From positions 121,435 through 185,434 of the forward strand of contig NZ_LUKF01000002.1 in the NCBI RefSeq assembly GCF_001592755.1: a stretch of DNA of 64,000 bases, in the 5' to 3' direction. The notes beneath the pieces were generated by a model. That model was not told the origin of the DNA, did not search any database, and saw only the letters and a program-made list of their open reading frames with translations. The translations under genes were made by a program, and so were the position numbers. This stretch comes from Bdellovibrio bacteriovorus (GTDB taxonomy: Bacteria; Bdellovibrionota; Bdellovibrionia; Bdellovibrionales; Bdellovibrionaceae). Positions 1 through 64,000 of the stretch are shown here, one piece after another; within the stretch, counting starts at the first letter, position 1; every line of letters begins with the position of its first letter.

Positions 1-21
1 GAAATTAGCGGAGCGGAAGGC

Positions 22-609
22 TCAAGGACTGCGCTGAAATGTCTTCCAACCGGAATCGGTCTTTTGATAGATAAAGCGCTCGTGAAGGCGTCCACTAAGA
101 CCAAACCAGAATTCAATTTCAGTGGGGATGACTCTCCAACCGCCCCAGTGCGGGGGACGTGGAACGACTTGTCCGTCGAATTGCTTTTCGTATTCAGCCA
201 CACGACGAGCGAGCCAATCACGGTCTGGAATGACTTCACTTTGATGCGAAGCCCATGCACCGATCTGACTTAAGCGCGCACGAGTTGCGAAGTAAGCATC
301 GCTTTCTTCTGCAGAGATCTTTTCAGCTTTACCTGTGATACGAATTTGATGCCACAAAACGGGCCAGTGGAAATTCAGGCAAACATAGGGATTTGCCTCG
401 ATGTCTTTTCCTTTATGGCTCAGGTAGTTGCCATAAAAAACAAAGCCCCCCTTCGACACCTCTTTAAGATAGACGATGCGAACGGAGGGCACACCCTTTT
501 CATCCACTGTGGCAACGGACATAGCATTGGCCTCAGGAACTTGCTTTGCGATCGCCTCTTTCAGGAGGCGATCAAAATGCTGAAAAGGATCAATCGATAA
601 ATCGATCAT
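22..609 (-). CDS. pdxH: Pyridoxamine 5'-phosphate oxidase
   Basis: Predicted FMN-dependent cytosolic oxidase that converts pyridoxamine or pyridoxine 5'-phosphate to pyridoxal 5'-phosphate, the last step of vitamin B6 synthesis and salvage. The 195-residue product starts with the family pattern DPFQHFDRLLKEA, has the central ATVDEKGVPSVRIVYLK strand pair that binds FMN, the SHKGKDIEANP stretch, and the C-terminal WFGLSGRLHER segment that contacts the cofactor phosphate. It is slightly shorter than the roughly 210-residue family norm but complete, ending QRSP. Its ATG shares one base with the stop codon of the FKBP gene upstream, so the two are probably co-transcribed. Recognised from family motifs; high confidence. 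Confidence 0.93.
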   Translation of the reverse strand: MIDLSIDPFQHFDRLLKEAIAKQVPEANAMSVATVDEKGVPSVRIVYLKEVSKGGFVFYGNYLSHKGKDIEANPYVCLNFHWPVLWHQIRITGKAEKISAEESDAYFATRARLSQIGAWASHQSEVIPDRDWLARRVAEYEKQFDGQVVPRPPHWGGWRVIPTEIEFWFGLSGRLHERFIYQKTDSGWKTFQRSP

Positions 610-1304
610 TATTTTTTCTTTTTAGTATCTTGCTTAACGATGTCGATCAACTCAACGTCGAAAACTAGAACTGAATTTGGTGGGATGCCTGGACGACCCG
701 AAGGACCGTAAGCCAATTCAGGTGGGATGAAAAGTTTAGCTTTACCGCCGACTTTCATCAGTTGAAGAGCTTCTGTCCAACCTGGGATCACGCCGCCTAC
801 TGGGAATTCAGCAGGTTGACCACGGTCGTAAGAAGAATCGAATTGCTCACCGTTAGTCAAAGTCCCTTTGTAGTGAACTTTTACTACGTCTTCTTTTTTA
901 GGAGAAGCGCCAGTGCCTTCTTTTTCAGTGATGTACTGAAGACCAGAAGCTGTTGTTTTCACGCCCGCTGCTGATTTGTTTTTTTCCAAGAAATCTTTAC
1001 CTGCTTTAGCATTGCCTTCAGCAGCTTCTTGTTGCTTCTTCATCGCCATTTCTTGAAGTTTCATCATAGCGGCTTGCATGTCTTCTTTAGACATTTCATT
1101 TTTACCCGCAGATGCATCTTTCAAAGCTTGCGCCAAAGCGTCAGCATCGAAATCAATGTTTTGTTGTTTCAAGTTACCACCGATTTGTTGACCGATAGCA
1201 TAGCTCGCTTTTTTCATATCAGTGTCGAGCTTAACTTTCTTTTGGCAAGCAGTTGTAAATGCCATAGCAGCTACAACGAGACCGCCAAGTACTAACTTAT
1301 TCAT
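609..1304 (-). CDS. FKBP-type peptidyl-prolyl isomerase, Mip/FkpA-like, exported
   Basis: Predicted periplasmic or lipid-anchored prolyl isomerase that helps exported proteins fold. The 231 residues begin with a hydrophobic signal ending TTAC at Cys20. This is an imperfect lipobox, with Thr at -3, so it is either a lipoprotein or a cleaved signal. An alpha-helical FKBP_N dimerisation region (about 25-115) and a C-terminal FKBP fold (about 125-220) follow, with VHYKGTLTNGEQFDSSYDRG and the active-site VIPGWTEALQLMKVGGK, as in Mip, FkpA and FklB. A GAGGAG ribosome-binding site precedes the ATG. The start of pdxH overlaps its stop by one base. A lysine-rich tail ends the protein. Confidence 0.92.
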   Translation of the reverse strand: MNKLVLGGLVVAAMAFTTACQKKVKLDTDMKKASYAIGQQIGGNLKQQNIDFDADALAQALKDASAGKNEMSKEDMQAAMMKLQEMAMKKQQEAAEGNAKAGKDFLEKNKSAAGVKTTASGLQYITEKEGTGASPKKEDVVKVHYKGTLTNGEQFDSSYDRGQPAEFPVGGVIPGWTEALQLMKVGGKAKLFIPPELAYGPSGRPGIPPNSVLVFDVELIDIVKQDTKKKK

Positions 1305-1406
1305 GTTGTCTCCTCATAAGGGTTGTTAAAATTGGCAACGGTTTATCTTGCGATGAAATCTTGCCGTTTCAAACAGATAACGCACCCAGAAAAAGGCAAA
1401 TATCCG

Positions 1407-2552
1407 CTACTGCGGAAGGCTTTTTAGGAAGGAGACGACCTCGTGACGAGGCCCTTTGAAAAGCACGCGGACCTGTCGCCGCTCTAAGGAGGACAGATAG
1501 AGGGGATCATAGTAGTAGCTCAAAAGCTTTTCGATCCATACTTTGTTCGACTGGATATCACCGTGAGCCAGAAACTGAGACTCAGCCGTTTGCAGATCTG
1601 CCAAGATCTCCTGGCTTCTTAAACCACCCAGCTTTCTGCGAATTGACAACACGGACTCGCGGTATTTTGCAAAAAGTTTAAGCGCTTGTCCTCGAAGGAT
1701 CTCTTCTTCTTCAGCGCAGCGAAATTGGGGCGATGAACCTTCACCGATATCGGTGTTAAGAACATAGTCCGTAAAGATATTTTCGACACGGGTTTCGAAA
1801 GCTTCTTCCAACCAAAGGACTTCGGAACTTCGCAGGCGTTCAAAGAAAGGCTTCGGCTGACAAATGCGACCGATAAGGCGACTTTCATCTTCCACCAAAG
1901 GGCGAATGCTTAAAGGAGTTTTGTCCTCAATCTTTAAACACTCTAAGGCCAAAGCGATTTCAAAATCTATCTGCGTGGGCTGGTGAACAGGTAAAGATCC
2001 AAAGGCCGAACCGCGATGGCGCGCCAAAAGTTCCAAATCCATCGTGGGGTAAAACCCACTCACCTCTTTTAAGAGCTCCGTCTTGCCACTCCCCGTGGGA
2101 CCAGAAACCACTAAGAGTTCACGCTGACTGCAGAACTTATTCAACTGGTCAGAAAAAAACTGCCGTGCTTTCTTGTAACCGCCGGCAATGATCGGAACTG
2201 AAATACCCGCTTCGGCAAGCCAGGCTTGAGTGATTTGTGAACGCTTCCCACCGCGAAAACAATAAACAACGCTTCCCGGATGAGTTTGCACGAAGTCTTT
2301 CCAGCGTTGAACACGGTCCGCCTTCACGTCTCCAGAAACGATTTTGTATCCGAGGGCGATGGCGGCCTCTTGTCCTTCATGCTTGTAAGTCGTGCCAATA
2401 AGGGCGCGCTCTTCATCATTTAAGATAGGAATGTTGACGGCATGGGGCAGATGACCTTGAGCAAACTCCACCGGGGCTCGCACATCAATCAAGGGCGCTC
2501 CCGATAAAAATAAGCTTTTATACTGCTCGATAGGAATTCGTTCGTTACTCAA
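1407..2552 (-). CDS. mnmH: tRNA 2-selenouridine synthase
   Basis: Predicted enzyme that replaces sulfur by selenium in the wobble 2-thiouridine of some tRNAs, going through a geranylated intermediate and using selenophosphate. The N-terminal half is a rhodanese domain with catalytic Cys98 in VYCFRGGKRS; the C-terminal half carries a P-loop, GPTGSGKT (about 151-158). The 381-residue length is normal for MnmH/SelU. Its start overlaps the end of selD, which makes its substrate, by 8 bases. I saw no selA, selB or tRNA-Sec in the window. Selenouridine may therefore be the main selenium use in this organism, but only the whole genome can decide that. Confidence 0.93.
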   Translation of the reverse strand: MSNERIPIEQYKSLFLSGAPLIDVRAPVEFAQGHLPHAVNIPILNDEERALIGTTYKHEGQEAAIALGYKIVSGDVKADRVQRWKDFVQTHPGSVVYCFRGGKRSQITQAWLAEAGISVPIIAGGYKKARQFFSDQLNKFCSQRELLVVSGPTGSGKTELLKEVSGFYPTMDLELLARHRGSAFGSLPVHQPTQIDFEIALALECLKIEDKTPLSIRPLVEDESRLIGRICQPKPFFERLRSSEVLWLEEAFETRVENIFTDYVLNTDIGEGSSPQFRCAEEEEILRGQALKLFAKYRESVLSIRRKLGGLRSQEILADLQTAESQFLAHGDIQSNKVWIEKLLSYYYDPLYLSSLERRQVRVLFKGPRHEVVSFLKSLPQ

Positions 2553-3594
2553 AAATCACCGCTTTATCTTGGCGAGGCAAAACCTCTCCAATGATTTCAG
2601 CAGATTTAAACTTCGCTCGCAAGGCCTGGACGGTGTCGCGACTGGTTTCGCGAGAAACACTTAAAAGAAGGCCGCCACTGGTTTGTGGATCGTGGATTAA
2701 AAGCTTATGAAGATCGTCGAGTTTTGTCGTGTCGATCAAGGCTTCTGTGTATTGGGCGTTCGAGCGATGGGCTTTGGTTAAAAAGCCTTTTTCTAAGAAA
2801 TGAAGCGCTTTAGAAAATTTAGGAACCTTATCCAAAGAGATTCTCAAAGTGACCTGACTTGCATTCGCCATTTGCATTGAATGCCCCGAAAGACCGAACC
2901 CCGTGATGTCTGTTGCCGCATGCACATAAGGTTTTGTCAGTGGAGTCAAATAGTCGACGGCATTGTTAATGGTCGCCATGCTATGCAAAGCTTCCATGAT
3001 ATCTTCTTCCGAAGATTCGCGGCGCTTTAATGAGGCTGTCAAAGTTCCCGTGCCTAACGGCTTTGTTAGGATCAGATGATCTCCGACTTGCGCTTTGGCG
3101 TTGGTCCAAACTTCTTCTGGATGCACAAATCCGGTGACAGAAAGACCAAATTTTAAAGTGTCATCGTCAATCGAATGACCGCCAACGAAGTTTGCACTGG
3201 CTTCGGCGATTTTATCGCTAGCCCCTTGCATAACGTCGACAATCACAGATTCAGGAAGAGTTGCTAAAGGGAAAGCCAAGATTCCCATAGCGGTTTTAGG
3301 ATGTCCGCCCATGGCATAGACGTCGCTAAGAGCATTGGCCGCAGCGATTTCACCAAAAAGTTTCGGCGTATCTACGATGGGAGTGAAAAAATCCAGAGTC
3401 TGAACAAGGGCAATCTCGTCTGTGACTTTGTAAATCGCCGCATCGTCAAAAAGTCCGCCATCAACCATCAAGGCCGGATGAGCCGTGGGAAACTTCACGT
3501 TATTTAAAATACGACGAAGTTCCGAGGCGGCCACTTTCGCGGCACAACCTCCCTTTTGCACAGTTTGCGTCAGTGCGATTTTTTCAGAACTCAT
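2545..3594 (-). CDS. selD: Selenide, water dikinase (selenophosphate synthetase)
   Basis: Predicted ATP-dependent enzyme that makes selenophosphate from selenide. The catalytic pair Cys17 and Lys20 lies in KGGCAAK at exactly the E. coli positions, which supports this start; Cys rather than selenocysteine occupies position 17. The glycine-rich loop GGLFDDAAIYK, the DFFTPIVD metal-binding region and the GGHSIDDD motif are intact. The 349-residue length is typical. The ATG overlaps the tatA stop by four bases (ATGA), and mnmH overlaps the other end, giving the tight operon tatA-selD-mnmH. Confidence 0.95.
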   Translation of the reverse strand: MSSEKIALTQTVQKGGCAAKVAASELRRILNNVKFPTAHPALMVDGGLFDDAAIYKVTDEIALVQTLDFFTPIVDTPKLFGEIAAANALSDVYAMGGHPKTAMGILAFPLATLPESVIVDVMQGASDKIAEASANFVGGHSIDDDTLKFGLSVTGFVHPEEVWTNAKAQVGDHLILTKPLGTGTLTASLKRRESSEEDIMEALHSMATINNAVDYLTPLTKPYVHAATDITGFGLSGHSMQMANASQVTLRISLDKVPKFSKALHFLEKGFLTKAHRSNAQYTEALIDTTKLDDLHKLLIHDPQTSGGLLLSVSRETSRDTVQALRAKFKSAEIIGEVLPRQDKAVIFE

Positions 3595-3821
3595 GATTGC
3601 TTGTGAGTGTCTTTTTGCTCTTCAGTTTGATTCAGAGGCTTTTCTTTGTTTTGAGAAATTTGCGGATTGGCCTCGCGCTCGTTAGGATCTTCGTTCAAAG
3701 CCTTTTTGAAGCCACGGATAGACTCACCCAAAGAACGTCCCAAACCGGGAAGTTTGCTTGGCCCGAACAAAAGAAGTGCGATACCACCGATCAATAAAAT
3801 CTCAGTCCAACCTAAATTCAT
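3591..3821 (-). CDS. tatA: Twin-arginine translocase subunit TatA/TatE
   Basis: Predicted inner-membrane pore subunit that exports folded proteins. The 76 residues show one N-terminal transmembrane helix, then the hinge FGPSKLPGLGRSLGESI and an amphipathic helix with the usual GFKKAL, ending in a charged tail. A GGAG ribosome-binding site precedes the ATG. It heads an operon with selD, sharing ATGA; tatB and tatC are not in this window. Linkage of tatA to selenium genes has no obvious functional reason and is probably convenience of expression. Confidence 0.93.
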   Translation of the reverse strand: MNLGWTEILLIGGIALLLFGPSKLPGLGRSLGESIRGFKKALNEDPNEREANPQISQNKEKPLNQTEEQKDTHKQS

Positions 3822-3910
3822 AAGGTCTCCTCGTTACAAGGCCCAACCCTACTATAAGGCCTATTGCATGGCAACAAAAGGCCGTGCATTATATTGGGAT
3901 AGGAGGCAAC

Positions 3911-4321
3911 ATGCTAAGTCTCATCCTGACACTCTTTCTCGTGGGTGATGCACATGCTCAAAGTGGCATGAATTCCACGAAATACTTTGAAGCCGAAGAA
4001 GAACCTGAAAAATCCAATGAATCGAGAAGTTTTACCGCCAAGGTCAAAGTCGTTCGCGAAGAAAGTGACGGCGTGGACGTTTTCTTTGAGGGAGAAAAAG
4101 CCAAGGGAGCTTACTTCCTTTCCCGCTCTGTGGAGCACTATGGCAAAATGATTAAAGATCTCGAAAAAAGTAAAAAGCCCAAAGGCCCAGCCGTTGCCGT
4201 AACCGCAGATAAAGATAAAAACATTAAAAAAGTAGAGTTGAAGAAGGTTGAAGCCACTTCCGACTTTAAAATCCCTGACGATCCCAATCAAAAATGGGAC
4301 TTTGGTAAACCACCAGAATAA
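3911..4321 (+). CDS. Small exported protein of unknown function
   Basis: I do not recognise this family. The start is set by a strong AGGAGG seven bases upstream of ATG 3911, which gives a signal peptide (hydrophobic core LSLILTLFLV, likely cleavage after AHA). The mature part is about 120 residues, very rich in Lys, Glu and Asp, with the segment TAKVKVVREESDGVDVFFEGEKAKGAYFLSR split by acidic stretches, which suggests a small beta structure with a charged helical tail. It is divergent from tatA and just upstream of the phosphoglycerol transferase gene. Periplasmic location is inferred. Confidence 0.8.
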   Translation: MLSLILTLFLVGDAHAQSGMNSTKYFEAEEEPEKSNESRSFTAKVKVVREESDGVDVFFEGEKAKGAYFLSRSVEHYGKMIKDLEKSKKPKGPAVAVTADKDKNIKKVELKKVEATSDFKIPDDPNQKWDFGKPPE

Positions 4322-4376
4322 GCTTCTGAATCATGTTGCGTAAGCGCCTGGGAAGTGCGATTTTCATGTCCTCAAC

Positions 4377-6494
4377 ATGGAAAAATCTCGGGCGCAATGG
4401 CTAAAACAATCCTGGCTGTATCTTAAACGCATTCTGATTTTGAATGCGGTCTTTCTTTTTATTGGTTTTCTGTGGCGTGTAGGTTTTTTCTTCGTTTATG
4501 GCAACATGAACGAGGTCTCGCAAGTTAAAGGCGATGTTGTTCGCGCTTTTGTCTTAGGTGCGCGCTTCGATAGCACGATCCTCTTTTATGTAAACGCGAT
4601 TCCCCTGCTGATTCTTTTCTTGGCAAGCCTGCTGGCGTTCACGAGATTTCTTACAAAACCCTTGCACCATCTGTTTTCACACTTCACACGGTTTTTAATT
4701 CCGTATTACACGGTCATGCTCTTTATCGTGACTTTCGTTTCAGCGGTGGATTTTGGTTTCTACAGCTTCTATCAAGATCGCATCAATGTTTTGATCTTTG
4801 GCTTTATCACTGATGACACCATTGCCTTGATTAAAACTATTTGGCGTAATTACCCGATGGTGTGGATTGCTTTAGGCTTTTTCTTTTTCACTTACTCTTT
4901 GTGGAAGGGCCTTAAGATCAACTTCACTCAAGGGCGCGAGTGGATTCCTTTAAAGGTCGAGCGCGTTTCTTATCCCGTCTTCATACTTTTCTTTTTTGTC
5001 GTTTTTCTTTTAAACGGTATTGGCGCGCGCGGCTCTTTAGGCCTTTTCCCTTTAAGCGAAATGGACACTGGCATTTCCAAATCCATTTTTGTGAATCACT
5101 TAAGCTTCAATGGCACTCGGGCTTTCACCCGCGCCATCGAACTGAAGGCCCAACAGACATCTCAGTGGGACAGCAATCTTCGACACTACGGCTATGGCGA
5201 AAACTACCGTCAGGCCTTTGCTGATTTTTACTCTCTGACGCCGGAACAAGTTCCTGAAGATCCCCTGGAATTGATGAAGCGCCGAACACCTCAAAGTGAA
5301 TGGGCGGAAAAAACAAAGCCGCATGTGTTGCTCTTAACGATGGAGTCGATGGGAGCTTACTGGTTTAAATATGATCAGCCGGAATTTGATCTTTTGGGAA
5401 AATTCAAATCCCACATGCAGGAAGACACTTATCTGACGAACTTTCTTTCAAGCACCAATGCCACCATTGGAAGCTTGAGTTGTTTGATGATTGGTTCTGC
5501 ACAACGACCTATCAGCGAGTTCCTCTCTGAAAGTGATTACTTGCAAGTCCCCTTCCGCACCAGCCCGGCTCGCGTCTTTAAAGAGTCAGGTTACAAAGCT
5601 CGTTTCTTATATGGGGGGAACCCTGGCTGGCGAGAAGTGAATAAGTTCGCCGTTGTTCAAGGCTTTGACACCGTTGAAGGTGAATTTGAAATGAGCGAAG
5701 TTCTTGGTGGTTTGAAAGACCGTCACGACTGGGGCGTTTATGACGAAGACGTCTTTGAATACGTTTTTAAAACTTTAAGTGAAGCCAAAGAACCGCAGTT
5801 CTTGTTGACGATGACAACCACAAATCATCCGCCGTATCAACTGCCGCACGCTTATAAAGTTCCTGACTTGAAAGCCCCTGCAGAGCTGACCTCGCGCTTG
5901 ATCGGCGACACCTCTTTAGCCGAAAAGCGTTTTAAAACTTATCGCTATTCTTCAGATAAATTGGGAGAATTTTTAACCCGTCTTAAAAATTCTCCTTTGA
6001 AAGACAAAGTGATTGTGGCTATCACCGGTGACCACACTTTTTGGATTGTGAATTTTTCTGAACAAGAACTTCTGCAAAAAGGCTCAGTGCCATTTTATCT
6101 TTACGTTCCGGCGGCCATTCGCAAAAAACTAGATCCGGAAGCTTTTGGATCCCAAGCTGACATCGCCCCGACACTTTATAACTTAGCACTTTCCGATAAA
6201 GAATATTACTCTTTGGGCCGTGATCTTTTCAACAAAGAAGGCGACTTTGCCGTCAATGCTTCAAACCTTATCGTCAATCGCACGGGCGGGGTTTTAGCAG
6301 CGGGACACGCGGCAGAGGACCATGCTTTCGATTGGCAAGGTAAGTACGAAAAATTAGTTCCCGGCGAAATGACGGAATCTAAAAAAGCCCTGTCTTTAAA
6401 ATACAAATCCTTGATGGGTATTTTGGATTTCTATTTTATGAAAGAGAAAAGGGACCAGAAAGGACCGATGCAAAATGCGGATTCTCGTCGTTGA
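4377..6494 (+). CDS. LTA-synthase-like membrane sulfatase-fold phosphotransferase
   Basis: Predicted inner-membrane enzyme with about five transmembrane helices (1-215) and a large periplasmic alkaline-phosphatase/sulfatase-fold domain (about 310-640). Motifs fit the LtaS/MdoB family: LLLTMESMGAY with metal-binding Glu, the STNATIGSLSC segment carrying the nucleophile Thr, TTTNHPPY, and TGDHTFW with metal-binding Asp and His. In Gram-negatives such enzymes move phosphoglycerol or phosphoethanolamine onto periplasmic glucans or lipid A; the substrate here is unknown. The 3' end overlaps the response-regulator start by 20 bases, so expression is coupled to the two-component pair. No clear ribosome-binding site is visible. 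Confidence 0.85.
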   Translation: MEKSRAQWLKQSWLYLKRILILNAVFLFIGFLWRVGFFFVYGNMNEVSQVKGDVVRAFVLGARFDSTILFYVNAIPLLILFLASLLAFTRFLTKPLHHLFSHFTRFLIPYYTVMLFIVTFVSAVDFGFYSFYQDRINVLIFGFITDDTIALIKTIWRNYPMVWIALGFFFFTYSLWKGLKINFTQGREWIPLKVERVSYPVFILFFFVVFLLNGIGARGSLGLFPLSEMDTGISKSIFVNHLSFNGTRAFTRAIELKAQQTSQWDSNLRHYGYGENYRQAFADFYSLTPEQVPEDPLELMKRRTPQSEWAEKTKPHVLLLTMESMGAYWFKYDQPEFDLLGKFKSHMQEDTYLTNFLSSTNATIGSLSCLMIGSAQRPISEFLSESDYLQVPFRTSPARVFKESGYKARFLYGGNPGWREVNKFAVVQGFDTVEGEFEMSEVLGGLKDRHDWGVYDEDVFEYVFKTLSEAKEPQFLLTMTTTNHPPYQLPHAYKVPDLKAPAELTSRLIGDTSLAEKRFKTYRYSSDKLGEFLTRLKNSPLKDKVIVAITGDHTFWIVNFSEQELLQKGSVPFYLYVPAAIRKKLDPEAFGSQADIAPTLYNLALSDKEYYSLGRDLFNKEGDFAVNASNLIVNRTGGVLAAGHAAEDHAFDWQGKYEKLVPGEMTESKKALSLKYKSLMGILDFYFMKEKRDQKGPMQNADSRR

Positions 6495-7161
6495 AGATCA
6501 AGTCAAAATGGCGAACTTTCTAAAAAAAGGTCTCGCTGAAGTGGGTTACGCGGTCGATCTGGCAGAAAGTGGTTCGGCGGCCGAGTCTTACATGGCTCAA
6601 GGTGATTACGATCTAGTGATCTTAGATGTGATGCTTCCGGATCAAAGTGGTATTGATACTGCTCGCCACATTCGTCGCGATGGTTACGAGGGACCGATCC
6701 TGATGCTGACGGCTCTTTCAACGACGAAAGACAAAGTGAATGGTTTGGATGCGGGGGCCGACGATTATTTGACGAAGCCTTACTCTTTTGATGAACTTCA
6801 TGCCCGTGTGCGTGCGCTTCTTCGTCGTAAAGGAAGTGCGACGAATGGAAGTCATTCCAACACTCTGAAATATGCGGACTTAGAGTTGGATTTGATTCAA
6901 AGAAAAGCTCGTCGCTCTGGTCAGGAAATTTCTTTAACCACGAAAGAGTTCGCTCTTTTAGAATACTTTATGCGCAACCCGGAACGTCCTTTGGGACGTG
7001 TTTCAATTGCGGAGCACGTGTGGGACATCCACTTTGATTCCGAAAGCAACGTGATTGACGTTTACATCAATCTTTTGCGTAAAAAAATTGACGCTCCTTT
7101 CGCGAAGCGCTTGATTCACACTGTGGTCGGCACGGGTTATGTTCTTAAAGAAAATCTATAA
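6475..7161 (+). CDS. OmpR/PhoB-family response regulator
   Basis: Predicted cytosolic DNA-binding regulator. The 228 residues comprise a receiver domain (1-118) with the acidic pair EDQ, phospho-acceptor Asp in DLVILDVMLP, Thr in LTALS and Lys in LTKPY, followed by a winged-helix DNA-binding domain (about 128-226, with LTTKEFALLEYF and the VDVYINLLRKKID recognition region). It is closest in style to the CusR/CopR metal-response subgroup. The ATG lies inside the end of the phosphotransferase gene and has AAAGGA upstream; the kinase start overlaps its 3' end by 23 bases. Confidence 0.94.
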   Translation: MRILVVEDQVKMANFLKKGLAEVGYAVDLAESGSAAESYMAQGDYDLVILDVMLPDQSGIDTARHIRRDGYEGPILMLTALSTTKDKVNGLDAGADDYLTKPYSFDELHARVRALLRRKGSATNGSHSNTLKYADLELDLIQRKARRSGQEISLTTKEFALLEYFMRNPERPLGRVSIAEHVWDIHFDSESNVIDVYINLLRKKIDAPFAKRLIHTVVGTGYVLKENL

Positions 7162-8596
7162 ATTTCTTTCTAGCTTCAGCATTCGTCTGCGCTTGTCGTT
7201 GATCTTCGTTCTGATTTTCGGAGCGACAACGATTTTTTTTAATATGTTCCTGTTCAAAATGATGATCGACACCCTTCAACAGGATTTCGACGACGCCCTC
7301 TTCAACTATTCCGTCGACGTTTCCGAAGGGATTGAAATTGGCGTCAAGGGCGACCTTAGCTTTCCTCCCCTGCGTCTGGATCACGGTAAAATTCTTCCGT
7401 TCCCCTTGGGAACAGCCTTGATTCAAGTGCGCCACAGTTCAGGTGCGGTTTTGGCCCGTGTAGGAAATTTTGGTGAGTTCAATCCGCCTTATAAAAAAGA
7501 TTTTGAGCGCATCTGGGCTGGTGATGAAGCCACCTACCGTACTATCGAACACATTCGAAATATTCCTTCGGCCGAAGCGGACTCTTACCGTTTGATCTCT
7601 TTTCCTTTAGATAACGCTGCAAAACCTCAGTTGCTTTTACAAATTGCTGTTCCCATGACGTTAATGGAAACACAGATCTCACAGCGTCTGACCTTGTTGC
7701 AGGTAGGGATTCCATTCGTACTTTTGATTGCAACCCTGGGCGGAATGTTTCTTTCAGCTAGAGCCCTCAATCCTGTGAACAATATCATCAATACCGCAAA
7801 AGAGATTAAAGCCAGCGAACTTTCTCAGCGAGTTCCGATCCCTAATGCGAATGATGAAATTCGCAAACTGGCGCTGACTCTGAATGAGATGTTGGGACGT
7901 ATCCAGCAGGCGTTCTTAAGTCAGGAGCGCTTCGTAGCGGATGCGTCTCATCAGTTGTTAACACCCTTAACGATTATGCGTGGTGAACTGGAGCTTTTGC
8001 AAAAATCAGAAAAGCGCGATGTGGACCAATTTATTAAAAGCGCTTTGCAAGAGGTCGACAATCTATCTGGCATCGTGCAAGAGATGCTTCTACTTGCACG
8101 CGTCGATGCAGGCACTGGGGCTTTGAACTTTCAAGACTTGGCCTTTGATGAGATGATCTTTGAAGTTCTGCCTCGTTGTGAGAAACTGGCGAACTCTAAA
8201 AATATTAAACTCAAACTCAACATCAATAATGAGACGGCAGATGATCGCAAAATGGTTCGCGGAGATAATGATCTTCTTCAGAACCTTGTGATTAATATCA
8301 TTGAAAATGCGATCAAGTATTCGCCGAACAACGAAGTGGTCACGATGACTCTGAATTGGAAGCAGGATACGACTCAGTTTGTGGTGGAAGATAACGGTCC
8401 GGGAATTCCTGAAGATCAATTACCGTATATCTTTGAGCGCTTCTCGCGCGGAGCAAATATGGAGACCCGTGTTAAAGGCTTTGGTCTGGGTTTAGCCATC
8501 GCACAAAAAATAGCGATTCTTCATAACGCCAAGTTAAGTGCGCAAAATCATTCGGAACACGGGGCGCGCTTCACTTTTGAAATTAAAAACATTTAA
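7139..8596 (+). CDS. Sensor histidine kinase, CusS-like
   Basis: Predicted membrane sensor partner of the preceding regulator. It has a transmembrane helix near residues 15-40, a periplasmic sensor domain (about 40-180), a second helix near 185-205, then HAMP, HisKA and HATPase domains. The H-box reads DASHQLLTPL with His271. The residue after His, normally Glu or Asp in this family, is Gln, which may change kinase or phosphatase balance. N-box (NIIENAIKYSP), G1 (EDNGPGIP), F-box and G2 (GFGLGLAIA) are intact. The 485-residue length is normal. The signal sensed is not apparent; CusS-like kinases often respond to metals or envelope stress. Confidence 0.92.
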   Translation: MFLKKIYKFLSSFSIRLRLSLIFVLIFGATTIFFNMFLFKMMIDTLQQDFDDALFNYSVDVSEGIEIGVKGDLSFPPLRLDHGKILPFPLGTALIQVRHSSGAVLARVGNFGEFNPPYKKDFERIWAGDEATYRTIEHIRNIPSAEADSYRLISFPLDNAAKPQLLLQIAVPMTLMETQISQRLTLLQVGIPFVLLIATLGGMFLSARALNPVNNIINTAKEIKASELSQRVPIPNANDEIRKLALTLNEMLGRIQQAFLSQERFVADASHQLLTPLTIMRGELELLQKSEKRDVDQFIKSALQEVDNLSGIVQEMLLLARVDAGTGALNFQDLAFDEMIFEVLPRCEKLANSKNIKLKLNINNETADDRKMVRGDNDLLQNLVINIIENAIKYSPNNEVVTMTLNWKQDTTQFVVEDNGPGIPEDQLPYIFERFSRGANMETRVKGFGLGLAIAQKIAILHNAKLSAQNHSEHGARFTFEIKNI

Positions 8597-8681
8597 TTCC
8601 GTTTTAATCAGGGCTTTAACCCTCTTTGCTAGCATGACTCCTGTCCGATTGAAGCTAACTAAAGAACCAATGGAGGTTACT

Positions 8682-8891
8682 ATGAAAATCGCTTCTGTTT
8701 TGATGACTGTTGTATTTGCTGGTGTTGTTGCTCAAGCTAACGAACCTGCTAAAACTGAAACTACAACTGCTGCTGCTCCAGCTGCTGCGACTGCACCTGC
8801 TGCAGAAACTAAAGCTCCAGCTAAGAAAAAACACGCTAAAAAAGTTGAAGCTAAAGCTGAAACTAAAGAAGCTGCTCCTGCTGGTCACTAA
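8682..8891 (+). CDS. Small Ala/Lys/Thr-rich exported protein
   Basis: This 69-residue protein has a signal peptide (MKIASVLMTVVFAGVVAQA, then NEP) and a mature part made almost only of Ala, Lys, Thr, Glu and Pro, including KAPAKKKHAKK. The start is fixed by TGGAGG seven bases before the ATG. A strong terminator follows 40 bases after the stop, and a separate promoter region lies in the 85 bases after the kinase gene, so it looks like a single, probably well-expressed unit. Such basic, low-complexity periplasmic proteins are common in Bdellovibrio-like genomes, but no function is known to me. Confidence 0.8.
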   Translation: MKIASVLMTVVFAGVVAQANEPAKTETTTAAAPAAATAPAAETKAPAKKKHAKKVEAKAETKEAAPAGH

Positions 8892-8929
8892 TTCCTTTAT
8901 GGAATTAGCAAGCACATAGCTTTCTAATT

Positions 8930-8961
8930 AAAAAGGGAACCTCGCGGTTCCCCTTTTTTTA
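8930..8961. terminator. Bidirectional intrinsic terminator
   Basis: Hairpin with stem GGGAACC / GGTTCCC, tetraloop TCGC and a following run of seven T on the plus strand. The minus strand also has a T-rich exit. It sits between the small exported protein (plus) and the FMN reductase (minus), which converge here. Confidence 0.85.
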
Positions 8962-9507
8962 TTTCTTTAATTCTTCACACTCTTTCGCAAAACTCTTCCA
9001 AAATCCTTGAATCAGCTCTTTGCTCTTTGGATCTATCAAAGTCCCTTTGTCATCGAAAGCCTTTGAGGCATTAAAATAAAATTCAGGCTGCCCCATCGTC
9101 GGCATGTTCAAGTAAGCCAGCACTTGGCGCAAGTGATGTTGAGCGCCGAATGTTCCAATATTCCCGATGGACGCCCCCATGACCGCCGCGGGCTTTTTCT
9201 CCCACAAATTCTGTCCATAAGGACGAGATCCCCAATCAATGGCGTTTTTTAAAACACCCGGAAAACTGCGATTGTACTCTGGGGTGATAAAAAGAGCGGC
9301 GTCAGCCTCTTTGATTTTATTTTTGAATTGCTTGGCCACTTCTGGCGGGTCGTTTTCTAAATCCTGGCTGAAGAAGGGCAAGGTGGCGATATCAAAAGTC
9401 TCGATCTGAATATCTGCCGGTGCCATCTCTTTGACGGCTTTAAAGAGTTTTTTATTTAACGAATCTTTGCTGATTCCGCCGACTAATGTAAGTACTTTTG
9501 TTGCCAT
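8959..9507 (-). CDS. NADPH-dependent FMN reductase family protein
   Basis: Predicted flavodoxin-fold oxidoreductase (ArsH/ChrR/azoreductase-like superfamily) that uses NAD(P)H to reduce FMN, quinones or xenobiotics in the cytosol. The 182 residues begin with the phosphate-binding strand-loop TLVGGISKDSLNKKLFKAV and contain LFITPEYNRSFPGVLKNAIDW, the family signature, and the KPAAVMGASIGNIGT strand. The start at 9507 is chosen because AAGGAGG lies five bases upstream; an in-frame GTG five codons earlier overlaps this site and is less likely. Exact substrate unknown. Confidence 0.9.
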   Translation of the reverse strand: MATKVLTLVGGISKDSLNKKLFKAVKEMAPADIQIETFDIATLPFFSQDLENDPPEVAKQFKNKIKEADAALFITPEYNRSFPGVLKNAIDWGSRPYGQNLWEKKPAAVMGASIGNIGTFGAQHHLRQVLAYLNMPTMGQPEFYFNASKAFDDKGTLIDPKSKELIQGFWKSFAKECEELKK

Positions 9508-9576
9508 AAAGGCCTCCTTCACAACACTTCATCAGAATCCATCCTGAAATGGCTGCCAAGGACTTCGACAAAAAAC

Positions 9577-9603
9577 AAAGGCGGATTTTTACATCCGCCT
9601 TTT
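9577..9603 (-). terminator. Intrinsic terminator of the ABC transporter gene
   Basis: Ten-base-pair stem AAAGGCGGAT / ATCCGCCTTT with a seven-base loop, lying just after the transporter stop. On the minus strand it is followed by a TTTG-TTTTTT exit tract. Confidence 0.85.
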
Positions 9604-9608
9604 CCGTC

Positions 9609-12600
9609 TTACACCAGACTTTCTTCGATCTCTTCTTTTGAAAACTCAGAAGGGCGTCGTACGGATTTGACCTCGCCTGCGGAAATCTCAACGATCTGAT
9701 CACAGTCTGAAATCGTCCCCAGACGGTGCGCAATAATCAGCATTGTCACACCCGCGAAGGACTGACGGATGACTTTTTGAAGAATCGCATCCGTTTGTAC
9801 ATCCACACTCGCGGTGGCTTCATCCATCACGATGACACGCGCTTTTGTTAAAAGAGCGCGGGCCAGACAAAGAAGCTGTCTTTGTCCTTGGCTCAGGTTC
9901 AAGCCTCCTTCACTGACAGCGGAATGAATTCCCTGCGGCAGCTCTTTGACATGTTCCCACATCGAAGCATGCTTTAAGGCCGTCACCACCTCTTCGTCCG
10001 AGTACTCATTATAACGATCCAGGTTGTTACGAATTGTTCCTAAGAACAAAGTAGGATCCTGGGGAATGATCGCTAAATTACGGCGAAGTTTTTCTAGCGG
10101 TACTGACGCAATCTCGACACCATCAATTTTGATCCGGCCCTCTTCGGCTTCAATAAAACGGAAAAGAGATTGGAAGAAAGTACTCTTCCCGGAACCAGTG
10201 CGCCCGATGATACCGACTCGCGTGCCTGCCTCGACATGGAAAGTGATGCCCTTTAGAACTAGAGGTAAATGAGGTGCATAGCGCACTTTCAAATTTTCTA
10301 CCGAGATCTCTCCTTTTTCCGGCCAGGAAAGACGAAGAGTTTCCTCCCCTGTCACCAGGATGTCTTTTTCCGCCGGAAGGTTTGAGAAAAACTTCAAGCG
10401 CTCAATTGAAGTCATGCGGGATTCTATATCCGCAAAGATACGAACGCCCCAATTCAAGAATCCCCAGAAGGACAACGAATAAAGAGTCACTAGACCCGCC
10501 GTCCCGGCTTCCATCACTCCATAGTAGGCGGATAAAGTAACGCCCACCGCCGTCGACATCGAAATCAGTCCGCCGATCAAGGGAATGCGCGATGAGAACC
10601 AACGATTGATCATGAAGTGCGAATAAAACATTCTTTGACTGTAGGCGAGCTTGTCATAGAAGTTTCGCATAAACCAAGGTGACTTATTAAAGCCACGAAT
10701 CACCGTCAAACCTTGCAGAGTTTCCTTAAAGTGAGCGTAACGGGGGGATCTTGCCACGCTATCAAAGCGTTTCACTTCGCGGGCCGGTCGGCGATAATCG
10801 CGCTGTAAAACATAGTAAAGCGCCATCACCGGGCCAATAACGAAAATCATCAAAGGCATCAAACCCAAGATCAACACGATAGACACGATCACCTGTAAAG
10901 CACAGTGAACGGCGGAATCAAAACTCCACTGCAGATACACGTCCACCGACTCGATGTCGCGAGAAAATCTTTGGATGATTCTTCCTACTGGTGTCGAGTC
11001 GAAAAAACGCACTGGAGAATTTAAAACACTGCGAAGCATTTTATCGTGCATGTTTTTACCGGCACGAATTCCGCGCTCAAGCCAGATCAAGTGATTCAAT
11101 AAAGATCCCACTAGCACCGCAAGACCAATCAATCCGTAAATCCCGACGGCCGACAAAGCGGCCCACTGATTTTGATGGCTGGAATAATAAGAAAGCCAGG
11201 CCTTTTGCAAAAGCGGTAAAAGTGTGACACCGATCGCGCCAAATAAAAGCACACTTAAAATAAGTGGCTTCGTATATTTTCCATCGCCGCCCAAGGAACT
11301 GATGTAATCCCAGTACACAGATCCCTTGACCGCCCCGACTTCACGCTCTTCATCTTCGGTCACACGGTTTTTCTTTTCGTCCGTTTCTTCCGTCGCGGTG
11401 ACGACCTCGGTTGAGGTTTCTGCAGTGACGGTGGTTGATCCGTGATCCCCTTGAGTTTTACCGTGCTCTTTATAGAACTCCGCAAAAGGCTGGCAGACTT
11501 TAAGAAGTTCTTCAAAACTTCCCAAACCGCGAGCTACACCGTCTTCAAGATAAAGAACTTGATCAAATTTTGGTAAATGTTCTAAGCGATGAGTGGCAAC
11601 GACGCGAGTGACATCTTTCCACGCACCAAATAATAAACGTTCACAAAGAAGATTTTCGGTATCCGCATCCACCGCAGATAAAGGATCATCCAATAACACG
11701 ATCTGTGGTTTGCGCAAATAAGCGCGAGCTAAGGCCACACGCTGTTTTTGGCCACCAGACAAATTCACGCCCTTTTCACCAATCTCTGTGCGCAGGCCCC
11801 CTGACCATTCCTTCAAATCACGGCTTAAACAGCTATTGTGTAAAGCACGGCGCAATTCTTCTTTGGAAACATCTTCACCAAAGGAAAGATTTTCTAGCAA
11901 AGTCGTGTTGATGATGTAAGCCTCTTGCGGCACAAAGGCCATGCGCGGACGCTCATCGTCTAAGACTTTTGAAAATTCAATTTTACCCTTGGTCGGCGCC
12001 ACTTCTCCTAACAGCGCTGAAAGCAAACTGCTTTTACCTGCGCCGACCGGTCCCACGATGGCCACGGAACTTCCCGCCGGAACCACAAGGTCGATATTTT
12101 TTAGAACTTCTTCTTGCGCCCCCGGATAAGTTAAAGACAGCCCTTGAATTTCAAGTCCCATCGGCTGACCTACCAGCGCGTTTTCTTTCGTGGTGATTTC
12201 TACTTCTTCTTGTTTTAAAAAGTTAAGAATACGACCCGCTCCTACCACCGCTGTTGTGTAGCGTGAGATCAAGCGCGAAAGATCGCCAAACGGTCCTTCC
12301 AAAAGACCGAACAAAGAAATACAGGTAAAAATAATCGCCGCATCTAAGACCTGTCCACGCCAAGCGTGAACGGCTAATGCCACAAAAAGAACCAGCGTCG
12401 AGACACCTAAATATCCCAAAGAAGAAATCACTTCCGCGCGCGCCAAGCGGCGACGGCTCAGAAGCTCTTTTTCTCGCACTTCGGTCACTTCTTTAGAAAC
12501 ACTTTTTTCCCACGCGAAATACTTCACCACGCGGATGGCGTTCAAGGCTTGCGTCATCAGCGTCACACGATGATCGCGATGCTTCATCATCTCTTCATCT

Positions 12601-13304
12601 AAATGGGTGAACTTTTTTGCCACGTAATTTGTCAAAGGCGCCAAAGTGAAGAGCACGGCCAAGGCCGCGAAGGCCGACCAACCGATATAGTAAAAGAGCA
12701 TCGCGACAACGCCCGTGATCAAGAAAAGTGACGAGACCAAATCGCCCATGATCTGTGGGAAATCAGAAACAGAGTCACTATCCGAACTCATGTGGTTGAC
12801 AATGTCGCCGACCTGACTTTTTTGTCGGGCACTTTGACTGAGCTTTAAGCTGTGACTGAAGATCTTCTGGTTCAAAATGTTCGTGGTCACCTGGTAACAC
12901 TGAAGCGTATTATAAAAATAGTGCTGCAGAAAAAGGCCCGACAAAAAGCCACAAAGACCTAAAAGCAGTCCATAGACCAAGGCCTCCAGCAAAGTTTCTT
13001 GGGTGACGCCTTTTGAAATCAAACCGACAAAACGATTCACAAAAACCGGCGACAAAAGCGCCAAGATGGAGCTTGCCAAGTACCAGGAATACCCCGGCGC
13101 CAAAAATTTTTTAAGAGTGCGAATCAATGAAAATAAAAACGCTTTCGGCGTTGTCCACTGCAGCGGCTCTAGGGAAACCGGCAAGGTTTCCGGGTGAAGA
13201 TGAGCGGGCAATGGAAGTAAATCGCCCTCATCAATATTTTTCGTCTTCGCTAGCTTCACCAAGGGACTAACCTGGTAAAAGAGCATACGTCTAAAGAAGT
13301 TCAT
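9609..13304 (-). CDS. ABCC-type (MRP/CFTR-like) full ABC exporter in one polypeptide
   Basis: Predicted inner-membrane exporter of about 1,231 residues with the order TMD1-NBD1-TMD2-NBD2. NBD1 has Walker A GPVGAGKSS (near 418), signature LSGGQKQR (near 516) and Walker B LLDDPLSAVD, where Asp replaces the catalytic Glu. NBD2 has GRTGSGKST (near 1036), the degenerate signature LSQGQRQ and VMDEATASVD with Glu. This asymmetry is the hallmark of the eukaryotic ABCC family; most bacterial exporters are half-size. A low-complexity Thr/Glu-rich linker (about 630-670) joins the halves. The substrate is unknown. ATG 13304 was chosen; an in-frame TTG ten codons earlier is possible, and neither has a good ribosome-binding site. 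Confidence 0.9.
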   Translation of the reverse strand: MNFFRRMLFYQVSPLVKLAKTKNIDEGDLLPLPAHLHPETLPVSLEPLQWTTPKAFLFSLIRTLKKFLAPGYSWYLASSILALLSPVFVNRFVGLISKGVTQETLLEALVYGLLLGLCGFLSGLFLQHYFYNTLQCYQVTTNILNQKIFSHSLKLSQSARQKSQVGDIVNHMSSDSDSVSDFPQIMGDLVSSLFLITGVVAMLFYYIGWSAFAALAVLFTLAPLTNYVAKKFTHLDEEMMKHRDHRVTLMTQALNAIRVVKYFAWEKSVSKEVTEVREKELLSRRRLARAEVISSLGYLGVSTLVLFVALAVHAWRGQVLDAAIIFTCISLFGLLEGPFGDLSRLISRYTTAVVGAGRILNFLKQEEVEITTKENALVGQPMGLEIQGLSLTYPGAQEEVLKNIDLVVPAGSSVAIVGPVGAGKSSLLSALLGEVAPTKGKIEFSKVLDDERPRMAFVPQEAYIINTTLLENLSFGEDVSKEELRRALHNSCLSRDLKEWSGGLRTEIGEKGVNLSGGQKQRVALARAYLRKPQIVLLDDPLSAVDADTENLLCERLLFGAWKDVTRVVATHRLEHLPKFDQVLYLEDGVARGLGSFEELLKVCQPFAEFYKEHGKTQGDHGSTTVTAETSTEVVTATEETDEKKNRVTEDEEREVGAVKGSVYWDYISSLGGDGKYTKPLILSVLLFGAIGVTLLPLLQKAWLSYYSSHQNQWAALSAVGIYGLIGLAVLVGSLLNHLIWLERGIRAGKNMHDKMLRSVLNSPVRFFDSTPVGRIIQRFSRDIESVDVYLQWSFDSAVHCALQVIVSIVLILGLMPLMIFVIGPVMALYYVLQRDYRRPAREVKRFDSVARSPRYAHFKETLQGLTVIRGFNKSPWFMRNFYDKLAYSQRMFYSHFMINRWFSSRIPLIGGLISMSTAVGVTLSAYYGVMEAGTAGLVTLYSLSFWGFLNWGVRIFADIESRMTSIERLKFFSNLPAEKDILVTGEETLRLSWPEKGEISVENLKVRYAPHLPLVLKGITFHVEAGTRVGIIGRTGSGKSTFFQSLFRFIEAEEGRIKIDGVEIASVPLEKLRRNLAIIPQDPTLFLGTIRNNLDRYNEYSDEEVVTALKHASMWEHVKELPQGIHSAVSEGGLNLSQGQRQLLCLARALLTKARVIVMDEATASVDVQTDAILQKVIRQSFAGVTMLIIAHRLGTISDCDQIVEISAGEVKSVRRPSEFSKEEIEESLV

Positions 13305-13392
13305 GCAAATCCGTATCTGCTCATCAATGAGCAAAATGAAATATTAAATTGTCAGAGAATCAGATCTTTACGTTGGGTTGACGTCGGGATCT

Positions 13393-13446
13393 TTATTTTT
13401 GAATAAGGGAAAGGCACATCATTGAAATGATTTTAGATAGAATCAT
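13393..13446 (-). CDS. Candidate 17-residue leader peptide (microORF)
   Basis: A very short frame, MILSKIISMMCLSLIQK, is preceded five bases upstream by AAGGGGAGG, one of the best ribosome-binding sites in the window. It lies about 90 bases upstream of the ABC transporter start on the same strand. Just after its stop is an inverted repeat (AGATC 13362-13366 / GATCT 13388-13392, with an inner ACGT / ACGT) that could form a hairpin. A translated leader controlling the transporter, or a free hydrophobic micropeptide, are both possible. Conservation is untested. Confidence 0.45.
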   Translation of the reverse strand: MILSKIISMMCLSLIQK

Positions 13447-13531
13447 AGTGACCTCCCCTTAAGTTTTGCGTGAGATAAATCCAGGTTAAACAAACGACCG
13501 CGCTTTGTCTAGCCCCTAAAAAAATAAATTT

Positions 13532-15355
13532 TTATTGAGTCACAGGATTTAAAGGAATGGTAAAGACAAAGCGAGAACCCTGGCCCGGCCTGCTTTCTAC
13601 TGAAATCCGGCCGCCCATTTTTTCCACCAGCTCTTTGCTAATACTCAACCCCAGCCCGGTGCCCCCGAAGCGGCGAGTTATTGACGAGTCCCCTTGATAG
13701 AAACGCGTGAAAAGCGTGGCTAACTTATCTTCGGAAATACCTATACCCGTATCTTGAATTGTGAACTCCAGCTCTGGATGCGCGGCCTGACGAAGGGATA
13801 TACTTAACAGTACGCTGCCTTGGTCCGTGAATTTAAGGCCATTTCCCACCAAGTTGAGCAGGACTTGCTGTAAACGCTTGGCATCTCCAACAACCGTGTC
13901 GGGGACGTCACGATCTATATCCACCCGCATTTCCAACTTTTTTTCCTGAGCTTTGATCATAAGAAGTTCCATGCTTTTTGTGACGGTTTCGCGCAAAGGA
14001 AATGGCGCCTTTTCGAGAATCATCTGACCCGACTCAATTTTTGAGAAGTCCAAGATGTCATTGATAATGCCTAAAAGGCTTTCCGAAGCGCGACTTAGAA
14101 TAGTGACATAGCTTCTTTGATCTGCATCGAGCGGACTTTCTAAAAGAACCTCTGCCATACCCATAATAGAATTCATGGGCGTGCGAATCTCATGACTCAT
14201 ATTCGCCAGAAATTCAGATTTGGCTTTTGTCCCCTGCACGGCTTCTTCTTTCGCTTTCAGAAGTTCCGTCTGATAACGATGAAGTTCGGTGATATCCGTC
14301 GACACCCCAGCCATAGCGATCACATTTCCTTGGGCATCTAAAAGAGGAAATTTATCTGAGATGTACTGTTTTTCACTGCCATCAGGTAACAGAATGGCGT
14401 CTTCGGTTTGCACTGCCTTTTTATTGCGGATGATTTGGTGATCATTGCGTACGTGCCTCAGGGCATCTCTTTCAGCGAAAAGTTCAAAATCAGTTTTACC
14501 TAAGAGCTCATCCTTACTTTTTCCCATAAGAACTTCAAACTGACGACTGGCTAAAATATATTTTCCTTCTAAATCTTTCACGTAAATGATGGAAGGAGAA
14601 GAATCCAACAAGCCATTCAGAAGCTCCTGTTGATAGCGAAGAATATTTTCCGTCTCTTTTACCTTGGAAATATCCTGCACAATTCCAAAGGCCGTAATGA
14701 CAACGTTGTTTTCTTTAAGAGCGGCTCCCATCACACGTGCGGGGAAAATCCGCCCTTTGCTGGTCGCTAAGACCGTCTCTATGTCGTACTCTTCTCCACG
14801 CTCTCTTAAGTTCTGATATTTTTCTTCAATCAAAGCGCGTGCTTCGGGCGGCAGAAGGCTCATCGCATCTTCCACTTCGGAGATATCTTTGGGATTGATT
14901 TCAAAGAGGTCGCACAATTCTTGAGAAAAATGGACTTTTTCTTCCACGACATCCACACTCCAGCTGCCCAACTTTGCGACCTTGTTCGCTTGTTTGTAGA
15001 TCTCATCATAGACCTTCTGCTGAGTGATATCTTTGACCACGGCGTAGATCAGCCGATTTTTTAGATCAATGCGATAATTCCAACAAAGATATTTGTACGA
15101 GCCATTTTTACAGCGATAACGATTGCGAACATCGCGCGTGACCTGGCCATCGTAAGGCACTCCGATTTGCTCTAGAGTATGTTTGTAGTCATCAGGATGA
15201 ATCAGATTTTTGAAACTCAGCTGAATGATTTCTTCGTTGCTCCAACCCAGCTCTTTTGTCCAAACAGAATTCAGTTTTACGGGAACCCAGTCCATTCCCA
15301 CGACAGCCACCATGTCACTGGAAATTTCAAAAAATACTGAGTCCTCAAATTCCAT
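13532..15355 (-). CDS. Multi-PAS sensor histidine kinase
   Basis: Predicted soluble sensor kinase of about 607 residues: three PAS domains (about 5-115, 130-240, 255-375) followed by HisKA (His in NMSHEIRTPMNS) and HATPase (ETVTKSMELL, NLVGNGLKFTD, QDTGIGIS, GGTGLGLSIS). No transmembrane helix or receiver domain is visible, so it must pass phosphate to a regulator encoded elsewhere. PAS domains of this kind sense small molecules, redox state or light; no specific ligand residue stands out. The ATG at 15355 is preferred to an in-frame TTG one codon before it. It lies 49 bases downstream of the antiporter gene on the same strand. Confidence 0.9.
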   Translation of the reverse strand: MEFEDSVFFEISSDMVAVVGMDWVPVKLNSVWTKELGWSNEEIIQLSFKNLIHPDDYKHTLEQIGVPYDGQVTRDVRNRYRCKNGSYKYLCWNYRIDLKNRLIYAVVKDITQQKVYDEIYKQANKVAKLGSWSVDVVEEKVHFSQELCDLFEINPKDISEVEDAMSLLPPEARALIEEKYQNLRERGEEYDIETVLATSKGRIFPARVMGAALKENNVVITAFGIVQDISKVKETENILRYQQELLNGLLDSSPSIIYVKDLEGKYILASRQFEVLMGKSKDELLGKTDFELFAERDALRHVRNDHQIIRNKKAVQTEDAILLPDGSEKQYISDKFPLLDAQGNVIAMAGVSTDITELHRYQTELLKAKEEAVQGTKAKSEFLANMSHEIRTPMNSIMGMAEVLLESPLDADQRSYVTILSRASESLLGIINDILDFSKIESGQMILEKAPFPLRETVTKSMELLMIKAQEKKLEMRVDIDRDVPDTVVGDAKRLQQVLLNLVGNGLKFTDQGSVLLSISLRQAAHPELEFTIQDTGIGISEDKLATLFTRFYQGDSSITRRFGGTGLGLSISKELVEKMGGRISVESRPGQGSRFVFTIPLNPVTQ

Positions 15356-15404
15356 CAAGAAATTTTAATGAGGACTTCTGTAAAATGCATCGTTTATTAT
15401 TTCC

Positions 15405-16694
15405 CTACAGGACCCATAAACAGAAAATGGCTATTGCGGTCGGAATCAAAGCCGCGATCAAAAGATTCAAAGGCTTAATTCCACCCGGAAATTTATGACT
15501 TAGAATAGAGTACCCCGCCGCATTGGGAGCGTTGGCAATAATCGTAAGCCCACCGCCCGCAATGGCACCTGCCACGAGTGCGTATTTGCTGGAGTCACTC
15601 AAGCCTTCGACTTGCGATCCCAAATACGTCAAAGCGGCATTGTCCGTAATTGCGGTCAAACCCACCGCTCCTTTGAACAACAGCAAATCACTCATTCCCC
15701 CCAGAAGCGGCGCCAACCACCACTTCTGAAACGCCCCAAACTGAATGATTCCACCTAAGAAAAGGGAAACCAAAAGACTTTCCTTCAGGCGAAGCGCATC
15801 TTGATAGCGTTGGGTCACACTCGCCACCCCCAAGAATAAAAGAAAGATTCCTAAAAACGCATTCTGATAGTGGCCGGTGATTACAATCCCCCCCAAAAAA
15901 AGAAGATGCACTAGTGTGACTCCGGCTGGAATAGGAGCTTGGGCGCCAGACAAACGGGTTTCGACTTCACGAAGAGTGATACAGTTTTGTGAAAATTCTT
16001 TTCTAAAAACGGCGACCAGCAAGAGAGCATTCAGTGTCACAGCGATAGCACTCTTCCATCCAAAGTGGGTAAGAACAAAAGTGAAATCCCAGTTCCACTT
16101 GCTCGCCACCATAAGAATCGGAGGGGCTGCAAACGGCGTCAGCGCGCCTCCAATAGAAACATTCACGAAAAGAACCGCGATCAAGGCATAAATGAGTTTA
16201 CTGGATTCTTTTTGCAACATTGAATTCAGCATAAATGCCGTCACCGTCATTGCCGCAGGCTCCGTAATGAAACTGCCACTCAACGAACCCACGACCAAAA
16301 CGATAAATAGATCCGTATGAATCGCTGGCGTTTTAAATATCTTCTGCACAAGGGAGCTCAAAAATAAAATCCCATGTCGAGCCGCCGCCAGAATTGGTCT
16401 CGTTGAACAGACCACCATGATTGCAAAAATAAAGAAAGGCTCCACGAAGTTCAAAGAGGTTTGATACTTAATCGCCTCTCCCCAGCCTTCCAGGCCTATA
16501 TAAACCGCCATGAACAAGCCCGCCCAAATAGCAAAGACGGCTTCGATTTCACCTAATAGATGTAGAATGCTGTTCCAAGCAGAGTGTTTAGGGAAATGGT
16601 GCGACCACTGAATTATTTTTCCCACCATGAAAGTATGAATAACAGCTAGGCCAAAGAAGATAGTTCCAAGAAGTTCAATTGTTGTGTACTGCAT
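15405..16694 (-). CDS. NhaD-like Na+/H+ antiporter family membrane protein
   Basis: Predicted inner-membrane ion transporter of about 429 residues with roughly 11-12 hydrophobic helices. Features of the NhaD/ArsB ion-transporter superfamily are the VGSLSGSFITEPAAMT segment, the VNVSIGGALTPFAAPP re-entrant region and the C-terminal ITDNAALTYLGSQ and GGLTIIANAPNAAG segments. It is probably a sodium-proton exchanger, but the substrate is inferred from family resemblance. Start ATG 16694 was chosen over an in-frame TTG at 16730; neither has an obvious ribosome-binding site. Confidence 0.82.
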   Translation of the reverse strand: MQYTTIELLGTIFFGLAVIHTFMVGKIIQWSHHFPKHSAWNSILHLLGEIEAVFAIWAGLFMAVYIGLEGWGEAIKYQTSLNFVEPFFIFAIMVVCSTRPILAAARHGILFLSSLVQKIFKTPAIHTDLFIVLVVGSLSGSFITEPAAMTVTAFMLNSMLQKESSKLIYALIAVLFVNVSIGGALTPFAAPPILMVASKWNWDFTFVLTHFGWKSAIAVTLNALLLVAVFRKEFSQNCITLREVETRLSGAQAPIPAGVTLVHLLFLGGIVITGHYQNAFLGIFLLFLGVASVTQRYQDALRLKESLLVSLFLGGIIQFGAFQKWWLAPLLGGMSDLLLFKGAVGLTAITDNAALTYLGSQVEGLSDSSKYALVAGAIAGGGLTIIANAPNAAGYSILSHKFPGGIKPLNLLIAALIPTAIAIFCLWVL

Positions 16695-16771
16695 GAGTAC
16701 AATGCTAAACAAGATTGGCCCAAGCTCCAAACAGAACCGGTTTTAAACCTGTCGATTTTGCGTTGAGCCAC

Positions 16772-17068
16772 TTATTTTTTGACGCACGCGCCACTATGAC
16801 AGACATGATCACCGGCGCAGGTGATTTCTTTTTCCAAAGGCTGTCCGTTTTGACAGGAAAATTCTAAAACTTTCTGTCCATCTAAACAGCGGTCATGTTC
16901 TTTGATCATTTGTGTGTAACAAGAATCTCCCAAACAATTCTCATCACCTAAAGAATAAACTACTTTACCTGCAACCAAGGGCTGAACTCCATTGTCAGAG
17001 TCCTTACACACACCTGCGTGAACAGTTCCGGTCGCCATAAGAAAAGAAATAATAAGGAGATATTTCAT
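16772..17068 (-). CDS. Small Cys-rich exported protein
   Basis: This is a 98-residue protein with a clear signal peptide (LLIISFLMATGTVHA) and a short mature domain carrying ten cysteines, likely held by disulfides in the periplasm or outside the cell. I do not recognise the family. Its ATG shares one base with the stop of the next exported protein gene upstream (TAATG), so the two are translated together and may act together. Confidence 0.8.
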   Translation of the reverse strand: MKYLLIISFLMATGTVHAGVCKDSDNGVQPLVAGKVVYSLGDENCLGDSCYTQMIKEHDRCLDGQKVLEFSCQNGQPLEKEITCAGDHVCHSGACVKK

Positions 17069-17763
17069 TATTGCACCTCACAGCGGTAGCTCTTCGTTAA
17101 AGAGGCTTGGGTTGTCCAGTCACGCTCTTTTTTCGGAGGTCCACACATCACGATCAATTCTAAATCAACTTGCTTTGACTCTTGGCTTTTTAAACGGATT
17201 GTTGAAGAGTAGGAGCATGGAGATTGGCAATACTTCTGCTCCATGTATTCACCCAAACTGTTATCACTCATCAGGGTTTCTTGCGCAAACGTGGTGGCAT
17301 CCGCCGTATTTGCAAAAGCTTTTCTAATGGCTTTTCCACTGGCTGCGACACCGAACTTTTTTCCTTCTGCCGGAGAAAGCTGAATTGCCGTGTACTGTTG
17401 GGGGCAAGACTCATGCGGAACTACGCCTGTGGGTTTCGTAGAAACTTCCACCACAGGAGCACTGATGCGTGAACATCCGCCGGGACATCCGCCTGACTGT
17501 TTCAGAAATTCTTTTTGCAGACCTTCGAGTTGCGAAAACAAGCCCTTCATTTTAGAGCTGGCCGACAAAATTCCATAACTAATCGCAGGCAAGGCTTGCT
17601 TTTCAGCTTTCACCTTCACATCGCAATGGGATTTGTTGTTTTTATTGAGCACATCGCAAAGCTCTTTCAAGTCTTGCGTTGACGATGTCTTCGAAGAACA
17701 GGCCTGCTGGGCATGAGCCACAGACCCCAATACAAAAATCAAAGTTAAGAGAATGTGTTTCAT
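17068..17763 (-). CDS. Cys-rich exported protein with FliA-type promoter
   Basis: This is a 231-residue protein with a signal peptide (MKHILLTLIFVLGSVAHAQ). The mature part has cysteine clusters CPGGC and CQSPC and a helical segment around 65-90; the family is not known to me. There is no ribosome-binding site before the ATG. Instead the octamer GCCGATAA lies seven bases upstream with a TAAAATAA element 12 bases further, matching a sigma-28 promoter and predicting a nearly leaderless transcript. The small Cys-rich gene downstream overlaps by one base. Likely a secreted product of the motile stage (inference). Confidence 0.82.
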   Translation of the reverse strand: MKHILLTLIFVLGSVAHAQQACSSKTSSTQDLKELCDVLNKNNKSHCDVKVKAEKQALPAISYGILSASSKMKGLFSQLEGLQKEFLKQSGGCPGGCSRISAPVVEVSTKPTGVVPHESCPQQYTAIQLSPAEGKKFGVAASGKAIRKAFANTADATTFAQETLMSDNSLGEYMEQKYCQSPCSYSSTIRLKSQESKQVDLELIVMCGPPKKERDWTTQASLTKSYRCEVQ

Positions 17764-17770
17764 GCTGACT

Positions 17771-17798
17771 TTATCGGCAGATTAAACGGCTTATTTTA
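17771..17798 (-). promoter_or_regulatory. Sigma-28 (FliA)-type promoter
   Basis: Read on the minus strand: TAAAATAA, 12 bases, then GCCGATAA, against the E. coli FliA consensus TAAAGTTT, 11 bases, GCCGATAA. The -10 is a perfect match. The start codon begins seven bases after it, so transcription should begin at or within two bases of the ATG. Confidence 0.65.
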
Positions 17799-17872
17799 GC
17801 GCTTTTCCTTGAAAAAACGCCGGTTTCCTTATTGTTTCCACATTGTCAGATTTGAGGGCGAAAGTCCGGCAC

Positions 17873-18679
17873 CTATTGGCACAGAGTCATGTTATTTGCG
17901 ATATAACGGCGCTGAGCCGCAAGGTCTGCTTCGGAATAACTGAGCTCCGCCGTCGTGCAGTGATGAGTCTGTGCAAGTTCTTCGACGGCTTCTTTTTCAG
18001 AAACAGAAAGTCCTAACGACCAGATCAGTTTAACTTTCAACCACTGCGCTAAGTATTGGCATTGATAGCTGCGATTGGGAGGCATATATCCCTCAGGCGT
18101 CTTATCACTCTTTGAAGAGTTTTCCGGACCATAGACAGGGAGCAAGTGAAACTCATTCCCCATGTAGTTCGCATAAAGACAACGTCTTTGCCAATTCCAT
18201 TTGTAAGCACCGCTAATGTAGGCATTTTTCAACGGAACAAAATGATCAATTTGAATATCCGCAGCACGCCGGTAGTCCCGGTTGCTATAGGGATCCGCCC
18301 AGTGTCCGTCAGTCACCGTGCACCCGTTAGAAGCGAAAGACACTTCCACGGAAGAATCGCGAATTAAAACTTTTGCGCGCGTGTTATAGCAAGTGCCGTC
18401 GCGATGATCGCGCAGCCACGCTCCGAAATGCTTAGCGCGATTATAGCGTTCTTTATAATCCGCGTATTTGTCTTTAGAATACGAAAAGTTGAGAAGAGAT
18501 AAAACAGAGTTGGTCAGTGCATTTAATTCGGTGGTGTCTTCAAGAAATTCTTCGGCGATATGAAGAGGATTTAAAAGGGCTTTTTTCGGCGGAGATTTTA
18601 CGGACTCTTGAACCAAATAATACTGAGCGTGGGCTGTTCCGCCCGCCAGCAACAACATTATCAGAAACAATGTTTTCAT
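17873..18679 (-). CDS. Exported HNH-family (DUF1524) nuclease
   Basis: Predicted secreted or periplasmic DNase. The 268 residues have a signal peptide (LFLIMLLLAGGTAHA). The C-terminal domain shows the DUF1524/HNH pattern: IDHFVPLKNAYISGAYKW with the metal-binding Asp-His, then RRCLYANYMGNEFHLL and NSSKSDKTPEGYMPPN with the Asn and Lys typical of this group. Related secreted nucleases are found in many bacteria and could scavenge DNA; in a predator they would digest prey nucleic acid (inference). A GGAG ribosome-binding site lies six bases before the ATG. It stands alone on the minus strand. Confidence 0.87.
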   Translation of the reverse strand: MKTLFLIMLLLAGGTAHAQYYLVQESVKSPPKKALLNPLHIAEEFLEDTTELNALTNSVLSLLNFSYSKDKYADYKERYNRAKHFGAWLRDHRDGTCYNTRAKVLIRDSSVEVSFASNGCTVTDGHWADPYSNRDYRRAADIQIDHFVPLKNAYISGAYKWNWQRRCLYANYMGNEFHLLPVYGPENSSKSDKTPEGYMPPNRSYQCQYLAQWLKVKLIWSLGLSVSEKEAVEELAQTHHCTTAELSYSEADLAAQRRYIANNMTLCQ

Positions 18680-18792
18680 GGAGTCTCCAATCCTTAGAGA
18701 TTCGCTGTCTTTTTCATTAGAAAAGCCCTTATCGCGCTTGGCAACGAGTAATTTGTTAGACTTCTGTTAAGGCTGGGCTTACAAAAGTCATT

Positions 18793-19809
18793 ATGTTACG
18801 CGCCGGTCGTTTTCGTCATCGCCTTCTTGACGACACATTTTTAAAAACTCAAGGTCCCGTGGCTTCTGAGTGTTTGCAGCCTTTTCTTTCCCTATGGCAG
18901 CAAAAACGTCTGAGTGATGTTGAGATCGTCGCGGTGTACATTTTTATTTTCGCATTTTTGCGACGACCGAAAGATTTTTTAGGTGGGGTTCACAATGAAT
19001 TTCCTCTATCACCTTCCGCTGAAAGCTCTTTGCGCAGCGAAACTTTTTTAGAAATCCTTCGCCGAGTACTTCCGACAGAGTTGAAAGACGCCAAGTCCTT
19101 GCGACGTTTTGAAAATACAAATTTCTTCGTTGATCAGTTTTGTTCATTAAGTTGGCGCTCGATCCCGCTAGCCGTACCAAAGTCGATCATTCGCTGGCGA
19201 GATCAGGTTTATCCCCTAGAACTCCTAGTGACTCTGCCTTTGCCAGAAGAGGTTTTGGCCATGCAGGCCCAGGGACGTCGCTGCATCAGCATGTTGATTG
19301 AAAAAGAGCAGATCTTGAACTTCGTCGAAGAAGGACGAGACGTCTTGGGTTTTATCGTGCACGATTTGATTCACGCAGATCACTTTTTTGCAGATCCAGA
19401 AAAGGCACGAGCACAAATTGAATTTTGCAAGCGCTTGCGTGTGATCGCCTCATTTTCTTCCATCCAACAAATGTTAGAGAAAGATGATTCCTTTCGAAGA
19501 GAATTTCATTATTTGATGTCAGACATGAACTCTGTACCTTTGCACTTGTTGAAAACCTTAAAAGCTATTCTTCTAGGCTTCTACAAGCGCCAGTTGCATT
19601 TGGAGATGGCAGACTCACTTCCGCCTGCTGTCGAAGACAGTTTTACTCATTTTTTCAAAGATATCCTCGCACCTTGGAACTTCTCCGAACAGCAGCTAAT
19701 CGCTGCGCAACGGCTTAATACGGCTCAGTACAAAGGTCGCGAAGATGGAGAACTGCTGCACCAAGCTTTATCGACAAACTTCCATGACGAAACGGCAAAT
19801 CTTTGTTAG
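18793..19809 (+). CDS. Uncharacterised 338-residue protein with HDxxHADHF motif
   Basis: I do not recognise this protein. It has no signal peptide or membrane helix and appears cytosolic and mostly helical. A conserved-looking stretch near residues 190-205, FIVHDLIHADHFFADPE, places three His and three Asp close together and could bind a metal. No ribosome-binding site is seen before ATG 18793. The stop lies 14 bases before the FNR/CRP-like regulator start, so the two are probably one transcript, which hints at a regulatory or oxygen-related role without proving it. Confidence 0.75.
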   Translation: MLRAGRFRHRLLDDTFLKTQGPVASECLQPFLSLWQQKRLSDVEIVAVYIFIFAFLRRPKDFLGGVHNEFPLSPSAESSLRSETFLEILRRVLPTELKDAKSLRRFENTNFFVDQFCSLSWRSIPLAVPKSIIRWRDQVYPLELLVTLPLPEEVLAMQAQGRRCISMLIEKEQILNFVEEGRDVLGFIVHDLIHADHFFADPEKARAQIEFCKRLRVIASFSSIQQMLEKDDSFRREFHYLMSDMNSVPLHLLKTLKAILLGFYKRQLHLEMADSLPPAVEDSFTHFFKDILAPWNFSEQQLIAAQRLNTAQYKGREDGELLHQALSTNFHDETANLC

Positions 19810-19823
19810 TATACTTAACTGAG

Positions 19824-20525
19824 ATGTCGTTGAAAAAAGATTGCCCTCCACAACCTACAACCGAAACCTGCAGAACCTGCGAAATGAAAGCAGATTCTCT
19901 GATGTGTGCGTCCCCGGACGTGCAGCAGATGGTTGAAAAAGCCCGTGTCACTTGTCGCTTCAAAGCCGGTCAAGTGATCTTCTATTCAGGAAACGACTCT
20001 TTAGGTATTTTCACCATCCAAAATGGGTTGGTGAAGTTGGAAGTCACCTCCCCTTCTGGCGCGGCTCACACACTTCGTTTAGTCGGACCGGGTGGCACTC
20101 TGGGATATAGATCTTTATTTGCTGGCGAGCCCTATCACGCTTCCGCCGTTGCGGTTGAAGACTGCGAGCTTTGCTTTATTCCCAAAGCCGATGTGATGAA
20201 TATTTTTAAGTCCTATCCAGATTTGGCGATGAAACTTCTTTCGCACATCTCAAAAGATTTGCGCATGGCTGAAGAAAAGTGGATGGGCCAGATGGACAAA
20301 GATGCTTCCGAGCGTATTGCCGAAGCGCTGTTGTTCTTACAAGAACACTTCTCTCATCAGAATTGGACAAGAAGAGAAATCGCCCAATGGGCAGGCACGA
20401 CTCCTGAAACTGTGATTCGTACTTTAGCTACTTTTGAAAGAGAAGGTTTGATTGATCAGTCAGCGGGTCGCGGGATTCGTATCCTTTCCCGCGATAAGCT
20501 TCGCGAAAAAGCGGAACTGAATTAG
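19824..20525 (+). CDS. CRP/FNR-family transcription regulator, probable Fe-S type
   Basis: Predicted DNA-binding regulator of 233 residues: cyclic-nucleotide-type sensor domain (about 35-150) and a C-terminal helix-turn-helix (about 180-215). Cys16, Cys19 and Cys28 near the N terminus plus Cys117 in CELCFIP align in style with the 4Fe-4S ligands of E. coli FNR (Cys20, 23, 29 and 122), so it may sense oxygen. The recognition helix reads PETVIR. The Glu and Arg match FNR, but the Ser that reads the outer base is Ile, so the target site may differ. ATG 19824 is preferred to an upstream TTG. The cbb3 operon 1.3 kb away is a natural target. Confidence 0.87.
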   Translation: MSLKKDCPPQPTTETCRTCEMKADSLMCASPDVQQMVEKARVTCRFKAGQVIFYSGNDSLGIFTIQNGLVKLEVTSPSGAAHTLRLVGPGGTLGYRSLFAGEPYHASAVAVEDCELCFIPKADVMNIFKSYPDLAMKLLSHISKDLRMAEEKWMGQMDKDASERIAEALLFLQEHFSHQNWTRREIAQWAGTTPETVIRTLATFEREGLIDQSAGRGIRILSRDKLREKAELN

Positions 20526-20533
20526 TTCCGCTT
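20506..20533 (-). terminator. Intrinsic terminator of ilvE inside the regulator's 3' end
   Basis: Ten-base-pair stem AAGCGGAACT / AGTTCCGCTT with loop GAATT, followed on the minus strand by TTTTT. It lies seven bases beyond the ilvE stop and includes the last codons of the plus-strand regulator gene. Confidence 0.8.
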
Positions 20534-20539
20534 CCCCTA

Positions 20540-21607
20540 TTAGATTTTATAAAGCCAGTTGAATGTGTCTTTGACGGTGCCGTTTTGAATGCCCGTCAGC
20601 TCTTCGTACAAACTGGCGGCAACAGGCCCCATCTCACCATTATTCACGGAGATCTTCCAATCTTTGGCTGCGAGTTCGCCCACAGGGCTGATCACGGCGG
20701 CAGTGCCGGTCCCAAAAATTTCTTTAAGCGTGCCGTTGGCTGCAGCATCACGGACTTCTTGAAGCTTCACACGACGTTCGACAACCGGTTTATTCTTAGA
20801 CTTCAAAAGCGTGATGATAGAATTTCTTGTGCCACCACCTAAGATTGTTCCTTCCAAAGAAGGTGTGACGATTTCATTTTCAAATACGAAGAAGACATTC
20901 ATCGTTCCCACTTCTTCAATGTACTGACGATTCACGTCCAACCATAACACTTGAGAGTAAGAATTTTTCTTCGCCTGCAAAGCGGCTTTAAGACTTCCCG
21001 CATAGTTCGCCGCTGCCTTCGTTGCCCCCAAGCCGCCCGGAGCGGCACGAAGATATTCTTCTTCGACCCAAATCTTCACCGCTTTAGTGCCTTCTCCATA
21101 GTAAGAGGCAACTGGAGAAAGAATTGTGAAGAACAAATATTCTTCCGCCGGACGAACTCCTAAAAAGGATTCGCTGCCAATCAATGTCGGACGAATATAA
21201 AGCGAGCAACCTTTTTCGGAAGGAATCCAATCACGATCGACCTTAATAAGTTCTTTGATACCCTCGATGAAAACTTCTTTAGGCGGAGCAATCATACAAA
21301 GACGTTCTGCTCCCTCAGCCATGCGAGCCCAGTTAAACTCTGGTCGGAATAAAACACAGCTTCCATCTTGATGCGAAAAAGCCTTCATTCCTTCAAACAA
21401 CGCCTGACCATAGTGCAAAACACTCGCGCCTGGATCTAACGGAATCGGTTCATAAGGCGTGATGCGCAGATTGTGCCAGCCTTTTTGCGTGGAATAAGAA
21501 GCCAGGAACATGTGATCGGTGAAGTAGCGACCAAAGCCCAATGAATCGGCAGAAGGACGGTTTTTTGGATTCTTCGTCTTTTGAATAGAGATGGGATTTG
21601 CTGTCAT
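20540..21607 (-). CDS. ilvE: Branched-chain amino-acid aminotransferase
   Basis: Predicted cytosolic PLP enzyme that interconverts Leu, Ile and Val with their 2-oxo acids, using glutamate. The 355 residues match the larger (eukaryote/Bacillus-type) BCAT group. They include YGQALFEGMKAF, the PLP-lysine region GGLGATKAAANYAGSL, the EVGTMNVFFVF strand and the GGGTRNSI loop near the cofactor. A terminator follows the stop. The gene stands alone between the FNR-like regulator and the cbb3 operon, both on the other strand. Confidence 0.95.
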   Translation of the reverse strand: MTANPISIQKTKNPKNRPSADSLGFGRYFTDHMFLASYSTQKGWHNLRITPYEPIPLDPGASVLHYGQALFEGMKAFSHQDGSCVLFRPEFNWARMAEGAERLCMIAPPKEVFIEGIKELIKVDRDWIPSEKGCSLYIRPTLIGSESFLGVRPAEEYLFFTILSPVASYYGEGTKAVKIWVEEEYLRAAPGGLGATKAAANYAGSLKAALQAKKNSYSQVLWLDVNRQYIEEVGTMNVFFVFENEIVTPSLEGTILGGGTRNSIITLLKSKNKPVVERRVKLQEVRDAAANGTLKEIFGTGTAAVISPVGELAAKDWKISVNNGEMGPVAASLYEELTGIQNGTVKDTFNWLYKI

Positions 21608-21742
21608 GTCCCCAATAAATCACGAGCGCGTTTGTGGCGCAACCAATTGATGCACTTTTATCCACCCTGCTCCCAAATTGAAACAATTGTCATGATTTAA
21701 ACACAATTTCACCTCTTTCCCATTCTCAAATTTTTGTCGTTT

Positions 21743-21756
21743 ATGATGGGAATCAT
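21743..21756. promoter_or_regulatory. FNR/CRP-like inverted repeat ahead of ccoI
   Basis: A perfect dyad ATGAT-GGGA-ATCAT has the 5-4-5 geometry of FNR-family boxes (TTGAT-N4-ATCAA) with one base changed in each arm. It lies 51 bases before the ccoI start. A TATACT hexamer at 21762-21767 could be a -10, but then the box would centre near -24, which is not the usual activating position, so the promoter assignment is uncertain. Confidence 0.45.
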
Positions 21757-21806
21757 GTTTTTATACTGTGATTTTCCGCAAAGTAAGGTCAGAGGAGATG
21801 ACTGAA

Positions 21807-24080
21807 ATGTCTCTGACGACACTGATTCAATGCAAATACTGCGCGACACCTACAGAAGTGGGACCTTATTGCTGTCGCGCATGTGAAGTATTAGATACTC
21901 AAGTCGGCGCATTTCCTTTAGTAAAAAATTCATCCAATCCTTACTCTTATCTCGACCAAAAAGACTTCAAAGATATCTATCGCCATGGCGATCAGAATGA
22001 ATTCGATTATTTATTTTATGCCGAAGGTTTGCACTGCTCGTCCTGCGTCCACTTGCTTGAAAAACTTCCCGAGTTTTATCCCGATGTCGTCAATGCTCGG
22101 GTGAATTTTGCACAATCCACAGTCGCGATCAAAATAAAGGATCAGGGGTCGCTGGCTCAAGTGGCGTACGTCATTAAAGAGCTAGGTTACACTCCGTCAC
22201 TGCTTTCAGCGCAAGACCACGTCGCCGAAAAATTTAAAGCTGAAAATCGCGCGTTTTTAAAGCGCATCGCGGTCGCCGGTTTCTGCGCTGGGAACACGAT
22301 GCTTTTTGTAATTCCCGTGTATGCAGGACTTGCCGGAACTTGGGCGCAAGTTTTTAATTGGCTGAGTTTTTTATTGTTCTTACCGATCTTATTTTACAGT
22401 GCGATTCCCTTTTATCGGGGAGCTTGGAATACTTTAAAATACAAAGTCATCAACGTAGACCTTCCTATCGTCATTGCGATGTTGTCAGGATTTATATTGT
22501 CGACTTACAGTCTGATCCGTGGCGAAGGGCATATCTATTACGATAGCACCGCAAGCTTTCTTTTCTTCATTCTTTCTGCCCGATACCTGTTGAAACGCGT
22601 TCAACAAAACCATCTTTCTTCCTCGCACTTAAAAACTTTCTTTAAAAATGAACGTTACATCTGCGTGCAGGATGAACAGGAAAGAAGTCTCCCTTGGGAT
22701 CATATTCAAAAAGATCAAATTCTTTTGATCCAAAAAGGACAGAATATTCCCGCGGACTGTGAGCTGCTTTCGGTGCAAGCCACCGTCGACATGTCTCTTC
22801 TTAATGGAGAGTCTTTGCCGAAAGTATTTTCTCAACACATGACCTTGCTTGCGGGCACTCGTCCCCTGGAACACGAAATTCGTGTCAAAGTTTTGGACTC
22901 TTTTGCGAACAGTAAATTAGGAAAACTTTTTGCCAAGCTTGAGCATGGCTCGTCCGTAAAAAGTCCTTTCGTCGCTCTGACAGATCGTTTGGCGCAAAAA
23001 CTGATTATCTCCGTCTTTGGCATCGCGATTCTTTTCTTTGCTCTTTATTATGCCGTTGATCCAACAGAGGCGTTCAATCGAGCCTTGGCTTTGATCGTCC
23101 TTGCTTGTCCATGTGCCTTAGCCTTTGGTTCACCCCTTGCTTTCGGTTTGGCCTTAAAAAAGGGGCAACGTCAGGGTCTTCTTATTAAAGATGCCAAGAG
23201 CCTTGAAAAAATTCTTACGGTTAAAAACATCTTCTTTGATAAAACCGGCACCCTGACCGAAGGCCAACTGCGTCTTTCTTACACCGAACCCAGCGTCGTC
23301 GATCCCGAGCTAAAGAAAATTATTTTAAGCCTGGAAGCGGCCTCCTATCATCCGGTGGCCTTCGCTCTTCGCGAAGCTTGGTCTGAGACGAAAATCCTTT
23401 GCACAGCCGTGCAGGCCGAAGAAATCTTAGGTCGCGGAGTGCGCGGATACGTCGATGGCGACTTTTACGAAGTGCGCCACTTAGCCGAAAGCATGCACGA
23501 ATTGGAAATAGGTATTGAAGTCATTAAAAATGGTCGCAGCATTTCGCGTCTTTACTTCAGTGATACACTAAGAGACGACGCCAAAGAGTCTATCACGCAA
23601 CTAAAACTGGAAGGCAAAGAGTGCTTCTTGGTTTCTGGTGATCGTAAAAGCCGCACTCTGAAAGTCGCCGAAGTTTGCGGTATCGCGAAAGAGAACGCTT
23701 ATGGTGAACTCTTCCCAGAAGATAAAAAACAAATTCTCGATAAATACTCTGACACCTGCATGATTGGCGACGGTGCCAATGATTCGTTATGCCTGAAAGA
23801 AGCCGATGTCGGTATTGCCGTTAAAGGCAGCGTGGACCTGAGTCTTCATAGCGCAGATATCTATCTCACTCGCGGGGGACTGACTCCCGTTTTAGATCTT
23901 TTCAATCTGGCACACCAAACTCGCGGAGTTTTGGTGCGCAACTTAAGCATTTCCATCGTCTATAACGTGGCCGGTGGAGTCCTTGCTCTTTGTGGTTTTA
24001 TCAATCCCATGATGGCTGCGATCTTGATGCCGGTCAGTTCCGCAGCACTCATCTTGTCGTCGCTATGGGGGTTCCGATGA
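21807..24080 (+). CDS. ccoI: Copper-transporting P1B-type ATPase for cbb3 oxidase assembly
   Basis: Predicted inner-membrane ATPase of 757 residues that supplies copper for the CuB centre of cbb3 oxidase. It has an N-terminal Cys-rich segment (CKYCATP, CCRAC), a metal-binding GLHCSSCVHL motif, eight hydrophobic helices, the CPx motif LACPCALAFG, the phosphorylation motif DKTGTLTEG and the hinge GDGANDS. Start ATG 21807 is chosen because GAGGAG lies at proper distance; an earlier GTG frame start has no support. The stop overlaps ccoS by four bases (ATGA). It is the first gene of a seven-gene operon. Confidence 0.94.
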   Translation: MSLTTLIQCKYCATPTEVGPYCCRACEVLDTQVGAFPLVKNSSNPYSYLDQKDFKDIYRHGDQNEFDYLFYAEGLHCSSCVHLLEKLPEFYPDVVNARVNFAQSTVAIKIKDQGSLAQVAYVIKELGYTPSLLSAQDHVAEKFKAENRAFLKRIAVAGFCAGNTMLFVIPVYAGLAGTWAQVFNWLSFLLFLPILFYSAIPFYRGAWNTLKYKVINVDLPIVIAMLSGFILSTYSLIRGEGHIYYDSTASFLFFILSARYLLKRVQQNHLSSSHLKTFFKNERYICVQDEQERSLPWDHIQKDQILLIQKGQNIPADCELLSVQATVDMSLLNGESLPKVFSQHMTLLAGTRPLEHEIRVKVLDSFANSKLGKLFAKLEHGSSVKSPFVALTDRLAQKLIISVFGIAILFFALYYAVDPTEAFNRALALIVLACPCALAFGSPLAFGLALKKGQRQGLLIKDAKSLEKILTVKNIFFDKTGTLTEGQLRLSYTEPSVVDPELKKIILSLEAASYHPVAFALREAWSETKILCTAVQAEEILGRGVRGYVDGDFYEVRHLAESMHELEIGIEVIKNGRSISRLYFSDTLRDDAKESITQLKLEGKECFLVSGDRKSRTLKVAEVCGIAKENAYGELFPEDKKQILDKYSDTCMIGDGANDSLCLKEADVGIAVKGSVDLSLHSADIYLTRGGLTPVLDLFNLAHQTRGVLVRNLSISIVYNVAGGVLALCGFINPMMAAILMPVSSAALILSSLWGFR

Positions 24081-24232
24081 ATATTATCACGATCATGATT
24101 CCCATGGCGCTCTTGTTAGGAATCGGTTTCGTCGTCGCTTTCCTTTGGGCGACTTCCAAAGGACAGTTTGACGATTTAGAAACTCCGGCGCACCGAATTT
24201 TGAATGATGACAACGAAAGGAAACAGTTGTGA
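24077..24232 (+). CDS. ccoS: cbb3 oxidase maturation protein CcoS
   Basis: This is a 51-residue single-helix membrane protein with the family pattern IPMALLLGIGFVVAFLWA followed by KGQFDDLETPAHRIL, in line with CcoS proteins needed for cofactor insertion into CcoN. ATG 24077 overlaps the ccoI stop (ATGA) and its own stop overlaps the GTG of the next gene (GTGA). Confidence 0.94.
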   Translation: MNIITIMIPMALLLGIGFVVAFLWATSKGQFDDLETPAHRILNDDNERKQL

Positions 24233-26352
24233 AAACGAACAGTAGTAGTGTCGAAAAAATTTACTACGATGACGACATAGTAAAAAAGTTCGTCCTGGCC
24301 ACGATGATCTGGGCAGGAGCGGCTTTCTTATTTGGACTTATCGCAGCCCTGCAGCTGGCTTATTGGCCCATGAATGCGAATCTGGAATGGATCACATTCG
24401 GCCGACTTCGTCCCTTGCACACAAATGCGGCGATCTTCGCCTTTGCCGGAAATGCCATCTTTGCCGGGATTTATCATTCATCGCAAAGACTTTTAAAAAC
24501 TCGCATGTTCTCGGATGTGCTTTCAAAAATGCACTTCTGGGGTTGGCAGCTTATCATTCTTTCCGCGGCAATCACTTTGCCTTTGGGATATACGCAATCC
24601 AAAGAATACGCCGAGCTTGAATGGCCCATCGACATTGCGATCACAGTGGTCTGGGTCATCTTTGCCGTGAACTTCTTTGGAACGATCCGCCAACGTCGTG
24701 AAAAACATATGTACGTAGCGATCTGGTTCTATATCGCGACCATTATCACGGTCGCCGTTTTACACATCGTAAACTCCATTGAAATTCCCGTGGGCATGTT
24801 GCAGTCCTACCCTGTCTATGCCGGCATTCAAGATGCTCTGGTGCAATGGTGGTACGGTCACAATGCGGTGGCGTTTTTCTTAACTACACCTTTCCTAGGT
24901 CTGATGTATTATTACATCCCCAAGGCAGCAAATCGTCCCGTGTATTCTTACCGTCTCTCGATTGTGCACTTTTGGTCGCTCGTTTTCATTTATATCTGGG
25001 CGGGTCCCCATCATCTTCTGTACACCTCCCTGCCAGAGTGGGCGCAAACATTGGGAATGATTTTCTCGGTCATGCTATGGGCTCCCTCTTGGGGAGGTAT
25101 GATCAACGGGCTTTTAACTTTGAAAGGATCTTGGCATCTTCTTCGTACAGAGCCATTGATTAAATTCTTCGTCGCCGCTTTGACTTTCTATGGAATGTCG
25201 ACTTTCGAAGGGCCGCTTCTTTCTATTAAATCGGTCTCGGCTTTAGGTCACTACACTGACTGGATTGTCGGTCACGTTCACGCCGGCGCTTTGGGCTGGA
25301 ATGGTTTCTTGTCTTTCGGGATGATCTACTATTTGGTTCCTCGTCTTTGGAAGACAGAGCTTTACTCGAAAAAACTTTTAGAGAATCACTTTTGGATCAG
25401 TTTAACCGGCGTTCTTCTTTATTACATCTCAATGGTGGTTGCAGGTATCACTCAAGGTTTGATGTGGCGAGCGGTGACTCCGGAAGGTCAATTGGTTTAC
25501 CCGGACTTTATTGAAACCGTGGTTCGCATTGTGCCTCTTTATTGGGTGCGTGCTTTAGGTGGAGGTCTGTTCATTATCGGCTTTATGATGATGGCTTACA
25601 ACATTTATAAGACGATCAGAAAAGCTCCAAAAGCTGTGGAACAAACTTCTTACGAAGTTCAAAGAACAGGTTTTGATGAACAAACTCAAGACACTCACCG
25701 AAAACTAGAAGGAATGGGTTTCACATTTTCTGTTCTTGCGTTCTTGGCGATCATCGTAGGGTCCGTGATTGAGATTTATCCAACACTGTCTTTACATAAA
25801 TACGTCAACCCAGCGAATATCGTTGAACCGCACACGCCGTTAGAAATTGCCGGTCGTGACATCTACATCCGTGAAGGATGTTATGTCTGCCACTCTCAGC
25901 AGATTCGTCCGATTGCTTCTGAAGTTCTGCGCTACGGAAACGCTTCCACAGTGGAAGAGTCCATGTACGATCGTCCCTTCCAATGGGGATCGAAGCGTAC
26001 AGGTCCCGACCTGGCTCGCTTAGGAAAAAAATATCCCAATCTTTGGCACTACAGTCATATGATTGATCCGCGCGCGGTCACTCCGAAGAGCATCATGCCA
26101 AGTTATCCTTGGTTGGTTGAGAAGAACACGGACTTCTTAGTTCTTCGCAAAAAACTTTCGGTGATGAATAAGTTAGGCGTGCCTTACGATTCTGAAGTCG
26201 TAGCCAATGCTGACATCCACGCCCAAAAACAAGCACAAGAAATCGCCGCGGATTTAGAATCAAACGGTGCGCCAAAAGGTTTAGCGAAAAAAGAAATCGT
26301 CGCTTTGATTGCCTATCTTCAGTCTTTGGGACAGAAAGGGAAAGCTCAATGA
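24229..26352 (+). CDS. ccoNO: Fused cbb3 oxidase subunits I and II (CcoN-CcoO)
   Basis: A single 707-residue chain holds both core subunits of the high-affinity terminal oxidase. Residues 1 to about 470 are CcoN, with 12 helices and haem and copper ligands in RPLHTNAAIF, WYGHNAV, GPHHLLY and GHVHAGALGW. A further helix (about 495-520) leads to the CcoO domain with haem c motif CYVCH (Cys551, Cys554, His555), the partner GPDLARLG and the ligand Met in SIMPSYPW. Separate ccoN and ccoO genes are the rule in Proteobacteria; fusions are known from Bacteroidetes and Bdellovibrio-type bacteria. The start is GTG, overlapping ccoS; the stop overlaps ccoQ. Confidence 0.95.
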   Translation: MKTNSSSVEKIYYDDDIVKKFVLATMIWAGAAFLFGLIAALQLAYWPMNANLEWITFGRLRPLHTNAAIFAFAGNAIFAGIYHSSQRLLKTRMFSDVLSKMHFWGWQLIILSAAITLPLGYTQSKEYAELEWPIDIAITVVWVIFAVNFFGTIRQRREKHMYVAIWFYIATIITVAVLHIVNSIEIPVGMLQSYPVYAGIQDALVQWWYGHNAVAFFLTTPFLGLMYYYIPKAANRPVYSYRLSIVHFWSLVFIYIWAGPHHLLYTSLPEWAQTLGMIFSVMLWAPSWGGMINGLLTLKGSWHLLRTEPLIKFFVAALTFYGMSTFEGPLLSIKSVSALGHYTDWIVGHVHAGALGWNGFLSFGMIYYLVPRLWKTELYSKKLLENHFWISLTGVLLYYISMVVAGITQGLMWRAVTPEGQLVYPDFIETVVRIVPLYWVRALGGGLFIIGFMMMAYNIYKTIRKAPKAVEQTSYEVQRTGFDEQTQDTHRKLEGMGFTFSVLAFLAIIVGSVIEIYPTLSLHKYVNPANIVEPHTPLEIAGRDIYIREGCYVCHSQQIRPIASEVLRYGNASTVEESMYDRPFQWGSKRTGPDLARLGKKYPNLWHYSHMIDPRAVTPKSIMPSYPWLVEKNTDFLVLRKKLSVMNKLGVPYDSEVVANADIHAQKQAQEIAADLESNGAPKGLAKKEIVALIAYLQSLGQKGKAQ

Positions 26353-26519
26353 AACAAGAAGGATTGAAATTCTTTACTGACACTTATTTGACATCCCTGG
26401 GGCTTTTGATTTTCTTCCTGTTCTTTGTCGGCGTCCTTATCTGGGTCTACCGCAAAAACAGCAGTAAAATCTATCACCGCATGGAACAATTACCGTTAAC
26501 TGACGGAGACTCGGTATGA
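26349..26519 (+). CDS. ccoQ: cbb3 oxidase small subunit CcoQ
   Basis: This 56-residue protein has one transmembrane helix (IFFLFFVGVLIWVY) and then a short basic tail, at the expected ccoQ place between ccoNO and ccoP. CcoQ helps keep the complex stable. Both ends overlap neighbours by four bases (ATGA at 26349 and at 26516). The call rests on position, size and topology, since CcoQ sequences are poorly conserved. Confidence 0.85.
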   Translation: MKQEGLKFFTDTYLTSLGLLIFFLFFVGVLIWVYRKNSSKIYHRMEQLPLTDGDSV

Positions 26520-27082
26520 GCGACCAAGAAAACAAGTTTCACGAGTACGATGGCATTATTGAGCATGACAATCCACTTCCCACTTGGTGGTTGTGGACGT
26601 TCTTCTTAACCATCATCTTTGCCTTTCTTTACTATATTCACTACGAACTGGGCGGGGGACCGACCCTGCAGGACGAATTGAAAGTAGCCATGGCCGAGAT
26701 TGAACAGGGAAAATCTTTAGCGCAAACATCGGCGCCTCTAGAAACAGAAGAGAGTCTGGCGGAAGATTTTAAGAAAGACGGATTGTTAGACATAGGTGCC
26801 GCCCAATTCACAGCGAAGTGCGCGGCTTGCCACGGTCAGCAGTTGGAGGGCATGATCGGTCCTAACTTAACCGATAAATTCTGGATGCATGGCAAAGGAA
26901 CGCGCATGGATATCGTGAAAGTCATCCGTGATGGTGTCCCTGAAAAAGGTATGCCTCCCTGGGGACCTGTGCTTAAAAAAGAAGAGCTTTACGCAGTCAG
27001 CGCCTACATCCTTTCTAAAAAAGGCACGAGCCTCCAAGGCAAGGAACCGCAAGGCGAAGCGATTGAAGAATATTTGAAATAG
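26516..27082 (+). CDS. ccoP: cbb3 oxidase subunit III, single-haem CcoP
   Basis: Predicted membrane-anchored cytochrome c subunit. The 188 residues have the CcoP N-terminal signature EYDGIIEHDNPLPTWW and one helix (about 20-42), and then a single cytochrome c domain with CAACH (Cys102, Cys105, His106) and the axial Met in KGMPPWGP. Standard CcoP proteins are about 300 residues with two haems, so the second (C-terminal) domain is missing here. The frame is open and well-conserved to its stop, so this seems a natural short form rather than a truncation. Confidence 0.93.
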   Translation: MSDQENKFHEYDGIIEHDNPLPTWWLWTFFLTIIFAFLYYIHYELGGGPTLQDELKVAMAEIEQGKSLAQTSAPLETEESLAEDFKKDGLLDIGAAQFTAKCAACHGQQLEGMIGPNLTDKFWMHGKGTRMDIVKVIRDGVPEKGMPPWGPVLKKEELYAVSAYILSKKGTSLQGKEPQGEAIEEYLK

Positions 27083-27090
27083 GTTTTTTT

Positions 27091-28488
27091 ATGAACAGAC
27101 TGGATCCAGGAAAATTAACAAGCGTTGATGAAAATGGCGATCGCCTCTATCTAATTCCGGCGGAAGTGCGCGGATTTTTTAGAAAGCATCGCACCTGGAG
27201 CCAGTGTGTTTTGTTAGTGATTTTTTTACTTTTACCTTGGACCCGCATCAACGGCCACCAGACCATTCTGATCGACATTCCGAAAAGAGAATTCGCGCTT
27301 TTTGGAATTCTGTTTCGTTCTCACGACGCGCCCCTGCTTTTCTTTGTTCTAGGTACTTTGACTTTGGGTCTTGCCTTTGTGACCTCTATTTGGGGAAGAG
27401 TTTGGTGTGGTTGGGCCTGCCCCCAGACAGTCTTTATTGATGCGGTTTTTCGCCGTATCGAACAATGGGTGGAAGGCTCTTACATCGAAAGACGTCGTCT
27501 CCGTGATGCTCCCCTTTCTTGGAATAAATTTTCTAAAGTATCGTTGAAGTGGTTTCTATTTTTCGTTGCGTCTTCACTGATCGCCCACAGTTTCATGGCT
27601 TACTTTGTCGGCGCCGTAGACCTTATGCATATGGTGCAGAACAGTCCGTTTCAAAATCCAACCTATTTTATTTTAGTCATTTCATTTACCGCTTTAGTGC
27701 TTTTTGATTTTGCCTGGTTTCGTGAACAGTTCTGCGTGATCATGTGTCCTTACGGTCGCATTCAGTCGGTTTTATTAGACAGTAAATCCATGGCGGTTGT
27801 TTACGATGAAAAACGCGGTGAACCTCGCAAAGGCAGCGCCACGAAAGATAAAGTGGGCGACTGTGTTTCCTGCAATCGCTGTGTGCAAGTCTGCCCGACG
27901 GGTATCGATATCCGTAACGGTTTACAAATGGAGTGCATTGCTTGCACGGCTTGTATAGATGCCTGTGACGAGATCATGGAAAAAGTGAAAAAGCCCCGAG
28001 GACTTATTCGCTATGACACTTTAGATGGCAGTAAAATCAATCTTAAAAAGCCCCGTTCTTTGATCTATATGACCGCCATTATCTTTCTTGTGGCCGGACT
28101 TTCCTACGCTATCGGCACCAGAGAATCAGCGCACTTCACGGTCTTACGTGGCGCGGGCCTACCTTATTCTTATGTGAAAAACAACGAACAAGAACTTATC
28201 TTGAATCAGTTCCGTATTCATATCCAAAATCAAAGCGGAAAAGAAGCTTTGTACCAGCTTCGTCTGAATGCGGAGTTATTGCAAAAAGGTGTGGAATTCA
28301 GTGTTGCTGAAAATCCGTTACCCCTAAAACCCGGCGACAGTCGCGAATGGTACTTCTTCGTGCGAATTCCACCGGCGTTATTCACGGACAGTGACAAGAT
28401 TAAAACCACAATTGAAGTTCAAGATATCGGTCCTGAAAAATCTTTGAACAGCACTCGTGAACTAATATTGGTAGGGCCTCGACAATGA
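27091..28488 (+). CDS. ccoG: cbb3 oxidase accessory ferredoxin-like protein CcoG
   Basis: Predicted membrane protein of 465 residues with several N-terminal helices, the CGWACPQTVF motif, and two 4Fe-4S ferredoxin motifs (CVSCNRCVQVCPTGIDI and CIACTACIDACDE). A last helix leads to a periplasmic Ig-like domain (about 360-465). CcoG is linked to copper reduction or delivery during cbb3 assembly. It follows ccoP after eight bases and overlaps the next gene by four (ATGA). Confidence 0.94.
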   Translation: MNRLDPGKLTSVDENGDRLYLIPAEVRGFFRKHRTWSQCVLLVIFLLLPWTRINGHQTILIDIPKREFALFGILFRSHDAPLLFFVLGTLTLGLAFVTSIWGRVWCGWACPQTVFIDAVFRRIEQWVEGSYIERRRLRDAPLSWNKFSKVSLKWFLFFVASSLIAHSFMAYFVGAVDLMHMVQNSPFQNPTYFILVISFTALVLFDFAWFREQFCVIMCPYGRIQSVLLDSKSMAVVYDEKRGEPRKGSATKDKVGDCVSCNRCVQVCPTGIDIRNGLQMECIACTACIDACDEIMEKVKKPRGLIRYDTLDGSKINLKKPRSLIYMTAIIFLVAGLSYAIGTRESAHFTVLRGAGLPYSYVKNNEQELILNQFRIHIQNQSGKEALYQLRLNAELLQKGVEFSVAENPLPLKPGDSREWYFFVRIPPALFTDSDKIKTTIEVQDIGPEKSLNSTRELILVGPRQ

Positions 28489-29114
28489 CCTCAAGCACAC
28501 TTCTGCTCGCACTAGGAATTCTTTCTGCCAGTTTTTTTGGAAGCTGGCACTGTGCAGCCATGTGTGGACCGATTGCCAGCCTGATGAGCGCGCGACGCTC
28601 ACTTCTTATGTACAACATTGGCCGAGGATGCGCTTATATTTTTTTGGGGGCTTTTGCTGGTTATTTGGGCCAGTTCTTTTTGCAAAATGACTGGCGCATG
28701 TTCCGCTATGTGGGTGCAGGTCTTTTAGCGACGGTATTGATTCTTTATGGTCTTTCGATGCTCTTACCTTCCGGGTTCAAATTTCCTGCGTCACACTTCA
28801 TTCTTCCGGTCATTAAAAAAATCCAAGGCCGCTTCCTCAGTCGTTCGGGTTTTGTGATTGGCTTACTGACAGCTTTTTTACCCTGTGGATGGCTTTACAC
28901 TTATGTTTTAGCCGCAGTGACAACGAAAAGCCCCTGGGCTGGCGCATTGGTCATGGGACTTTTTTGGTTGGGAGGACTTCCCACCCTTAGTGCAGTTCCT
29001 TCCATGATCCGTTCGACCATTGATCACGCGGGATTGCGCTATCAAAAAATTGCCGGAGGAATTTTAGTGATCTCTGGACTCTACTCGATAGCGAGTTTTA
29101 TGTTTTTACATTGA
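28485..29114 (+). CDS. SafE/TauE-like (DsbD-type) membrane protein, cbb3 operon
   Basis: This is a 209-residue inner-membrane protein with about six helices. It opens with FGSWHCAAMCGPIASLM, the HCxxMCG motif of the 'sulfite exporter TauE/SafE family' genes often found in cbb3 clusters, and has a second LPCGWLYTYVLAA motif like CcdA/DsbD. Paired cysteines suggest electron or copper transfer in oxidase assembly. It appears as the last gene of the operon, where ccoH/fixH is often placed; no FixH-like gene is seen. Confidence 0.85.
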   Translation: MTSSTLLLALGILSASFFGSWHCAAMCGPIASLMSARRSLLMYNIGRGCAYIFLGAFAGYLGQFFLQNDWRMFRYVGAGLLATVLILYGLSMLLPSGFKFPASHFILPVIKKIQGRFLSRSGFVIGLLTAFLPCGWLYTYVLAAVTTKSPWAGALVMGLFWLGGLPTLSAVPSMIRSTIDHAGLRYQKIAGGILVISGLYSIASFMFLH

Positions 29115-29147
29115 ATCCGGCGGACCTTTGTTTACACTTAACGTTCT

Positions 29148-29870
29148 ATGGTAAACAAAATACTTATCCCAACAATGACAGCCCTATTACTAACAACATC
29201 TGCCTTTGCTCAAGAGGCAAAACCTGAAGCAGCACCAACCGCTCCAGCGGCATCGGAAGCTGGAGCGCCAGCAACTCCTGCCGCAGAAGAAACTCCTTCT
29301 GCCGATCATAGCCAATGGCCTCGCAGCCTTTGGGGTGTTTACGGTGGATTGGGTCTTCCACACGGGCTCAATGGTGGTATTGAGTTTTTAGATCAATCTA
29401 AAACATGGTCCGTAGCCCTCGACGTTGGCGGCTTTTCCTTCAAGCCGAAAGATGAAGAAAACGACAAAGAAGAAATTTCCTTGGGAAGCTTCGCTATCGA
29501 AGGTCGCTATCATCCCTTCACAAGTTCCTTTTACATCGCCGGCGCTTTAGGTACTCAAGGCGTGGAAGCGAAAAAAACGGCGACTTACAGCGGTCAATCC
29601 GTGACTCCGAAAGTGAAAATCGGCAACACCTTCGTAACTCCTAAAGTGGGTTGGTTTTGGCAATTTAATTCCGGCTTAAATTTTGGTGTTGAGCTTGGCG
29701 CCCAAATCCCTCTTTCTAAAAAAGTGGACGTTGAAGATGGCACAACGGACCCCGTGATCATCAATGACCCAGAGTACATTTCCAACAAGCAAGATGTTGT
29801 CGACATCGCGGAAAAGTTAGGTGAACAAGTTCTGCCTCATGCGGCCGTTCGCATCGGTTACGCTTTCTAA
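29148..29870 (+). CDS. Outer-membrane beta-barrel protein
   Basis: This is a 240-residue exported protein: signal peptide (LTTSAFA / QEA), an Ala/Pro/Glu-rich linker (about 24-52), then alternating strands of an eight-stranded-type barrel (GVYGGLGLPHGLNGGIEF ... NSGLNFGVELGAQIPL) ending VRIGYAF with a C-terminal Phe, the usual outer-membrane insertion signal. Function unknown. It lies 33 bases after the cbb3 operon on the same strand and is closed by a strong terminator, so it may share or have its own promoter. Confidence 0.83.
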   Translation: MVNKILIPTMTALLLTTSAFAQEAKPEAAPTAPAASEAGAPATPAAEETPSADHSQWPRSLWGVYGGLGLPHGLNGGIEFLDQSKTWSVALDVGGFSFKPKDEENDKEEISLGSFAIEGRYHPFTSSFYIAGALGTQGVEAKKTATYSGQSVTPKVKIGNTFVTPKVGWFWQFNSGLNFGVELGAQIPLSKKVDVEDGTTDPVIINDPEYISNKQDVVDIAEKLGEQVLPHAAVRIGYAF

Positions 29871-29899
29871 AAACAAATTATTTCCATATTTTTAATTTA

Positions 29900-29928
29900 A
29901 AAAAGGAAGGTTTTCCCTTCCTTTTTTA
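29900..29928 (+). terminator. Intrinsic terminator
   Basis: Stem AAGGAAGG / CCTTCCTT with a five-base loop and a run of six T, 32 bases after the barrel-protein stop. It probably ends both this gene and any readthrough from the cbb3 operon. Confidence 0.87.
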
Positions 29929-30040
29929 TTTCAAAATCCTCACAAACTTCCCTCGACGAAAACAGGATCTGTGCTATCAAACAGCAGGCGTCTATAAGGT
30001 ATTAGGTTTAGTCTTAAATAAGATGAATCACACCCCTATC

Positions 30041-30069
30041 CTGGCGAAACACCTTGGTGATCTTGCCAG
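30041..30069 (+). promoter_or_regulatory. Leader hairpin ahead of the OmpA-like gene
   Basis: CTGGCGA (30041-30047) can pair with TTGCCAG (30063-30069) over seven pairs including one G-U, with an inner CACC / GGTG. It ends three bases before the AAAGGAG ribosome-binding site, so it could affect translation. No known riboswitch resemblance. Confidence 0.35.
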
Positions 30070-30086
30070 CCTTAAAGGAGATGCTT

Positions 30087-31430
30087 ATGAGATCGCGTAT
30101 CAATAAATACCTCGCGGCTCTAGTTCTGACGCTAGCAGCTGGCTGCGCAACGACGCCCCCTAACGTCACTTCGATTCCTAACAGTGCAAATCCCACGACG
30201 GAAATCGAAAGAACGGATCAGCTTTTAAAAGAAGCTCAGGATCGTCAAGTCGATGCTCTTTCGCCAGAAAACTATGCCGACGCCAAAAAGGCTTTAGACA
30301 AAGCGAAAGAGAAAAAAGCGAAAAACAAATCCAACGAAGATATCTTAGAGCAAGTGTCCTACTCGCGAGCCTGGCTAGAACAAGCCAACGCCAAAGCGGA
30401 ACTGGCCCAAACTTCGATGAAAGATATCACTGATGCCCGCGCGGGTGCTTTGCGTGCCGGAGCTCCTCAAATGTTTGAAAAAGATTGGAAGAAGGCCGAC
30501 AAGCAACTTGAAAGCATCACCAAGTCTATTGAAAAAGGAAATCTGAAACCCGCAGATAAAAAAGGTGAAGAGTTGACCGCCTTCTATCGAGATCTGGAAA
30601 TCAATTCTGTTAAAAAATCACATCTTGAAAAAGCGGAAGACAATATCAAGTCCGCTAAAAAAGATGGCGCTGAAAAACGGGCTCCAAAAACTTTTAGCTT
30701 AGCGCAAATGAAGTATGAAAATGCGGAAAAGCTTATCAACTCAGATCCTCGCAACTCGGAAGCCATTCGCCGCGCTTCTGACGATGCCAATCGCGAGTCC
30801 GTTCATCTTTTAGATGTGACACGCAAAGTGAATGCGGGTAACACCGAAGATCTGGTTCTTTTGTCCGAACGGCAACAACGCACTATTTCTAGTCTGAAAA
30901 ATGAGTACTCATCAACGGAGCAAGAACTGCAAAGCTCGCAACAACAGCTCTCTCAATCCGAGCAAGAGCGAGTGGCTTTAGTGGGAAAACAAGCTGAACT
31001 TGAAAAAACGAAAGAACTTACGGAAAAAGCGGACCGACTTCGTAAAGAGTTTAAACCCAATGAAGCTGAGGTTTATGTCGAAAATGGCAAACTGATGGTG
31101 CGACTCAAAGGCTTGCAATTTGCTTCGAACAAATCGACTTTGAATCCAAAAAGCCAGGCCTTGCTTAAAAAAGTCGACACGGCGTTAACGGATATTGACG
31201 CCAGCAAAGTAACTATTGAAGGACATACTGACTCGACCGGCTCTTTTGAAAAGAACAAAGAACTTTCTGAAGAGCGTGCGGAAGCCGTACAAAAATATTT
31301 AGTAACTAACGGAGCCGTCGCCGAAGAAAAAGTGGAAGCAGTGGGTGTTGGACCTGAAAAACCAATTAGCGACAACACCACTCCACAAGGCCGAGCGCAA
31401 AACAGACGTATCGACCTTGTTATTGAGTAA
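30087..31430 (+). CDS. OmpA-family lipoprotein with DUF4398-like helical region
   Basis: Predicted outer-membrane lipoprotein of 447 residues that holds the envelope to peptidoglycan. It has a lipobox LAAGC (Cys20), a long helical region of charged repeats (about 40-330; KKALDKAKEKKAK, then a Gln-rich coiled coil SSQQQLSQSEQERV), and a C-terminal OmpA domain (about 345-447) with the peptidoglycan-binding residues in EGHTDSTGS and NRRIDLVIE. The start follows AAAGGAG at six bases. A small gene follows 11 bases later. The helical part resembles DUF4398 proteins often fused to OmpA domains. Confidence 0.88.
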   Translation: MRSRINKYLAALVLTLAAGCATTPPNVTSIPNSANPTTEIERTDQLLKEAQDRQVDALSPENYADAKKALDKAKEKKAKNKSNEDILEQVSYSRAWLEQANAKAELAQTSMKDITDARAGALRAGAPQMFEKDWKKADKQLESITKSIEKGNLKPADKKGEELTAFYRDLEINSVKKSHLEKAEDNIKSAKKDGAEKRAPKTFSLAQMKYENAEKLINSDPRNSEAIRRASDDANRESVHLLDVTRKVNAGNTEDLVLLSERQQRTISSLKNEYSSTEQELQSSQQQLSQSEQERVALVGKQAELEKTKELTEKADRLRKEFKPNEAEVYVENGKLMVRLKGLQFASNKSTLNPKSQALLKKVDTALTDIDASKVTIEGHTDSTGSFEKNKELSEERAEAVQKYLVTNGAVAEEKVEAVGVGPEKPISDNTTPQGRAQNRRIDLVIE

Positions 31431-31441
31431 GGAGGTACCGT

Positions 31442-31759
31442 ATGGCAACACACCTTCCAGGATGGACCGATCTAAAAAGAGAGCTCATGGAAAAATGGCA
31501 TGAGCTCAAAGAGCGAGACCTTGAGGAGACTCGAGGTAACGCACAGTCCATCGTCGATCTGCTGGAAAAAAAGGTGGGTCTGGCCATGGATGAAGCTAGC
31601 GAGAAATTCGCAGAAATAGCCTCTCACTATCACCTTTATGACGAACCCGAAGAACGTCCGGAAGACCTCACAAAGGATAAGAAAGAAAGAGTGCTAGAAT
31701 TAAAGCCAAAAAAACCGGCGAATCGTGATCGTAAACCGAAAGACGATTTTTTAGCTTAA
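31442..31759 (+). CDS. Small charged helical protein downstream of OmpA-like gene
   Basis: This is a 105-residue cytosolic-looking protein without signal peptide, preceded by AAGGAGG. The first 60 residues form a likely helix (LKRELMEKWHELKERDLEET) and the end is rich in Lys, Pro and Asp. I do not recognise it. It is co-transcribed with the OmpA-family gene and followed by a terminator that lies in the end of the opposing pcm gene. Confidence 0.75.
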   Translation: MATHLPGWTDLKRELMEKWHELKERDLEETRGNAQSIVDLLEKKVGLAMDEASEKFAEIASHYHLYDEPEERPEDLTKDKKERVLELKPKKPANRDRKPKDDFLA

Positions 31760-31777
31760 TGACCGGGTCCTGCTCAC

Positions 31778-32455
31778 CTACGCAGGGGATGCGTCCGCGT
31801 CCCCTGCACTTTTTCTGATAACAGAAACAAAAGAACAAGGGATGGTTTCAAGAACCCGTTGTTTGCCGTCGTCTTGCTTTTCAATCAACTCTAAAAAGTC
31901 ATAACCCAAATCATTTTCGCGAACGAAAACCATCAGTCCGCCGATTTTGAGCTGATCAAAAAGTATATTGGGAAATTCGGCCGAACCCGCAGTGAAGATC
32001 ACCCGATCATAGGGGGCTTCGGAAGTATCCCCCTCAAAGCCATCACCCAGCTTCACCAAGGCATTAAAGATTTTGTTTTGCTCTAGATATTTCTGCGCGC
32101 GAACGGCCAATTCGGGAATCACTTCCACCGAAACGACCTTGCCTTCTTCGCCCACAAGATAAGCCATCAACGCTGTATTCCAGCCACTGCCCGAGCCCAA
32201 CTCAAAAACACGATGACCTTTTTGGAGGTTCATCAAATCCAAAATTTTTAAAACAAAACTCGGCTGAGAAATCGTGGACAAAAACGGAGGCTTATTCCAA
32301 AGCAGCAACGGATGATCTGAGTACGCCTCAGCCACCGTGTATTCCGGCACGCAGAGATGACGAGGATAACGATAAAAAGCCTCGACTACTTTCTCTGAAA
32401 GAGGAAGTGCTTTATCTAGAACGCGTTTTTGATACTGCTCGATTCGTGAAGGCAT
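31778..32455 (-). CDS. pcm: Protein-L-isoaspartate O-methyltransferase
   Basis: Predicted repair enzyme that methylates isoaspartyl residues in aged proteins using S-adenosylmethionine. The 225 residues carry the family elements VVEAFYRYPRHLCVP, YSDHPLLLW (substrate loop, somewhat divergent), SQPSFVLKILDLM and the SAM-binding FELGSGSGWNTALMAYL, followed by VVSVEVIPELA. ATG 32455 is preferred to an upstream frame start that would run into the oxyR start region. It is divergent from oxyR with only 43 bases between the two start codons. Confidence 0.88.
   Translation of the reverse strand: MPSRIEQYQKRVLDKALPLSEKVVEAFYRYPRHLCVPEYTVAEAYSDHPLLLWNKPPFLSTISQPSFVLKILDLMNLQKGHRVFELGSGSGWNTALMAYLVGEEGKVVSVEVIPELAVRAQKYLEQNKIFNALVKLGDGFEGDTSEAPYDRVIFTAGSAEFPNILFDQLKIGGLMVFVRENDLGYDFLELIEKQDDGKQRVLETIPCSFVSVIRKSAGDADASPA
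31782..31814 (+). terminator. Intrinsic terminator overlapping the 3' end of pcm
   Basis: Eight-base-pair stem GCAGGGGA / TCCCCTGC with a ten-base loop and then ACTTTTT on the plus strand. It serves the plus-strand gene pair and lies in the last codons of the minus-strand methyltransferase. Confidence 0.75.
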
Positions 32456-32498
32456 GATTAAGCTTGCAATGTTTTTGGCGAAGGAACAAGCTTGTATC

Positions 32499-33455
32499 AT
32501 GACACTGACTCAACTGGAATACATCCTTGCTGTTGCCGATACGGGAAGCTTTAGCCATGCGGCTCGCCAATGCCACGTGACCCAACCGACATTAAGCATG
32601 CAGATTCAAAAATTAGAAGAAGAACTCGGTGTCGTTCTTTTTGATCGTACCAAACAACCCATTAAAGCTACTTCCATCGGCGAAGAAATTATTCTTCAAG
32701 CGCGCTTAGTGGTGCGTGATGCCCAACACTTAAAAGAAATTGTCGACGATGCAAAAGGCACCCTGAAGGGCGAATTGCGCATTGGCATTATCCCGACTCT
32801 GGCCCCCTATCTTCTGCCGCTCTTTCTGAAGAAGATGAAAGATCTTTATAAAAACCTGCATCTGACGTTCGAAGAAATTCAGACCGAGACGATGGTAGAA
32901 AGAATTCGCAATCACAGCCTGGATTTAGGAATCGTCGTGACTCCGATTGATGATTTAAACATCGCCAATCATGTTCTTTTTTACGAGCCTTTCAGTGCGT
33001 ATTTTGCAAAAGGGCATCCTTTGCTAGAGAAGAAAACTATTGATGAAAAAGATCTTTCGGTGGACGACGTTTTGCTTTTGAATGAGGGGCACTGTTTTCG
33101 CGAACAAAGTCTGGCACTTTGTCGCAATAAAAAACAGACTGTTTCTGCCGACAGGACTTTCACCTTTGAAAGTGGCAGTTTAGAAACATTGAAAAAACTG
33201 GTCGATCAAGGAGAGAACTTTACCCTGCTTCCTTGGCTGGCGACCCTAGATGTGCAGGATAAAAAACGTTTACGAAACTTTTCAGATCCTGTGCCCACGC
33301 GCGAAGTCAGTCTCATTCATGGACCGCACTTTCAAAGAAAGGCTTTGCTAAAAGCCCTTATTGAAAACATAAAGAAAAACCTGCCCGAAGGTTTAAGCTC
33401 TGTTCGTTCTAAAAATCAATTAAAGGTGGACAACCCTCTGGGCTCTCTCAAATAG
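32499..33455 (+). CDS. oxyR: Hydrogen-peroxide-sensing LysR regulator OxyR
   Basis: Predicted redox regulator of 318 residues: N-terminal helix-turn-helix (SFSHAARQCHVTQPTLSMQI) and C-terminal sensor domain. With ATG 32499 as start, the peroxidatic and resolving cysteines in GHCFREQSLALC fall at Cys199 and Cys208, exactly the E. coli OxyR numbers, so both identity and start are well supported. Peroxide would join these two residues and switch on target genes. The dps gene follows 117 bases later with an OxyR-type operator between them, and pcm is divergent, so this is a stress-repair locus. Confidence 0.94.
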   Translation: MTLTQLEYILAVADTGSFSHAARQCHVTQPTLSMQIQKLEEELGVVLFDRTKQPIKATSIGEEIILQARLVVRDAQHLKEIVDDAKGTLKGELRIGIIPTLAPYLLPLFLKKMKDLYKNLHLTFEEIQTETMVERIRNHSLDLGIVVTPIDDLNIANHVLFYEPFSAYFAKGHPLLEKKTIDEKDLSVDDVLLLNEGHCFREQSLALCRNKKQTVSADRTFTFESGSLETLKKLVDQGENFTLLPWLATLDVQDKKRLRNFSDPVPTREVSLIHGPHFQRKALLKALIENIKKNLPEGLSSVRSKNQLKVDNPLGSLK

Positions 33456-33474
33456 CTTTCATCTATGCTGACCG

Positions 33475-33547
33475 TTGACATATAGATTTTTCCTATAGGC
33501 CTTATAGAAAAGAAGAACTGTTCAATATTCTCACTTTTTTCTATCCT
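33475..33547 (+). promoter_or_regulatory. OxyR operator and promoter of dps
   Basis: From 33482 the order is ATAG, 7 bases, CTAT, 7 bases, ATAG, 7 bases, GAAC. This fits the OxyR tetrad (ATAG-N7-CTAT-N7-ATAG-N7-CTAT) perfectly in three of four sites with correct spacing. The operator ends at 33518, just before a possible -35 (TGTTCA, 33519-33524) and a -10 TATCCT 17 bases on (33542-33547), as in OxyR-activated promoters. A TTGACA at 33475 lies upstream of the operator and lacks a well-spaced -10. Confidence 0.8.
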
Positions 33548-33572
33548 ATGGTTATACAGGAGGACTTCTTTT

Positions 33573-34082
33573 ATGAGATCACAATCAGCACATTCAACAA
33601 AAGAACAAGCTCGAAACCTACGTCCTGTTCAAGGAGAAGAGGTTGATACCGCGAGTGTGATAGAAACGCTCAAGAAAACTCTTTCTGACGAATATTTTCT
33701 TTACCTAAAAACACAAAACTGCCACTGGAATGTGGAAGGTCCTTTATTTTTCTCTCTTCACAAACTTTTCGAAGAACAATACAAAGAACTTGCTGAGTTC
33801 GTGGATCGCACCGCAGAAGTGCTGCGAGCATTGAAGTCTCGCGCTCCAGGCTCTTTTAAAGAGTTTAAAGAATTCTCTTCCATTCAAGAAGCGTCAGACA
33901 AAATGAATGCAAATCAAATGATAGACGTCCTTAGCCAGGATCACGCCAATGTCGCCATCGCACTGAAATCGCGTTTAGAAATCGCCGAGGATGCCGAAGA
34001 GACAAGTGCTGTGACACTGTATGAAGACTTGATTGGTTTCCATGAAAAAGCGGCTTGGATGATTCGCAGTCACAGATCGTAA
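33573..34082 (+). CDS. dps: Dps ferritin-like DNA-binding stress protein
   Basis: Predicted iron-storing, peroxide-consuming dodecamer subunit that also protects DNA. The 169 residues carry the inter-subunit ferroxidase ligands in NCHWNVEGPLFFSLHKLFEEQY and EFVDRTAEVLRAL, and the four-helix bundle ends in EKAAWMIRSH. The short N-terminal extension with Arg and Lys may bind DNA. ACAGGAGG precedes the ATG. The OxyR operator just upstream predicts induction by hydrogen peroxide. Confidence 0.95.
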   Translation: MRSQSAHSTKEQARNLRPVQGEEVDTASVIETLKKTLSDEYFLYLKTQNCHWNVEGPLFFSLHKLFEEQYKELAEFVDRTAEVLRALKSRAPGSFKEFKEFSSIQEASDKMNANQMIDVLSQDHANVAIALKSRLEIAEDAEETSAVTLYEDLIGFHEKAAWMIRSHRS

Positions 34083-34113
34083 TTAGCTTTTAGAAATTCC
34101 AGAGGGGCTTTTT

Positions 34114-34854
34114 ATGGGCAGTGCATTGATGGGTTTAGCAGCAGGGATTATCACAGGTGGTTCGACCATGCTGGGAGCCTTGCCTATCCTAAAAAAGGAA
34201 AGCAAAGCCTGGAATCCTTGGCGAAGTCTCAACTTAGATTTTGCTATTGGGATGATGTTGGCAGCGGCCGCCTTTAACCTTATTGGGCCCGCCTATAATT
34301 CCACCTCGGGAGCCCTGGGTGTTTCCTTGGCCTTACTTCTAGGCATTGTCTCGATCTATGGTCTGAGTCACTTTATACATAGTTTTTCTCCTACTCAGTA
34401 TTCATTGCATCGTCGTGCATGGCTTTTTGTGACCGCGATGATGCTTCACAACTTGCCTGAGGGGCTTGCCTCGGGGGCGGCGCTAAGTGCTGACACACTT
34501 TCTCAAGCGAACGGTTGGACGGTCGTCGGTGCCATCGTATTTCAAAACTTCCCAGAGGGTCTTGCCACCGCCGCCGCCTTTCTGTCTATCGGGCTTTCCC
34601 GTCGCGCTGCTTTCTTTGGCGCCGCAATGACTGGCGTGATGGAGATCGTGGGTGGTGCTGCCGGAGGAATCTTTGCCTCTATGACCAATGCTTCTCTTCC
34701 CTACATCTTAGCCTTTGCGGGAGGCGCGATGATCAGCGTGACGTTGGAAGAGATCTTCGCCAAACTGAAAGAAACGAATATGCGCTATCTGTATCAGAAG
34801 GAATTTGTACTAGGCGCCATGTCTGTCGTTGTTATGAATTGGATCATCCAATAA
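34114..34854 (+). CDS. ZIP-family metal transporter
   Basis: Predicted inner-membrane importer of zinc, iron or related divalent metals, 246 residues with about eight helices. The two signature metal-binding helices are present as MLHNLPEGLASG and FQNFPEGLATAAAF (HNxPEG and xNxPEG), as in ZupT. It begins 31 bases after dps on the same strand, so it may be read from the dps promoter, joining iron storage and metal transport. Confidence 0.9.
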   Translation: MGSALMGLAAGIITGGSTMLGALPILKKESKAWNPWRSLNLDFAIGMMLAAAAFNLIGPAYNSTSGALGVSLALLLGIVSIYGLSHFIHSFSPTQYSLHRRAWLFVTAMMLHNLPEGLASGAALSADTLSQANGWTVVGAIVFQNFPEGLATAAAFLSIGLSRRAAFFGAAMTGVMEIVGGAAGGIFASMTNASLPYILAFAGGAMISVTLEEIFAKLKETNMRYLYQKEFVLGAMSVVVMNWIIQ

Positions 34855-34901
34855 CGCAACCTTCCAAGACACAGTGCTGCTATTCCGCTTAGGCTATAAG
34901 A

Positions 34902-36083
34902 ATGGAATTAACAGCACTGCAAACTTTAGCCTTTTCGGCCCTGGTCGTTTATTTTGGTCGCTTCTTAAAGAAGAAAATTCACTTCATTGAAAAATACAAT
35001 CTGCCTTCTCCGGTGATCGGCGGGTTTGTTGTGGCGTCTGTTTTAGCAATCTTAAAAAGTTATGGCATTTTTGAAATCAAGTTCACGAAAACTTTTGAAG
35101 AAACTTTGATGATCGCTTTTTTCGCATCCATCGGTTATTCCGCCTCATTGAAACTTTTAAAAGAAGGCGGAAGAACTGTCGTGTTCTTTTTGGCTTTGAC
35201 GGTGGGCGGATTGATCCTACAGATTCTTGCCGGCATTGGCGCCGCAAAACTTATGGGCTTACCTCCTTTGATGGGCGTGCTTACGGGCGCTGTTTCTTTA
35301 ACTGGAGGCCCAGGAACGTCTTTGGCGTTTGGACCGCTGTTTGAAACAGCAGGTATCGAAGGCGCTTCTGTTATTGGACTGACAACTGCCATGGGAGGAA
35401 TTCTTTTAGGTGGCCTCGTAGGAACTCCGCTAGCGACGTATCTTATTAATAAACGTCGTTTAAAAGCCGTTATGGGAAGTGAAGTTGAAGCCGTCAGCGA
35501 AGCACCACTGCTTCATGCTCGCATTGGCAGCGATCTTCTTTATCACTTTCTGGCGATGGCGTTGATCATGGGTCTAGGAACAACCTTGAGCCCTTGGATT
35601 AACTCTTTGGGAGTGACCCTTCCGATTTACATTGGCTCGATGATCATCGCGGCTATTTTCAGAAATATCGAAGACGTGAAACCTGTTTTTAAGATCAAAG
35701 CCGAATGGATCGAAGAAATCGGCGCCGTTTCGCTGACGCTTTTTATCGCAACGGCAATTATGTCCTTGAAACTAGATGAACTTCGCAATGCGGCCTTGCC
35801 CATCTTAATATTTTTGGCTTTGCAGGTTCTTCTTGTCGCAATCACGGCTTTGGGACCCGCGTTCTGGGTCGCGGGAAAGGACTACGAGGGAGCCATCATC
35901 AGTGCGGGATACGTCGGCTTTATGATGGGCACTTCGGCCAATGCGATGGCGAATATGTCATCCCTGGCCCAGAAGTATGGTCCGGCACCAAAAGCGTTTT
36001 TGGTCGTCCCCTTGGTGGGTTCGTGCTTCATTGACTTTATCAATGCCGCACTCATCACCTTCTGCTTAAATTATTTTGGATAA
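34902..36083 (+). CDS. gltS: Sodium/glutamate symporter
   Basis: Predicted inner-membrane Na+-coupled glutamate importer. The 393 residues, about ten to twelve helices, show the GltS repeats: SLTGGPGTSLAFGPLFE and the second-half GFMMGTSANAMANMSSLAQKYG, along with LPSPVIGGFV near the start. Length is normal. It is in line with an organism that uses amino acids as carbon and energy source. The stop is one base from the stop of the convergent KH-domain gene. Confidence 0.93.
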   Translation: MELTALQTLAFSALVVYFGRFLKKKIHFIEKYNLPSPVIGGFVVASVLAILKSYGIFEIKFTKTFEETLMIAFFASIGYSASLKLLKEGGRTVVFFLALTVGGLILQILAGIGAAKLMGLPPLMGVLTGAVSLTGGPGTSLAFGPLFETAGIEGASVIGLTTAMGGILLGGLVGTPLATYLINKRRLKAVMGSEVEAVSEAPLLHARIGSDLLYHFLAMALIMGLGTTLSPWINSLGVTLPIYIGSMIIAAIFRNIEDVKPVFKIKAEWIEEIGAVSLTLFIATAIMSLKLDELRNAALPILIFLALQVLLVAITALGPAFWVAGKDYEGAIISAGYVGFMMGTSANAMANMSSLAQKYGPAPKAFLVVPLVGSCFIDFINAALITFCLNYFG

Positions 36084-36084
36084 A

Positions 36085-36342
36085 TCAAACAACAAGTTCG
36101 ATGATGGCGCGGAATCCGTGATTACCCGCCATCGCGCCGATGATATTACGTAACGACGTGATATTCTTTCCTTGAGAGCCGATCAACTTACCACGAAATT
36201 CTTGAGGCAAAGTGACTTTGTAAATCGTTGTTTTTTCGCCGGCATTAAAAGTCACTTCTACGTTGTCATAACAAGACGTCATTTCTTGAATCACACTCTG
36301 TAAAACTTTTGCCAAACGATCTCTAATTTCATTTTCCTGCAT
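36085..36342 (-). CDS. KH-domain RNA-binding protein (KhpA-like)
   Basis: Predicted small RNA chaperone. The core (about 85 residues from ATG 36342) holds a KH fold with the nucleic-acid-binding loop KLIGSQGKNITSLRNII, a GxxG-type motif (GSQG). Starts are uncertain: a GTG at 36360 has GGAGG nine bases upstream and would add six residues, and longer ATG starts exist at 36390 and 36393. KhpA proteins are usually 75-90 residues. Its partner KhpB/Jag is not in the window. Confidence 0.85.
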   Translation of the reverse strand: MQENEIRDRLAKVLQSVIQEMTSCYDNVEVTFNAGEKTTIYKVTLPQEFRGKLIGSQGKNITSLRNIIGAMAGNHGFRAIIELVV

Positions 36343-36631
36343 TATCGTATCCACTAGCACAAAATCATTCCTCCGCTCGAACAACTTCATCATGCTGATG
36401 TATGAAATCGTGAGCAATCATCACCTGTATTTCTGGTCCACATTGTGTTCCACCAATATATCAGGACAACACCCCCGAGGTGTTACCACAAAGATAAACT
36501 TACCGACACCATCCGGTTAGATATTTTTTTGTTAGCTTTTAGTCGCAGAGAAAAATACGAATAAATCCTATAATAGTTGTTAAAATCCAGTTTCAGCTAA
36601 ACATTGGCAAATTTGAAATACCTTGCTTTAA

Positions 36632-36643
36632 CAAAATATTTTG
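36632..36643. promoter_or_regulatory. 12-bp palindrome before the Rieske-flavodoxin gene
   Basis: CAAAATATTTTG is a perfect palindrome ending 13 bases before the start codon at 36657. The position suits an operator. The rest of the 36418-36656 gap is AT-rich, with a short stem-loop at 36468-36484 that lacks a T tract; I see no gene there. Confidence 0.35.
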
Positions 36644-36656
36644 ATTGAAATAGGCC

Positions 36657-37748
36657 ATGACATCGAACTGGCATCGCATTGGCACTCTTTCAGAACTTAA
36701 ATCCAAACCTCTGCAACAAGTGGAAGTTGGTAAAACAAAAATCGCATTGATATACCGTGACAATAAGTTTAGTGCGATTTCGGGCACCTGCAATCACGTC
36801 GGAGGTCCTTTAGGAGAAGGTCGCCTTGAAGGTGACTACGTCGTGTGCCCTTGGCATTACTACAAGTTTCATTATCAAACTGGCGAAGGCGAACCTGGAT
36901 TTGAGTGCGATAAAGTTGCCAGTTATTCAGTGAAAGAGGTCGACGACGAACTGTGGGTTGATCTTAAGCCCGCCTCCCCTCAACACAAGCAGCCTCACGC
37001 CCCTCACCCATTGGCTCGCAAACCCGAACGTGTTGATGGCCCACTTCGTGTGATGGGAATTTCTACGACAGTGATGGATTCTAAAAATCCCCGCGTGTCG
37101 ACTTCGGAACTTCTTTTGGATGCCGCACTGAAATATGCGCAAAGTAAAGGTTATGAAACACATCTTCACACCTTGCGCGATCTTCACTTCCGCCACTGCG
37201 AAGGCTTTTACTCTAAGGCCGCAAGAGCTTGTACCTGGCCCTGCTCGATCACCCAAATGGACCCGAACGACCAACTGGAAAAAGTTTACGAGGACATTGT
37301 GCATTGGGCGGATGTGATTCTTTTAGCCACGCCGATTCGCTGGGGATCCGCAAGCTCGCTTTACTACAAAATGGCAGAGCGACTGAACTGCATTCAAAAC
37401 CAGATCACGACCCACAATAATCAACTTATCTGCAATAAAGTCGCGGGATTCATCATCACCGGCGGACAGGACAATGTGCAGGCCGTCGCGGGGCAAATGA
37501 TGGGCTTTTTTTCAGAGCTGGGTTTTCACCTTCCGCCCTTTCCTTTCATCGCGCACTCGCTGGGATGGAGTATGGAAAACATGGAACGGAATGTCCGCTA
37601 CGTGCAAAAAAGTCAGGCCCTTGTAGAGTCCGCCGAAGAACTTTTGGATCGCGCGGCAGGTCTGGCAAGCTCGTTGATTGCTTCCCATGATGCGCACCAC
37701 CTGCACCACCGTGCGGGCAGAAAAGGCGAAAAAATCCTAGTCGACTGA
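36657..37748 (+). CDS. Rieske [2Fe-2S] domain fused to flavodoxin-like FMN reductase
   Basis: This 363-residue protein joins two redox modules. Residues about 4-105 form a Rieske domain with ligands in CNHVGGPLGEG and CPWHYYKF. Residues about 125-345 form an NADPH-dependent FMN-reductase/flavodoxin fold with an initial MGISTTVMDSKNPRVST phosphate loop, LLATPIRWGSASSLYYKMAERL and FIITGGQDNVQAVAGQ. There is no signal peptide, so it is cytosolic. Electrons could pass from NAD(P)H through FMN to the Fe-S centre or the reverse; the partner and substrate are unknown. A cluster of Cys (CEGFYSKAARACTWPC) in the flavin half might bind a metal or form a disulfide. Confidence 0.87.
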   Translation: MTSNWHRIGTLSELKSKPLQQVEVGKTKIALIYRDNKFSAISGTCNHVGGPLGEGRLEGDYVVCPWHYYKFHYQTGEGEPGFECDKVASYSVKEVDDELWVDLKPASPQHKQPHAPHPLARKPERVDGPLRVMGISTTVMDSKNPRVSTSELLLDAALKYAQSKGYETHLHTLRDLHFRHCEGFYSKAARACTWPCSITQMDPNDQLEKVYEDIVHWADVILLATPIRWGSASSLYYKMAERLNCIQNQITTHNNQLICNKVAGFIITGGQDNVQAVAGQMMGFFSELGFHLPPFPFIAHSLGWSMENMERNVRYVQKSQALVESAEELLDRAAGLASSLIASHDAHHLHHRAGRKGEKILVD

Positions 37749-37857
37749 CACGCCTTTTCGCCTATTTGGTCCCCTGTCAAAGATTCAAACACTTCATAAG
37801 CTCTATGCCGTTTATTACGGGGAATGAGACTTGCTTTGGCCTTTTGCAGGAGGCCTT

Positions 37858-38247
37858 ATGCGTCGCTGGAGTTTAATTCTTTTTGCTCTTTTTTCTGCGT
37901 TTCAAGCGTACAGCTCTAACGCCTGGGCTTGCCATTGTATTGCGGACCCTTATTCAAAAAAGTACATCTATTACAAAAAAACTTGGTACGGCACTAAACG
38001 TAAATGGACTTGTGAATACAAGTGCCAAGACATGCGGCAACAACAAACCGTTGTCGTTGGTACGCATGAAAACTGGTATATGTCGGATAAGGGGTTAGAG
38101 GGCATCTGCGACGGCCTTCATTACGTCAATCGCTACAATAACTACGTGAAAGACTTTGTCTGGACTTTTGATGAAGCACGCCATTTTGATGCGTCTGAAT
38201 CGACATCCACAGAGCTAAAAACCTGGAATGCGGAGAAGTGCCGCTAA
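37858..38247 (+). CDS. Small Cys/Tyr-rich exported protein
   Basis: This is a 129-residue exported protein. ATG 37858 is set by GCAGGAGG six bases upstream and gives a signal peptide (LILFALFSAFQAYSSNAWA). The mature part starts CHCIADPYSKKYIYYKKTWYG and is rich in Tyr, Trp, Lys and Cys. Family unknown to me; probably a disulfide-bonded periplasmic or secreted protein. Confidence 0.8.
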   Translation: MRRWSLILFALFSAFQAYSSNAWACHCIADPYSKKYIYYKKTWYGTKRKWTCEYKCQDMRQQQTVVVGTHENWYMSDKGLEGICDGLHYVNRYNNYVKDFVWTFDEARHFDASESTSTELKTWNAEKCR

Positions 38248-38291
38248 CTCGCCCGAGGTCTGGCTTTAACCCTGTTTTCCCCCTGGTAAAG

Positions 38292-38311
38292 AAAGATTTG
38301 CTAATCTTTTT
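38292..38311 (+). terminator. Weak AT-rich terminator
   Basis: Stem AAAGATT / AATCTTT, loop TGCT and a short T tract between the Cys/Tyr-rich protein gene and the next lipoprotein gene. The stem is AT-rich, so termination would be partial. Confidence 0.45.
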
Positions 38312-38389
38312 AGAAGGAGTTTCTTCGTAAACCGAGTCCTTCTTCCAAGCTTTTGCCACAACTGACGAACTCGCCAGCCGAAAACCGGG

Positions 38390-39217
38390 ATGAAAAAATT
38401 TATTTTAATTGCAACCTGCGCCCTCAACTTTTCTGCCTGCGCCCGCATGGATATTGCCGTCAACTGGGCCGATACTTTTATCGCCGGACGCGTCGACGAC
38501 TACTTCGATATTTCTTCAGAACAAAGCAAGAATTTAAAAAAGTCACTGCAAGGTGACTTTAAAAAAATTAAAACCGAAGTGCTTCCTCAATGGATTGACA
38601 GTGCCAAACAATTAGAAAAAGACGTCGCCACTAATTCGTTGGACGAACAGAAGGTCAACACCGCGTTCGATCTTGTGATTTCCAATGTGGAACACTTCAC
38701 CTCCCACTTTTCCAAAACAGCCGTGGACTTCATTGCTTCAACGGATGGAGATCAGCTCAGCTATTTTCAAAAGTCTTTTAAAGAAAAAAATGAAGACGAT
38801 CTGAAGGACATCCGTTCAAAAAAGTACGAAAAAAATCAAAAGAAGCGCTACTTCAAGTACTTTGAAATGTTCATTGGTGACCTTTCCAAAGAGCAATCCG
38901 CTTTGATTGAAAAGCACCTTCAGGAAACACCCTATCCCGCTGAACTTAAAATTAAAAATCGTGAACATGTCTTTCAAGTGTTCATGCAAAAGCGAGCGCA
39001 CCCCGAAGAACTTAAGAATTTTGTCGCCCAGTTTTCACAGCAACCTGACGCCTTCAATCTTCCCGAATTCAATGAGGCGGTAAAGAAATATCAAGTTCGC
39101 CTCAAATCACTGCTCACGCAGGTGCTGACGACTTTAAGTCCAGCACAGAAGAAAGAACTTTGCGACAACCTGCTTGAAAAGGTGGCTCAGTTAGAGAAAA
39201 TCCGCGGCCGCTCTTAA
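38390..39217 (+). CDS. DUF6279-type lipoprotein
   Basis: Predicted lipoprotein of 275 residues with a lipobox FSAC at Cys17. The segment after it, VNWADTFIAGRVDDYFDISSEQ, resembles the start of DUF6279 lipoproteins, a family of unknown function; the rest is a helical, Lys/Glu/Gln-rich domain. No ribosome-binding site precedes the ATG. GCCGAAAA, one base different from the FliA -10 octamer, lies five bases before it but lacks a -35 element. Function unknown. Confidence 0.78.
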   Translation: MKKFILIATCALNFSACARMDIAVNWADTFIAGRVDDYFDISSEQSKNLKKSLQGDFKKIKTEVLPQWIDSAKQLEKDVATNSLDEQKVNTAFDLVISNVEHFTSHFSKTAVDFIASTDGDQLSYFQKSFKEKNEDDLKDIRSKKYEKNQKKRYFKYFEMFIGDLSKEQSALIEKHLQETPYPAELKIKNREHVFQVFMQKRAHPEELKNFVAQFSQQPDAFNLPEFNEAVKKYQVRLKSLLTQVLTTLSPAQKKELCDNLLEKVAQLEKIRGRS

Positions 39218-39240
39218 GTCTAGTTCCCCTGAAAACTGCT

Positions 39241-39267
39241 GAAAATTCCAGAACGTTCCGCCGATAA
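39241..39267 (+). promoter_or_regulatory. Sigma-28 (FliA)-type promoter of the glutaminase-like gene
   Basis: GAAAATTC, 11 bases, then a perfect GCCGATAA (39260-39267), the FliA spacing. The start codon lies eight bases after the octamer, so the transcript should have a leader of only one to three bases; no ribosome-binding site exists in the gap. Confidence 0.65.
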
Positions 39268-39275
39268 GAAGAGCG

Positions 39276-40037
39276 ATGAAAGGCTTGCTTGCTCTTCTTT
39301 TCAGTTTGAATGCATCTGTGGTTTCCGCGAACGACGGTTTGCATTCCTTTGTCAAAGGCCTGGATACCACCCTTAAATATGTCCATCGCGCAGATTCGCG
39401 TCCTTGCGAAAATGAAGCTTTGATCCCGGCCTCTTCACAAAGTGCAAAGTATCAAGGCAAAGCGGTCACGGCACTTTCTGAATCCGATGCGCAAGCTTTG
39501 TTTCGCGAAATGCAGTCACACACCGAAATCCCCTTTGATTTTGCCATCGCCGGCTGCGAAGAACGCGCTCACGAAATGTCGCGCCTTATGCTGCTAAAAG
39601 GCGTCCGCCCTTTAAAAATGTTTGCCTCTGTGGATGAAAACAAATCTCCGCGACTTGAAGTCCCGCATCCAAATGGCAAAGACAAACGCCGCTGGAAATT
39701 CCATGTGGCGCCACTGGTGATGGTGCGAATCAACGGTAAAGAGGTCCCTTACATCATTGATCCGTCCATGGAAAAAAAGGCCGTGCCTTTGCAAGAGTGG
39801 AAAAAGCACATGACTTTGCATGATCCCAAAATTCCAGTGATGATGGATGCAACAATAGCTGAGCAGTATGACATCTCGGGACGTTATGTCCGTCCTTTCA
39901 GCGACGAAAGCTGGAATCGCGCCAACCAAGAAAAGCTCAAAGAGTTTAAAGAATATTCAAAAGATCCTGACGGAGAAAACAATTATCTTTTCCAGATGCA
40001 ACGGGATCTTGAACGTATGGATATGATGGACAACTAG
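39276..40037 (+). CDS. Exported protein-glutamine-glutaminase-like enzyme
   Basis: Predicted secreted enzyme of 253 residues, with a signal peptide (LLALLFSLNASVVSA). The pattern FDFAIAGCEERAHEM (Cys94), RRWKFHVAPLVMV (His143) and YIIDPSM (Asp162) matches the Cys-His-Asp triad and spacing of bacterial protein-glutaminases, which deamidate glutamines in proteins to glutamates. The pro-region typical of the Chryseobacterium enzyme is short here (about 20-75). Targets are unknown; in a predator, prey proteins are an obvious guess. It has its own sigma-28-type promoter. Confidence 0.82.
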   Translation: MKGLLALLFSLNASVVSANDGLHSFVKGLDTTLKYVHRADSRPCENEALIPASSQSAKYQGKAVTALSESDAQALFREMQSHTEIPFDFAIAGCEERAHEMSRLMLLKGVRPLKMFASVDENKSPRLEVPHPNGKDKRRWKFHVAPLVMVRINGKEVPYIIDPSMEKKAVPLQEWKKHMTLHDPKIPVMMDATIAEQYDISGRYVRPFSDESWNRANQEKLKEFKEYSKDPDGENNYLFQMQRDLERMDMMDN

Positions 40038-40154
40038 CTGCCAATCAGCAAATCAGATTCTTGTTTAAATGACTAATTATTAATACTTCATTTTTTCCTA
40101 CTTGGGCCCTCTGATCCGTCAGATATTTATAGCCAGGACAGGCTACGAGGTCCC

Positions 40155-42704
40155 ATGAAAATAAAGATCAATGACAAAACCAAACGTGTCGGATTCTACC
40201 TTGTCGGTCCCTTGTGTATCGCGCTTCTTGCTGCGTTTATTTATTTCACTCGCTACACGCCTTGGGAAATACCCAACCCTGCCCCCTTCTTAGTTCTTAT
40301 CGTTATTCTTTCTTGTTTTTACGGCGGATTCAAACCGGGCATCATAACCAGTTTACTGGCCTGGCTTTACATCGCCTACTACTACAGCTCCTTGAATTCG
40401 GTGATTGACCTTCAAGAAGACATGCAAAAAAGACTTATCAGTTGGGGATTGACCTTCCCCGCCGTCAGCATTGCCGTGGGACTTTTAAAAGGACGTTCAG
40501 AAGCCCATCTTCAAAGAGAGATCAATCAACGACGCCTTCGTGAAGAAGAACTGCAAGGTTCCGAAGAGCGCACCCGCGCGATTTTAAACTCTGCCAATGA
40601 TGCCTTTATTGCCATTGATACGAATAGCCGTATCCGCGAATGGAATGTCCAAGCGGAAAAAACTTTTGGCTGGACTCGCGAGGAAGTGATAGACAAACGT
40701 TTAACCGACATCATTATTCCCGAGGACTATCACAAAGCGCATTTGCAAGGCTTGGATCGCTTTCGTTTAACCGGCGAAGGCCCCATCATCAACAAACGCA
40801 TCGAAGTTCCCGCGAAACACAAATCTGGTTTAATCATCATGGTTGAGCTGACGGTCTATCCCATCCGAAGAAAAGATGAATTGATCTTCGGCGCATTCTT
40901 AAGGGACATCACTGAAAAAAAACACGAGGATCAGCTTAATATTCTTCAGTATCAGATCACCCGCATCCTAACGGAAGAAAGCACTTTGAAAGCGGCGGTT
41001 CCACGAATTCTTGAAACTTTGGGTGTGGGACTTAAATGGCCTCTTGTTGAACTGTGGCTGACCGACAAAAGACGTCAAAACTTTTACTACACTGACAATT
41101 GGAGTGAAGCTCCCGAACTGCGCGATAAGTTTTTAAGCATCAGTCACCAACTGTTCCTACCAAAGGAAAAAGGCCTCTTCCCGCAAACTGAAGGAGTGCT
41201 TCACCCTGTTCACATAACCTCCGCGCTGAAAAACTCTGACTATCCGCGAGCTAAAGTAGTCGAAGTCGCGGGTTTTCAATCTTTGATTTACTGTCCCCTG
41301 GTAGACAACGACATTATCGGGACTCTTTGCTTTTTGCACACTGAAAAAATCGCGCCCGATAAGCGTATGATGGAAACCTTAGATGATATTTCAAAACACA
41401 TCAGTCTATTCATCCTGAGAACCTGGGCCGAAGAAGATCTCACCCGTCTTTCTAAGGAGCTAGAAATCAAAGTTCAACAGCGCACCGAAGAGCTTGCAAT
41501 CGTCAACATGCAACTCAAGAAAGAGGCCGCTGAAAAACAAGTTCTTTACGAACAAGCGCAAACCGCCAATCGCCTGAAAGACGAATTTCTAGCGACCATC
41601 TCGCATGAACTCCGAACACCGATGAATGTGATTTTAGGACATAGCGAGCTTCTTTATGGTAACGAGTTGAATGAAAACGAAAAACAAAAATCTATTGAAG
41701 CGATTTACCGAAACACCAAAGCGCAAGTTCACATCGTTAGTGATATCCTGGATGTTTCACGATTCATCACCGGACGCGTGCAATTGCATCTGGAAGTGGT
41801 TGATATGGCCGAAATCGTCGCGATGGCTGTGGAATCTATTCTGCCAGCGGCCAGTGCGAAAAACATTGATGTGAACGAAGTCAATTGTGGAGAGTGCTAT
41901 ATCTCTGGAGACCCAACAAGGCTTCAACAGATTCTTTGGAATTTGCTTTCGAATGCGGTGAAGTTCACTCCCCGCCATGGAAAAATTTTGGTGAAGCTTG
42001 AAAAAAATGGCTCCAATATTATTCTGACGGTTCGTGATTCGGGTAAAGGAATAGATCCCGCATTCTTACCTTATGTCTTTGAACGCTTTCGTCAGGAAGA
42101 CTCAAGCACAACCCGAAAATTCGGCGGACTGGGATTGGGCCTTGCTATTACGAAAAATCTTGTCGAAGCTCATGGCGGCGCTATTCAGGTTCACAGTGAT
42201 GGTAAAGGCACCGGTGCGACCTTCACTGCCATCTTCCCGATCACCGCCTTACGTCTTCCCGTCATTCCACCAGTTAAAGATTCCGAAGGACATGTGTCCT
42301 CGCGTTTACCGCTGAAAGGAATTAAGATCCTGGTCGTCGATGATCAGCCCGATGCCCAAGCTTTGATTCGCACAATCTTGAAGAAAGCCGGAGCCGAAGC
42401 CACGGTCACTTCGACAGCGACAGAAGCCTTTAAGCTTTTAATAAAAATCAAACCGGATGTCTTGATCAGTGATGTGGGCATGCCCGAAAAAGACGGTTAC
42501 GAACTGATTAGCATGATTCGCCGGTTGCCGGCAGAAATGGGAGGCAACGTGAAAGCCATTTGCTTGACGGCCTATGCCCACGAAGAAGATCACAAGAAAG
42601 CGTTGGATACGGGCTTTAATGAACACTTAGCAAAACCTGTTGAAGCAAAACAATTGATTCGCTCTGTGAGTAAATTAGTGGGACGTTATGTCCCTTACCA
42701 CTGA
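40155..42704 (+). CDS. Hybrid sensor kinase (DUF4118-PAS-GAF-HisKA-HATPase-REC)
   Basis: Predicted membrane kinase of 849 residues. It has an N-terminal DUF4118-like block with about three to four helices (10-110), a PAS domain (about 135-255), a GAF domain (about 265-425), a short coiled coil, HisKA (His in ATISHELRTPMNVILG), HATPase (NLLSNAVKFTPR, RDSGKGID, GLGLGLAIT) and a C-terminal receiver (about 725-845) with Asp in DVLISDVGMPEKDGYE. The receiver implies a phosphorelay or autoregulation; no output domain is attached. GAGG precedes the ATG. Confidence 0.92.
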   Translation: MKIKINDKTKRVGFYLVGPLCIALLAAFIYFTRYTPWEIPNPAPFLVLIVILSCFYGGFKPGIITSLLAWLYIAYYYSSLNSVIDLQEDMQKRLISWGLTFPAVSIAVGLLKGRSEAHLQREINQRRLREEELQGSEERTRAILNSANDAFIAIDTNSRIREWNVQAEKTFGWTREEVIDKRLTDIIIPEDYHKAHLQGLDRFRLTGEGPIINKRIEVPAKHKSGLIIMVELTVYPIRRKDELIFGAFLRDITEKKHEDQLNILQYQITRILTEESTLKAAVPRILETLGVGLKWPLVELWLTDKRRQNFYYTDNWSEAPELRDKFLSISHQLFLPKEKGLFPQTEGVLHPVHITSALKNSDYPRAKVVEVAGFQSLIYCPLVDNDIIGTLCFLHTEKIAPDKRMMETLDDISKHISLFILRTWAEEDLTRLSKELEIKVQQRTEELAIVNMQLKKEAAEKQVLYEQAQTANRLKDEFLATISHELRTPMNVILGHSELLYGNELNENEKQKSIEAIYRNTKAQVHIVSDILDVSRFITGRVQLHLEVVDMAEIVAMAVESILPAASAKNIDVNEVNCGECYISGDPTRLQQILWNLLSNAVKFTPRHGKILVKLEKNGSNIILTVRDSGKGIDPAFLPYVFERFRQEDSSTTRKFGGLGLGLAITKNLVEAHGGAIQVHSDGKGTGATFTAIFPITALRLPVIPPVKDSEGHVSSRLPLKGIKILVVDDQPDAQALIRTILKKAGAEATVTSTATEAFKLLIKIKPDVLISDVGMPEKDGYELISMIRRLPAEMGGNVKAICLTAYAHEEDHKKALDTGFNEHLAKPVEAKQLIRSVSKLVGRYVPYH

Positions 42705-43097
42705 TTACGCTTCCTCTTGATTGCGCATGTGATCCGCGAGTCTTAAAAGAGAATGTAAAAGCTCCGAACGCAAAGGCTCTTGAACATTTTCGTCTTCGAA
42801 AGCTTGCACCATGCAAAGCATCCATTGATCGCGCTCTGATTTACCGATTTTAAAAGGCAGGTGCCGCGCACGCATACGCGGATGACCATACTTTTCAATA
42901 AAAAGACTGGGCCCGCCCAACCATCCACTTAAAAACATAAAAAGCTTTTCTTCGCTCCCTTGAAGATTTCCAGGGTGCATGTCTCGCACACCTTTGGCTT
43001 CAGGCATAGTGTCCATGATTTGATAAAAGCGCTTTACGATGCGGCGAAGAACTTCTTCGCCTCCTAAAAGTTCATAGGGAGTTTTATTAGTGTCCAT
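42705..43097 (-). CDS. Group II truncated haemoglobin
   Basis: Predicted cytosolic haem protein of 130 residues from ATG 43097. Features of trHb2/GlbO are PYELLGGEEVLRRIVKRFY at the N terminus, SGWLGGPSLFIEKYGHPRMRARHLPF with the proximal His in RARH, and the Trp of RDQWMLCM. These globins bind O2 tightly and deal with nitric oxide or oxygen stress. The start overlaps the end of the upstream membrane-protein gene by 11 bases. It fits with the low-oxygen respiratory genes elsewhere in the window. Confidence 0.92.
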   Translation of the reverse strand: MDTNKTPYELLGGEEVLRRIVKRFYQIMDTMPEAKGVRDMHPGNLQGSEEKLFMFLSGWLGGPSLFIEKYGHPRMRARHLPFKIGKSERDQWMLCMVQAFEDENVQEPLRSELLHSLLRLADHMRNQEEA

Positions 43098-43548
43098 TAA
43101 CTTCTTCAATATATTTAAAATAAGCCTTGCAGTAGGCGCTTTCTGTTTTAGCACGATTATAACGAATTGCCTTGTCCATTTTTCGCGCACTACATCGATT
43201 CAAGCCAGGGCCTATTAAACCTGTGGGGCGGCTCTTAATTATATCTGACATCTCTATCTGACAGTCTCCGCGAGCTTTCTGCCATAAGGACTGACAAAGC
43301 CCATGATCTAAGCTGTAACAGACACCTTGAGGCGTCGCAGATCCACAAGGCTCTTTGGCTAAGTCCTCTTCAATCATTGCTGGCGAAACATAGGTCGCAA
43401 TAACCACAATAAAAAGGATAATCAAGACGACAGTTCCAATGCCGTAGTCAATGTAGCGAGAGCTCAAGGTGTACTTTGAGATCGGCTTAAAAAACATCAA
43501 AAGCAAACAGGCAATAAGTATGAGGCAATAGATGATGGTTTCTAGCAT
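43087..43548 (-). CDS. Two-helix membrane protein with Cys-rich domain
   Basis: A 153-residue protein with two N-terminal helices (IIYCLILIACLLLMFF and IGTVVLIILFIVVIATYV) followed by a Cys-bearing domain (CGSATPQGVCYSLDHGLC ... CSARKMDK) that probably lies in the periplasm. I do not recognise it. It is translationally coupled to the truncated globin gene, which hints at a link to oxygen or nitric oxide, but that is only context. Confidence 0.75.
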   Translation of the reverse strand: MLETIIYCLILIACLLLMFFKPISKYTLSSRYIDYGIGTVVLIILFIVVIATYVSPAMIEEDLAKEPCGSATPQGVCYSLDHGLCQSLWQKARGDCQIEMSDIIKSRPTGLIGPGLNRCSARKMDKAIRYNRAKTESAYCKAYFKYIEEVNGH

Positions 43549-43590
43549 CCCTTTATTATAGAGCCCGAAGATTCCCGAGCCAAATTACTT

Positions 43591-43619
43591 TTGACGAAAA
43601 GCTTTGGAGCTTCAATAAT
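43591..43619 (+). promoter_or_regulatory. Near-consensus sigma-70 promoter, likely leaderless
   Basis: TTGACG (43591-43596), a 17-base spacer and AATAAT (43614-43619), one mismatch to consensus in each hexamer. The start codon at 43627 is seven bases after the -10, so transcription should begin at or next to the A of the ATG. Confidence 0.7.
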
Positions 43620-43626
43620 TATACAG

Positions 43627-44610
43627 ATGAGACACCTCACTGCTATTTTGACAGTTTTTGTATTTCTTTTGTGCAGTTGCAAAGGCGATGGCACCGTGCC
43701 CGAGTTTGTCTCGGAACCCTCTGAAGAATCAAAGATCTCTGCCGCTGTCACGACCGCCTCATCCAATCCCAATTGCACGGCTATTGTTCCTTTTTATTGG
43801 GAAATTGGAAATGCCACTTCGGTGCTAGCTTCAGGATCTGCCGGTAATGGAACGGTGACACGAACAACTAACATGCCCATCGCTTCAGCTACAAAATGGC
43901 TTTTTGGGGCTTACGTTATTCAAAGGCTGAACGGCACTTTGGATAACACGACAGAAAAGCATTTACGAATGCTGGCAGGCTACACGAGCTTTGGCAATCT
44001 TTCCTGCATTGGCACCAACACAGTTCAAGAATGCGCCAATGTTGGTACGAACTCGCAGTACACGGCAGCGAATGACAATAAATTCTTTTACGGCGGAGGC
44101 CACTTTCAAAAATGGGCTGTCGATAACGCCATGGGCACTTTAACTCGAGCGCAACTTCGCACTGAATTTCAAACGCAGTTAGGTGCAGATGTTGAGCTGA
44201 CATTTGGCTCGCCCCAATTGGCTGGCGGAGTGAATACCAATGCCGCAAACTACGCGCGGTTCTTACAAAAAGTTTTAGGTAGTCAACTTCTCATTCGCAC
44301 ATACTTGGGAGCGAACTCCACGTGCACTCTTCCTGCGGTATGTCCTTCCGCCATTTCGAGCCCCGTTCCCGTAGCTTGGCATTACTCGTACGGACATTGG
44401 GTCGAGGATGATGAATCCGGCGATGGCAGCTTTAGCAGCGCGGGTCTTTTTGGATTCTACCCGTGGATCAATGCCTCTAAGACTTTGTACGGAATCATTT
44501 CTAGAAATGAAGTCCCCGCCGGTGGAGGTAACGAAATCGGTTCGGGATGGGCCTCTTACTTATGCGGACGCGAGATTCGTCAAGCTTACGAAACCGGCGT
44601 CGCCAGATAA
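43627..44610 (+). CDS. Beta-lactamase-fold (SxxK) serine hydrolase lipoprotein
   Basis: Predicted lipoprotein of 327 residues (lipobox LCSC, Cys18). The block FYWEIGNATSVLASGSAGNG...MPIASATKW carries the SxxK motif SATK of serine beta-lactamase/DD-peptidase-fold enzymes, YSYGHWVED resembles the Tyr-x-Tyr/Ser-x-Asn element, and the later SSAGLFGFYPWIN the C-terminal strand. A clear KTG is not seen, so activity is uncertain; esterase, peptidase or a non-catalytic relative are possible. There is no ribosome-binding site; the promoter suggests a leaderless mRNA. It converges tail-to-tail with the haem-binding protein gene. Confidence 0.75.
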   Translation: MRHLTAILTVFVFLLCSCKGDGTVPEFVSEPSEESKISAAVTTASSNPNCTAIVPFYWEIGNATSVLASGSAGNGTVTRTTNMPIASATKWLFGAYVIQRLNGTLDNTTEKHLRMLAGYTSFGNLSCIGTNTVQECANVGTNSQYTAANDNKFFYGGGHFQKWAVDNAMGTLTRAQLRTEFQTQLGADVELTFGSPQLAGGVNTNAANYARFLQKVLGSQLLIRTYLGANSTCTLPAVCPSAISSPVPVAWHYSYGHWVEDDESGDGSFSSAGLFGFYPWINASKTLYGIISRNEVPAGGGNEIGSGWASYLCGREIRQAYETGVAR

Positions 44611-45744
44611 CTACTTTTGCAATTTAAAATAAATCGCCGTCTGCGCGGTCTCATTGATCACACGCTGAGAGATCGCGGGCACATTGGCGAAGTATCCAAA
44701 AGCGCGAAGTTGATTTGTCTTGATCGTCGTCTTGGTGGGATTTGCTAAGTTCCAGGTGCTTTGAAATTTTACCTGGTTAAAATCTGCATTCCAGTTGAAC
44801 TGGGAAAAGTTCGCTTCTCCCCACTGATGAACCATATTCGCCAGGTGGCAGCTCGCGCAATCAATTGTTCCTGGGTTGTGACGTTCGGGATTTTCGTACT
44901 CTAAAGCTCGCCCCAAAACTTCTCGAATCTGCGCTTCCGTGAATTTCTTTTTCACGCTCCAAGAGTCCGCCGTCAGCTTTGAAAATTCAGGATCATGCTC
45001 TTCCGGCGCGGGCATCATGCCGCCCGAAAAACTTTGGAACTGAGATGAGCTTTGAATCACTCCTTGCGTCTGTCCGCGAATACGCGGAATGGCCATGGGT
45101 TTTGCCTGACCGTTGATCACATCAAAGCCTGAAAAAATCCAAAGCTGCTCTCCTGCCATCACATTCATGGCCGTCATGCGAATTAAGTTATTTTCTCCGC
45201 AGAAATTCAAAATCAAAGAGCGAAGGTACTTCCAGTAAGCTCCTTGAAGACCTTCTTTCTTTAAGCGGGGATGAATTTGCAAGGCATCTTGGCTAGAACC
45301 TGAAGACAGTTTTTGCCATGCCTGCCACACTTTTTTAAAAGATTCGTCATCAAACTCATAGAAACTATGAATGGCCGCATCGCGAGTATCCGCGCTGCCC
45401 TCTTCGTGAAATACCGGTTGCCATACCAATCGAATTTGACGTCGACACGAAAGCGGGCCTTCGCCTTCGGTAAAACAAGGATCAATGCGCACACCTACGA
45501 CCTGCAAGGCTTGTTTCCAGATGATGTGATTAGGAACTTCAGGAACTAGTTGAACGATTTCTTGATAAGTTTTCTTAGAAAGCAAGGGACCTTGCGCCCC
45601 ATTGTCTTCAGGTTTTAGCACCAAAGACATTTCATGTTCTTGAGGCAAAGGAAGAAGAATTGTCAGATCATTCAAGCTCATGGCAAGAGCCTGAGTCGAG
45701 GCCGATAAAAAACCTAAAACAAGAACAAGAGCCGTGATTTTCAT
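44611..45744 (-). CDS. Exported protein with one cytochrome c motif
   Basis: This is a 377-residue exported protein (signal peptide LVLVLGFLSASTQALA). One haem-binding motif, IDCASCHLANMVHQWGE, lies near residue 295, so haem c may be attached in the periplasm; the rest does not match a cytochrome I know. A long N-terminal domain (about 25-250) with a pair CFTEGEGPLSC is unrecognised. It stands alone on the minus strand and overlaps nothing. Function unknown. Confidence 0.8.
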   Translation of the reverse strand: MKITALVLVLGFLSASTQALAMSLNDLTILLPLPQEHEMSLVLKPEDNGAQGPLLSKKTYQEIVQLVPEVPNHIIWKQALQVVGVRIDPCFTEGEGPLSCRRQIRLVWQPVFHEEGSADTRDAAIHSFYEFDDESFKKVWQAWQKLSSGSSQDALQIHPRLKKEGLQGAYWKYLRSLILNFCGENNLIRMTAMNVMAGEQLWIFSGFDVINGQAKPMAIPRIRGQTQGVIQSSSQFQSFSGGMMPAPEEHDPEFSKLTADSWSVKKKFTEAQIREVLGRALEYENPERHNPGTIDCASCHLANMVHQWGEANFSQFNWNADFNQVKFQSTWNLANPTKTTIKTNQLRAFGYFANVPAISQRVINETAQTAIYFKLQK

Positions 45745-45845
45745 GGGCTTCTTTTTTCAGAACACAGGTCGGATTTCAATCTTTTATCCATAAATGAAAA
45801 TCTAATGAATCTATGTTCCGACAAAGACCTTCGCCGCATAAAGAC

Positions 45846-45867
45846 AAAGGGGCTTAAAGCCCCTTTT
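45846..45867 (-). terminator. Intrinsic terminator
   Basis: Nine-base-pair stem AAAGGGGCT / AGCCCCTTT with loop TAA and T-rich exit TTTGTCTTT on the minus strand, just after the stop of the SnoaL-like gene. Confidence 0.8.
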
Positions 45868-45874
45868 CGATCGT

Positions 45875-46285
45875 TTACATCGTATAGAAAAATTCTTCTT
45901 TAACGATTTTGCCGTTGGCGACGGTATAAAGAGCAACCTCTTCCATCTGCCAGCGTTTGCCCGACTTTTTCTCAGACACGTCCATTTTGTAGTGAACGGC
46001 AAAGCGATCGCCGTGAGGATAAGGGCCCGAGGCCTCCATAGAGTGAACTTCCATCTGTTCGTCCCACTCCTTATTTTTTTTGCGAATGGCCTCGATTCCA
46101 CGCATGTGTGCGGGCATGCCAGGCATGCTCGCGGCTTCTTTGCTTTCGATGTTTTCAGAATAAAGCCAGTCAATGGCTTTCATGTTGTCGCCGCGCTTGC
46201 AAAGCTCGACAAGTTTTTTTCCCACTTCCATGGTTTCTTTAGAAGGTTGTTGAGAGGGTTGCGATTGTTGAGATGAAGTCTCCAT
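45875..46285 (-). CDS. SnoaL-like (NTF2-fold) protein
   Basis: This 136-residue cytosolic protein has the cone-shaped NTF2/SnoaL fold signature: an initial helix (KKLVELCKRGDNMKAIDWLYSENI), then GIEAIRKKNKEW and strands ending KIVKEEFFYTM. Members are isomerases, hydratases or have no enzyme activity; the active-site residues cannot be assigned here. The N-terminal 15 residues are a Ser/Gln/Pro-rich tail. AAGGAG precedes the ATG. Confidence 0.83.
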   Translation of the reverse strand: METSSQQSQPSQQPSKETMEVGKKLVELCKRGDNMKAIDWLYSENIESKEAASMPGMPAHMRGIEAIRKKNKEWDEQMEVHSMEASGPYPHGDRFAVHYKMDVSEKKSGKRWQMEEVALYTVANGKIVKEEFFYTM

Positions 46286-46349
46286 CCAGATCTCCTTTTT
46301 TCTTTAGCACGATCATGCTTTGAAAAAAGGAGTCTGAGGAGATGTAACT

Positions 46350-47231
46350 CTACAAGGAAACTTCCGGTTCTTTTTCGGGCGCTATCTCCAAATCATCAAA
46401 GAAGGATAGATTTCTTTCTTCAATGATTTTTCTGGCCTCGCGCGATTGCGAACCCTTGGTGGAAACCAGTTTATTTTTAAATGGATCTACTTTGCTGATA
46501 TTGAAATCGCGGACACGTTCTTCTGCCACCTTACAGTATTCTTGCGCGATGTCGATGCCGATAAACTGACGTCCCAGTTTTTTTGCCGCGACCGCCGTGG
46601 TCCCCGAGCCGATAAAAGGATCAAGAACAGTTTTCGCTTCCGTCGATGAAATAATTCTTTCCGCTAAAGCTAATGGAAATGGCGAAGGATGATCATTATT
46701 CATCTCTTGTGAAAAACTCCAGACATCACCACAGGCATTGGCTTGCGGTGATAGTTTGAACTCGGGCTTAGCGATAAGATAGATCACTTCGTATGTAGGC
46801 AGGAAGTAGCCCGGATTAAAATTAATGCCACCCGCTCTTTGCCAAATAATAATTTGACGCACAGGAAAGCCACTGACGATATCCTGTCTGTCTTGAAGCA
46901 ATCCATTTTGCACGCGCCACTTGTGAATATAAAAAAGAGCTCCGTCAGATTTCAAAGTCCGCATGGTTTCGGCAATCACGGCTCTTTGCCAACTGACGTA
47001 TTCACTATGAGGCATATTGTCGTCGTGGTTAGGGTAGCCCTTCAACAAAGCGGCTTTAGACCACTTTCCTCCGCGACCGTCTTTCAGACCGTTCCCAGAA
47101 GAGTTTTTTAAATTGTATGGAGGAGAAGTCACCGCAAGATCAATCGAACAATCCGGGATTTTCTGAAGAGTCTCTAAGGCATCGCCACAAATAATCTGAT
47201 CTAAAAATGAAGCCAAGTTATCAGCGTCCAT
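46350..47231 (-). CDS. Orphan beta-class DNA methyltransferase
   Basis: Predicted site-specific DNA methyltransferase of 293 residues. The catalytic motif TSPPYN (35-40) comes before the SAM-binding motif DPFIGSGTT (about 210), the beta-class order; this motif type methylates the N4 of cytosine or the N6 of adenine. No restriction enzyme is encoded nearby, so it seems an orphan that may act in gene regulation or self-marking. The target sequence is not predictable. GGAGG precedes the ATG. Confidence 0.9.
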   Translation of the reverse strand: MDADNLASFLDQIICGDALETLQKIPDCSIDLAVTSPPYNLKNSSGNGLKDGRGGKWSKAALLKGYPNHDDNMPHSEYVSWQRAVIAETMRTLKSDGALFYIHKWRVQNGLLQDRQDIVSGFPVRQIIIWQRAGGINFNPGYFLPTYEVIYLIAKPEFKLSPQANACGDVWSFSQEMNNDHPSPFPLALAERIISSTEAKTVLDPFIGSGTTAVAAKKLGRQFIGIDIAQEYCKVAEERVRDFNISKVDPFKNKLVSTKGSQSREARKIIEERNLSFFDDLEIAPEKEPEVSL

Positions 47232-47512
47232 CGCATCCCCTCCTGCAACGTCTCAAGGGCTTTTTTTAAATTATGCCGATAGAAATTACGCAAGAGGACT
47301 ATTTTGAGTTTCACCTCGACCATTTCATTCCAAAGCTTTACGGACCTGTCGGCAAACCGTCACTTACCGAGGTGTCGGCACTTGAAGCTGTCGAAATCCC
47401 AACACCTTCACCGTCAAAACCTTTTAAATTTCCAAAGAGGCTCTTATTTTTTGGCAATGTCATTGCTTTCTATTTTTACAAAACTCATGGACCAAAAGAA
47501 AAAGGAGGCCCT

Positions 47513-47596
47513 ATGAAAAAACAAATTCTTTCCTACGCTCTACTTGCTGCAGTTGCTTTGATGGCAGGCCCCGTTTTAGCCGACACCGATGATTGA
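47513..47596 (+). CDS. Small secreted-protein gene, 5' part (signal peptide)
   Basis: AAAGGAGG five bases upstream sets ATG 47513. The frame encodes only a signal peptide and four more residues (MKKQILSYALLAAVALMAGP, VLA, DTDD) and then stops. The downstream frame that begins at 47589 would continue it as a normal small exported protein, so this looks like the first half of a split gene. The same frame is open upstream to 47273, but that start has no ribosome-binding site and would place a signal peptide in mid-protein. Confidence 0.7.
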   Translation: MKKQILSYALLAAVALMAGPVLADTDD

Positions 47597-47729
47597 GATC
47601 TTAACACCTCAGAATGACAGCGTGTTAATGTTCGATGCTGTGGGTTTGACACAGAATGGAGTTTACTCAATCATAAATCATGGCGAATCGGCTTGCTCTA
47701 TTCAGATTCGCTATCAAAACCAACCCTAA
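47589..47729 (+). CDS. Small secreted-protein gene, 3' part (out of frame)
   Basis: This 46-codon frame begins with an ATG that overlaps the 5' part by eight bases (ATGATTGA) and encodes a polar, beta-rich sequence (VLMFDAVGLTQNGVYSI, one Cys). It has no signal or ribosome-binding site of its own. A +1 shift at GAT-G-ATT would join it to the signal peptide to give a 72-residue exported protein. It could instead be translated by stop-start coupling. Its stop TAA is part of the TAAGGAG site of the next gene. Confidence 0.5.
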   Translation: MIEILTPQNDSVLMFDAVGLTQNGVYSIINHGESACSIQIRYQNQP

Positions 47730-47739
47730 GGAGCCTGCC

Positions 47740-48198
47740 ATGGTCGCCCCGAAGTTTGAAACTTGGATTATTATCCAAAAGCCTGTCGCTGAAGTTTTTG
47801 ATGCTGTTTACAATCCCACAAAACTCAGCAGCTATTTCATCACAGCCGGAGCGACGGGTCCCTTGGAAGAAGGCAGTACTGTGCAGTGGGAGTTCGCAGA
47901 TTTTCCCGGTGCCTTTCCTGTTCGCTCTAAAAATGTTCTGAAAGATAAGTTGATTGTTTTTGAATGGGGTTCCCCCGAAGGTGGAAAAGACAATCGCGTT
48001 GAATTTGTCTTTGAACCTGTGAATGCCAAAGAAACCAAAGTCACTGTCACAGAGCTTGGATGGAGCGAATCCCCTGAAGGAATGAAAGCCGCTTTTGGTA
48101 ATTGCATGGGCTGGTCGCAGATGATCTGTGCGATGAAAGCTTACCTTGAATACGGGATCAATCTTCGTAAAGGTGCTTACAAGGCTCTGTCGTCATAA
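47740..48198 (+). CDS. SRPBCC (AHSA1-like) domain protein
   Basis: This 152-residue cytosolic protein has the START/AHSA1 fold pattern: an opening strand and helix (IIQKPVAEVFDAVYNPTKLSSYF), then VQWEFADFPGAFPV, a GGKDNRVEFVFEPV strand pair and the long C-terminal helix. Such proteins bind hydrophobic ligands or act as chaperone-linked stress proteins. ATG 47740 is set by AAGGAG six bases upstream, and a longer start at 47680 is rejected because it covers this site. Confidence 0.87.
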   Translation: MVAPKFETWIIIQKPVAEVFDAVYNPTKLSSYFITAGATGPLEEGSTVQWEFADFPGAFPVRSKNVLKDKLIVFEWGSPEGGKDNRVEFVFEPVNAKETKVTVTELGWSESPEGMKAAFGNCMGWSQMICAMKAYLEYGINLRKGAYKALSS

Positions 48199-48234
48199 GT
48201 TCTTTAAATGCAGGGGTTTTAGAAAGGATTCAGT

Positions 48235-48684
48235 ATGAAGTTGTTAATAACTTTCGCGCTTACGTTTCTTGCCTCTGCGTCTTCTTACGCGACTATTTGG
48301 AAGTGTCAAATTCGACTTCCCAACGGACAAGCATCTATTGATGAGTTGCGTATTTCATTTAATAACCGATTGGAAGAAATTGGTGTCTACCGTCCCGACC
48401 CATTTGGATTTGGTCGATATAAAGTAGAAACACTGTATGCGGATTTTTCAAAAAATCGTGCGGGTTTTCAAGTCGGCCCCTGTGAGCATGATATCGCCAG
48501 TGTCTATCCCGAAAGCCAACAGATCTTTGTGCAGTCGGCTTGTAAATCTCAAGAAGGCTACAGCGTTTTTGTCGACGCCGACTTCGGCATGAAAGAGGCC
48601 GGCTCAATGATCACTCAAGTGCAAACACCCACGGCCACCACCGCACGGGTTTTCCGCGTGGACGCGTGCACCGTTGATTACTAA
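48235..48684 (+). CDS. Exported protein of unknown function
   Basis: This is a 149-residue protein with a signal peptide (LLITFALTFLASASSYA) and mostly beta structure with five cysteines. The family is not recognised. GAAAGGA lies before the ATG. It is on the same strand 36 bases after the SRPBCC gene and converges with a small minus-strand gene directly at its stop. Confidence 0.78.
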   Translation: MKLLITFALTFLASASSYATIWKCQIRLPNGQASIDELRISFNNRLEEIGVYRPDPFGFGRYKVETLYADFSKNRAGFQVGPCEHDIASVYPESQQIFVQSACKSQEGYSVFVDADFGMKEAGSMITQVQTPTATTARVFRVDACTVDY

Positions 48685-48879
48685 TTAATCTTCTCGAAGT
48701 TGAGGTCTCAGATCTTCTACGCGCACATTGTTTTTACGAGGCGCGCGTTTTACTTTTTTAGGTTCTTCAGCGTCGTAGAAATCGCCGCGAAGGTTTCGCA
48801 TCGGCATCTGATCTAGTTCTTTAATCATTTCATAGATCTTAAAAACACGGTCTTTAAGGGCCGCAAGACTTCGCATCAT
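48685..48879 (-). CDS. Small basic protein
   Basis: This 64-residue protein has no signal peptide: a helix (SLAALKDRVFKIYEMIKEL), then a very basic stretch (PKKVKRAPRKNN). TTGGAGAAG precedes two tandem ATG codons. The composition fits binding to nucleic acid or membranes, but I cannot assign a family. Confidence 0.65.
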   Translation of the reverse strand: MMRSLAALKDRVFKIYEMIKELDQMPMRNLRGDFYDAEEPKKVKRAPRKNNVRVEDLRPQLRED

Positions 48880-49018
48880 TCTTCTTCTCCAAGGAATAAG
48901 GATTGATGCTCAGTTTACGAAAAGAAATCTGTAATGTTGGAAATTTGAAGCGCGCTGGAACTATTCCTAGACCAAGGGGGAAATCGAGAGCGTTCAGTTC
49001 AGAGCGACTCTCAGATAA

Positions 49019-49627
49019 TTATTCTAAGACGGGGTGCAAGCCGTGCACTTTCTCTCGAGGAAGAGCGTTGAAATGCCACCACTCGTGCTCCAACACTTTA
49101 AAACCTTGAGTCTCGAGAAGCTCGCGCAAAAGCATTCTATTGGTCAGCTGCTCCTGAGTCAGTTCTCCGGAAGCTAGAAATTTTTCTTCAAGCTTTGGCT
49201 GCGCCAAATCTCTAAAATCGTCAAAGCCCGTTCCCATATCCAATGGACGACCGTCTTTTGTTTGCAAGGTCAGATCCATGGCCATACCAAAATTATGCAG
49301 AGATCCAGGATAAGGAGCTGCCACATAATTTTGAAAAGGCGTTCCTTCAAGGTGACTGTAAAACTGTGCTTGAATACTGCGCGGACGAAGCGTGTCCCAA
49401 ATAAGAAATTGCAGGTTCGGATGATTCTTACGAAGATTTTCACAGGCCTTCATAAACATCTCATACGCCAAAGGTGATACGAAACAGCGATCGAAGTTTT
49501 CATAAACATTTTTATTCATGAAATTATCGGCGGTCGCATACTTCATATCTAAAGCCACTTCCGCAGAAGGCTTGATTTCACGAAAAGTTTGTTCGATCCA
49601 CTGAATTTGGCTGGTGAAAGATGTCAT
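49019..49627 (-). CDS. VanX-type D-Ala-D-Ala dipeptidase (M15D)
   Basis: Predicted zinc dipeptidase of 202 residues. The zinc motif SLHNFGMAMDL with His and Asp, the DMGTGFDDF strand and the third ligand in EHEWWHF are the VanX signature, and IWDTLRPRSIQAQFY supplies the conserved Arg. No signal peptide is seen, so it probably cleaves D-Ala-D-Ala released from cell walls after import. In a predator this would help recycle prey peptidoglycan (inference). It is not near vanH, vanA or vanRS, so vancomycin resistance is not implied. Confidence 0.92.
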   Translation of the reverse strand: MTSFTSQIQWIEQTFREIKPSAEVALDMKYATADNFMNKNVYENFDRCFVSPLAYEMFMKACENLRKNHPNLQFLIWDTLRPRSIQAQFYSHLEGTPFQNYVAAPYPGSLHNFGMAMDLTLQTKDGRPLDMGTGFDDFRDLAQPKLEEKFLASGELTQEQLTNRMLLRELLETQGFKVLEHEWWHFNALPREKVHGLHPVLE

Positions 49628-49697
49628 GGCCTTAGGCTAAAAAGCTTTCTTGCCGCAGTCAAATGGACGCTTGTGACACAGGCTCTCTGTCCACCCT

Positions 49698-50081
49698 TTA
49701 AATCGCCTTTGTTTTTAAGCGAACAATTTTTGCTAAAAGAAATATGAGGGCGCACGAGCCAAAGGCCGCCGCCCCCAGCCCTCCGCCGATTCCTTTCGCC
49801 AGAGGAACTAAGAAGGAATAAATCAGCGCAAAGATCACACTTGAAACCAGAACTCTTTTTTTACCCATTCTAGATTTATCCGTCATGCCCACGAAGGTAG
49901 AGCCAAAAAACGCCGCCTGCAGTGTCGTAATAAAAGTGATTGGCAATAAACTCACGATTAAAGCAAAAAGCAATGTCGGACCACTGGACGCCCGCACCGT
50001 CGAGATGCGCTTTTCGTGAATTAGATAAAACGTCGCCTGCGCGCCCAAAACTGAAACTAAGATCACACTTAAAAGAATCAC
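49698..50081 (-). CDS. Small integral membrane protein
   Basis: This 127-residue protein has about four helices (LLSVILVSVLGAQATF, LLFALIVSLLPITFITTL, VLVSSVIFALIYSFLVPLAKG, GGGLGAAAFGSCALIFLL). The frame extends further upstream, but that part is the neighbouring gene in another frame; the likely start is GTG 50081, which overlaps the TGA of that gene (GTGA) and has GAGG nine bases upstream. Family unknown; coupling suggests the two membrane proteins form a pair. Confidence 0.7.
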   Translation of the reverse strand: MILLSVILVSVLGAQATFYLIHEKRISTVRASSGPTLLFALIVSLLPITFITTLQAAFFGSTFVGMTDKSRMGKKRVLVSSVIFALIYSFLVPLAKGIGGGLGAAAFGSCALIFLLAKIVRLKTKAI

Positions 50082-50464
50082 AGCCAATACCTCAAAGCAA
50101 TTCCCAATAAAGAAGAGACAAAAGCGATGAAACCAAGGCGCCCGCCCAATCCTTTGAAGCGAGGACCGAGATAAACGTAAATCGTACTTCCTACGACCGA
50201 AACAAGTAGAATCTGCCATAAGCCGGCATCGACAACTCGAGAACCCATGGCAACAAAGGCCCCGGTGTAAACCAACGCATGCACGTGGGCCCCATCGATA
50301 CGTTTCGTGTCCGGGATAAAAGTTCCCAATAGCCCCGTAAATGAAGCCGCCACAACGGGTGTCCATTTAAAATGGGATTGCAGATAAAAACAGAGAAAAC
50401 AGCCACCAAAGAAAGTCAGAAATTTTAAAAGCCAAAGTTCGAAGTGTCGCAAGGTCGCAGTCAT
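50078..50464 (-). CDS. Small integral membrane protein, coupled pair partner
   Basis: This 128-residue protein has about four helices and short loops, including a GLLGTFIPDTKRIDGAHVHALVYTGAFV segment. AAGGA precedes the ATG, inside a TCCTTAAGGA palindrome. It overlaps the next membrane-protein gene by four bases. I do not recognise the family. Confidence 0.75.
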   Translation of the reverse strand: MTATLRHFELWLLKFLTFFGGCFLCFYLQSHFKWTPVVAASFTGLLGTFIPDTKRIDGAHVHALVYTGAFVAMGSRVVDAGLWQILLVSVVGSTIYVYLGPRFKGLGGRLGFIAFVSSLLGIALRYWL

Positions 50465-50555
50465 GAAGGTCCTTAAGGATCATCATCTTTGGACAAAGCG
50501 AACAAAACGGCAAGATTTTTTTTGATCCCGCAGGCTGCCTTTCGGCGGCCTTTTA

Positions 50556-52145
50556 CTATCGTCTTTTTATCATTTTCTGAGTGGCATTAAAGGCCTCTTT
50601 AACCAAAGAATGCAAACGCTCACTGTCGCTCCGATTGAAAGCTCCGTACGTATGGGTTCTATCATAGTCCTCAGCATCCATATGAAGGGCGTCCATCCAC
50701 AGTTGCACGGCATAAGATTGCATCAGCTCAAAACGCACGTCATAAAGCTTCATAATCCTATGAATGTCTTCAGAATTATAATTTTTAGAGCGCAAAGTCT
50801 GTTCATACATCTCATCCAGGGTCGGAGAAGTTCGTGAAGGCTCTAACGCGATATAAATATTTGATATCAGCTTTTTCGCTAGCACCTTGACAGCGTCCCG
50901 ACTTTTATACCATTGATAGACCCGGTTTGCTTCGTCTGAGTGGCGATCTTTTTGGAAGGGGTCAGATACCAAATCGAACTGACGATAATATTCGACTTCT
51001 TCAATCGCTCTTTGTAGTGCCGAATAATCATTCAAAATCTCTTGATATCGAGCTTTGTACATTGAATTTGTCATCAGCAGATCCGTCTCACGAAGCATCT
51101 TCCCGACCTCAATCACATCCACTCTTAACGAGCTCATTAAGGCATAGGCTCCCCGGGTTCTAAAGTCTTTTGGTGTGGCCCGCAAAACGGAAAAGATATT
51201 GAACTCTTCCTTGAGTGACGCCGAACTCCACTCAGGTTCTGATAAAGAAAGGGGTGCAAAGAGAGCTTTAGGGTCTTTCATATCCGCGATCAATTTTTTG
51301 ATATAGCCATCGTAACTGCCAAAGCTGCGAGCTTGAGGAATGATAATTCTTTCTCCGAAGGTGTCGGCAGAACGCAGGGAAAAATCACTCAAACTAGTTT
51401 CATCTGAAAAACCAAAGAAACTGCGAACTCTTTTTTCAGCCGTATTTTTATCGACACCATAAGTTCGCGCGTATTCGACGGCCAGGGTCGTCGCGGTATT
51501 AATAATAATGCGATCATTCTGGAAATCAAAACCTTCAGGCACAAACGCCGCTTGCAGTTCACTCTCTCTTGTTATTTGGCGCGTTTCAATGATGTATCCA
51601 CCCAGGACCGGCACCGAAAGATGATAGATAAATTGTCCATTTTTATTTGGCGAAAAACCGGAAGAATGCAGTTGCTTTTTATTGCCATCATAAATCGTCA
51701 ATATCCGCATATCCGTTTTTAGGCCGGGAGTGATTTCGCCCACCAAGATCCAGCCCAAAGATTTTCCAGCCAGCTGTTTTTTTATAGGAACGTTATTGCC
51801 ATGATAAGCCGCCACAAAACAATTCAAAGTCAGCTTGTCACCAATTTTTTCCGCGCTGACTTCGATGACATCTCTGGCACTGAAATAGAATTCACAGCTG
51901 GGAATGTCATACTTATGATCGGCGAAAGAGATCTCCATGATATAAGAGCTGTTGGGATATGGAACTTCATCACACACCCATTCCTGCGTTGAATCCTGAA
52001 TAAAAGTTCGACGTCCCGGATCGCGCACATTCCAAGTTAATTTTTCGCCGGTGAAATTTCCCACGCAGAATGGCAGTGCCTCTGCTAATGAAGGCCCCGT
52101 GAAAAGAATGACTCCCAACAAGGATTTTTTCAAAAACTTTTTCAT
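50556..52145 (-). CDS. Large exported protein of unknown function
   Basis: This 529-residue protein has a signal peptide (SLLGVILFTGPSLAEA). The first domain (about 24-165) is beta-rich with Cys and Tyr (FCVGNFTGEKLTWNVRDPGRR); the rest (about 230-525) is helical and includes the region EYARTYGVDKNTAEKRVRSF. GGGAAG precedes the ATG. Its start lies two bases after the stop of the EF-hand lipoprotein gene, so the two form an operon. No family recognised; probably periplasmic or secreted. Confidence 0.78.
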   Translation of the reverse strand: MKKFLKKSLLGVILFTGPSLAEALPFCVGNFTGEKLTWNVRDPGRRTFIQDSTQEWVCDEVPYPNSSYIMEISFADHKYDIPSCEFYFSARDVIEVSAEKIGDKLTLNCFVAAYHGNNVPIKKQLAGKSLGWILVGEITPGLKTDMRILTIYDGNKKQLHSSGFSPNKNGQFIYHLSVPVLGGYIIETRQITRESELQAAFVPEGFDFQNDRIIINTATTLAVEYARTYGVDKNTAEKRVRSFFGFSDETSLSDFSLRSADTFGERIIIPQARSFGSYDGYIKKLIADMKDPKALFAPLSLSEPEWSSASLKEEFNIFSVLRATPKDFRTRGAYALMSSLRVDVIEVGKMLRETDLLMTNSMYKARYQEILNDYSALQRAIEEVEYYRQFDLVSDPFQKDRHSDEANRVYQWYKSRDAVKVLAKKLISNIYIALEPSRTSPTLDEMYEQTLRSKNYNSEDIHRIMKLYDVRFELMQSYAVQLWMDALHMDAEDYDRTHTYGAFNRSDSERLHSLVKEAFNATQKMIKRR

Positions 52146-52147
52146 AA

Positions 52148-52576
52148 CTACTTCCCTTCTTGAAGATTTTTAAATTCTTCTTCGGTTAAGGAATCTGGTT
52201 TGGTCTTGGCGTGAGCTTTAAACTTCTTATTCGCTGTTTCTACAACATCAATGATGGTCACCTTACCGTCTGGTCTAGAAGGCTTCACATGACCTATCCA
52301 TGAAGGTAAATGCTTCGCTTCATCTTGATCCAGACGTCGGTCTTTGTTTTTATCTAAAGCCTGAAAATGATCACAGACCTGGTCGCGATATTCATCATCC
52401 GTGATTTCATCTGGAATCACATCAATAGGAAGAGGAGCATTGTTCTTCAGAGTTGAGCTTGAACAGCCAATGAGAGTAGTGAAAGTTCCCGCTAGCAAAG
52501 TACAGACAAGATGATATTTAATTGTGTGCATACTCGATTGAAGCACACCTCTTTTTTTAGCTGTAGTAAAACTCAT
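52148..52576 (-). CDS. EF-hand lipoprotein
   Basis: Predicted lipoprotein of up to 142 residues with a lipobox LIGC followed by SSSTLKNN. It holds one canonical EF-hand calcium loop, DKNKDRRLDQDE (acidic residues at positions 1, 5, 9 and 12, Asn at 3), and a second weaker candidate (DGKVTIIDVVE). Start 52576 is chosen for GAGAGGAAG upstream; ATG 52531 would give a more standard signal length. It is transcribed with the 529-residue exported protein and may lend it calcium binding. Confidence 0.75.
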   Translation of the reverse strand: MSFTTAKKRGVLQSSMHTIKYHLVCTLLAGTFTTLIGCSSSTLKNNAPLPIDVIPDEITDDEYRDQVCDHFQALDKNKDRRLDQDEAKHLPSWIGHVKPSRPDGKVTIIDVVETANKKFKAHAKTKPDSLTEEEFKNLQEGK

Positions 52577-52919
52577 ATCTTCCTCTCTATTTCCGGACCG
52601 CCCGTCCTTGCACTTAAATGAAGCAAGCAGAGGGCCACACGTCACAACCTCCGTAACGAATAAATAGAAGATGATCGTACTAAAATGAGAGTCTGCCGAG
52701 ATACCGACCGTCAGAGCTGTTGGCGGACCGGCAGATTAAAAACGTCATAGTTGTCCATTAAAATGTCTGTTAGATAGCGACCGCAGGACTCACTCCAATC
52801 GCGTCAGTTTTTTCGACCCCAGAATTTTGACAGCTCGACTTTGCGTTTCTGGTGTTCGTCTTTTCTTTCCTGTTTAAATCTTCAGACCACCCAAATATTT
52901 ACCGAAACACGGAGGAAAA
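52577..52919. other. 343-base gap with a long inverted repeat
   Basis: No gene is visible between the EF-hand lipoprotein and the lectin gene. It holds an inverted repeat TCTGCCG (52692-52698) / CGGCAGA (52729-52735) with a partly paired interior (CCGACC against GGCGG). A TTGACA at 52827 has no good -10 at 17 bases. An operator, an RNA hairpin or an unannotated small RNA are all possible. Confidence 0.4.
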
Positions 52920-53837
52920 ATGCGTTTAACCTTGGTCACAATGCTGCTCTTACTCTTATCTCTTTCAACTCATGCTGGACAGGATCCTGGTTCTGTCATC
53001 CGCGACAAGCACGAAGACCCAAAACCACCAGCCTGGTCGGATTGGACTTCGATTGGCGGTATGGCAACATCCGATCCAGCGGCTTGTTCCCTTTCTGGAT
53101 TCAGAACTTTCGTCTTTGTTCGTGGCGGAGACAATGCCCTCTGGATGCGTTACTGGAATGGCAGCTACTGGGCGGCTTGGGTATCTCTGGGAGGAGTTTT
53201 AACATCGTCTCCTTCAGCTACCTGTCACGGATCTCGCATTGATGTGTTTGCACGGGGACTAGATGGTGCTCTTTGGCAACGTACTTTTAGATCTAATAGT
53301 TGGCGTCCTTGGGTCTCTTTAGGTGGAGCTCTTGCCGCGAACTCGGGTCCGGGCTCTGCGGCTTGGTCAGGCAATCGTCTGCATGTTTTTGTTCGCGGCA
53401 CTGACAATGCTTTATGGCGCAAATCTTTTGTTGCTAACAACTGGTCCGCTTGGCAATCCTTAGGAGGAGTTTTAACTTCCGATCCTGCGGCAGCCGCGTG
53501 GGCTAATGGACGTTTAGACGTCTTTGTTCGTGGAACTGACAACGCTCTTTGGCACATTTGGTACACCAGCAGTGGCTGGTCCGTATGGGAGTCACTGGGT
53601 GGATACTTAACATCGTCCCCGGACGTGGCTTCTTGGGGCAATGGCCGCCTGGATGTTTTCGTTCGGGGTTCAGACAACGCTCTTTATCACAAATGGTTTC
53701 AATCAGGATGGTCTGATTGGGAAAGCCTGGGAGGTATTCTGACTTCAGGACCAGGCGCAAGTTCTTCCGCTCCCGGCCATGTTATGGTGTTTGTCCGAGG
53801 CACCGACAACACTATTTTTTATCGCAGTTATCGTTAA
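52920..53837 (+). CDS. Exported PLL-like beta-propeller lectin
   Basis: This is a 305-residue exported protein (signal peptide LVTMLLLLLSLSTHA) made of six tandem repeats of about 43-47 residues, each with W..W.SLGG.LTS.P and VFVRGTDNALW. This is the blade pattern of PLL-type (Photorhabdus) lectins, which form seven-bladed propellers that bind fucose or other sugars between blades. Here only six repeats are visible. ACGGAGG precedes the ATG. Sugar specificity is unknown; it could bind glycans of another cell or of the producer's matrix. Confidence 0.87.
   Translation: MRLTLVTMLLLLLSLSTHAGQDPGSVIRDKHEDPKPPAWSDWTSIGGMATSDPAACSLSGFRTFVFVRGGDNALWMRYWNGSYWAAWVSLGGVLTSSPSATCHGSRIDVFARGLDGALWQRTFRSNSWRPWVSLGGALAANSGPGSAAWSGNRLHVFVRGTDNALWRKSFVANNWSAWQSLGGVLTSDPAAAAWANGRLDVFVRGTDNALWHIWYTSSGWSVWESLGGYLTSSPDVASWGNGRLDVFVRGSDNALYHKWFQSGWSDWESLGGILTSGPGASSSAPGHVMVFVRGTDNTIFYRSYR
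53034..53834 (+). repeat. Six tandem lectin-blade repeats
   Basis: Repeat period about 130-140 bases in the lectin gene; each unit encodes W-x2-W-x-SLGG and, 25 residues on, the VFVRG-D/T-DNALW strand. The third unit is the longest. DNA similarity between units is high around the VRGTDNALW codons, which suggests unit duplication. Confidence 0.8.
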
Positions 53838-53843
53838 AATAAA

Positions 53844-53880
53844 AAAGGCGCTCCTTATTTGGAGGAGCGCCTTTAATTTT
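53844..53880. terminator. Bidirectional intrinsic terminator
   Basis: Stem AAAGGCGCTCC / GGAGCGCCTTT with T-rich flanks on both strands (AATTTTTTT on plus, TTTTATTTT on minus), between the convergent lectin and Cys-containing protein genes. Confidence 0.88.
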
Positions 53881-53895
53881 TTTCCTTTGAGAAAA

Positions 53896-54450
53896 TTATT
53901 TCAACTTCACAGTCACGATTTCACAGATGCTGCCTTGAAGCAAAGAAGCTCCACGGTAAATCGTCGCATCTAAAACAGAGCTGTCACGAAGAGCTTCATC
54001 ACGAGCCGACTCACACTCATCAAAGTAATGAGCGCAAACTCCGCCTTGATCTTTGTTTTCACAAACCCAATAGAATTTTTTTACAATCTTAGAATCAAAC
54101 TTCACGTCGGCTAGTTCCGAGTGCAATTCAACCGAGCATACGATTTTAGCACGCCCGTCTTCTTGAACATCGTTTGTCCAACGATAAGTGAAATTCTTGT
54201 ACTTCAACTCCACTCTCTGACTTTTGGCGATTTCGTTTTTACGAGCGTCAATATTGGCGATGAACTTTTCACAGCGCTCGCCCAATTCTTGAACTGTGCC
54301 TTTTTTACTCCAGTTCAGTACGCGGCCTGAGGGCTTTCCGAATGTGCAACGAGTGCCTTCTTCGTTACAACCAACACCTGTGTAATAAGGAGCCGCTTGG
54401 GCGATATTCCCTGCCACCAACAAGAAAAGAACAGCTAAAGTCTTCTTCAT
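53896..54450 (-). CDS. Exported Cys-containing protein
   Basis: This is a 184-residue exported protein (signal peptide TLAVLFLLVAGNIAQA) with eight cysteines, including CNEEGTRC and CENKDQGGVC, likely forming disulfides. ATG 54450 is set by AAAGG seven bases upstream. A 10-base palindrome AGATATATCT lies 18 bases before the start and may contain the -10. Family not recognised. Confidence 0.78.
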   Translation of the reverse strand: MKKTLAVLFLLVAGNIAQAAPYYTGVGCNEEGTRCTFGKPSGRVLNWSKKGTVQELGERCEKFIANIDARKNEIAKSQRVELKYKNFTYRWTNDVQEDGRAKIVCSVELHSELADVKFDSKIVKKFYWVCENKDQGGVCAHYFDECESARDEALRDSSVLDATIYRGASLLQGSICEIVTVKLK

Positions 54451-54608
54451 AGCAAAACCTTTCATTTAAGATATATCTGAACATTCGCCTTCTTAGCGAA
54501 ATGCGCGCCATTCTTAGAAGGCCTTTAGAAGCGTTTTAAGCTTAGTCAGGTGACGATTTATTTGACAGTGAAACCCGAAAGCGGCTGGTAACCCGTGGAA
54601 TACCCCAT

Positions 54609-55385
54609 TTACAGAAATTCGGATACGATCTTTAAAATCCGCTCGGGATTTTCACGATGAGGAACGTGGCCTGTATTTTCAAGCAGGAAAAGATGCGAAG
54701 ATCCTCCGGCGTATTGGCAGATAGTTTCGGGGAATTTTGCAGAACCGTATTCGTCGTTTTCGCCGTGAATAGCAAGAACGGGGCATTTTATTTTTTGTAA
54801 ATCAGTTTGCAAATTCCATGATAAAAATTCGCTAGAAAGCCATACTCCAGTCCAAGCATCTAAAACCCACTGTGTTTTTTCGCCATGGTAGCGAGCCAGT
54901 TTTGAGAATGCCTTCGGATCAGAAAAATCCTTCTTTGCCTGCGTAATGCCGTCGATGGTTCTTTGTTCGACGAAGGCTTGAGCAGATTCGGTAATCACAG
55001 CTTGCGTGGCTTGCGGGAATTGTCCGGCGATAGCCACTGCCATAGCTCCACCCACACTGTGCCCGAATAGCACAAATTCCGTTAGGTTCAATTCTTTTGC
55101 GATAAAGGGAAAATAAAATTCCGCTTCTTCATTGATAAAGCGAATGGAAGGACGTTCAACCCGTGCCGTTGACTTTCCAAAACCGAGCCGATCGTAGGCA
55201 ATCACGTCGCGGCCCGTGGTTTCACAAAGTCTCTGCGGAAAATCCTTCCAGAGTTCCACACAACCTAAGGAGTCGTGTAGTAGAACAATCGGTGCTCCCT
55301 TACTTTCGGCAGAGGACCACGTCTTCACAAAGAATTTCCCTTTGGGAATATGCACAAATTGTTCTGTTACTTGGATAAGAGCCAT
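54609..55385 (-). CDS. Alpha/beta hydrolase
   Basis: This 258-residue enzyme has the alpha/beta-hydrolase fold: oxyanion region LLHDSLGCVELW, nucleophile elbow GHSVGGAMAVA with Ser, the acid residue in HGENDEYG and the catalytic His in ENTGHVPHRENPERI. No signal peptide is seen. The exact substrate (ester, lactone or haloalkane) cannot be inferred. It stands alone on the minus strand. Confidence 0.9.
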   Translation of the reverse strand: MALIQVTEQFVHIPKGKFFVKTWSSAESKGAPIVLLHDSLGCVELWKDFPQRLCETTGRDVIAYDRLGFGKSTARVERPSIRFINEEAEFYFPFIAKELNLTEFVLFGHSVGGAMAVAIAGQFPQATQAVITESAQAFVEQRTIDGITQAKKDFSDPKAFSKLARYHGEKTQWVLDAWTGVWLSSEFLSWNLQTDLQKIKCPVLAIHGENDEYGSAKFPETICQYAGGSSHLFLLENTGHVPHRENPERILKIVSEFL

Positions 55386-55476
55386 AAATCTATTCCAGCA
55401 TCGTTCGCCTTTATCGTCATTACGCAGAGCTTGAATTCTGTTTACTCGTTTATCGCTTTAAGTTTATCCTTCTTTT

Positions 55477-55821
55477 ATGTCGGCTGGTGATTGGAAAGAA
55501 ATGTATTCTGCTGCCTCCTCAGGGAACATGGACCTGGTGCGGTACCATATTGAAAATGGCGTAAATCCTAATTATCAACATCCCGAAATTTTAGCGACTC
55601 CGCTGGTGGCGGCAATCTGTGCAGGTCATACGGATATCGCGCTTTATCTAATAGATAACAAAGCAGATCCAAATCTGAAATCCTTCTTTGATGATATGAC
55701 GGCCGTAGAGGCCGCCCTTAGGTACAGGAATGAGACAGTGATCGAAGAACTTAAAAAACGTGGAATTCAGACAAACCCATCTTTCTTTGGTAAAATCATC
55801 AATCGTTTGTTGGCGAAGTAA
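55477..55821 (+). CDS. Ankyrin-repeat protein
   Basis: This is a 114-residue cytosolic protein of about three ankyrin repeats (YSAASSGNMDLVRYHIENGVNPNYQH; ATPLVAAICAGHTDIALYLIDNKADPNL; MTAVEAALRYRNETVIEEL). These give a protein-binding surface. No ribosome-binding site is seen before the ATG. The partner is unknown. Confidence 0.85.
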   Translation: MSAGDWKEMYSAASSGNMDLVRYHIENGVNPNYQHPEILATPLVAAICAGHTDIALYLIDNKADPNLKSFFDDMTAVEAALRYRNETVIEELKKRGIQTNPSFFGKIINRLLAK

Positions 55822-55912
55822 AAGCCGTCTCGAATACAACCGCTCACGGACCAGAACGCAGCTCACATTCATCAATTGTGACGAACACTTCACACTGTAG
55901 TCCTTAGTATAT

Positions 55913-55920
55913 GCCGATAA
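55913..55920 (+). promoter_or_regulatory. FliA-type -10 octamer before the fibre gene
   Basis: A perfect GCCGATAA ends seven bases before ATG 55928, as at 17771 and 39260. A good -35 TAAA element is not seen 15 bases upstream, so this match is weaker than the other two. Confidence 0.45.
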
Positions 55921-55927
55921 GTAAAGC

Positions 55928-58900
55928 ATGGAACTAAGGTACGTCACTGGTATAACCATCTCATTATTAATATCGTTTTTATCCGCAAGCGCACTTGCAG
56001 CTCCGCCGGCTCTGACTTTTCAGGGACGCATTTTAAAAACGGACGGAACCCCCTTAGAGTATTCTAACGTCAGCTTTATTTTTCAAATCACAGATCCTTC
56101 AGGTCACTGTGTGATTTATCAAGAGCAAGTGACCGGCGTAAATATGGAGAATTCCAAAGGCATCTTTGATGTTCCCATCGGAAAAGGCGGCGTGAACTAT
56201 CCTTTAAGTGGTGGCTTTACGGTTCTTGATGCTTTTAACAACGCGTCTCCTTTCACTTGCGGAGCCTGCAGTGGTTATAGTTGTACCGACAGCACAAGTA
56301 CTTACAACGCTGTTCAAACAGATGGTCGATTGTTGCGTGTGCAATTTCACGACGGCACGGCTTGGCGTTTGATTTCTCCGGACAACGTGATTCGCTCTGT
56401 GCCCTACTCTGCATTTTCTCACTCTGCAAATAAACTTGGAACCAATGTCGCTTCAGACTTTCTTTTAAAGGCAGGTCTTCCGACTTGTAATGCCGGTGAG
56501 TTTTTAACTTGGAATGGAGCAGCCCTAACTTGTGCTGCCGTCAGCGGAGCCAGTGGCGGGACCGTCACCAACGTGACTTCGACGAATTCATATCTAAATG
56601 TAGCTAACGGCACATCGACTCCGGCATTAACTTTAAACGTCGGCACGACCGCGGGCACCGTCGCGGCTGGCGATGATTCTCGCTTTACAAATTCTCGCCC
56701 CCCGAACGGAAGCGCTGGCGGAGACCTCAGCGGAAGTTATCCGAATCCCACAGTTCAAAAAATTCAGAACACAGCCGTTGCAAGTTCGGCTCCTTCAAGC
56801 GGCCAATATTTCAAATTCGACGGAACCTCTTGGGCCGGAGCGGCCATTGCTATTAGTGATGTCAACAATCTGACAACAACACTAGGAACGTATTTAACCA
56901 TGGCGGCATTTAATTCAGCTGTCGGTTCAGGGAACTGCGCAAGTCACCAAACTCCTTATTGGAATTCCGTCAGCAGTTCTTTTCAATGTCAGGCGATCAA
57001 TGTTTCCGTTGCCGGTGATATCAGCGGCAGTATTGGTGCCGTGTCCGTCAACAAAATCAAAGGCGTTGATGTCGATACGACAGGATTAACCACGGGACAA
57101 GTTCTAAAATACGATGGCACGAAATGGGCTCCGGCGAGTGATAGCAATGCTGGAGGGACCGTGACAAGTGTTACAGCAGGAACGGGCCTTTCAGGTGGAA
57201 CGATCACTACGACCGGAACTGTTTCATTGGCAAATACATCTGTGAGTGCCGGAAGCTATGGCAGTGCTACTCAAGTGGCTACTTTCACTGTCGATGCTCA
57301 GGGTCGATTGACCTCCGCCGGAAATGCAGCGATCCCGACTGCCAGCGGAACAACAACAGGTCTTTTATCTTCAACGGATTGGACGGCTTTCAATAGTAAA
57401 CTAGGTACGACTTCAAGTTTTAGCGGCGATATCTCGGGCACTTATAATTCAACAAGCGTTGATAAAATCAAAGGTCGCAGTGTGTCTGCAACGGCTCCCA
57501 CATCTGCTCAGTTCCTGGTCTATGATGGTTCAACACAATATGTGCCGGTATCATTAAGTGGCGATGCGACGATGGCCGCTAATGGCGCTATCACTTTGAA
57601 GAACACGGGCACTGCTGGCACCTACGCAAAAGTGACCACGGATGCGCAAGGAAGAGTGACCTCCGGAAGTACGCTTGCTGCTTCGGATATTCCAAATTTA
57701 GATTGGTCCAAAATCACCTCCGGTAAGCCAACGACTTTAAGTGGCTACGGCGTCACGGATGCCCTTCAAAACGCCGGGGCCACACCCAGCGTGCAAACAG
57801 GAACAGTCGCTGCTCGACCTGCAGCGGGAACAGCCGGCCGACTTTACGTTGGGTCTGATGACAACACTCTTTATCGCGACACAGGTTCTGCGTGGGTGAA
57901 AATTGGAGATGGAACTGGAACTGCTGGAGCTTTGACGGCGGTCACGGCAAGTGCGCCATTGGCATCCAGCGGAGGTACGACTCCAAATATCACGATCGCT
58001 CAAGCTGACACGAATACAAACGGCTATTTAAGCTCTACTGATTGGAATACATTCAACAGCAAATTGGGAACATCTTCAACATTTGCCGGAGACGTCAGCG
58101 GAACTTCAAGCACTACGAGTGTGGATCGCATCAAAGGCAAATCCGTTTCGCCAGCAGCTTATGCTGCAGGACAGACTTTGCGTTATGATGGTACAAACTG
58201 GGTCAATGCAGCTTTAGGTTTTGCAGATCTTTCGGGCAGCGTGACGACAGCACAACTTCCTGTCGTGCCCGTCTCTAAAGGCGGTACTGGCGTCAGCACT
58301 TTGACGGCAGATCGTTTGCTTGTCAGTAATGCCACGGGTTCGGCTGTAAGTGAGTTTAACTGTGCGATGGGACAGCTTATTACTTTTGATGCTTCGGGAG
58401 TGATGGGATGTACAACTTATGCTTCCCTTCCTTTTTATGCTAACGGTGGGAACTCGTTTGGTGGTAACGCCGTTATTGGAACCAATGATGCTTACAACCT
58501 TGGGTTTGAAACTGGTGGCACGACTCGCATGACTATTCAGAATTCGAATGGATATGTTGGTATTGGAACTGCTACTCCAACTCGCGTACTTGAATTGAAC
58601 TTTAATACGACGACTTCGAATGGATTTCAGTCAACGAATACAAATACTGCCGGTTCTTCATCGATCACTCTGGCCGTAGGCACAAATCAAGTTTATCTAG
58701 GCACCTGGGGTACAACGTCCCCAGCAGGCATGGTCACTTACCTTCAATCAACGGCCACGAACACGTTTGATATAAGTACCCATTTAGCCCAACCTATTAC
58801 AATCTCCACTAACAAAAGTTCGGGCGCTGCCGCATCTGAAAGAATGCGCTTCACTTCGGCGGGACTTATCGGGGTCGGCACGAACAATCCGTCGGCGAAT

Positions 58901-59974
58901 TTTCACATCGCAGGCAACTTACTCACTGGAAGCGCAACGACTCAGAAAGTAGTCAGTACGAACACGACTTCGACGGCAACTTCAAACATCAATAGTGCAG
59001 GCTTTTACCAATACGTCGATAACAGCACCGCCAATTCTAATTCGAATCAGGTTCTTCGTGTCGAGTATATTCGAAATCCAGCGGCCACCGGTGTGCCGAC
59101 TTCATTTGATGCTTTGATTACCGCGGCAAATGCAAACATCAATTCCAATGCACCTTACAACCTGCGCGGCGTAAATGTCGAAGGTCCCATCGTAGCCACC
59201 GGGGTGACGCTAAATACTTGGAGAGGCGTTTCCATTGGAGCCCCATCGGGTGCGGGAACTGTTACGAACAGATACGCGCTGGTCACCGATCCTGCCGCAG
59301 GATTTGTCGGGTTAGGAACTGTGACACCTCAAGCGCAGCTTCACATAACGAGTGCAAACAGTTATGCCGCTATTATGTTAGGTAACGATGGTGGCAGTAA
59401 CAATATTCATATGACCCACGAAGTGGATGGCACTTTCGCTTTGTTTAACGGCACCGTGGGCGCCGGTACGACTTTATTGTCCATTACTGCTGCGGGAAAT
59501 GGCTGGCTGAAAGGGACTCTGACTCAAGCCTCGGATGTTCGACTAAAAAAAGACATTCAGACAATGCCTGAAGAATTGAATAAAATTCTTCAAATTCGCC
59601 CCGTGACTTATCACTGGAAAGAGGAAAGTCGCAGCAAAGAAAAACAAATTGGTTTCATTGCTCAAGAAGTTGAAAAAATTTATCCGGAACTTGTGCAAAA
59701 CAACCGTGATGGAAATAAGTCGGTGGCTTACTCAAATTTCGTAGCTCCGATCATTAAGGCTCTTCAAGAGTTCTATGCGCAGTGGTCAAACCACAGTCAA
59801 AAGATTGATCGCGAAATAGCATCCATCCAAGAGGAAAATAGCTCCTTAAAAAGGCATGTTCAACAAACGCAGCAAGAGCTTGAGCGAGTCAAAAAAGACA
59901 ATCTTCAAAAAGAAAAAGAACTGCAAGAAATGAAAGCCCGCTTAGAAAGAATCGAAAAAAGTCTTTCTAAGTAG
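55928..59974 (+). CDS. Large tail-fibre-like surface protein with S74 chaperone domain
   Basis: Predicted exported fibre of 1,348 residues. After a signal peptide (ISLLISFLSASALA) comes an N-terminal domain (about 28-190) with the common ALTFQGRIL start. A long repeat-rich shaft follows (about 200-880) with GGTVTSVTAGTGLSGG motifs and four copies of a GDxSG...KIKG...YDGTxW unit. Then come a glycine/threonine-rich tip region and a C-terminal S74 intramolecular chaperone (about 1,200-1,285; SDVRLKKDI). The last 65 residues form a coiled coil. In phage fibres the chaperone trimerises the shaft and cuts itself off. Similar trimeric adhesins have been described in Bdellovibrio as prey-recognition fibres. 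No phage genes are nearby. Confidence 0.87.
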   Translation: MELRYVTGITISLLISFLSASALAAPPALTFQGRILKTDGTPLEYSNVSFIFQITDPSGHCVIYQEQVTGVNMENSKGIFDVPIGKGGVNYPLSGGFTVLDAFNNASPFTCGACSGYSCTDSTSTYNAVQTDGRLLRVQFHDGTAWRLISPDNVIRSVPYSAFSHSANKLGTNVASDFLLKAGLPTCNAGEFLTWNGAALTCAAVSGASGGTVTNVTSTNSYLNVANGTSTPALTLNVGTTAGTVAAGDDSRFTNSRPPNGSAGGDLSGSYPNPTVQKIQNTAVASSAPSSGQYFKFDGTSWAGAAIAISDVNNLTTTLGTYLTMAAFNSAVGSGNCASHQTPYWNSVSSSFQCQAINVSVAGDISGSIGAVSVNKIKGVDVDTTGLTTGQVLKYDGTKWAPASDSNAGGTVTSVTAGTGLSGGTITTTGTVSLANTSVSAGSYGSATQVATFTVDAQGRLTSAGNAAIPTASGTTTGLLSSTDWTAFNSKLGTTSSFSGDISGTYNSTSVDKIKGRSVSATAPTSAQFLVYDGSTQYVPVSLSGDATMAANGAITLKNTGTAGTYAKVTTDAQGRVTSGSTLAASDIPNLDWSKITSGKPTTLSGYGVTDALQNAGATPSVQTGTVAARPAAGTAGRLYVGSDDNTLYRDTGSAWVKIGDGTGTAGALTAVTASAPLASSGGTTPNITIAQADTNTNGYLSSTDWNTFNSKLGTSSTFAGDVSGTSSTTSVDRIKGKSVSPAAYAAGQTLRYDGTNWVNAALGFADLSGSVTTAQLPVVPVSKGGTGVSTLTADRLLVSNATGSAVSEFNCAMGQLITFDASGVMGCTTYASLPFYANGGNSFGGNAVIGTNDAYNLGFETGGTTRMTIQNSNGYVGIGTATPTRVLELNFNTTTSNGFQSTNTNTAGSSSITLAVGTNQVYLGTWGTTSPAGMVTYLQSTATNTFDISTHLAQPITISTNKSSGAAASERMRFTSAGLIGVGTNNPSANFHIAGNLLTGSATTQKVVSTNTTSTATSNINSAGFYQYVDNSTANSNSNQVLRVEYIRNPAATGVPTSFDALITAANANINSNAPYNLRGVNVEGPIVATGVTLNTWRGVSIGAPSGAGTVTNRYALVTDPAAGFVGLGTVTPQAQLHITSANSYAAIMLGNDGGSNNIHMTHEVDGTFALFNGTVGAGTTLLSITAAGNGWLKGTLTQASDVRLKKDIQTMPEELNKILQIRPVTYHWKEESRSKEKQIGFIAQEVEKIYPELVQNNRDGNKSVAYSNFVAPIIKALQEFYAQWSNHSQKIDREIASIQEENSSLKRHVQQTQQELERVKKDNLQKEKELQEMKARLERIEKSLSK
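56719..58240 (+). repeat. Four fibre-shaft repeats
   Basis: Units begin near residues 264, 363, 499 and 721 of the fibre: GD(L/I/I/V)SG, a short variable stretch, V-x-KI(K/Q)G/N, then GQxLxYDGTxW. Two copies of LSSTDWxxFNSKLGT intervene. Such units build a triple beta-helical shaft. Confidence 0.75.
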
Positions 59975-59986
59975 GCTTTTTAGGAA

Positions 59987-61654
59987 CTAAATCTTGTAAA
60001 CACGCGTCTCGTAAGGACGAAGATCCACCTGCTCTAGGTTTGCATGTTCCGCGACCTGATAATTGGATAAAAGCATGTTTTTCGAATTCAAGGTCATACC
60101 GGTTTCGCTGAACTTCGCAGGTTTATCCGAGATATTGCAGATCACTAGCATCTTTGAACCTTCTAAAGTCCTCACATAGGCATAAACTTGCGGATCTTTT
60201 TCCATCACAAGCTGATAACTTCCATATATAAAAACTTGATGTTCGCGGCGAAGCTGAATCAATTTTTTGTAGAAGTTAAAAATTGAATTCACATCTTGGC
60301 GCTGCTTTTCAACATTGATCTCTTTATAGTTCGGATTGACCTTCAGCCACGGTTTACCCGTTGTGAAGCCCGCATTGGCTTCGGCACTCCACTGCATCGG
60401 CGTGCGCGCATTATCGCGAGAAGCGTTGGCGAGTTCACGCGTGATTTCCGCGTCGGATGCGCCCTGCTTTCTGCGGATCGCAAAATGATTTTTTGCCGAG
60501 ACATCGTTGAAATCTTCAGGTCCATTGAAAACTGTATTCGTCATACCGATTTCTTGACCTTGATAGATTAGCGGAGTCCCCTGCATTAAGAAATACATCG
60601 CCGCGATAGACGTCGCACTTTCGCGCCAGTAATTTTTAGCGTCTCCCCACTTTGAAATAATACGAGGCACATCGTGGTTCTCTACAAACAAAGCATTCCA
60701 TCCTTTGTTGTCTAACTCTTTCTGCCAACGTCCAAAAACCTCTTTGACCTTTAAAAGGTCAATGCGTTTTTCGGGATTTGGATCCCACAAACCAACGTGC
60801 TCAAACTGAATGACCATGTTGAATTTCTTTTGCGACTCTCCTACCCACTCGTCCGCATTTTCTGCAGAGACACCGTTGGCTTCTGCAATCGTCATGATAT
60901 CGTAGTGAGAAAACGTATTCTTACAAAGATCCGTCAGATATTCTTGGATGCCTTTGACGTTCATGTGCTTATCGTAGGAAGGCACATATTCAAGACCTTT
61001 TGGATTTGGCATATCTGCCAATCCTTCTTCTTTTTTTGCGTGGCTGATGGCATCGACGCGGAAACCATCAATGCCTTTATCCAACCACCAGCGGATCATC
61101 TTGTAAACTTCTTGGCGCATGCCTAGATTTTCCCAATTGAGATCCGGCTGCTTCGCAGAGAAAATATGCATGAAGTACTGATTGGTTAATTCATCATATT
61201 TCCAAGCAGAACCGCCGAAAATGCTTTCCCAATTGTTAGGCTCTTTGCCGTTTTTGCCATCTCTCCAGATGTACCAATCTCTTTTGGGATTGTCTTTGGA
61301 CGAACGAGACTCGATGAACCAAGGATGTTCATCACTTGTGTGATTGATGACGAGATCAATCAGAAGTTTCATTCCTCGCTTATGTACCTCGCTTAAAAGA
61401 GTGTCGAAGTCCTGCATCGTACCGAATTCAAAATGAATGTCTTGATAATCGCTGATGTCATAGCCGTTATCGTCTTGCGGGGACTTGTACATCGGACTCA
61501 TCCAAATGACGTCGATGCCAAGCTCTTTCAAATAATCTAATTTTGAAATGACACCTTGGAGGTCTCCCATGCCATCGCCGTTAGAATCCATGAAACTGCG
61601 AGGATAAACTTGATAGACGACAGATTCTTTCCACCATTTTTTGGACGGCGCCAT
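59987..61654 (-). CDS. GH13 alpha-glucosidase (oligo-1,6-glucosidase type)
   Basis: Predicted cytosolic glycoside hydrolase of 555 residues that removes glucose from the ends of alpha-glucosides; trehalose-6-phosphate hydrolase is an alternative. The TIM-barrel motifs are present: DLVINHTSDEHPWF, QPDLNWEN (exo-acting group), nucleophile Asp in GFRVDAISH, acid Glu in TIAEANGV and VENHDVPR. ATG 61654 follows AAGGTGGGAAC; an ATG fourteen codons earlier is rejected. There are no sugar transporter or regulator genes beside it. Its position between two fibre genes looks incidental. Confidence 0.93.
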   Translation of the reverse strand: MAPSKKWWKESVVYQVYPRSFMDSNGDGMGDLQGVISKLDYLKELGIDVIWMSPMYKSPQDDNGYDISDYQDIHFEFGTMQDFDTLLSEVHKRGMKLLIDLVINHTSDEHPWFIESRSSKDNPKRDWYIWRDGKNGKEPNNWESIFGGSAWKYDELTNQYFMHIFSAKQPDLNWENLGMRQEVYKMIRWWLDKGIDGFRVDAISHAKKEEGLADMPNPKGLEYVPSYDKHMNVKGIQEYLTDLCKNTFSHYDIMTIAEANGVSAENADEWVGESQKKFNMVIQFEHVGLWDPNPEKRIDLLKVKEVFGRWQKELDNKGWNALFVENHDVPRIISKWGDAKNYWRESATSIAAMYFLMQGTPLIYQGQEIGMTNTVFNGPEDFNDVSAKNHFAIRRKQGASDAEITRELANASRDNARTPMQWSAEANAGFTTGKPWLKVNPNYKEINVEKQRQDVNSIFNFYKKLIQLRREHQVFIYGSYQLVMEKDPQVYAYVRTLEGSKMLVICNISDKPAKFSETGMTLNSKNMLLSNYQVAEHANLEQVDLRPYETRVYKI

Positions 61655-61748
61655 GTTCCCACCTTTTATAAAGACCGATGGGACTGATAAGAACAAAAAA
61701 GCAGCAAGGTGTCACTTGCTGCCGTGTCTTGTCAGAGGCTTTTATACA

Positions 61749-63185
61749 TTATCTTAAGAAAAATTTGAAAGTACAGGAGCCCTTACCATTGTAACAGACC
61801 TCGGTGGCTTTATAGGCAGGAACGACACCTTCGTTGCCAGATAAGAAGGCAATATTAAAGGCATCCGAAGAGTTGTAATTGTCATTGGCATTTTGCCCCG
61901 CACATCCTGCTGTTCGACTGGTGTGACGTAGATTCCCGGCACATTTTGTACTGTTGTAATTCCAGTTTCCACCGGCAAGGTCAATGATCGCGGCTCCACT
62001 GTTGTATTGAGGCGAAATAAACATGGCATCCGTTGTATTCACCAATGTCGAAAACTGCTCTGGATTCAAAGAAGCTTGGGTGTTCGCGACGGCGGGTTTT
62101 GCCACACTGGCAAGACTGTAGGTATTGACCATAAAATCATTCGGAGTAGAAGCCGTCACTGTTCCATTAGAATGCGCAACGAGTGTCCAGCCACCGCCAC
62201 TCGTCGTCATATCACAGTAAGCCTCGTATGCAGCGCCGGCTCCCGCACCGTCGGGGTCAATTGTATAAATACCGTCTCCCTTTGAGGCCCCGGCATTTAA
62301 GATCGCTTTGCACGATGAATACACCGTGTGCGTGTCGGTTTCCTTCATCCACAGATTTACCTCAGCCACGCCATGGGACGCGCCCATATCCTCTGAAGCT
62401 GGAATACCTGGAGGAGTCGTTCCCCACGTTACGAAAGAACCAACCGCATAGTACCAATTACCATGATTAACCGAACCATCAATGTAGGAGGATGTACTTG
62501 CTAAACCATGGGTTCCGCCCGAGAGCTCTAAGCCTCCCCAATAGTTGGAATAGGCTTGAACGAATTCAGTCGTGTAGCCTGCGACATCCACGTCAGCGCG
62601 CGGACTCGTTGTCTGCCACCATAAGTTTTTAAAACTTTCCCCCGGCCAAGTTAAACGGAAGTGATAACGATTGGTCGGAGTTCGAAAGTAGTCCATTTGG
62701 TTTAAGATGGAATACAGTCCATTGTTCGGGTCCGAAGTATTTTTAGAGTCCGCATCTGCATTGCTCGCAAAAAATCCTGAAGCATGCTGATGTTTGAAGA
62801 CACGCGTCCAGCCCCCACCGTCGGTCGTCATGTCACAGTAAACCGGATACGGAGAAGAACCCGAAGGATCAATGTGATAAATGCCGTCGCCTGTAGACCC
62901 ACCGTTATTCAAAATATCCCAACAGGACTTACAGTTTTGAAGTGTGACACTCGGAACCGAGGCCGCACGAAACGCGGTCCACTCTGCCGCCGTTTTGGTA
63001 GGTACGAAGTAATCTCGTGACGCGTGCGCATTCACTACTTTTTTGCAGACGTTGTGAGCATAAATAGCTTTTGTGGTTCCTCGCAAAACTTTAAAACCAC
63101 TATCGACAGTATCAATTCCCATCAGGGAAAGACCTAGAACTAAAAATAAAGATGATTTTAGAAAAAGACTGATTTTACTTGCCAT
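61749..63185 (-). CDS. Exported protein with two fibrinogen-like (GGGWT) domains
   Basis: This is a 478-residue exported protein (signal peptide SSLFLVLGLSLMG). Two fibrinogen-like modules are evident, each starting SC.(D/A)ILN.G.S.GDGIY.IDP.G and ending YCDMTT-GGGWT (about residues 85-127 and 290-332). The stretch between and after them is rich in Asn, Thr, Ser and Trp. In animals this fold (ficolins, tachylectins) binds sugars; bacterial forms carry the same YCD-GGGW motif, usually on surface or secreted proteins. ATG 63185 overlaps the stop of the fibre gene upstream by 11 bases, so the two are translated together. A role as the fibre's sugar-binding partner is inference. Confidence 0.85.
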   Translation of the reverse strand: MASKISLFLKSSLFLVLGLSLMGIDTVDSGFKVLRGTTKAIYAHNVCKKVVNAHASRDYFVPTKTAAEWTAFRAASVPSVTLQNCKSCWDILNNGGSTGDGIYHIDPSGSSPYPVYCDMTTDGGGWTRVFKHQHASGFFASNADADSKNTSDPNNGLYSILNQMDYFRTPTNRYHFRLTWPGESFKNLWWQTTSPRADVDVAGYTTEFVQAYSNYWGGLELSGGTHGLASTSSYIDGSVNHGNWYYAVGSFVTWGTTPPGIPASEDMGASHGVAEVNLWMKETDTHTVYSSCKAILNAGASKGDGIYTIDPDGAGAGAAYEAYCDMTTSGGGWTLVAHSNGTVTASTPNDFMVNTYSLASVAKPAVANTQASLNPEQFSTLVNTTDAMFISPQYNSGAAIIDLAGGNWNYNSTKCAGNLRHTSRTAGCAGQNANDNYNSSDAFNIAFLSGNEGVVPAYKATEVCYNGKGSCTFKFFLR

Positions 63186-64000
63186 TGAGAAGTGCCTTTT
63201 CCAATCTTTCAAGGCGCGCCTTCAATTCCTGATTCTCTTTTTCGAGCTGTTCGAATCTCTCTTCGGACTGCGCACTCACCGATGCGATACCTCTTTGACA
63301 TTGCGCCTGGGCTTGAACACGTTGGTGGTGCTCTTCCTTCAATGCTTCGACTAAAATCGCGACGATGTTTCCGTACTGTACGGCTTTATATCCAGAGTTT
63401 TTATCGGTCTTCACTAATTCAGGATAAACCGCTTCAACTTCTTGGGCAATGAAACCGACTGTTTTTTCATTCGTGTTTTTCCAGACGAAATTCACGCCGC
63501 GAAGTTTTAATAGTTTTTCCAAAGCTTCAGGTAAAGTAACAACGTCCTTTTTCAAACGCGCATCCGAAGTATAAAGGTAAGCCGTGGCTTTTACGTTGCC
63601 ATTCACTTCTAAGGCTTCGCTCGGTGCTGTCGTATTTACACCGACGTTACCTGTGCTTAGAATCGTAATCTTGGCAGTATTACTTGCACCAATCTGTAAA
63701 GAACTGGCTATTGAATTCGTTATACCAGAACCGATGGTCACCGAGTTAGACGCACTCACCGTATTGCCTCGTCCGGCAATATAAGCATTGCCAGCGTTGG
63801 ACACCGTATTGCTTCTTCCAAACAAGTCCAATCCATAAGAGAAGTTAGCAAGTGTGGTCGATATCGTATTGCTAGATCCGACGATATTCATACTACTGGC
63901 ATTTCCGCCGCCCGAATTAGTGATCGAGTTCGAAGCACCGAAGATCCAGTTTGAAGCGTTCGTGAAATTGGTATTGCTATTACCTAAAATAGCCGGACCA
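63175..64000 (-). CDS. Fibre protein with YadA-like head repeats and S74 domain (3' part)
   Basis: The frame is open to the window edge, so the N-terminal part is missing. The visible 275 residues start with repeats of the form G-x2-N-T-(V/I), for example VGSSNTISTT, FGRSNTVSNAGNAYIAGRGNTVSASNSVTIGSG, which resemble the left-handed beta-roll of YadA-type trimeric adhesin heads. An S74 chaperone domain follows (SDARLKKDVVTLPEAL ... GFIAQEVEAVYPEL), then a C-terminal coiled coil (EERFEQLEKENQELKARLERL). It is probably a trimeric surface adhesin with the head at the tip. It overlaps the fibrinogen-like gene. Confidence 0.83.
   Translation of the reverse strand, partial: GPAILGNSNTNFTNASNWIFGASNSITNSGGGNASSMNIVGSSNTISTTLANFSYGLDLFGRSNTVSNAGNAYIAGRGNTVSASNSVTIGSGITNSIASSLQIGASNTAKITILSTGNVGVNTTAPSEALEVNGNVKATAYLYTSDARLKKDVVTLPEALEKLLKLRGVNFVWKNTNEKTVGFIAQEVEAVYPELVKTDKNSGYKAVQYGNIVAILVEALKEEHHQRVQAQAQCQRGIASVSAQSEERFEQLEKENQELKARLERLEKALLNGK

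Follow-up and report, generated by a model that had tools for sequence, protein, structure and literature searches.

Where does the message of a gene begin when its promoter lies almost on top of its start codon? The question is raised by a locus in a stretch of 64,000 nucleotides from Bdellovibrio bacteriovorus (the window, meaning this whole stretch), in which the gene for a 231-aa exported protein opens seven bases after a FliA-type promoter element. The features of the locus are given here from the upstream gene to the downstream one.

17873..18679, minus strand: upstream gene for a 268-aa exported nuclease of the GmrSD_C/HNH type, ending 109 bases before ATG 17763
17798-17791, minus strand: TAAAATAA, followed by 12 bases (17790-17779)
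17795..17798, minus strand: -35 element TAAA, its T being at -20 when counted from the G of GCCGATAA
17771..17778, minus strand: -10 element GCCGATAA of the FliA (sigma-28) type, an exact match, conserved in orthologues
17764..17770, minus strand: spacer AGTCAGC, 7 nt, fixed in length and free in sequence except for its final base
17763, minus strand: predicted +1 (the A of ATG), from the calibration of start sites and the -1/+1 signature
17763-17761, minus strand: ATG opening the 231-aa ORF
17068..17763, minus strand: gene for the 231-aa Cys-containing exported protein, with a signal-peptide-like N-terminus (MKHILLTLIFVLGSVAHA-QQ, judged from the sequence by eye) and 10 Cys
16772..17068, minus strand: downstream partner gene for a 98-aa Cys-rich exported protein, with a one-base overlap (TAATG)

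Read directly on the minus strand, positions 17798-17761 have the arrangement TAAAATAA-N12-GCCGATAA-N7-ATG, and the text running up to the start codon is ...GCGCTAAAATAAGCCGTTTAATCTGCCGATAAAGTCAGC-ATG. This bears out the sequence-only reading of the locus, which had claimed a FliA-type -10 seven bases before the ATG and no ribosome-binding site. No Shine-Dalgarno-like purine run is found in AGTCAGC ahead of ATG 17763. The missing Shine-Dalgarno (SD) sequence is weak evidence, because an SD 4-mer is present in only 8 of the 28 long ATG ORFs of the window. No ATG, GTG or TTG exists in frame upstream of 17763 before a stop 18 nt away, and therefore the start codon is firm.

FliA is the master regulator of the attack phase and is essential in strain HD100 (PMC3627812, PMC5430801). 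In HD100, 92 of 140 mapped attack-phase promoters carry TTAAG-N16-CCGATA (Karunker et al. 2013, PMC3627812). The promoter of the 231-aa gene has the same CCGATA as its -10, and its -35 lies in the same place. When 30 genes from two species with the box 7 to 9 bases before the start codon (N7-N9) are aligned on the box, the pattern C/T-T-W-A-A emerges, with T at -20 and A at -18/-17, in agreement with the consensus of the mapped attack-phase promoters. A search of the -35 region of these genes for TAAA, TAAG, CTAA or TTAA gives no clear enrichment (6/30 vs 14% expected), while the single columns T -20 and A -17 are enriched. TAAA at 17795..17798 falls in the column shared by the HD100 consensus and this T(-20)/A(-17) peak. 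Compared with TTAAG its letters match partly, the T at -20 and the A at -17 being the conserved positions, and the A-rich block at -35 is kept in orthologues. The genome (3.66-Mb assembly) has a FliA gene, which scores 281 bits against TIGR02479 (curated cut-off 189.6). With -10 and -35 conserved and the FliA gene above this cut-off, the proposal of a FliA-type promoter is supported at the sequence level. Its suggested connection to attack-phase genes agrees with the occurrence of the same motif at such genes in HD100 (PMC3627812).

Orthologues of the 231-aa gene are found in 8 of 24 Bdellovibrio genomes, this genome included. GCCGATAA-N7 is present in this genome, G018, G001, G005 (taken to be HD100), and G023; at the same distance, G008 has GCCGATAC, G006 has TCCGATAA, and G016 has the decayed form GCCGAAGA. 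The N7 site of the G005 orthologue is at 2,507,678-2,507,695 on the minus strand. For the comparison of identity, one near-duplicate was excluded and seven species were anchored on the ATG. The -10 lies exactly 7 bases from the ATG in six of these seven loci, and the degenerate GCCGAAGA is found in the remaining one. Mean pairwise identity is 0.86 for the -10 box, 0.31 for the spacer, and 0.27 for the flank further upstream. The CCGA core of the -10 is invariant over the seven orthologues, the final spacer base is a pyrimidine in all of them, and MK or MR is kept at the ATG. The exceptions among the loci are L046, with GAGGA in the spacer, and L050, with a weak -10. The distance is thus kept where the intervening sequence has been lost, as expected of a promoter whose start must meet the ATG.

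The nuclease gene, the 231-aa gene, and the 98-aa gene are neighbours in each of the eight Bdellovibrio loci found. The 98-aa gene adjoins the 231-aa gene in 8/8, and is probably on the same transcript. The nuclease gene lies upstream in 8/8, running off the locus end in L046. The 268-aa protein might be a secreted nuclease with two Cys-rich partner proteins. Neither the 231-aa nor the 98-aa protein has a family in Pfam, NCBIfam, or PHROGs, and genome contigs scanned with the 231-aa protein gave no relatives beyond those of the pattern matches. Single-sequence structure prediction of the mature 231-aa protein reached a mean pLDDT of 47, too low for use. A match to CFAP298 (E 0.087, below the cut-off) was dismissed. 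The stretch that separates the FliA promoter from the nuclease gene contains a block TCTGACAATGTGGAAACAATAAGG (17820-17860, minus strand) that close relatives keep; HD100-like relatives have it in the altered form AGAATATGGAAAGATTAAGAAAC.

The FliA promoter could be real while the main message comes from further upstream, either by read-through from the nuclease gene or from an unseen promoter. The message would then have a leader, and the FliA start would be minor or specific to one phase. The nuclease gene, a conserved neighbour on the same strand, does end only 109 nt from the ATG (about 75 bases from the -35), and the closest orthologues share a conserved block TCTGACAATGTGGAAACAAT between both genes. 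However, no sigma-70-like site is found on the minus strand in the intergenic stretch from 17873 to 17763, the ATG has no SD in front of it, and a long leader gives no account of the fixed N7 distance. This origin of the main message is considered unlikely.

The arrangement is general. The exact octamer GCCGATAA was used throughout, and the size of the gene class is a lower bound because only this octamer was counted. The controls were the reversed pattern, the histogram of spacings, the in-frame spacing N22, and KTG as start codon. In this genome GCCGATAA-N4-12-ATG has 27 matches, against 6 for the reversed pattern. Among 73 GCCGATAA/ATG pairs at spacings 0-30, nine fall at N=7, compared with a mean of 2.1 at the remaining spacings (Poisson p = 3.8e-4), and 9/9 of these open real ORFs. 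The genome scan that had been suggested with the sequence-only reading, in which a lack of excess of box, spacing, and ATG would count against it, has therefore returned an excess. In HD100, N=7 has 20 matches vs 2.6 expected per spacing (p = 6e-12). Seventeen of the 20 start real genes and three are spurious (frames of 30, 66, and 13 aa). Over the 24 Bdellovibrio genomes 202 N7 matches are found vs 59 at N22; the corresponding numbers are 51 vs 25 in the remaining family and 78 vs 30 in the remaining order (N22 totals summed by hand from the per-spacing table). Most of the 290 genomes of the phylum sample have at least one N7 match, a count made without a control spacing. The sigma-70 hexamer TATAAT, searched in its exact form, gave 111 matches vs 91 for the reversed pattern and no sharp spacing peak, which suggests an effect peculiar to the FliA box. 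A separate observation concerns contig C1 of G012, in which the same 18-mer, GCCGATAACCGTAGGTTG, occurs three times (at 1249274, 2154436, and 2589923) and is probably a repeated element.

The N7 matches also carry a signature of the start site itself. The usual bacterial initiator has a pyrimidine at -1 and a purine at +1. Among the N7-ATG matches of the genus, G is found at spacer base 1 in 69% and C or T just before the ATG in 84%, as expected if the A of ATG is +1. In the control matches with GTG or TTG at N7, the proportions are 27% for G at base 1 and 62% for C/T before the start codon (Fisher p = 6e-11 and 8e-5, respectively). The N7 peak with this G1/Y7 signature is seen for ATG and is absent for GTG/TTG. 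No class-wide purine bias exists in spacer bases 4-6.

Published starts of HD100 attack-phase sRNAs with FliA promoters (Table 2 of PMC3627812), placed on the G005 sequence, give the distance from box to start. APsRNA6 has GCCGAAAA-N7-G(+1), its start being the 8th base after the box, and APsRNA7 has TCCGTAAA-N7-G(+1). Therefore +1 lies eight bases after the -10 box in two of the three sRNAs with FliA promoters. The third, APsRNA3, has TCCGAAGA-N11-A(+1); because this start is listed 12 bases after the box, the spacing can vary. In Campylobacter jejuni, 6-8 nt separate the sigma-28 box CGATWT from the transcription start site (TSS) downstream of it (PMC3847290). The sRNA starts, the box distance in C. 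jejuni, and the -1/+1 signature agree, and with good calibration they point to the A of ATG as the predicted +1. The message had been described as nearly leaderless; this description gains sequence-level support from the 7-base distance, fixed across orthologues and genome-wide, and from the pyrimidine at -1 with A at +1. The predicted leader of the 231-aa gene is 0 to about 1 nt.

The longer distance of APsRNA3 leaves room for a start a few bases inside the gene, with translation from a later codon and ATG 17763 mis-called. This is very unlikely, as a complete signal peptide begins at the ATG and a start at the next TTG codons (+22 and +34) would truncate this peptide, MK or MR is conserved at this ATG in orthologues, and the N7 enrichment with its start-site signature belongs to ATG and not to GTG/TTG. 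Chance or a coding artefact, by which GCCGATAAN would encode Ala-Asp-Lys/Asn in frame with the ATG (8+7=15 bases), can draw on this N7 frame and on the three clearly spurious HD100 matches but has next to no probability and is already contradicted: the in-frame spacings N4, N10, and N13 have no peak, the genus has 3.4-fold fewer matches at the in-frame control N22, an in-frame stop precedes with no upstream start, and the box is kept while the spacer diverges.

The locus is thus likely to have a working FliA promoter whose start coincides with the A of ATG 17763, giving a FliA-driven leaderless attack-phase mRNA, and to belong to a larger set of genes of this kind. In free-swimming attack-phase cells, where FliA-carrying RNA polymerase is active, transcription would start at the A of ATG or within about one base of it. 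With no SD, ribosomes would enter at the 5'-terminal AUG, and coupling at TAATG would then take them to the 98-aa gene. The promoter steps of this scheme appear well supported by the conservation and spacing described above. Dependence on FliA, attack-phase timing, and leaderless translation of the 231-aa gene are what we infer from them. Likewise, the 231-aa protein would be secreted and produced in the motile phase.

The class comprises about 10-17 genes per Bdellovibrio genome, mostly encoding exported, lipid-anchored, or membrane-anchored proteins and including several prey-binding fibres of the mosaic adhesive trimer (MAT) type. By inspection, the N7-N9 genes of this genome mostly encode signal-peptide, lipoprotein, and membrane-anchored proteins. 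Their products also include two large fibre proteins and one of 121 aa that is PilZ-like. The 17 gene-opening N7 matches of HD100 likewise encode mostly exported, lipoprotein, or membrane proteins. Two further members lie in the window.

39260..40037, plus strand: 253-aa exported protein with a Gln_deamidase_2 domain; GCCGATAA at 39260-39267, N8, ATG 39276
55913..59974, plus strand: 1348-aa MAT-type fibre with a C-terminal Peptidase_S74; GCCGATAA at 55913-55920, N7, ATG 55928

The 253-aa protein is possibly a secreted glutaminase or deamidase acting on prey. The mRNA of the 1348-aa fibre gene is predicted to be leaderless. This fibre has a Peptidase_S74 C-terminus, a feature of the S74 subgroup among MAT fibres. 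Five N7 genes of HD100 encode the common LTYQGRI N-terminus of these fibres, and one of these is Bd1334, a MAT fibre adhesin with a solved tip structure (PMC10769870). Residues 818-1151 of the 1151-aa protein in G005 match PDB 8OML/Bd1334 in the published numbering, which is a basis for taking this genome to be HD100. Several MAT-type genes, Bd1334 included, share GCCGATAA-N7-ATG with the S74 fibre gene at 55928. The 231-aa protein is not a MAT protein. It is reported that FliA targets in HD100 include 'cell-surface anchors' (PMC3627812), and the depositors' name for these MAT fibres is 'Cell wall surface anchor family protein'. Together these names give independent, though indirect, support for attack-phase activity of the class promoters.

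Leaderless mRNAs are already known in other bacteria. Those of Epsilonproteobacteria (C. jejuni, PMC3847290) resemble the Bdellovibrio class in having the -10 box directly before the start codon, ATG only, and no ribosome-binding site. They differ in having sigma-70 boxes and a link to stress genes, whereas the Bdellovibrio class has a sigma-28-type box and encodes mainly exported and surface proteins. The text of PMC3627812 on HD100 promoters has no occurrence of 'leaderless' (0) and no class defined by the spacing of promoter and start codon. Some leaderless starts might have been lost there to the third criterion for a TSS ('positioned upstream of a gene'). In the paper on MAT fibres (PMC10769870), a mention of promoter or FliA was not found. 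A full-text search for leaderless and Bdellovibrio, judged by title and abstract, found nothing relevant, with most subscription journals and the supplementary tables of PMC3627812 outside its scope. Given the empty search and the absence of the word from PMC3627812, a class with a fixed 7-base distance from FliA box to ATG looks undescribed in the searchable literature.

Such a class matters because the attack phase of this predator, which lives through the time between prey without growth, has FliA as its essential regulator. If part of the FliA regulon is leaderless, SD control is bypassed in it, translation could respond to the state of the ribosome, and promoter changes would alter translation too. 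A bolder proposal, which is offered tentatively and held to be doubtful, is a dedicated leaderless arm of the FliA regulon. Surface and secreted proteins, prey-recognition fibres among them, would be made from messages beginning at AUG, and the non-growing attack-phase cell would initiate differently from the growth phase (whole 70S ribosomes, another balance of initiation factors), so that the switch between life-cycle phases would be tied to translation as well as to transcription. On the practical side, the box and its spacing allow attack-phase surface genes, including prey-binding fibres, to be listed from sequence alone in uncultured Bdellovibrio and relatives. Note that HD100 promoter regions of ~100 bp have been cloned ahead of an added ribosome-binding site (PMC12622784). 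With class promoters, such an addition would abolish the native leaderless arrangement of any class members.

The spacing is not the same at every fibre gene. One fibre-type gene has the box at N12 (the loci concerned are L003 and L023 in this genome and L069 in HD100). The gene at L023 has its box at N9 vs N7 in its apparent HD100 relative at L069, so that the leaders predicted for the two differ by a few bases.

Follow-up and report, generated by a model that had tools for sequence, protein, structure and literature searches.

The gene for a secreted protein-glutaminase-like protein in Bdellovibrio bacteriovorus very probably has its own FliA (sigma-28)-type promoter and is read from a leaderless or nearly leaderless mRNA, as a member of a genus-wide class of genes for mostly exported or membrane-anchored proteins. 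The sequence-based parts of this reading are the promoter motif, its fixed distance to the ATG, its conservation in orthologs, the -35 register, the absence of a Shine-Dalgarno sequence, the position of the initiator and the presence of a FliA gene. All coordinates refer to the window, that is, the whole 64,000-nucleotide stretch of DNA that was analysed.

Probable promoter elements ahead of the glutaminase gene

The glutaminase-like gene (39276..40037, + strand) encodes a protein of 253 aa with a signal peptide. The protein belongs to the Gln_deamidase_2 family (PF18626; E 3.6e-27, 95.1 bits against a curated cut-off of 25) and has a weak PDB match, 8z3i_A. Residues C94, H143, and D162 are invariant across 9 aligned sequences, and we take them to be the Cys-His-Asp catalytic triad of protein glutaminase.

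Direct reading of the window sequence confirmed the arrangement claimed in the preliminary description, GAAAATTC-N11-GCCGATAA-N8-ATG, at 39241-39278 on the + strand. It consists of the -35-like block of that description, GAAAATTC (39241-39248), an 11-nt spacer (39249-39259), the -10 element GCCGATAA (39260-39267), in which the placement of CCGA is conserved in orthologs, an 8-nt spacer GAAGAGCG (39268-39275), and the start codon ATG (39276-39278). The -10 sequence CCGATA of FliA-type attack-phase promoters is matched at 39261-39266. Judged by sequence, the -35 register known from HD100 attack-phase promoters fits better here, giving TGAAA-N16-CCGATA. In this published Bdellovibrio register (TTAAG-N16-CCGATA), the -35 element TGAAA lies at 39240..39244 on the + strand, overlaps the block GAAAATTC and matches the consensus TTAAG at 3 of 5 positions, which is weak. 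An Rfam scan of the window gave no match.

The absence of a ribosome-binding site, also claimed earlier, is borne out: no AGGA, GGAG, or GAGG core is present from -18 to -4 of the glutaminase ATG, and the GAAGAG found there is merely purine-rich. The gene thus combines an AUG start with the lack of a Shine-Dalgarno sequence, as expected of a leaderless mRNA, whose primary 5' end should also lie within about 0–5 nt of the start codon.

Conservation in orthologs and the upstream lipoprotein gene

A search for orthologs in 59 related genomes gave a match in 26, and the 16 genus loci with full-family similarity, the window's included, were used as the ortholog set. The other 15 proteins are 39–86% identical to that of the window. 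CCGA is located 14–16 nt before the aligned ATG in all 16 loci, and the -35 region has T at -21 in 13/16 and A at -19 in 11/16. Of 14 further loci with more distantly related glutaminase-domain genes, from within and outside the genus, five have CCGA[TA]A 13–15 nt before an ATG. These five loci (L030, L032, L038, L039, and L040) are in the genus and include the own genome's second copy (G000:C19).

A DUF6279 lipoprotein gene (38390..39217, + strand; PF19795, E 1e-15) precedes the glutaminase gene on the same strand with a gap of 58 nt, and scanning the + strand of the intergenic region gave no terminator-like site. Read-through from this possible source could therefore express the glutaminase, leaving the motif incidental. 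However, DUF6279 is found within 1.5 kb upstream in only 7/16 ortholog loci, while the motif is kept in all of them, including the nine without a DUF6279 match, which indicates that the promoter is tied to the gene and not to its neighbourhood. In addition, the ATG is served by no Shine-Dalgarno core, and read-through RNA could hide it in a hairpin. Read-through as the explanation for glutaminase expression is thus considered unlikely. The DUF6279 gene has a CCGAAA of its own 12 nt before its ATG, but this is present only in the window and L012 among the seven loci, and no promoter is claimed for it.

Predicted transcription start

We infer that the glutaminase mRNA starts at 39275 (+ strand) with a leader of 0–2 nt. 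The G at this position, 14 nt past the first C of CCGATA (39261), would give a 1-nt leader and falls within the interval 39274–39276 suggested in the preliminary description. Together with the C at 39274, it conforms to a rule of pyrimidine at position 7 and purine at position 8 (Y7-R8) after the box. The same C+14 distance, which is 39275 for the window gene, corresponds to the A of the ATG in genes with a 6-nt spacer (N6).

This rule is seen across the genus. A pyrimidine occupies position 7 after GCCGATAA in 68 of 76 distinct N6 sites, compared with 204 of 334 bases preceding background ATGs (p 5e-8). At N7-8 sites, the pyrimidine-purine pair is fixed at positions 7–8 and does not shift with the ATG (21/33, p 3e-6); both counts are drawn from the 150 listed matches among 218 N5-8 matches. 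Among 65 non-redundant genes, position 7 is a pyrimidine in 40/42 N6 genes, and Y7-R8 is found in 12/18 N7-8 genes. The start may slip, because position 8 is a T in the most closely related ortholog, L012, and the spacer of L013 is longer by one base.

Three sRNAs with published HD100 starts are marked as FliA-dependent. APsRNA6 and APsRNA7 start 14 nt past the first C of the CCG box (the APsRNA7 box, CCGTAA, was identified by eye), and APsRNA3 starts 18 nt past it. If the C+18 distance is applied, the glutaminase start would fall inside the coding region. In the available part of a Campylobacter map, the sigma-28 box is placed 6–8 nt before the start, agreeing with C+14 (PMC3847290). An ordinary FliA promoter, with the RNA start or the real start codon further downstream and the ATG at 39276 unused, would fit the varying start distances of sigma-28, including that of APsRNA3. 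It is very unlikely, however, since the signal peptide begins exactly at ATG 39276, the 9 aligned orthologs all share M1, and both the spacing peak described below and the pyrimidine-purine register point to the ATG. The tight distance to the ATG and the purine-rich spacer could also suggest that the conserved block aids translation as an RNA element and is not a promoter. This alternative is highly improbable: a -35 element occupies the register known from published promoters, and RNAs with published starts begin past the block and would therefore not contain it.

Another HD100 sRNA, APsRNA5 (L137, G005:C1:605400-605800), carries a perfect GCCGATAAG box some 30 nt upstream of the start published for it, although the table of that paper does not mark it as FliA. 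In genome G005, taken as HD100, a c-di-GMP-I riboswitch is present at the coordinates published for merRNA, and the glutaminase gene lies on C1 near 2749908.

Genome-wide spacing between the box and the start codon

The exact pattern of the glutaminase promoter occurs once in the window. At up to three mismatches there are two matches, compared with a mean of 1.26 in shuffled sequences, so the motif by itself is close to chance in the window, and its significance rests on the distance to the ATG and not on motif matching. In the own genome, GCCGAWAAG-N(0-30)-ATG has 61 matches vs. 16 for the reversed pattern, and GCCGATAAG-N(5-8)-ATG has 13 vs. 1. Across 24 genus genomes, GCCGATAAG-N(0-30)-ATG has 597 matches vs. 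98 reversed, and GCCGATAAG-N(5-8)-ATG has 218 vs. 17. The spacing histogram, built from the 129 of 597 matches in five whole genomes listed in full, with own-genome rows left out, shows a single sharp peak at N6 (37/129); the other bins contain 10 (N8), 8 each (N4 and N5), 5 (N7), and 0–7 matches. A chance match, which would suit the near-chance frequency of the motif in the window and the one own-genome site of 13 that precedes a 1-codon frame, has negligible probability given the 16/16 orthologs and the 218 vs. 17 matches in the genus, and is refuted for the class. The E. coli-style motif alone, AAA-N15-GCCGATAA, was also searched, and with 10 genome matches vs. 6 reversed it was uninformative.

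The arrangement was further compared between two spacing ranges of equal width, N5-8 and N15-18. The counts are 182 vs. 38 in 20 genus genomes. Outside the genus they are 103 vs. 51 within the family (26 genomes from other genera) and 259 vs. 116 within the order (72 genomes from other families). In the tallied parts of the histograms outside the genus (143 of 171 and 98 of 161 matches), the peak is at N5-7 for other genera and at N5 for other families. By these contrasts, the arrangement is most sharply defined in Bdellovibrio and persists in weaker form across the order.

Genes in the class

Of the 13 own-genome N5-8 sites, 12 precede open frames of at least 101 codons. Pfam searches on ten of these proteins identified PilZ, HD-domain (HD_5), beta-propeller repeat, and TPR proteins, with two weak matches; no Pfam match was obtained for four of the ten. 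The remaining two of the 12 genes lie in the window. One encodes the glutaminase; the other encodes an exported fibre-like protein of 1348 aa (55928-59974) and has the arrangement GCCGATAAG-N6-ATG, with box and spacer at 55913..55927 on the + strand. The 1348-aa protein has an endosialidase-chaperone domain (PF13884) at its C-terminus and presumably resembles the fibre proteins described in PMC10769870. In the window, GCCGATAA-N7-ATG is also found before the gene for a 231-aa exported protein (17068-17763), with box and spacer at 17764..17778 on the - strand.

Among the 65 non-redundant genus genes, 53 encode a hydrophobic N-terminus. In the closest background set, for which a somewhat longer segment was scored, the figure is 143 of 334 genes. 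The -35 region of the 65 genes has T or C at -21 in 63, T at -20 in 40, and A at -18 in 45. A further -35 analysis kept 34 of 41 distinct sites, and among the seven dropped L122 is probably real. The preliminary description had proposed a shared regulon from two cases in one window. Such cases are insufficient as proof, and the proposal instead gains its support from the orthologs and the whole genomes.

The GCCGATAAG-N6-ATG arrangement also precedes the genes of several genus proteins whose N-terminus is similar to that of the 1348-aa protein (a signal peptide, then ...LTYQGR). Two genes with the FliA-type near-leaderless arrangement, encoding a PilZ protein and an HD_5-domain protein (L056 and L126), are c-di-GMP-related by family.

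Evidence for the proposed leaderless mRNAs

None of the 65 non-redundant genes has a Shine-Dalgarno core, compared with 180/334 background genes that have one, although part of this absence is forced because the promoter occupies that space. The spacing peak, the conservation in 16/16 orthologs, the -35 register and this lack of Shine-Dalgarno cores (0/65) support the FliA-type near-leaderless promoter first suggested from the window, as do the published start sites, which lie at the predicted distance in 2/3 cases.

Genes with a Shine-Dalgarno sequence avoid pairing of the upstream 18 nt with early codons (z +3.5 for 93 genes with hydrophobic N-termini and +4.9 for all 201). Such avoidance is missing from the FliA N5-8 genes (z -3.1 for 88 genes and -2.9 for 65 clusters), as expected if the upstream DNA is not in the mRNA. 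This pairing analysis dropped 13 of 101 sites, and the gene calls for the background sets (334 and 390) and the pairing sets are simple open-frame calls and not annotation.

The use of start codons was also considered. GTG or TTG follows the box at N5-8 in 104 cases vs. 41 for the reversed control in 24 genomes, and this excess is probably due to GCC-GAT-AAG being a common in-frame codon string. The GTG/TTG matches at N5-8 amount to about 2.2 per genome and codon, and ATG at N15-18 to 1.9 per genome (38 in 20 genomes). AUG-only use as proof of leaderlessness was rated weak, as GTG and TTG starts are rarer anyway. Leaderless genes may extend beyond FliA, since a sigma-70-like TANNNT is located exactly 12 nt before the ATG in 18/390 genes (contig C16 of G000, 1-400000, plus the window), with 1–12 genes at the other distances listed. 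In the available part of a 2025 toolbox paper on HD100 attack-phase cells, several native promoters gave far less reporter output when the ribosome-binding site was omitted (PMC12622784), which implies that leaderless translation in these cells could be weak.

Relation to known promoters and proposed mechanism

The class 3 flagellar promoters of E. coli have the consensus TAAAGTTT-N11-GCCGATAA. The window promoter shares with this consensus, as generally given, an identical -10 box and equal spacing between the boxes. In E. coli, genes of this class are transcribed with a leader that carries a ribosome-binding site, in contrast to what is predicted for the window gene.

A FliA gene is encoded in the own genome (G000:C9:33-704; TIGR02479, 281 bits, above the family cut-off); in HD100 the gene is bd3318. 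In the attack phase of HD100, 140 promoters were mapped, of which 92 have TTAAG-N16-CCGATA and were ascribed to FliA (Karunker et al., 2013; PMC3627812). These 92 include promoters of non-flagellar surface proteins and proteases, and their -10 and -35 register, as far as given in the available text, is the same as that of the window promoter (PMC3627812). According to this text, starts were called only if located upstream of a gene, so zero-leader starts on the ATG may have been dropped (PMC3627812). The consulted text gives no distance between promoter and start codon, and the words "leaderless," "leader," and "start codon" do not occur in the accessible main text of that paper (PMC3627812). 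Leaderless mRNAs with a -10 box beside the start codon are described in the consulted parts of reports on Leptospira (PMC5243855) and Campylobacter/Helicobacter (PMC3847290), where, as here, the RNA starts at or beside the AUG and no Shine-Dalgarno sequence is present. The leaderless genes in Campylobacter have, in the available text, a sigma-70 TAnAaT box and poor cross-species conservation (PMC3847290), whereas the Bdellovibrio class has a FliA-type box and an arrangement conserved across the genus. The FliA attack-phase regulon is already known; judged by titles and the openings of abstracts, no report of leaderless FliA transcripts in Bdellovibrio was found.

Four parts of the proposed mechanism are inferred: recognition by FliA, the precise start, the timing in the attack phase, and translation without a leader. 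The FliA holoenzyme would recognise the -10/-35 pair and start the RNA at 39275. With the -10 box so near the ATG, this RNA would be leaderless or nearly so, and its translation would have to use start-codon recognition without a Shine-Dalgarno sequence, with ribosomes initiating on the exposed 5' AUG. The class is presumably expressed in the attack phase. For many Bdellovibrio genes encoding exported proteins, the mRNA should therefore begin within 0–2 bases of the start codon.

If this is true, a large part of the predator's alternative-sigma regulon, rich in exported proteins, would be read from genus-conserved leaderless mRNAs, and a life-cycle switch would be tied to the mode of translation. 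Start sites of many HD100 genes would become testable, builders of expression tools would be warned that promoters may come without a native ribosome-binding site, and start-site maps that demand starts upstream of genes may overlook the class. A more speculative and rather doubtful extension is that FliA sets both gene choice and translation mode by fusing promoter and start codon, with secreted predation proteins made from leaderless mRNAs in the non-growing attack cell. In some genes, such as that of the glutaminase, the promoter DNA might then also act as a hairpin arm that silences read-through RNA, leaving only FliA-made mRNA translatable.

Inverted repeat around the start codon

An inverted repeat spans the glutaminase start codon (39266..39299, + strand), with the arms AAGAAGAGC (39266-39274) and GCTCTTCTT (39291-39299). 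Only RNA read through from the DUF6279 gene could form the hairpin, with AAGAAGAGC pairing across the start codon with GCUCUUCUU (39291-39299); FliA-made mRNA would not contain the first arm, AAGAAGAGC. The 101-nt fold around the start is unexceptional, as 32/200 shuffles fold equally well, while pairing in the 16 glutaminase loci is slightly stronger than in permuted pairs (6/200 permutations reach the observed value). Across the class, the mean duplex energy is below that of permuted pairs (3/500 permutations reach it; 65 clusters). A start-codon hairpin was rejected as a class feature, with 10 helices of at least 8 pairs (G-U allowed) vs. 10.6 expected after clustering. The hairpin is therefore retained only as a lead. 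Comparable repeats, differing in their letters, are present in several orthologs of the glutaminase gene.

Follow-up and report, generated by a model that had tools for sequence, protein, structure and literature searches.

The gene pair and its two products

Two genes, both on the minus strand, meet near the end of the window, i.e., the whole stretch of 64,000 nucleotides that was analysed (C2:121435-185434 of the 3.66-Mb genome G000). The upstream gene encodes a fibre and the downstream gene, referred to here as the partner, an exported-type protein, and the following features were located:

63175-64000 (-): 3' part of the MAT-family fibre gene (NF053851 and PF13884); the remainder extends in G000:C2 up to 187464
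63565-63579 (-): YLYTS, leading up to and including the position of the predicted S74 cut; these residues form the predicted new C-terminus of the mature fibre and a candidate dock for the partner
63409-63567 (-): Peptidase_S74 chaperone domain (PF13884, residues 822-874), in which the catalytic SDxxxK motif reads SDARLK
63175-63185 (-): 11-base gene overlap, ATGGCAAGTAA, with the partner ATG (63185) over the fibre TAA (63175)
61749-63185 (-): partner gene, with its ATG at 63185, encoding an exported-type protein of 478 aa with the NTD and two GGGWT units
63120-63185 (-): signal-peptide-like N-terminus of the partner (residues 1-22), a hydrophobic stretch judged by eye
62922-63119 (-): NTD, a domain of about 66 aa between the signal peptide and the first GGGWT module, defined from an alignment of 32 sequences
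62802-62930 (-): GGGWT module 1 (NF040941); the C-terminal lobe behind it extends to 62328
62178-62315 (-): GGGWT module 2 (NF040941); the lobe behind it, unlike that of module 1, extends to 61752
61700-61723 (-): terminator-like hairpin with a T-run after the gene pair (L005 8158-8135), a consensus match only

The sequence-only reading had placed an 11-base overlap between a fibre gene and the gene of an exported GGGWT protein, and this junction proved exact, with both frames real. The sequence GGAAAAGG upstream of the partner ATG is a plausible ribosome-binding sequence, and the two genes may be co-translated.

The fibre gene leaves the window, and its full-length product has 951 aa (L005:9610-12465). 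The conserved MAT N-terminal domain of about 130 aa, located after the signal peptide, is present in this protein (NCBIfam Bdello_MAT_N, NF053851: E 2.7e-62, 209 bits against a cut-off of 60), which also matches Peptidase_S74 (PF13884: E 2.5e-16, 60 bits) and the structure of the bd2133 MAT protein (8ond: E 3.5e-6). The fibre had been described as a “YadA-like S74 fibre”, of which the S74 part holds, while the YadA part amounts to a resemblance, given that the full fibre matched no YadA family at E ≤ 0.5, neither the head or stalk models nor the membrane-anchor model. An identity as a YadA trimeric autotransporter was thus rejected, and by its profile matches the fibre is a member of the MAT family, in the S74 subgroup. 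The window also holds a second S74 MAT gene at 55928-59974 (+), of 1348 aa, which converges with an alpha-glucosidase-like gene (59987-61696), has the cut site ...TQASD, and has no NTD partner.

The two GGGWT modules reported for the partner were recovered by NF040941 (GGGWT_bact) in two stretches, at 134.9 bits against a cut-off of 30, and the YCDxxxxGGGW module is present. The partner also matches the fibrinogen family PF00147, where the coverage is limited to the N-terminal 46-55 or so residues, the best stretch being 55 of the 221 profile positions. The two fibrinogen-like units share 61% identity over their first 46 or so residues and diverge beyond them; over the matching stretches only, phmmer placed unit 1 closest to MFAP4/fibrinogen and unit 2 (its first 60 or so residues) closest to the intelectins.

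The earlier suggestion of a calcium-dependent lectin for acetylated sugars is not supported by this analysis, given both this short profile match and a pattern look at the head units, in which the DxD/NCA calcium-site signature of the animal fibrinogen lectins was not found. Ordinary ficolin-like lectins are likewise not supported as the identity of the heads, as the match to the whole FReD fails and the part with the calcium and ligand sites is unmatched. A lectin role of the heads is plausible by family, and calcium or acetyl-sugar binding is unsupported by the sequence. When the full partner was modelled with AlphaFold2, from an alignment of 32 rows (three of them full-length), the NTD alone was predicted well and the heads reached a pLDDT of about 35, so that no fold is claimed for the latter.

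Some other proteins were recorded in passing. The only other GGGWT protein in G000 (C8, L054:8676-11657), 993 aa long, lacks the NTD and contains repeats of the bacterial Ig-like and OmpL47 types, and at 52920-53837 (+) the window encodes an exported protein of 305 aa with WxSLGG repeats, which by eye resembles a lectin-type beta-propeller. In the Vibrio phage KVP40 and its relatives (H1-H10), GGGWT fibrinogen-like modules are carried by the long-tail-fibre protein annotated as the gp35 hinge connector.

The NTD and the conservation of the gene pair

The NTD follows the pattern C-x2-V-x-N...F-[VI]-P-T-x-[TS]-x2-E-W-x2-F...C in the alignment of 32 sequences, and it is predicted by AlphaFold2 as a small beta domain with one helix, at a mean pLDDT of 87 (about 92 in the core). 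No Pfam family fits more than one of the 32 members, and the NTD profile retrieved no PDB chain at E ≤ 1, gp38 included. These missing sequence matches set the NTD apart as an apparently undescribed domain, and structure comparison gave no convincing match either (Foldseek at best E 2.0, VIA at best Z 3.4), although a new fold does not follow from this. The pattern had 11 matches in IMG/VR, none of them confirmed.

Among 119 relatives, GGGWT domains occur in 32 and S74 in 87. The sequence-only reading had proposed a search for the same pair in other Bdellovibrionota, and it was indeed found in the gene neighbourhoods of relatives: an S74 MAT gene is followed by a GGGWT gene on the same strand, nearly touching, in G000, G018, G008, G017, G001, G005, G023, G004, and G019, with two tandem GGGWT genes after the MAT gene in G001, G005, and G023. 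In G013 and G002 the two parts lie in one chain, a MAT fibre with GGGWT at its own C-terminus, with both Bdello_MAT_N and GGGWT_bact over their cut-offs.

When the NTD alone was searched for, Gly-rich-headed proteins that lack GGGWT were found directly after other S74 fibres in G020 and G019, and in G003 a further NTD protein, with a TSP1-like tail, follows an S74 protein that is prepilin-like. The C-terminal heads of the NTD proteins vary widely (GGGWT, Gly-rich, LamG, TSP1-like, and Hint), and on these comparisons it is the NTD whose association with the fibre is conserved, GGGWT being one of several alternative heads. In 11 of the 24 Bdellovibrio genomes, 12 NTD loci directly follow a co-oriented S74 gene, at -17 to about +100 bp; nine of the 12 bear GGGWT heads, and together these loci occupy at least three different genomic settings. 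Unlinked Bdellovibrio NTD genes also occur (L045, L046, L047, L050, and L052), and across the order the NTD is present in 32 of 141 genomes. The number of S74 matches in G005 is 13, and 13 S74 MATs are reported in HD100 (PMC10769870).

Several unusual arrangements were also observed. In B. bacteriovorus kdesi, the last part of a regulator-like protein of 234 aa is, in frame, the coiled coil that ends an S74 MAT (L039:7806-8510, also L246:3290-3994), just before two GGGWT genes, where the fibre gene has apparently been deleted and its tail left fused to the regulator-like gene. NTD proteins with a Hint-like C-terminus were seen in L142:4199-7381 (Pfam) and, by eye, in L221:1473-4571 and L242:1712-2659. 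A prepilin-like N-terminus is combined with a C-terminal S74 in L142:2083-4052, L145:3538-4884, L221:5284-6291, and L222:3289-5287, several of which adjoin an NTD protein, and these proteins are possible self-trimming pilin tips.

With the NTD alone as the query, 84,980 species genomes, of which the MAGs may be incomplete, were scanned (the Gracilibacteria being translated with code 25), which returned 37 loci, of which 36 are real and one (L274) was rejected as a false match. In 24 of the 36 real loci, the NTD gene is directly preceded by an S74 gene in the same orientation, mostly at a spacing of -8 to +88 bp, and ten or so do not adjoin S74; the hosts are Bdellovibrionota, Patescibacteria, Nano-/Woesearchaeota, Hyphomicrobium, and other Pseudomonadota. 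The 20 paired genomes, picked because they are paired, contain 27 S74 and 25 NTD matches, and as S74 genes number just one to three per genome, well under one chance adjacency is expected; the second NTD genes of G152 and G156, for which no selection was made, are also paired with S74. The gene pairing is therefore far beyond chance, and a two-gene module conserved across bacteria and archaea is well supported by these sequences. A strict tie between NTD and S74 was rejected, given that two nearly complete genomes (G113 and G137) carry the NTD with no S74 detected. A limited literature search found no relevant work on a partner gene for S74, or on S74 in DPANN or Patescibacteria.

The cut-site motif and the proposed docking of a head on the fibre tip

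The motif [FY]-x-Y-x-S, before the D at the S74 cut, is associated with the presence of an NTD partner. Scored as [FY]-x-[YHW]-x-S, it was found in 34 of 35 partnered fibres, in 15 of the 67 unpartnered S74 proteins of NTD-bearing genomes or loci, and in none of the 33 from NTD-less genomes (seven further ones, inspected by eye, also lack it). When near-copies were removed, all 26 partnered sequences had Tyr at -2, an aromatic residue at -4, and Ala at -7 (script numbering), and of 92 columns it was that of Tyr at -2 which best separated partnered from other sequences, in a comparison in which the S74 domain was aligned ungapped, so that the columns beyond about +30 were weakly tested. Even the adjacent paralogues of L215 differ, with ...YLYTSD in the partnered and ...YISTSD in the unpartnered fibre.

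The data in which the motif was counted are also those from which it was defined. The exception is a follow-up set of genomes with unlinked NTD genes, where six of the eight that have any S74 bear it; it was not found in G079 and G091, where both NTD and S74 are present. Two motif-bearing MAT fibres with no adjacent NTD gene (L130:304-4566 in G020 and L131:1333-5652 in G006) lie in genomes with NTD-GGGWT genes elsewhere, and are candidates for pairing in trans.

The Fisher value for motif against partnership (5e-19) overstates the case, as the S74 sequences are related and the supported independent pairs, in which the motif follows partnership 5:0, give a median p of 0.06. In an S74 tree built with the tip columns left out, from a sample of tips that is not random, most of the partnered and motif-bearing sequences share a single clade, the remainder being spread over several further ones, with 17 changes of the partnered label. 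Given this, the coupling of motif and partnership is consistent, and its significance after relatedness is modest.

These observations can be brought together in a mechanism in which the C-terminal S74 domain of the presumably trimeric MAT fibre would fold the tip and then cut itself off, as the SDxxxK motif suggests for the fibre of the window and as was published for the MAT protein Bd3182 (PMC10769870). The cut would leave a fibre ending in ...A-T-A-Y-L-Y-T-S, a newly exposed C-terminal tip which the NTD of the second product, once exported to the surface, may recognise and dock onto, while the C-terminal part, with its two GGGWT units and different lobes, would be displayed as a contact surface for prey. 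As the same NTD bears other heads in related modules, specificity could change by the exchange of heads while dock and fibre stay constant.

It is on the whole probable that the two genes encode one such two-piece surface adhesin, with the NTD docked on the S74-cleaved tip and a swappable head. The pairing at the protein level has indirect support from the MAT-GGGWT fusions, the pairing of NTD and S74 across phyla, and the partner-specific cut-site motif. On this docking reading, autocleavage in cellular S74 fibres would serve to make a dock, and prey- or host-recognition heads could be swapped without the fibre being rebuilt.

The linkage may also be read as the result of shared regulation and cassette transfer, with the partner as an adhesin in its own right, secreted or bound to the surface and just co-expressed with the fibre, and the motif as a mark of ancestry. 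This is rather unlikely: the unlinked NTD genes, the genomes with NTD but without S74, and the clade that holds most partnered S74 domains all agree with it, but the spacing stays tight, in the range of an overlap, from phylum to phylum in bacteria and archaea alike, the motif is carried by unlinked fibres in genomes that have an NTD, the closely similar unpartnered paralogue in L215 lacks it, and direct MAT-GGGWT fusions occur.

T4 gp38 and the Tfa proteins are tail-fibre assembly helpers, and the NTD protein could, by analogy, be a factor for the assembly or release of S74 fibres rather than a lasting tip. The order of fibre then helper is typical of phage tail-fibre chaperones, and there are weak Gly-rich matches to a “tail fiber assembly” PHROG; signal peptides and heads as varied as those listed above would, however, be unexpected in chaperones, and S74 already serves as a folding chaperone, which makes this role improbable. 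More doubtful still is a reading in which the S74 domain itself, uncleaved or cut off, is the target of the NTD, which would, e.g., retain or inhibit it. Partnered proteins do include prepilin-type and short ones with little in common beyond their S74 end (L145 and L267), but the strongest partner-specific column precedes the cut, on the side of the fibre, in a comparison where, as stated, the columns beyond about +30 count for little.

The docking reading may be extended to a general two-piece adhesin of bacteria and archaea, for which we put the chances barely above even, in which S74 cleavage would make a C-terminal dock (...[FY]-x-Y-x-S) on fibres and prepilin-like proteins that the NTD caps with interchangeable heads, notably in predators and in lineages known to live attached to other cells (Bdellovibrionota, Patescibacteria, and Nano-/Woesearchaeota). 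The NTD provides a handle for finding such adhesins in uncultured epibionts and archaea, where attachment proteins are largely unknown, and laboratory strains of Bdellovibrio are genetically tractable, which makes the dock directly testable.

Comparison with known systems

The fibre resembles the published Bdellovibrio MAT fibres (Caulton et al. 2024, PMC10769870, NF053851) in its conserved N-terminal domain and in its S74 terminus with SDxxxK, and differs from them in that the published adhesive tip is in the same chain, the main text making no mention of a separate partner gene. A parallel to the arrangement of fibre and GGGWT end is found in two NS74 MATs (L043 and L044) to which a GGGWT tip is fused; these are, on the other hand, single chains without S74 or NTD, and offer an alternative solution to the same arrangement.

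The heads share with the GGGWT_bact and fibrinogen-like proteins (NF040941, PF00147), the intelectins, and the ficolins the C-D-M-T-T-x-GGGWT module, which is above the cut-off in both units. Unlike those proteins, they match over their first 46-55 or so residues only, with no recognised calcium-site signature and with lobes that are mutually unlike.

The T2-type phages S16 and PP01 also have a fibre gene (gp37) with a separate adhesin (gp38), which has an N-terminal dock and a C-terminal part for specificity (6F45), with Gly-rich heads like those on some NTD partners. In these phages, gp38 is docked on gp37 through its N-terminus and can be swapped, and the exchange of its first 113 residues restores the fit to another gp37 (PMC12892980). 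The C-terminal S74 region of the fibre matches the gp37 chain of the S16 gp37-gp38 complex (6f45_A, E 1.9e-5), where the alignment shows that, unlike in the partnered fibres, the FxYxS motif is missing at the cut-site position. The T2-type pair belongs to phages, whereas the NTD module is cellular, with no NTD confirmed in IMG/VR. A query with the partner (P0001) gave no gp38 family and the NTD profile, as stated above, no PDB chain; with a relation to gp38 undetectable, the module is therefore described as working like gp37/gp38 and is not counted as a member. By this analogy, the small NTD is probably a clip that fastens exchangeable binding heads to fibres which trim themselves, much as in the gp37/gp38 pair.
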